Shown: positions 1-5,661 of the stretch, piece by piece
Position numbering within the stretch: position 1 is the stretch's first letter
Layout: each line of letters starts with the position of its first letter
NCBI GenBank assembly: GCA_913020235.1
Contig: CAJWBT010000169.1
Location: forward strand, 1 to 5,661
Direction of reading: 5' to 3'
Length of the DNA stretch: 5,661 nt
Origin: an uncultured Chloroflexota bacterium
GTDB taxonomy: Bacteria > Chloroflexota > Dehalococcoidia > UBA3495
The notes under the pieces: model-generated
Told to the model about the DNA's origin: nothing
Seen by the model: the letters and a program-made list of their open reading frames with translations, nothing else
Databases searched by the model: none
Translations under genes and position numbers: made by a program

Positions 1-790
1 TCGCCAGATCCATGAAGACTACATTCGAGCCGGAGCCGAGGTCATAATCACCAACTCCTTCTCCACCTCCCGTTCCAGACTCGAAGCAGGGGGCCTCGCC
101 GGCCAGACCACCGAGATCAACCGGCTGGCGGTGAGGGTGGCCCAAGAGGCCCGGGACAATGTGCCTTCCGCCAAGCCCGTGGTGATCGCCGGTTCCATGT
201 CCACCCTCACTCCTAACCTCGACCCTACCGTGACGCCTTCATACGAGGCAGCGCTCACCGGATACCGGGAGCAGGCCCAGATACTCGCCGAGGCCGGAGT
301 GGACCTTTTCATGCTGGAGATGCTGATCCGGACCCTCGACGCCAGGGCGGCGGTCGAAGCAGCATCCGAGACCGGCCTCCCAATCTGGGTTGGCTATACG
401 CTGCAACGGGATAACGGCGGCCTCTACCTGGGCATTCGAGGGAAGCATGTCCATGAAGGAATCAAGGACGCAGTCGACGCGGTGGCATCCAAGGGTGTTT
501 CCGCCCTCTTCATCATGCACTCATACATTGAGGATACCCTGCCGGGACTCCAAATATTGCGACAGCACACCTCTCTTCCTATCGGCGCCTACGCCCACTC
601 CATGGAATTGTCACCTGGGCAACCGAACACCGGGACCATGGTCGTTCGCCCCAGCACCACCGACGAATACTTTGGCCACGCCCACGACTGGGTAAACCTG
701 GGGGCTCAGATAATCGGAGGTTGTTGCGGCGTCACTCCGGACCACATCAGGGCGCTGAGCGATGGCCTGCCCTCGAAACTGCCTTCGTAG
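1..790 (+). CDS. Homocysteine S-methyltransferase family protein (5'-truncated by window edge)
   Basis: The frame is open from base 2 to the TAG at 788-790 and gives 262 residues. The family is usually near 300 residues, so about 40 N-terminal residues lie outside the window. The family is a cytosolic zinc-dependent (beta/alpha)8 barrel that moves a methyl group from a donor such as S-methylmethionine or betaine to homocysteine, making methionine. Visible family features are the early ITNSFSTSRSRL strand/loop (bases 44-79), AGVDLFMLEM (bases 293-322), and the C-terminal zinc motif IIGGCCGVTPDHIRAL, whose two Cys codons are at 722-727. Oddity: where the family normally has G(V/A)NC, carrying the first zinc Cys, this protein reads LFIMHS. 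That puts a His (codon 518-520) at the Cys position, so the zinc site could be Cys2His or altered. The methyl donor cannot be told from sequence. No partner gene for methionine synthesis is visible; a palindromic repeat begins four bases after the stop. Confidence 0.85.
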   Translation, partial: RQIHEDYIRAGAEVIITNSFSTSRSRLEAGGLAGQTTEINRLAVRVAQEARDNVPSAKPVVIAGSMSTLTPNLDPTVTPSYEAALTGYREQAQILAEAGVDLFMLEMLIRTLDARAAVEAASETGLPIWVGYTLQRDNGGLYLGIRGKHVHEGIKDAVDAVASKGVSALFIMHSYIEDTLPGLQILRQHTSLPIGAYAHSMELSPGQPNTGTMVVRPSTTDEYFGHAHDWVNLGAQIIGGCCGVTPDHIRALSDGLPSKLPS

Positions 791-794
791 GCTC

Positions 795-921
795 GTACTC
801 AGTCAACTTGGTTTTGATAGGATGTCACTCTGAGGAGCGAACCGAAGAACAATCTCATTGTTACGCTGAGATTCTTCGCTTCGCTCAGGAAGACAGTTCG
901 CGGATCTAGTTGACTGAGTAC
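795..921. repeat. 127-bp palindromic MITE-like element with 14-bp perfect terminal inverted repeats
   Basis: The outer arms GTACTCAGTCAACT (795-808) and AGTTGACTGAGTAC (908-921) are exact reverse complements. Inside them is a second, imperfect inverted repeat: TGTCACTCTGAG-GAGCGAA-CCGAAGAA on the left (about 825-852) and its counterpart TTCTTCGCTTCGCTCAGGAAGACA on the right (873-896). The inner part matches the widely dispersed 'GTCATTCTGAG...GAGATTCTTCGCTTCGCTCAG' type of intergenic repeat found in many bacterial genomes, including Chloroflexota (from memory). It encodes no convincing protein. Transcribed, it would fold into a long hairpin directly behind the methyltransferase stop and may protect or end that mRNA, although no T-tract follows. 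I see no clear target-site duplication. The rest of this gap (922-1057) holds nothing I can name. Confidence 0.7.
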
Positions 922-1057
922 CGGTGCCCGGCGATGGAGGCACAATCGGGCGCGCAGCGCACCTCGCCGGAAGGGGAACCCGCGGGCCGCACGTTGTGAA
1001 GAAACCTGGTGGTCGGCCCGTACCAGAACGAGTATCGAATACAAAACCATTCGCTTT

Positions 1058-1063
1058 GAGGAG
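1058..1063 (+). promoter_or_regulatory. Ribosome binding site of bioB, supporting a TTG start
   Basis: GAGGAG ends 11 bases before the TTG at 1075. The same frame has a TGA at 1057-1059, so the gene cannot extend further upstream. The alternative ATG at 1093 (Met7) has only a weak purine stretch before it, which is why TTG is preferred. Confidence 0.55.
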
Positions 1064-1074
1064 CCGGATTCCAA

Positions 1075-2106
1075 TTGGGCACAAACTCCGAGATGAAATA
1101 CCGGGTGCTAGCTGAGATAGCGGTGTCGGAGGGAGAGCTATCGCGGGAGCAGTGCCACGCAGTACTGCAAAGCCCCGACGCCGACATACTCCAGCTCCTG
1201 GACGCCGCGTTCCGGGTCCGGCGGCACTTCCGGGGCACCGGTGTCCGCCTGCACATGCTGGTGAACGCCAAGAGCGGGCTCTGCTCCGAAGACTGCCACT
1301 ACTGCTCCCAGTCCCAGGTGTCGACGGCGGAAATTGAAAAATACCCCTGGCTCACCGAGGAAACACTCCTGGAAGGGGCCAGGCGGGCGAAGGAAGCGCG
1401 GGCCCGGCGCTACTGCATTGTCGCCAGCGGCAAGGGACCCACGGACCGGGAGGTGGACCACCTGGTCCGGGTCGTCCAAACCATCAAGAGCCAGGTGGAC
1501 ATCGGGATATGCTGCTCGGTGGGCCTACTTACCGAGTCGCAGGCCCACCTGTTGAAGGGTGCGGGAGTGGAGCAGCTCAACCACAATCTGAACACCAGCC
1601 AGCGATACTATCCGCTGGTGTGCACGACCCACACCTACGAGGACCGGTTGGCCACCCTGATGGCTGCCCGGCGCGCCGGTCTTCAACTTTGCACCGGCGT
1701 CATCTTCGGCCAGGGTGAAACCGCGGATGACATCGTCGATGTAGCGTTGGCCCTACGGGAGTTGGCGCCTGAGTCGTTGCCGGTCAACTTCCTGCACCCA
1801 ATTCCGGGAACGCCTTTCCAGCACTTCAACTATTTGACGCCCTTTCAGTGCCTTCGCATCCTGTGCCTGCTGCGGTTCTTGTGTCCCGCCCAGGAAATCC
1901 GGGTGGCCGGAGGGCGGGAGCACCACCTGCGGACCCTTCAGCCGTTGGCGCTCTACCCGGCCGATTCCATCTTCGTTGATGGGTATCTCACCACGCCGGG
2001 GCAAGGACCTGAAGACGCGTGGAAGATGGTCCATGACATGGGCTTCGAGGTCCAAGAACCTGCCGGTGAGGCCGGTCCGGCGAGCGGGGAGACCCTGGGT
2101 CACTAG
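1075..2106 (+). CDS. bioB: Biotin synthase (radical SAM)
   Basis: The protein is 343 residues, the usual BioB length, with a TTG start; an ATG at Met7 is the alternative. BioB inserts sulphur into dethiobiotin to make biotin, using a [4Fe-4S] cluster with S-adenosylmethionine and a sacrificial [2Fe-2S] cluster. The radical-SAM CxxxCxxC is CSEDCHYC (C70, C74, C77) after HMLVNAKSG. The expected [2Fe-2S] ligands are present with E. coli-like spacing: C114 (YCIVASGKGPT), C146 (GICCSVGLLT), C206 (LQLCTGVIFGQGE), and the unusual Arg ligand, probably R276 in IRVAGGRE. Substrate-site NHNLNTS (169-175) and the C-terminal YLTTPGQG signature (304-311) are intact, so the enzyme should be active. The last 15 or so residues are a low-complexity Gly/Ala/Glu tail. 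No other bio genes and no recognisable BirA- or BioR-type operator lie nearby, so its regulation is not visible. Confidence 0.96.
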   Translation: MGTNSEMKYRVLAEIAVSEGELSREQCHAVLQSPDADILQLLDAAFRVRRHFRGTGVRLHMLVNAKSGLCSEDCHYCSQSQVSTAEIEKYPWLTEETLLEGARRAKEARARRYCIVASGKGPTDREVDHLVRVVQTIKSQVDIGICCSVGLLTESQAHLLKGAGVEQLNHNLNTSQRYYPLVCTTHTYEDRLATLMAARRAGLQLCTGVIFGQGETADDIVDVALALRELAPESLPVNFLHPIPGTPFQHFNYLTPFQCLRILCLLRFLCPAQEIRVAGGREHHLRTLQPLALYPADSIFVDGYLTTPGQGPEDAWKMVHDMGFEVQEPAGEAGPASGETLGH

Positions 2107-2159
2107 TGCGTCGTCTTGCTAATAGTCTTGCTTCGGCGCTATTGCGCCACATTCACTCC

Positions 2160-2246
2160 CCTGGCCCGTCATTCCGGCAAAGGCCGGAATCCAGAGAAGT
2201 CTTAATTGGATCCCCTTCCGCGGAAGGGCCGGAATGACGAGCCAGG
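2160..2246. repeat. GTCATTCCGGC-type palindromic intergenic repeat
   Basis: The ends CCTGGCCCGTCATTCCGGC (2160-2178) and GCCGGAATGACGAGCCAGG (2228-2246) are reverse complements with one mismatch over 19 bases; the inner 11 bases (GTCATTCCGGC) match exactly. The arms carry further short inverted segments (CCGGCAAAGGCCGG on the left, TTCCGCGGAA on the right), so the transcript folds into a branched hairpin. This is the commonly seen dispersed 'GTCATTCCGGCGAAAGCCGGAATCCA' class (from memory). It lies 53 bases after the bioB stop and could end or stabilise that mRNA, but there is no T-tract. Bases 2107-2159 contain only a short GGCGC-TATT-GCGCC hairpin (2135-2148). Bases 2247-2370 show nothing I recognise. 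Confidence 0.7.
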
Positions 2247-2372
2247 CACCAAGCCATTTACGAGATACTGGACCAGCCCGCGTTCCTTAGGCCCGGACCG
2301 CCGGCAACCGGATGCTCCTCATCCCCATCCAACCTCGTCATTTCGCCTCCCAAGTTAGACTCGCAGCTAAAC

Positions 2373-2419
2373 TTTGGTCAATTTTGGTCATTTGATTAGA
2401 ATTTGGCCAAACTTGGTCT
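2373..2419 (+). promoter_or_regulatory. Helically phased TTTGGTCA-like direct repeats (putative operator)
   Basis: TTTGGTCA occurs at 2373-2380 and 2383-2390. Related TTTGGCCA and CTTGGTCT occur at 2402-2409 and 2412-2419. Starts fall 10, 19 and 10 bases apart, close to one and two turns of DNA, so bound proteins would sit on one face. The stretch is markedly more AT-rich than its surroundings and ends 9 bases before a TTGACA box. This is consistent with a regulator-binding array for the unit downstream; the regulator is unknown. Confidence 0.35.
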
Positions 2420-2428
2420 TGAATATCG

Positions 2429-2458
2429 TTGACATAACTCCGGCCAAGCCGCTAAGTT
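2429..2458 (+). promoter_or_regulatory. Possible sigma-70-type promoter for the small zinc-ribbon gene
   Basis: A perfect -35 hexamer TTGACA (2429-2434) is followed, after 18 bases, by TAAGTT (2453-2458), which matches the -10 consensus at only three of six positions. If used, transcription would start near 2465 and leave a leader of about 190 bases before the start at 2655. The leader includes a CCCCTG/CAGGGG pair (2501-2506 with 2529-2534) but no riboswitch class I recognise. The position just behind the direct-repeat array supports the call; the weak -10 lowers it. Confidence 0.3.
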
Positions 2459-2654
2459 CAGCTCAAAGGGAATTGTGCGAGAGATTGTGGGCGGATGAGA
2501 CCCCTGCTACCACCACACTATACCGGCCCAGGGGCGCCAGGATCCCACGGTCAGCTTTCACCAGCCCGTCAGCCCTCTGGACCGCCCGTCGATCCCGTGC
2601 TCCAAGTCGGATTATCTCAAGTCACAGCTTCGAAGGAGCCCAGGAGGATTCGAA

Positions 2655-2891
2655 ATGTTGGCCCATAAACAGCCCGCTGCGGTGGCCGAGAAAGAACCAC
2701 TCCTTGTCCTGTGCCGCCACCATTGGATCATAGAGCCGGCCAATGGCCCGGTGAGCTGGGGAGTGTGCCGGACCTGCCAGGAGACCCGGCAGTTCAGGAA
2801 CTCCATCAGCGAGGTGGAACGGGATGCCCAGGACGTGCCGGCTTACCGGGGTGTAGAAACCGCAGGCCCACCCGGCACACCGGAGCAATAG
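2655..2891 (+). CDS. Small zinc-ribbon-like protein, HHWxIEPxNGP type, function unknown
   Basis: The protein is 78 residues. The ATG follows a perfect AGGAGG (2642-2647) with a 7-base spacer, the best ribosome site in the window. The conserved-looking core is LCRHHWIIEPANGPVSWGVC followed by RTCQETRQFRNSI. C20, H22 or H23, C38 and C41 could bind one zinc ion as a short ribbon or knuckle. I recall short proteins of this 'C-x-HHW-x-IEP-x-NGP...GVC-x2-C' pattern in Chloroflexota and some Actinobacteria, annotated only as hypothetical. The C-terminal 25 residues are polar and Pro/Gly-rich. There is no signal peptide or membrane segment, so it is cytosolic. It sits 116 bases before the CetZ-like gene on the same strand, with no T-tract terminator between, so co-transcription is possible. 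Such proteins may bind nucleic acid or act as small regulators or adaptors, which is inference only. Confidence 0.72.
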   Translation: MLAHKQPAAVAEKEPLLVLCRHHWIIEPANGPVSWGVCRTCQETRQFRNSISEVERDAQDVPAYRGVETAGPPGTPEQ

Positions 2892-2917
2892 GCCGCCCGG
2901 GGTGTGCGCAGCACACC
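2875..2917 (+). promoter_or_regulatory. Mutually exclusive hairpins between the small gene and the CetZ-like gene
   Basis: GCACACC occurs at 2875-2881 and again at 2911-2917, and GGTGTGC at 2901-2907 can pair with either. The downstream pairing makes a tight 7-bp stem with a GCA loop; the upstream pairing uses the end of the small reading frame (stop at 2889-2891). A ribosome finishing the small gene would block the upstream arm and favour the downstream hairpin. No T-tract follows, so this is not a simple terminator. Confidence 0.35.
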
Positions 2918-2936
2918 ACGAGCCCCACTTCAGGGA

Positions 2937-2942
2937 TATAAG
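2937..2942 (+). promoter_or_regulatory. Possible -10 element upstream of the CetZ-like gene
   Basis: TATAAG matches the -10 consensus at five of six positions and lies 65 bases before the start at 3008. No acceptable -35 hexamer is found 16-18 bases upstream (CACCAC at 17), so the call is weak. It would allow expression separate from the small gene. Confidence 0.2.
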
Positions 2943-3007
2943 TCAACGGAATAACTCCGGCCCAGCCCGGCGAGGCTGGGTCGATCAAAAAGGGGAGGCT
3001 TCAAGAG

Positions 3008-4129
3008 ATGCGGGTACTTTGGATTGGATATGGACAAGCGGGGGGGAAGATAGCCAATACCCTGCGGGCGACGAACCGGAGACTCTATGAGGCGATAGCT
3101 ATAAACACGGAGCAAGCGGACCTGGTTGGGCTCAACCACATCCGCGAGAAGGTCCTCATAGGAAGGTATGCCCTCAAGGGCAGGGGAGTCGGAGCGAACA
3201 TAGAGCTAGGTGCAAGCATTGCCGAGAAGGCCCTGTCTCAGGTGATGGATAGGATCGACAACCTCGTACACAGATTTGATCCGGAGGCTTTCTGGATCGC
3301 GGCCGGGCTGGCCGGGGGAACCGGGGCCGGTGGCTCCTATGTCTTGGCCAATGAACTCAACCGGGTTTACCGGGGTACCCCCGTCTATGCGCTGGGAGTC
3401 GTCCCTTCGGTAAGTGACATGCCTTCGGACAAAGAGGCGCTCAGTCTTTCGAATGCGCTCAAGAGCTTCGAGTTGTGGAGCCACTATTTCAACAATATAC
3501 TGCTGGTCGACAATCAGCAGTATGAAGACGAACTGGTCAGCCGGGAATCGGTGGAACGCATGTATCAACGGGTGAATGAGAAATTGGCGTTGACACTGAC
3601 CACCCTGCTGAATGCGGGCGAAGTTAGGCCTTCACCTCAGGAGGTCTTCAGCTCGTCCGAGATCAAGGCAACCCTGGGCCTGATCGGCGATGTGTCGACC
3701 ATCGGGTATTGCAGCGAAGCAGTGAAGTCGAAGGGCCGGCCTTGGCGCAAGGGGATCGACCCCGGCACCCACGAGTTGGAGAGCATTATCGAGAGAAGCA
3801 TTATGAAAAGCGCGCTGACCTTCCCGTGCGACGTCACCGGAGGCCGGTCCGCGGCCCTGGTGGTCCATGGGAGGCCGGACCATCTTTTCACTCAACCAAT
3901 ATCCAGAGGGAGGGCCCATCTCGAGCAAATGACCACGGTCGGCAAGGTGAGATACGGGGATTACCCCGAAAACGGAAGCAAGTATCTCTCCGCCGTGACC
4001 CTGGTTTCGGGAATCAGCGACTTCTCAAGACTGGACCAGATGAAGAAACGGGTGGAAGAATTGAGCTGGACCGCGGCGGACGCGCGACCAGCTTCTACCG
4101 ACGGCGTTCCGGAGCCTTCTACCTTCTAG
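3008..4129 (+). CDS. CetZ-like tubulin/FtsZ-superfamily GTPase
   Basis: The protein is 373 residues. The ATG follows AGGGGAGG (2991-2998) with a 9-base spacer. Family members bind GTP and polymerise into cytoskeletal filaments. In order: T1 nucleotide loop GYGQAGGKI (7-15); AINTEQADLVGL (31-42); VLIGRYALKGRGVGANIELG (49-68); tubulin signature loop T4 AGGTGAGG (102-109); GTPVYALGVVPS (123-134); N149, a probable guanine contact; LLVDN (165-169); a T7 region NAGEV (202-206) then VFSSSEI (213-219); and DVSTIGYCSEAV (228-239). The GxGQAGGK start, KGxGVGAxxELGA block and GAGEV...SSEI T7 are hallmarks of CetZ, best known from haloarchaea, rather than of bacterial FtsZ, which has an NxDxxD T7. E218 falls where Haloferax CetZ1 has its T7 glutamate (E218, from memory), but the usual preceding Asp is Ser here. 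The tail after about 340 is a short amphipathic stretch plus a Pro/Ser/Thr-rich end. A strong terminator follows. The family call is firm; filament role and exact subfamily are inferred. Confidence 0.9.
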   Translation: MRVLWIGYGQAGGKIANTLRATNRRLYEAIAINTEQADLVGLNHIREKVLIGRYALKGRGVGANIELGASIAEKALSQVMDRIDNLVHRFDPEAFWIAAGLAGGTGAGGSYVLANELNRVYRGTPVYALGVVPSVSDMPSDKEALSLSNALKSFELWSHYFNNILLVDNQQYEDELVSRESVERMYQRVNEKLALTLTTLLNAGEVRPSPQEVFSSSEIKATLGLIGDVSTIGYCSEAVKSKGRPWRKGIDPGTHELESIIERSIMKSALTFPCDVTGGRSAALVVHGRPDHLFTQPISRGRAHLEQMTTVGKVRYGDYPENGSKYLSAVTLVSGISDFSRLDQMKKRVEELSWTAADARPASTDGVPEPSTF

Positions 4130-4167
4130 CCGGCAAGGACCCCAAATCCGGTTCCAATTCCCCAGGG

Positions 4168-4206
4168 AAAGCCCTCCAGTCCCCTCCGGAGGGCTTTCTC
4201 TTTGTG
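4168..4206 (+). terminator. Rho-independent terminator after the CetZ-like gene
   Basis: AAAGCCCTCC (4168-4177) pairs perfectly with GGAGGGCTTT (4188-4197) around a 10-base loop, followed by a T-rich run (TTTCTCTTTGTG, 4195-4206). It lies 39 bases after the stop at 4129 and separates the CetZ-like transcript from the CheX-like gene. Confidence 0.85.
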
Positions 4207-4685
4207 TCGGCCGTAAAGCGATGGCAGGCAGCCCGGACGATCAAAGGGGGTGCTGCCTCCAATATGGGAGAAACTCCTAATCGCGCGTGGGGTAGGGCCT
4301 CTATTGTTGGGCGTCATTTGGCGTTACTCTCCAATTGCAGGGTTTTAGTAGCTTCCCTTGTCTGCCCATTGACGTGCCTGGAAAACCGTCGGCGCCGGCC
4401 GGGAGCCGGCCTCAGCGGAGGCAGGGAACGAAACCGAGGGCCGGGAGGAGCGAAAGCGCGATCAAGCTCCTGAAACTTGGCGCAGCTGGCGCAAGACTGG
4501 CAGTACGAGGCGTTGCCCCTTTTTGCCACCTGACCTCAATCCCGCGTGAGATGGGCCCGCGCGAGATGGGCCCTCCGCGGCGAACCAAGGTGGAGCAGGC
4601 GTGAACTAAGAATAGTACAGCAAGGTCCTGGTCTTACCCACGTCGTAGATGTGTTGATAGCGGACCGTTTTGGAGAGGAGTCCGG
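4207..4685 (+). other. Structured non-coding gap between the CetZ-like and CheX-like genes
   Basis: No believable gene lies here. The middle is dense in potential stems: GGCCGG/CCGGCC (4397-4402 with 4406-4411), GCCTC/GAGGC with an AGCG loop (4409-4413 with 4418-4422, overlapping the former so alternative to it), and AGGAGC/GCTCCT (4446-4451 with 4466-4471). A five-T run follows at 4520-4524. I could not match it to a riboswitch, SRP RNA, RNase P or tmRNA consensus. The promoter of the CheX-like gene should be in the last 100 bases, but no convincing -35/-10 pair stands out. Confidence 0.4.
4544..4573 (+). repeat. Two-copy 15-bp tandem repeat
   Basis: GCGTGAGATGGGCCC (4544-4558) is followed immediately by GCGCGAGATGGGCCC (4559-4573), with one mismatch. 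It lies about 110 bases before the CheX-like start. It could be a paired binding site or simple replication slippage. Confidence 0.6.
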
Positions 4686-5162
4686 ATGAAAGAGGAGTAT
4701 GTAAACTCGTTCTTGGCACCCACCAAGCTCGTCTGGGAGAAGGAGTTGGGACACACCCTAGAGCTGGCGGGGATGGACCTCGTTTCCAACCAGTTCACCA
4801 CCGACGACGTTACGGCGGTGATTGGTGTCAGCGGCCGTCTGGAGGGAAACGTACTCTACGGGTTCAGTCAGGAGACGGCGTACGCGGTCATGAGCCTGAT
4901 GCTTGGCGAGCCGGTCGACAACCTCAACAACGAAATAGGCCTATCGGCGATTGGTGAGATAGCCAACATGATCACCGGCAACGCGGCGACACGGTTATCC
5001 CAGGTCGGCTATCCCTGCAACATCAGTCCTCCGGTTATCATCGAACCTCTGGGGAGCCGGTTTACCACCTTCGGGTCATCCCAGCTACGAGTGACTTTTA
5101 AGAGCGAGCTCGGGCCGCTGACCGTCCGGATCAGCCTTTATGAGACGCCCATCCGCGACTAA
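4686..5162 (+). CDS. CheX/CheC-family chemotaxis phosphatase-domain protein
   Basis: The protein is 158 residues, the normal size for stand-alone CheX. The ATG is preceded by GGAGAGGAG (4672-4680). CheX and CheC proteins remove phosphate from CheY-P or related receiver domains in the cytoplasm. The SxxxExxN active-site motif is present as SAIGEIAN (S87, E91, N94) at the start of the conserved helix that continues NMITGNAATRLS. The Glu and Asn are the catalytic pair known from Thermotoga CheX. Before it come a beta strand VTAVIGVSGRLEGNVLYGFS (42-61) and a helix ETAYAVMSLMLGEPV (63-77), as in CheX, and the end LTVRISLYE is the usual final strand. Only one ExxN motif is seen, which fits CheX better than the two-motif CheC. 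No receiver, CheA or CheD gene is visible, so its target is unknown. The upstream neighbour is the CetZ-like gene, separated by a terminator and 480 bases. Confidence 0.85.
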   Translation: MKEEYVNSFLAPTKLVWEKELGHTLELAGMDLVSNQFTTDDVTAVIGVSGRLEGNVLYGFSQETAYAVMSLMLGEPVDNLNNEIGLSAIGEIANMITGNAATRLSQVGYPCNISPPVIIEPLGSRFTTFGSSQLRVTFKSELGPLTVRISLYETPIRD

Positions 5163-5661
5163 TATCTCAACAAAGACCTGAGCCTTCCCCCAGAGCTCCA
5201 CACCCGGTGCGCCGCTTCGCGCCCCCGAAGTTTGCTCGGCGCCTCACCTCGAGATCCTGGTCCGGCAGGTGGACCCCGTTTCCTCCCAGGTCAACCAGCC
5301 CATTCTCGAGCGCCGGACCCCACTTTTCTCCTCACGAATCAACGGGTAGCCCCATCGTTGCCAACTACCAAACCCCACTGATTTCTCCCACCTCGCTTCC
5401 TTACCTGGACCCAGAGAAACCGTGCCTCGCGGGTCAATTCGGCATTCCGCCTCCGCCTGAAGAGCCACCGCAAGTGCCCTGCCAGGCAGCGTCAAAGCGG
5501 GCGGGGTGTTTGGCCCGTCCAGGTCGCGCGAAAGATAGGAGTTCGGTTGGTCGACCGGGATCCGGCGTTGACGCGCAATGGAGCACCGGGTAACATGCCT
5601 GCCATCGGAACCTGTGGGTGGGTGGATGGCCGGCCGGCCGAATCAGAGTCGCGGATGGCAA
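5163..5661. other. No supported gene; pyrimidine-rich + strand
   Basis: No reading frame here has both a ribosome site and protein-like composition. The frames that stay open are Pro/Ser/Arg-rich in a way typical of chance frames in GC-rich DNA. The + strand from about 5170 to 5470 is notably C-rich and G-poor, unlike the genes to the left, so the - strand is purine-rich as expected of coding DNA, yet no intact - strand frame looks real. Near the right edge, ATGs at 5578 and 5595 both stay open to the end; the second has GGAG (5580-5583) 11 bases upstream and could begin a gene that continues outside the window, but too little is visible to call it. No T-tract terminator follows the CheX-like stop. 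Confidence 0.4.

Follow-up and report, generated by a model that had tools for sequence, protein, structure and literature searches.

The stretch of DNA analysed here, 5,661 nucleotides long and called the window throughout, carries a gene for a tubulin-superfamily GTPase, cetZ, together with the features collected in Table 1. A homocysteine methyltransferase gene (PF02574) on the + strand is cut by the window edge, and only its end is present. The initial annotation had judged the neighbours of cetZ to look bacterial, naming this methyltransferase, BioB and a CheX-like protein, and all three were found. It had also named a bacterial-style terminator. A hairpin does follow cetZ, but similar sites occur in shuffled sequence (5 terminator-like sites in 3 kb versus 2.9 ± 1.9 in shuffles), so that it argues only weakly for a terminator.

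Table 1. Features of the window (positions count from its first nucleotide)
Feature	Position	Strand	Remarks
BioB	1075..2106	+	TIGR00433, 383 bits, cut-off 225; start TTG in the longest frame, or ATG at 1093
AGGAGG, Shine-Dalgarno-like, before small ORF	2642..2647	+	read from sequence
Small ORF, 78 aa	2655..2891	+	C-x-H-H-W ... C-x-x-C motif; 116 bp upstream of cetZ
AGGGGAGG, Shine-Dalgarno-like, before cetZ	2991..2998	+	read from sequence
cetZ, 373 aa	3008..4129	+	start ATG at 3008, stop codon ends at 4129; tubulin-superfamily GTPase domain residues 3-171, CetZ_C domain 180-349
T7 loop, codons 215-218 (S-S-S-E)	3650..3661	+	first acid is Ser here, second (Glu) kept
C-terminal peptide DGVPEPSTF, codons 365-373	4100..4126	+	pattern [DEN][GNS][VIL]xE
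Terminator-like hairpin after cetZ	~4164..4201	+	hairpin scan, weak evidence
CheX-like protein, 158 aa	4686..5162	+	PF13690

The small reading frame upstream of cetZ, on which the initial annotation did not remark, has a homologue at the same place in nearly all related loci. In 17 of 18 loci of the window's clade (clade A, see below), the gene next to cetZ on its upstream side, on the same strand and 116-232 bp away, encodes the motif C-x-H-[HY]-W ... C-x-x-C; L140 (5′ end missing) was left out of this count, and L003 is the one locus without such a gene. The small protein matches no Pfam or NCBIfam family above the curated cut-offs, and its motif suggests that it may bind zinc. Of the 50 genomes in the UBA1141 family, 36 encode members of this small-protein family, with 1-6 matches each.

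The other neighbours are variable. A CheX-like gene is found near cetZ in 2/19 loci (the window and a related locus, L002), with 4/19 loci ending at or just after cetZ, and we reject CheX as a conserved partner. BioB and the methyltransferase are rejected as conserved neighbours as well, since the other 18 loci have neither. A downstream gene block is common to 10/19 loci, and other flanks occur in the window, in L001/L002 and in L126/L127; since the flanks differ in this way, the pair of small gene and cetZ has outlived changes of its surroundings.

Elsewhere in the window, positions 795-921 (127 bp) have perfect 14-nt inverted ends (GTACTCAGTCAACT), and resemble a small non-coding mobile element; two copies of the 11-mer that lies inside these ends turned up in 0/200 shuffles. 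Positions 2160-2246 form a hairpin whose 19-nt arms (GTCATTCCGGC...) show 95% complementarity and which resembles a repetitive extragenic element. An Rfam search returned nothing above gathering scores.

A CetZ protein with an altered T7 loop

The window protein is a true CetZ and not an FtsZ. The CetZ_C model (PF21011) matches with 103.6 bits (E-value 1.1e-29, cut-off 21.6) and the Tubulin model (PF00091) with 73.3 bits (4e-20), FtsZ_C is absent in the Pfam search, and the FtsZ model TIGR00065 reaches 59.7 bits against an NCBIfam cut-off of 295.2. The best sequence match among solved structures is 4b46 (residues 1-350, 195.9 bits, 1e-56), followed by 4b45 with 138 bits; the best FtsZ structure after these scores 37.6 bits, over no more than residues 3-177. 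We take 4b46 to be Haloferax CetZ1 and 4b45 to be CetZ2, the PDB molecule names of both saying FtsZ. The motifs from which the GTPase core had initially been read as CetZ (GYGQAGGK, KGRGVGANIELGA, AGGTGAGG, NAGEV and SSSEI) are all in the translation, and together with the CetZ_C and 4b46 scores they bear that reading out. Residues G7, G9, G103, G104, G106, G108, N149, N169 and N190, presumably GTP-site residues, are invariant across 66 aligned rows, and the GTPase domain thus has the intact nucleotide motifs by which a CetZ is recognised.

Comparison with L002 revealed 170 silent codon differences and 91 that change the amino acid; third positions account for 212 of the 338 base differences. 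This excess of silent and third-position changes points to a coding gene under purifying selection. An origin from a phage or plasmid tubulin of the TubZ/PhuZ type was considered and rejected, because a phage search returned no match to the window protein and the 28 plasmid records that match it are all haloarchaeal. One protein of group B (see below) matches 29 plasmid records, 28 of them haloarchaeal by name. PHROGs returned one weak family of unknown function.

In tubulins and FtsZ, the T7 loop of each subunit supplies the remaining part of the GTPase site in the next one. The canonical loop with both acids (Hv D215 and E218), which is not part of the CetZ definition, is not found in the window protein, and this change is shared by its clade. 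Position 215 is S in 81, N in 15, A in 3, G in 2 and D in 2 of 103 clade proteins (15 of the 118 clade proteins, shorter than 340 aa, were left out), so that the first acid is lost in 101/103, whereas Asp occupies this position in all 66 rows from other groups (B 14, C 11, D 15, halo 14, methano 4 and FtsZ 8). Position 218 is E in 102 of the clade proteins and D in one.

The clade also appears mostly to have a C-terminal peptide of its own. The pattern [DEN][GNS][VIL]xE, chosen post hoc after seeing the sequences, occurs within the last 12 residues of 42 among 57 clade proteins of 370-376 aa (these 57 being the part of the 118 that the count covers), compared with 65/2850 random 12-mers from the same proteins. 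Among clade proteins of 350-354 aa it was found in 3/30.

Carriers, likely descent and the apparently murein-less background

Carriers of the window's clade are bacteria, belonging to Dehalococcoidia/SAR202 (Chloroflexota); organism-level statements for the window rest on these close relatives, and record names and the literature are the basis for taking the class to be Dehalococcoidia. A protein-database search found 128 relatives of the window protein. Among the 120 listed, those named by organism are Dehalococcoidia or Chloroflexi, bar the last two, which are haloarchaeal CetZ proteins with 37% identity to the window protein. The closest named genome records are SAR202 Io17-Chloro-G4 and Dehalococcoidia UBA1141 (76% identity), and Chloroflexi bin.164 is a further named record with a window-type CetZ. 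Of 50 genomes in the UBA1141 family, 16 have a protein of the clade, with 63-80% identity; in G424 and G434 the gene is a fragment at a contig end. The separate canonical ftsZ for which the initial annotation proposed to look is present in all 16 carriers, its product scoring above the TIGR00065 cut-off in each. Across the family, 48/50 genomes have an FtsZ over the TIGR00065 cut-off, with best matches per genome of 348-397 bits.

Of 393 genomes sampled from the class, 105 have CetZ_C above the cut-off, with up to 5 matches each, as have 26 of 400 sampled from the phylum, all 26 already positive in the class sample; both sets are samples of larger groups. Among 14 control genomes, CetZ_C was found in Haloferax only. 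A further CetZ-side tubulin group (L082-L092), of ~417-425 aa and with a start like MKLVVVGTGQGGSNIADEF, occurs in 16/50 genomes of the UBA1141 family, 5 of which also have the window's clade (same hit pattern).

We calculated a tree of 84 proteins and a second one of 68 rows, from which long branches (P0117, L186, L187, L026_0 and L017_0) and group C, likewise long-branched, were left out. P0091 (short, with an odd C-terminus) was omitted from both trees, and L007 was left out for a run of N. The 84-protein tree splits the CetZ-side rows from FtsZ at 100/100 support; the window protein thus does not branch inside ordinary bacterial FtsZ, which had been named as the outcome that would overturn its reading as CetZ. 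In the same tree the bacterial CetZ proteins form clade A, which contains the window protein (100/100), clade D (100/100) and a B+C cluster (100/99). Clade A is sister to haloarchaeal CetZ at 94/90 in this tree and at 98/94 in the 68-row tree, and clade D follows next (94/86 in the 84-protein tree). This position of clade A makes descent from archaea by transfer likely. The AU test does not reject a tree in which all bacterial CetZ proteins group together (p-AU 0.09), and there may have been one transfer or several; constraining A+D together gives p 0.035 and A+B+C p 0.11. The archaeal rows represent haloarchaea and Methanosarcinales. A wider archaeal sample was sought with a stretch of the 3zid chain as query, and among the 120 of 276 matches listed, the named ones are Methanosarcinales-type or unspecified Euryarchaeota/Halobacteriota. 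CetZ of Archaeoglobales, Methanomicrobiales and Thermococcales, as well as TubZ, PhuZ and BtubA/B, lay outside the tree, so that any naming of the donor would be provisional. The initial annotation had offered the alternative of an undescribed bacterial CetZ clade or a transfer from archaea. The transfer is likely from this tree, but "undescribed" was too strong a word, as Dehalococcoidia CetZ-like proteins have been mentioned before (PMC9871819).

We also inspected 20 hand-picked loci of groups B, C and D. In group B, the cetZ-like gene adjoins a GAPDH-like gene in L151, L152, L153 and L159, with an enolase-like gene near in 3 of these (all named by eye). Five loci of this group (L151, L154, L156, L158 and L160; 5/20 of the non-A loci) encode, beside the cetZ-like gene or within three genes of it, a long coiled-coil protein rich in alanine, of 465-900 aa and in one case truncated at a contig end. 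It is a possible filament partner, and the mutual similarity of these proteins may reflect low complexity only. In group D, the cetZ-like gene of L142, L143 and L144 adjoins a gene for a small protein that seems, by eye, to be secreted and anchored in the membrane, followed by a second, larger one.

SAR202 bacteria are described as having S-layers and no murein in PMC11994032, and the murein genes as lost once, ahead of Dehalococcoidales and of the marine/SAR202 radiation, in PMC10284905 and PMC10608941; from these three papers, murein and flagella are reported to have been lost once within the class. In our class sample, MraY matches at E ≤ 0.001 in 166/393 genomes and exceeds its cut-off in 153; the 13 matches under the cut-off may be other transferases, and two archaeal control genomes also match. 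An MraY match was found in 1 of 105 genomes with CetZ_C versus 165 of 288 without it (44 expected; Fisher 1.7e-29, kinship ignored). The sole overlap is genome G352, whose MraY match (E 1.7e-8) is far below the cut-off, and bacterial CetZ is thus confined, in the class sample, to genomes without a sound MraY. The murein-less state does not require CetZ, since 123 of the 227 genomes without an MraY match also have no CetZ_C. Murein loss was probably a single event, so the exclusion between CetZ and MraY counts as one correlation, not many; the absence calls rest on incomplete genomes.

Within the UBA1141 family, MraY exceeds its cut-off in 0/50 genomes. One carrier (G429) has a weak match of 52 bits, under the cut-off, and all 34 genomes without the window's clade are also without an MraY match. 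FliG_C is found in 1/50 (24.5 bits, cut-off 23.3). The MreB model exceeds its cut-off (27 bits) in 49/50 genomes, with none above 60 bits. Nearly all of these matches fall in reading frames about as long as DnaK (~600-700 aa) or as FtsA (~415-545 aa, many right beside ftsZ), and the model also matches control genomes (two archaea and Corynebacterium). From these low scores, frame lengths and control matches we read MreB as absent from the family. G420 and G424, both of this family, have 19 and 13 archaellin-domain matches and no MraY or FliG match.

Proposed role and rival readings

We propose, at odds that we put close to even (about 0.5), that the window protein may be a GTP-binding cytoskeletal protein of likely archaeal descent in the tubulin superfamily, whose filaments would shape the cell or order its S-layer envelope. 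Its hosts would divide with their ordinary FtsZ, and the gene content of the relatives suggests cells that lack murein, MreB and a flagellum. The protein would most likely polymerise with GTP into membrane-associated filaments with a part like that of CetZ1 in haloarchaea, which are wall-less too. In an S-layer bacterium without MreB, and by analogy with Haloferax CetZ1 (PMC11621097), a GTP-driven CetZ filament beneath the membrane would be the likeliest organiser of shape or envelope. The small protein with the Cys/His motif, and likewise the C-terminal peptide, may serve CetZ as adaptor or regulator. Because the first acid of the T7 loop is lost, slow GTP hydrolysis and, with it, long-lived filaments would be expected. 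Weighing against the proposal are the single old murein loss that may lie behind the MraY pattern, the 123 genomes with neither MraY nor CetZ_C, the distribution of MraY matches within the UBA1141 family, the wide occurrence of the small-protein family, the L003 locus without the small gene and the rarity of the C-terminal pattern among clade proteins of 350-354 aa.

The same loss of the first acid in 101/103 clade proteins could instead mean that dynamic filaments were given up, leaving a metabolic scaffold or a GTP-binding regulator that does not polymerise. CetZ has been proposed, in PMC9856176, to help localise biosynthetic enzymes, and a GAPDH-like gene adjoins the cetZ-like gene in 4/20 of the relatives' loci (by eye). 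The retained GTP-site motifs, the second T7 acid (E in 102/103, D in one) and the purifying selection speak against this reading, and we consider it unlikely but not negligible. Somewhat less likely is that CetZ, acquired together with an archaellum, places archaella and chemotaxis arrays at the pole like Haloferax CetZ1. CetZ1 affects the placement of archaellum and chemotaxis proteins and archaella are known in Chloroflexota, according to PMC11621097 and PMC12488501, respectively. In its favour, the window and L002 have a CheX-like gene after cetZ; against it, no more than these 2 of the 19 loci have one nearby. Archaellin (PF01917) is more frequent among carriers of the UBA1141 family (7/16 versus 5/34 non-carriers, Fisher 0.036), although 9/16 carriers have no match to it. 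As a general role, archaellum placement is not supported: the association has no class-wide support (15/105 genomes with CetZ_C versus 55/288 without, Fisher 0.30) and becomes negative among the 227 MraY-less genomes (14/104 versus 33/123, p 0.014).

A role as a second division protein that joins FtsZ at the septum, like archaeal FtsZ1/FtsZ2 pairs, seems less probable again. It would suit carriers that appear to have no murein, and hence not the usual septal machinery, and that all (16/16) have FtsZ as well. However, 34/50 family genomes manage without the window's clade, cetZ and ftsZ are on different contigs in the 16 carriers, and the protein has no FtsZ_C domain and groups with CetZ, not FtsZ, in the tree. 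Contamination with an archaeal contig, or a binning error, is very improbable and close to refuted. The relatives are MAG-derived, which would allow for it, but the neighbouring genes look bacterial, the clade recurs in 16/50 genomes of one bacterial family, and the closest named archaeal protein among the matches listed has ~39% identity (P0117, at 43%, could be archaeal or bacterial). The kin of the window are not archaeal contigs, contrary to the case in which the gene would have been an ordinary CetZ.

If the proposal of an envelope- or shape-organising filament is correct, CetZ would do in a wall-less bacterium what CetZ does in archaea. More tentatively, and as a scenario that we regard as possible but not probable, a branch of Dehalococcoidia may have lost murein, MreB-type elongation and flagella, then taken up archaeal CetZ, perhaps more than once, and expanded it to as many as five copies that serve shape and S-layer; the window's clade would be a derived, slowly hydrolysing form with a small co-encoded Cys/His partner. 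The CetZ domain occurs in about a quarter of the sampled genomes of an abundant bacterial class, almost only where MraY is missing. This makes two questions testable: which cytoskeleton shapes a bacterium after the loss of its wall, and whether CetZ is tied to a wall-less envelope rather than to being archaeal.

Comparison with known systems

In the accessible parts of the papers, CetZ is still called archaea-specific in PMC9856176 (2023) and PMC11621097 (2024), and the available passages on Chloroflexota archaella and cultured SAR202 (PMC12488501, PMC13319060, PMC10444878) do not mention CetZ, tubulin or FtsZ. PMC7203096 (2020) names CetZ six times and Chloroflexi 112 times. Our search of the open-access literature showed, among the papers listed, no study devoted to bacterial CetZ. 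Bacterial CetZ has been noted in passing before: passages of PMC9871819 (2023) have one sentence that calls the CetZ-like proteins of Dehalococcoidia sparse and paraphyletic, and another that deals with their C-termini. Those proteins share with the window protein the host class and a C-terminus matching the CetZ model; the same passages hold nothing on groups, the neighbour gene, the active-site change or wall loss. As far as open-access searches reach, the extent of bacterial CetZ, its near-exclusion from MraY genomes, the upstream gene and the altered T7 loop are new.

The FtsZ of the same genomes is likewise a tubulin-superfamily GTPase, but it has an FtsZ_C domain (L113) and reaches 348-397 bits with TIGR00065, on which the window protein scores 59.7. 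The CetZ-like group of Methanothrix and Methanosarcinales (3zid) is also CetZ-side and branches outside A, D and haloarchaeal CetZ; one of the four Methanosarcinales rows used has a precomputed CetZ_C match.

In haloarchaea, CetZ coexists with FtsZ in cells without murein. The window protein resembles haloarchaeal CetZ1 and CetZ2 (4b46 and 4b45) in this setting, and in its full-length Tubulin and CetZ_C domains, its GTP-site motifs and its second T7 Glu. Unlike these two, it belongs to a bacterial host, has 37-39% identity to CetZ1-type rows, has the first T7 Asp replaced and is without the CetZ1-type acidic tail. Its clade also differs from them in carrying a C-terminal peptide that appears to be its own and, upstream of cetZ, the gene for a small protein with a Cys/His motif.
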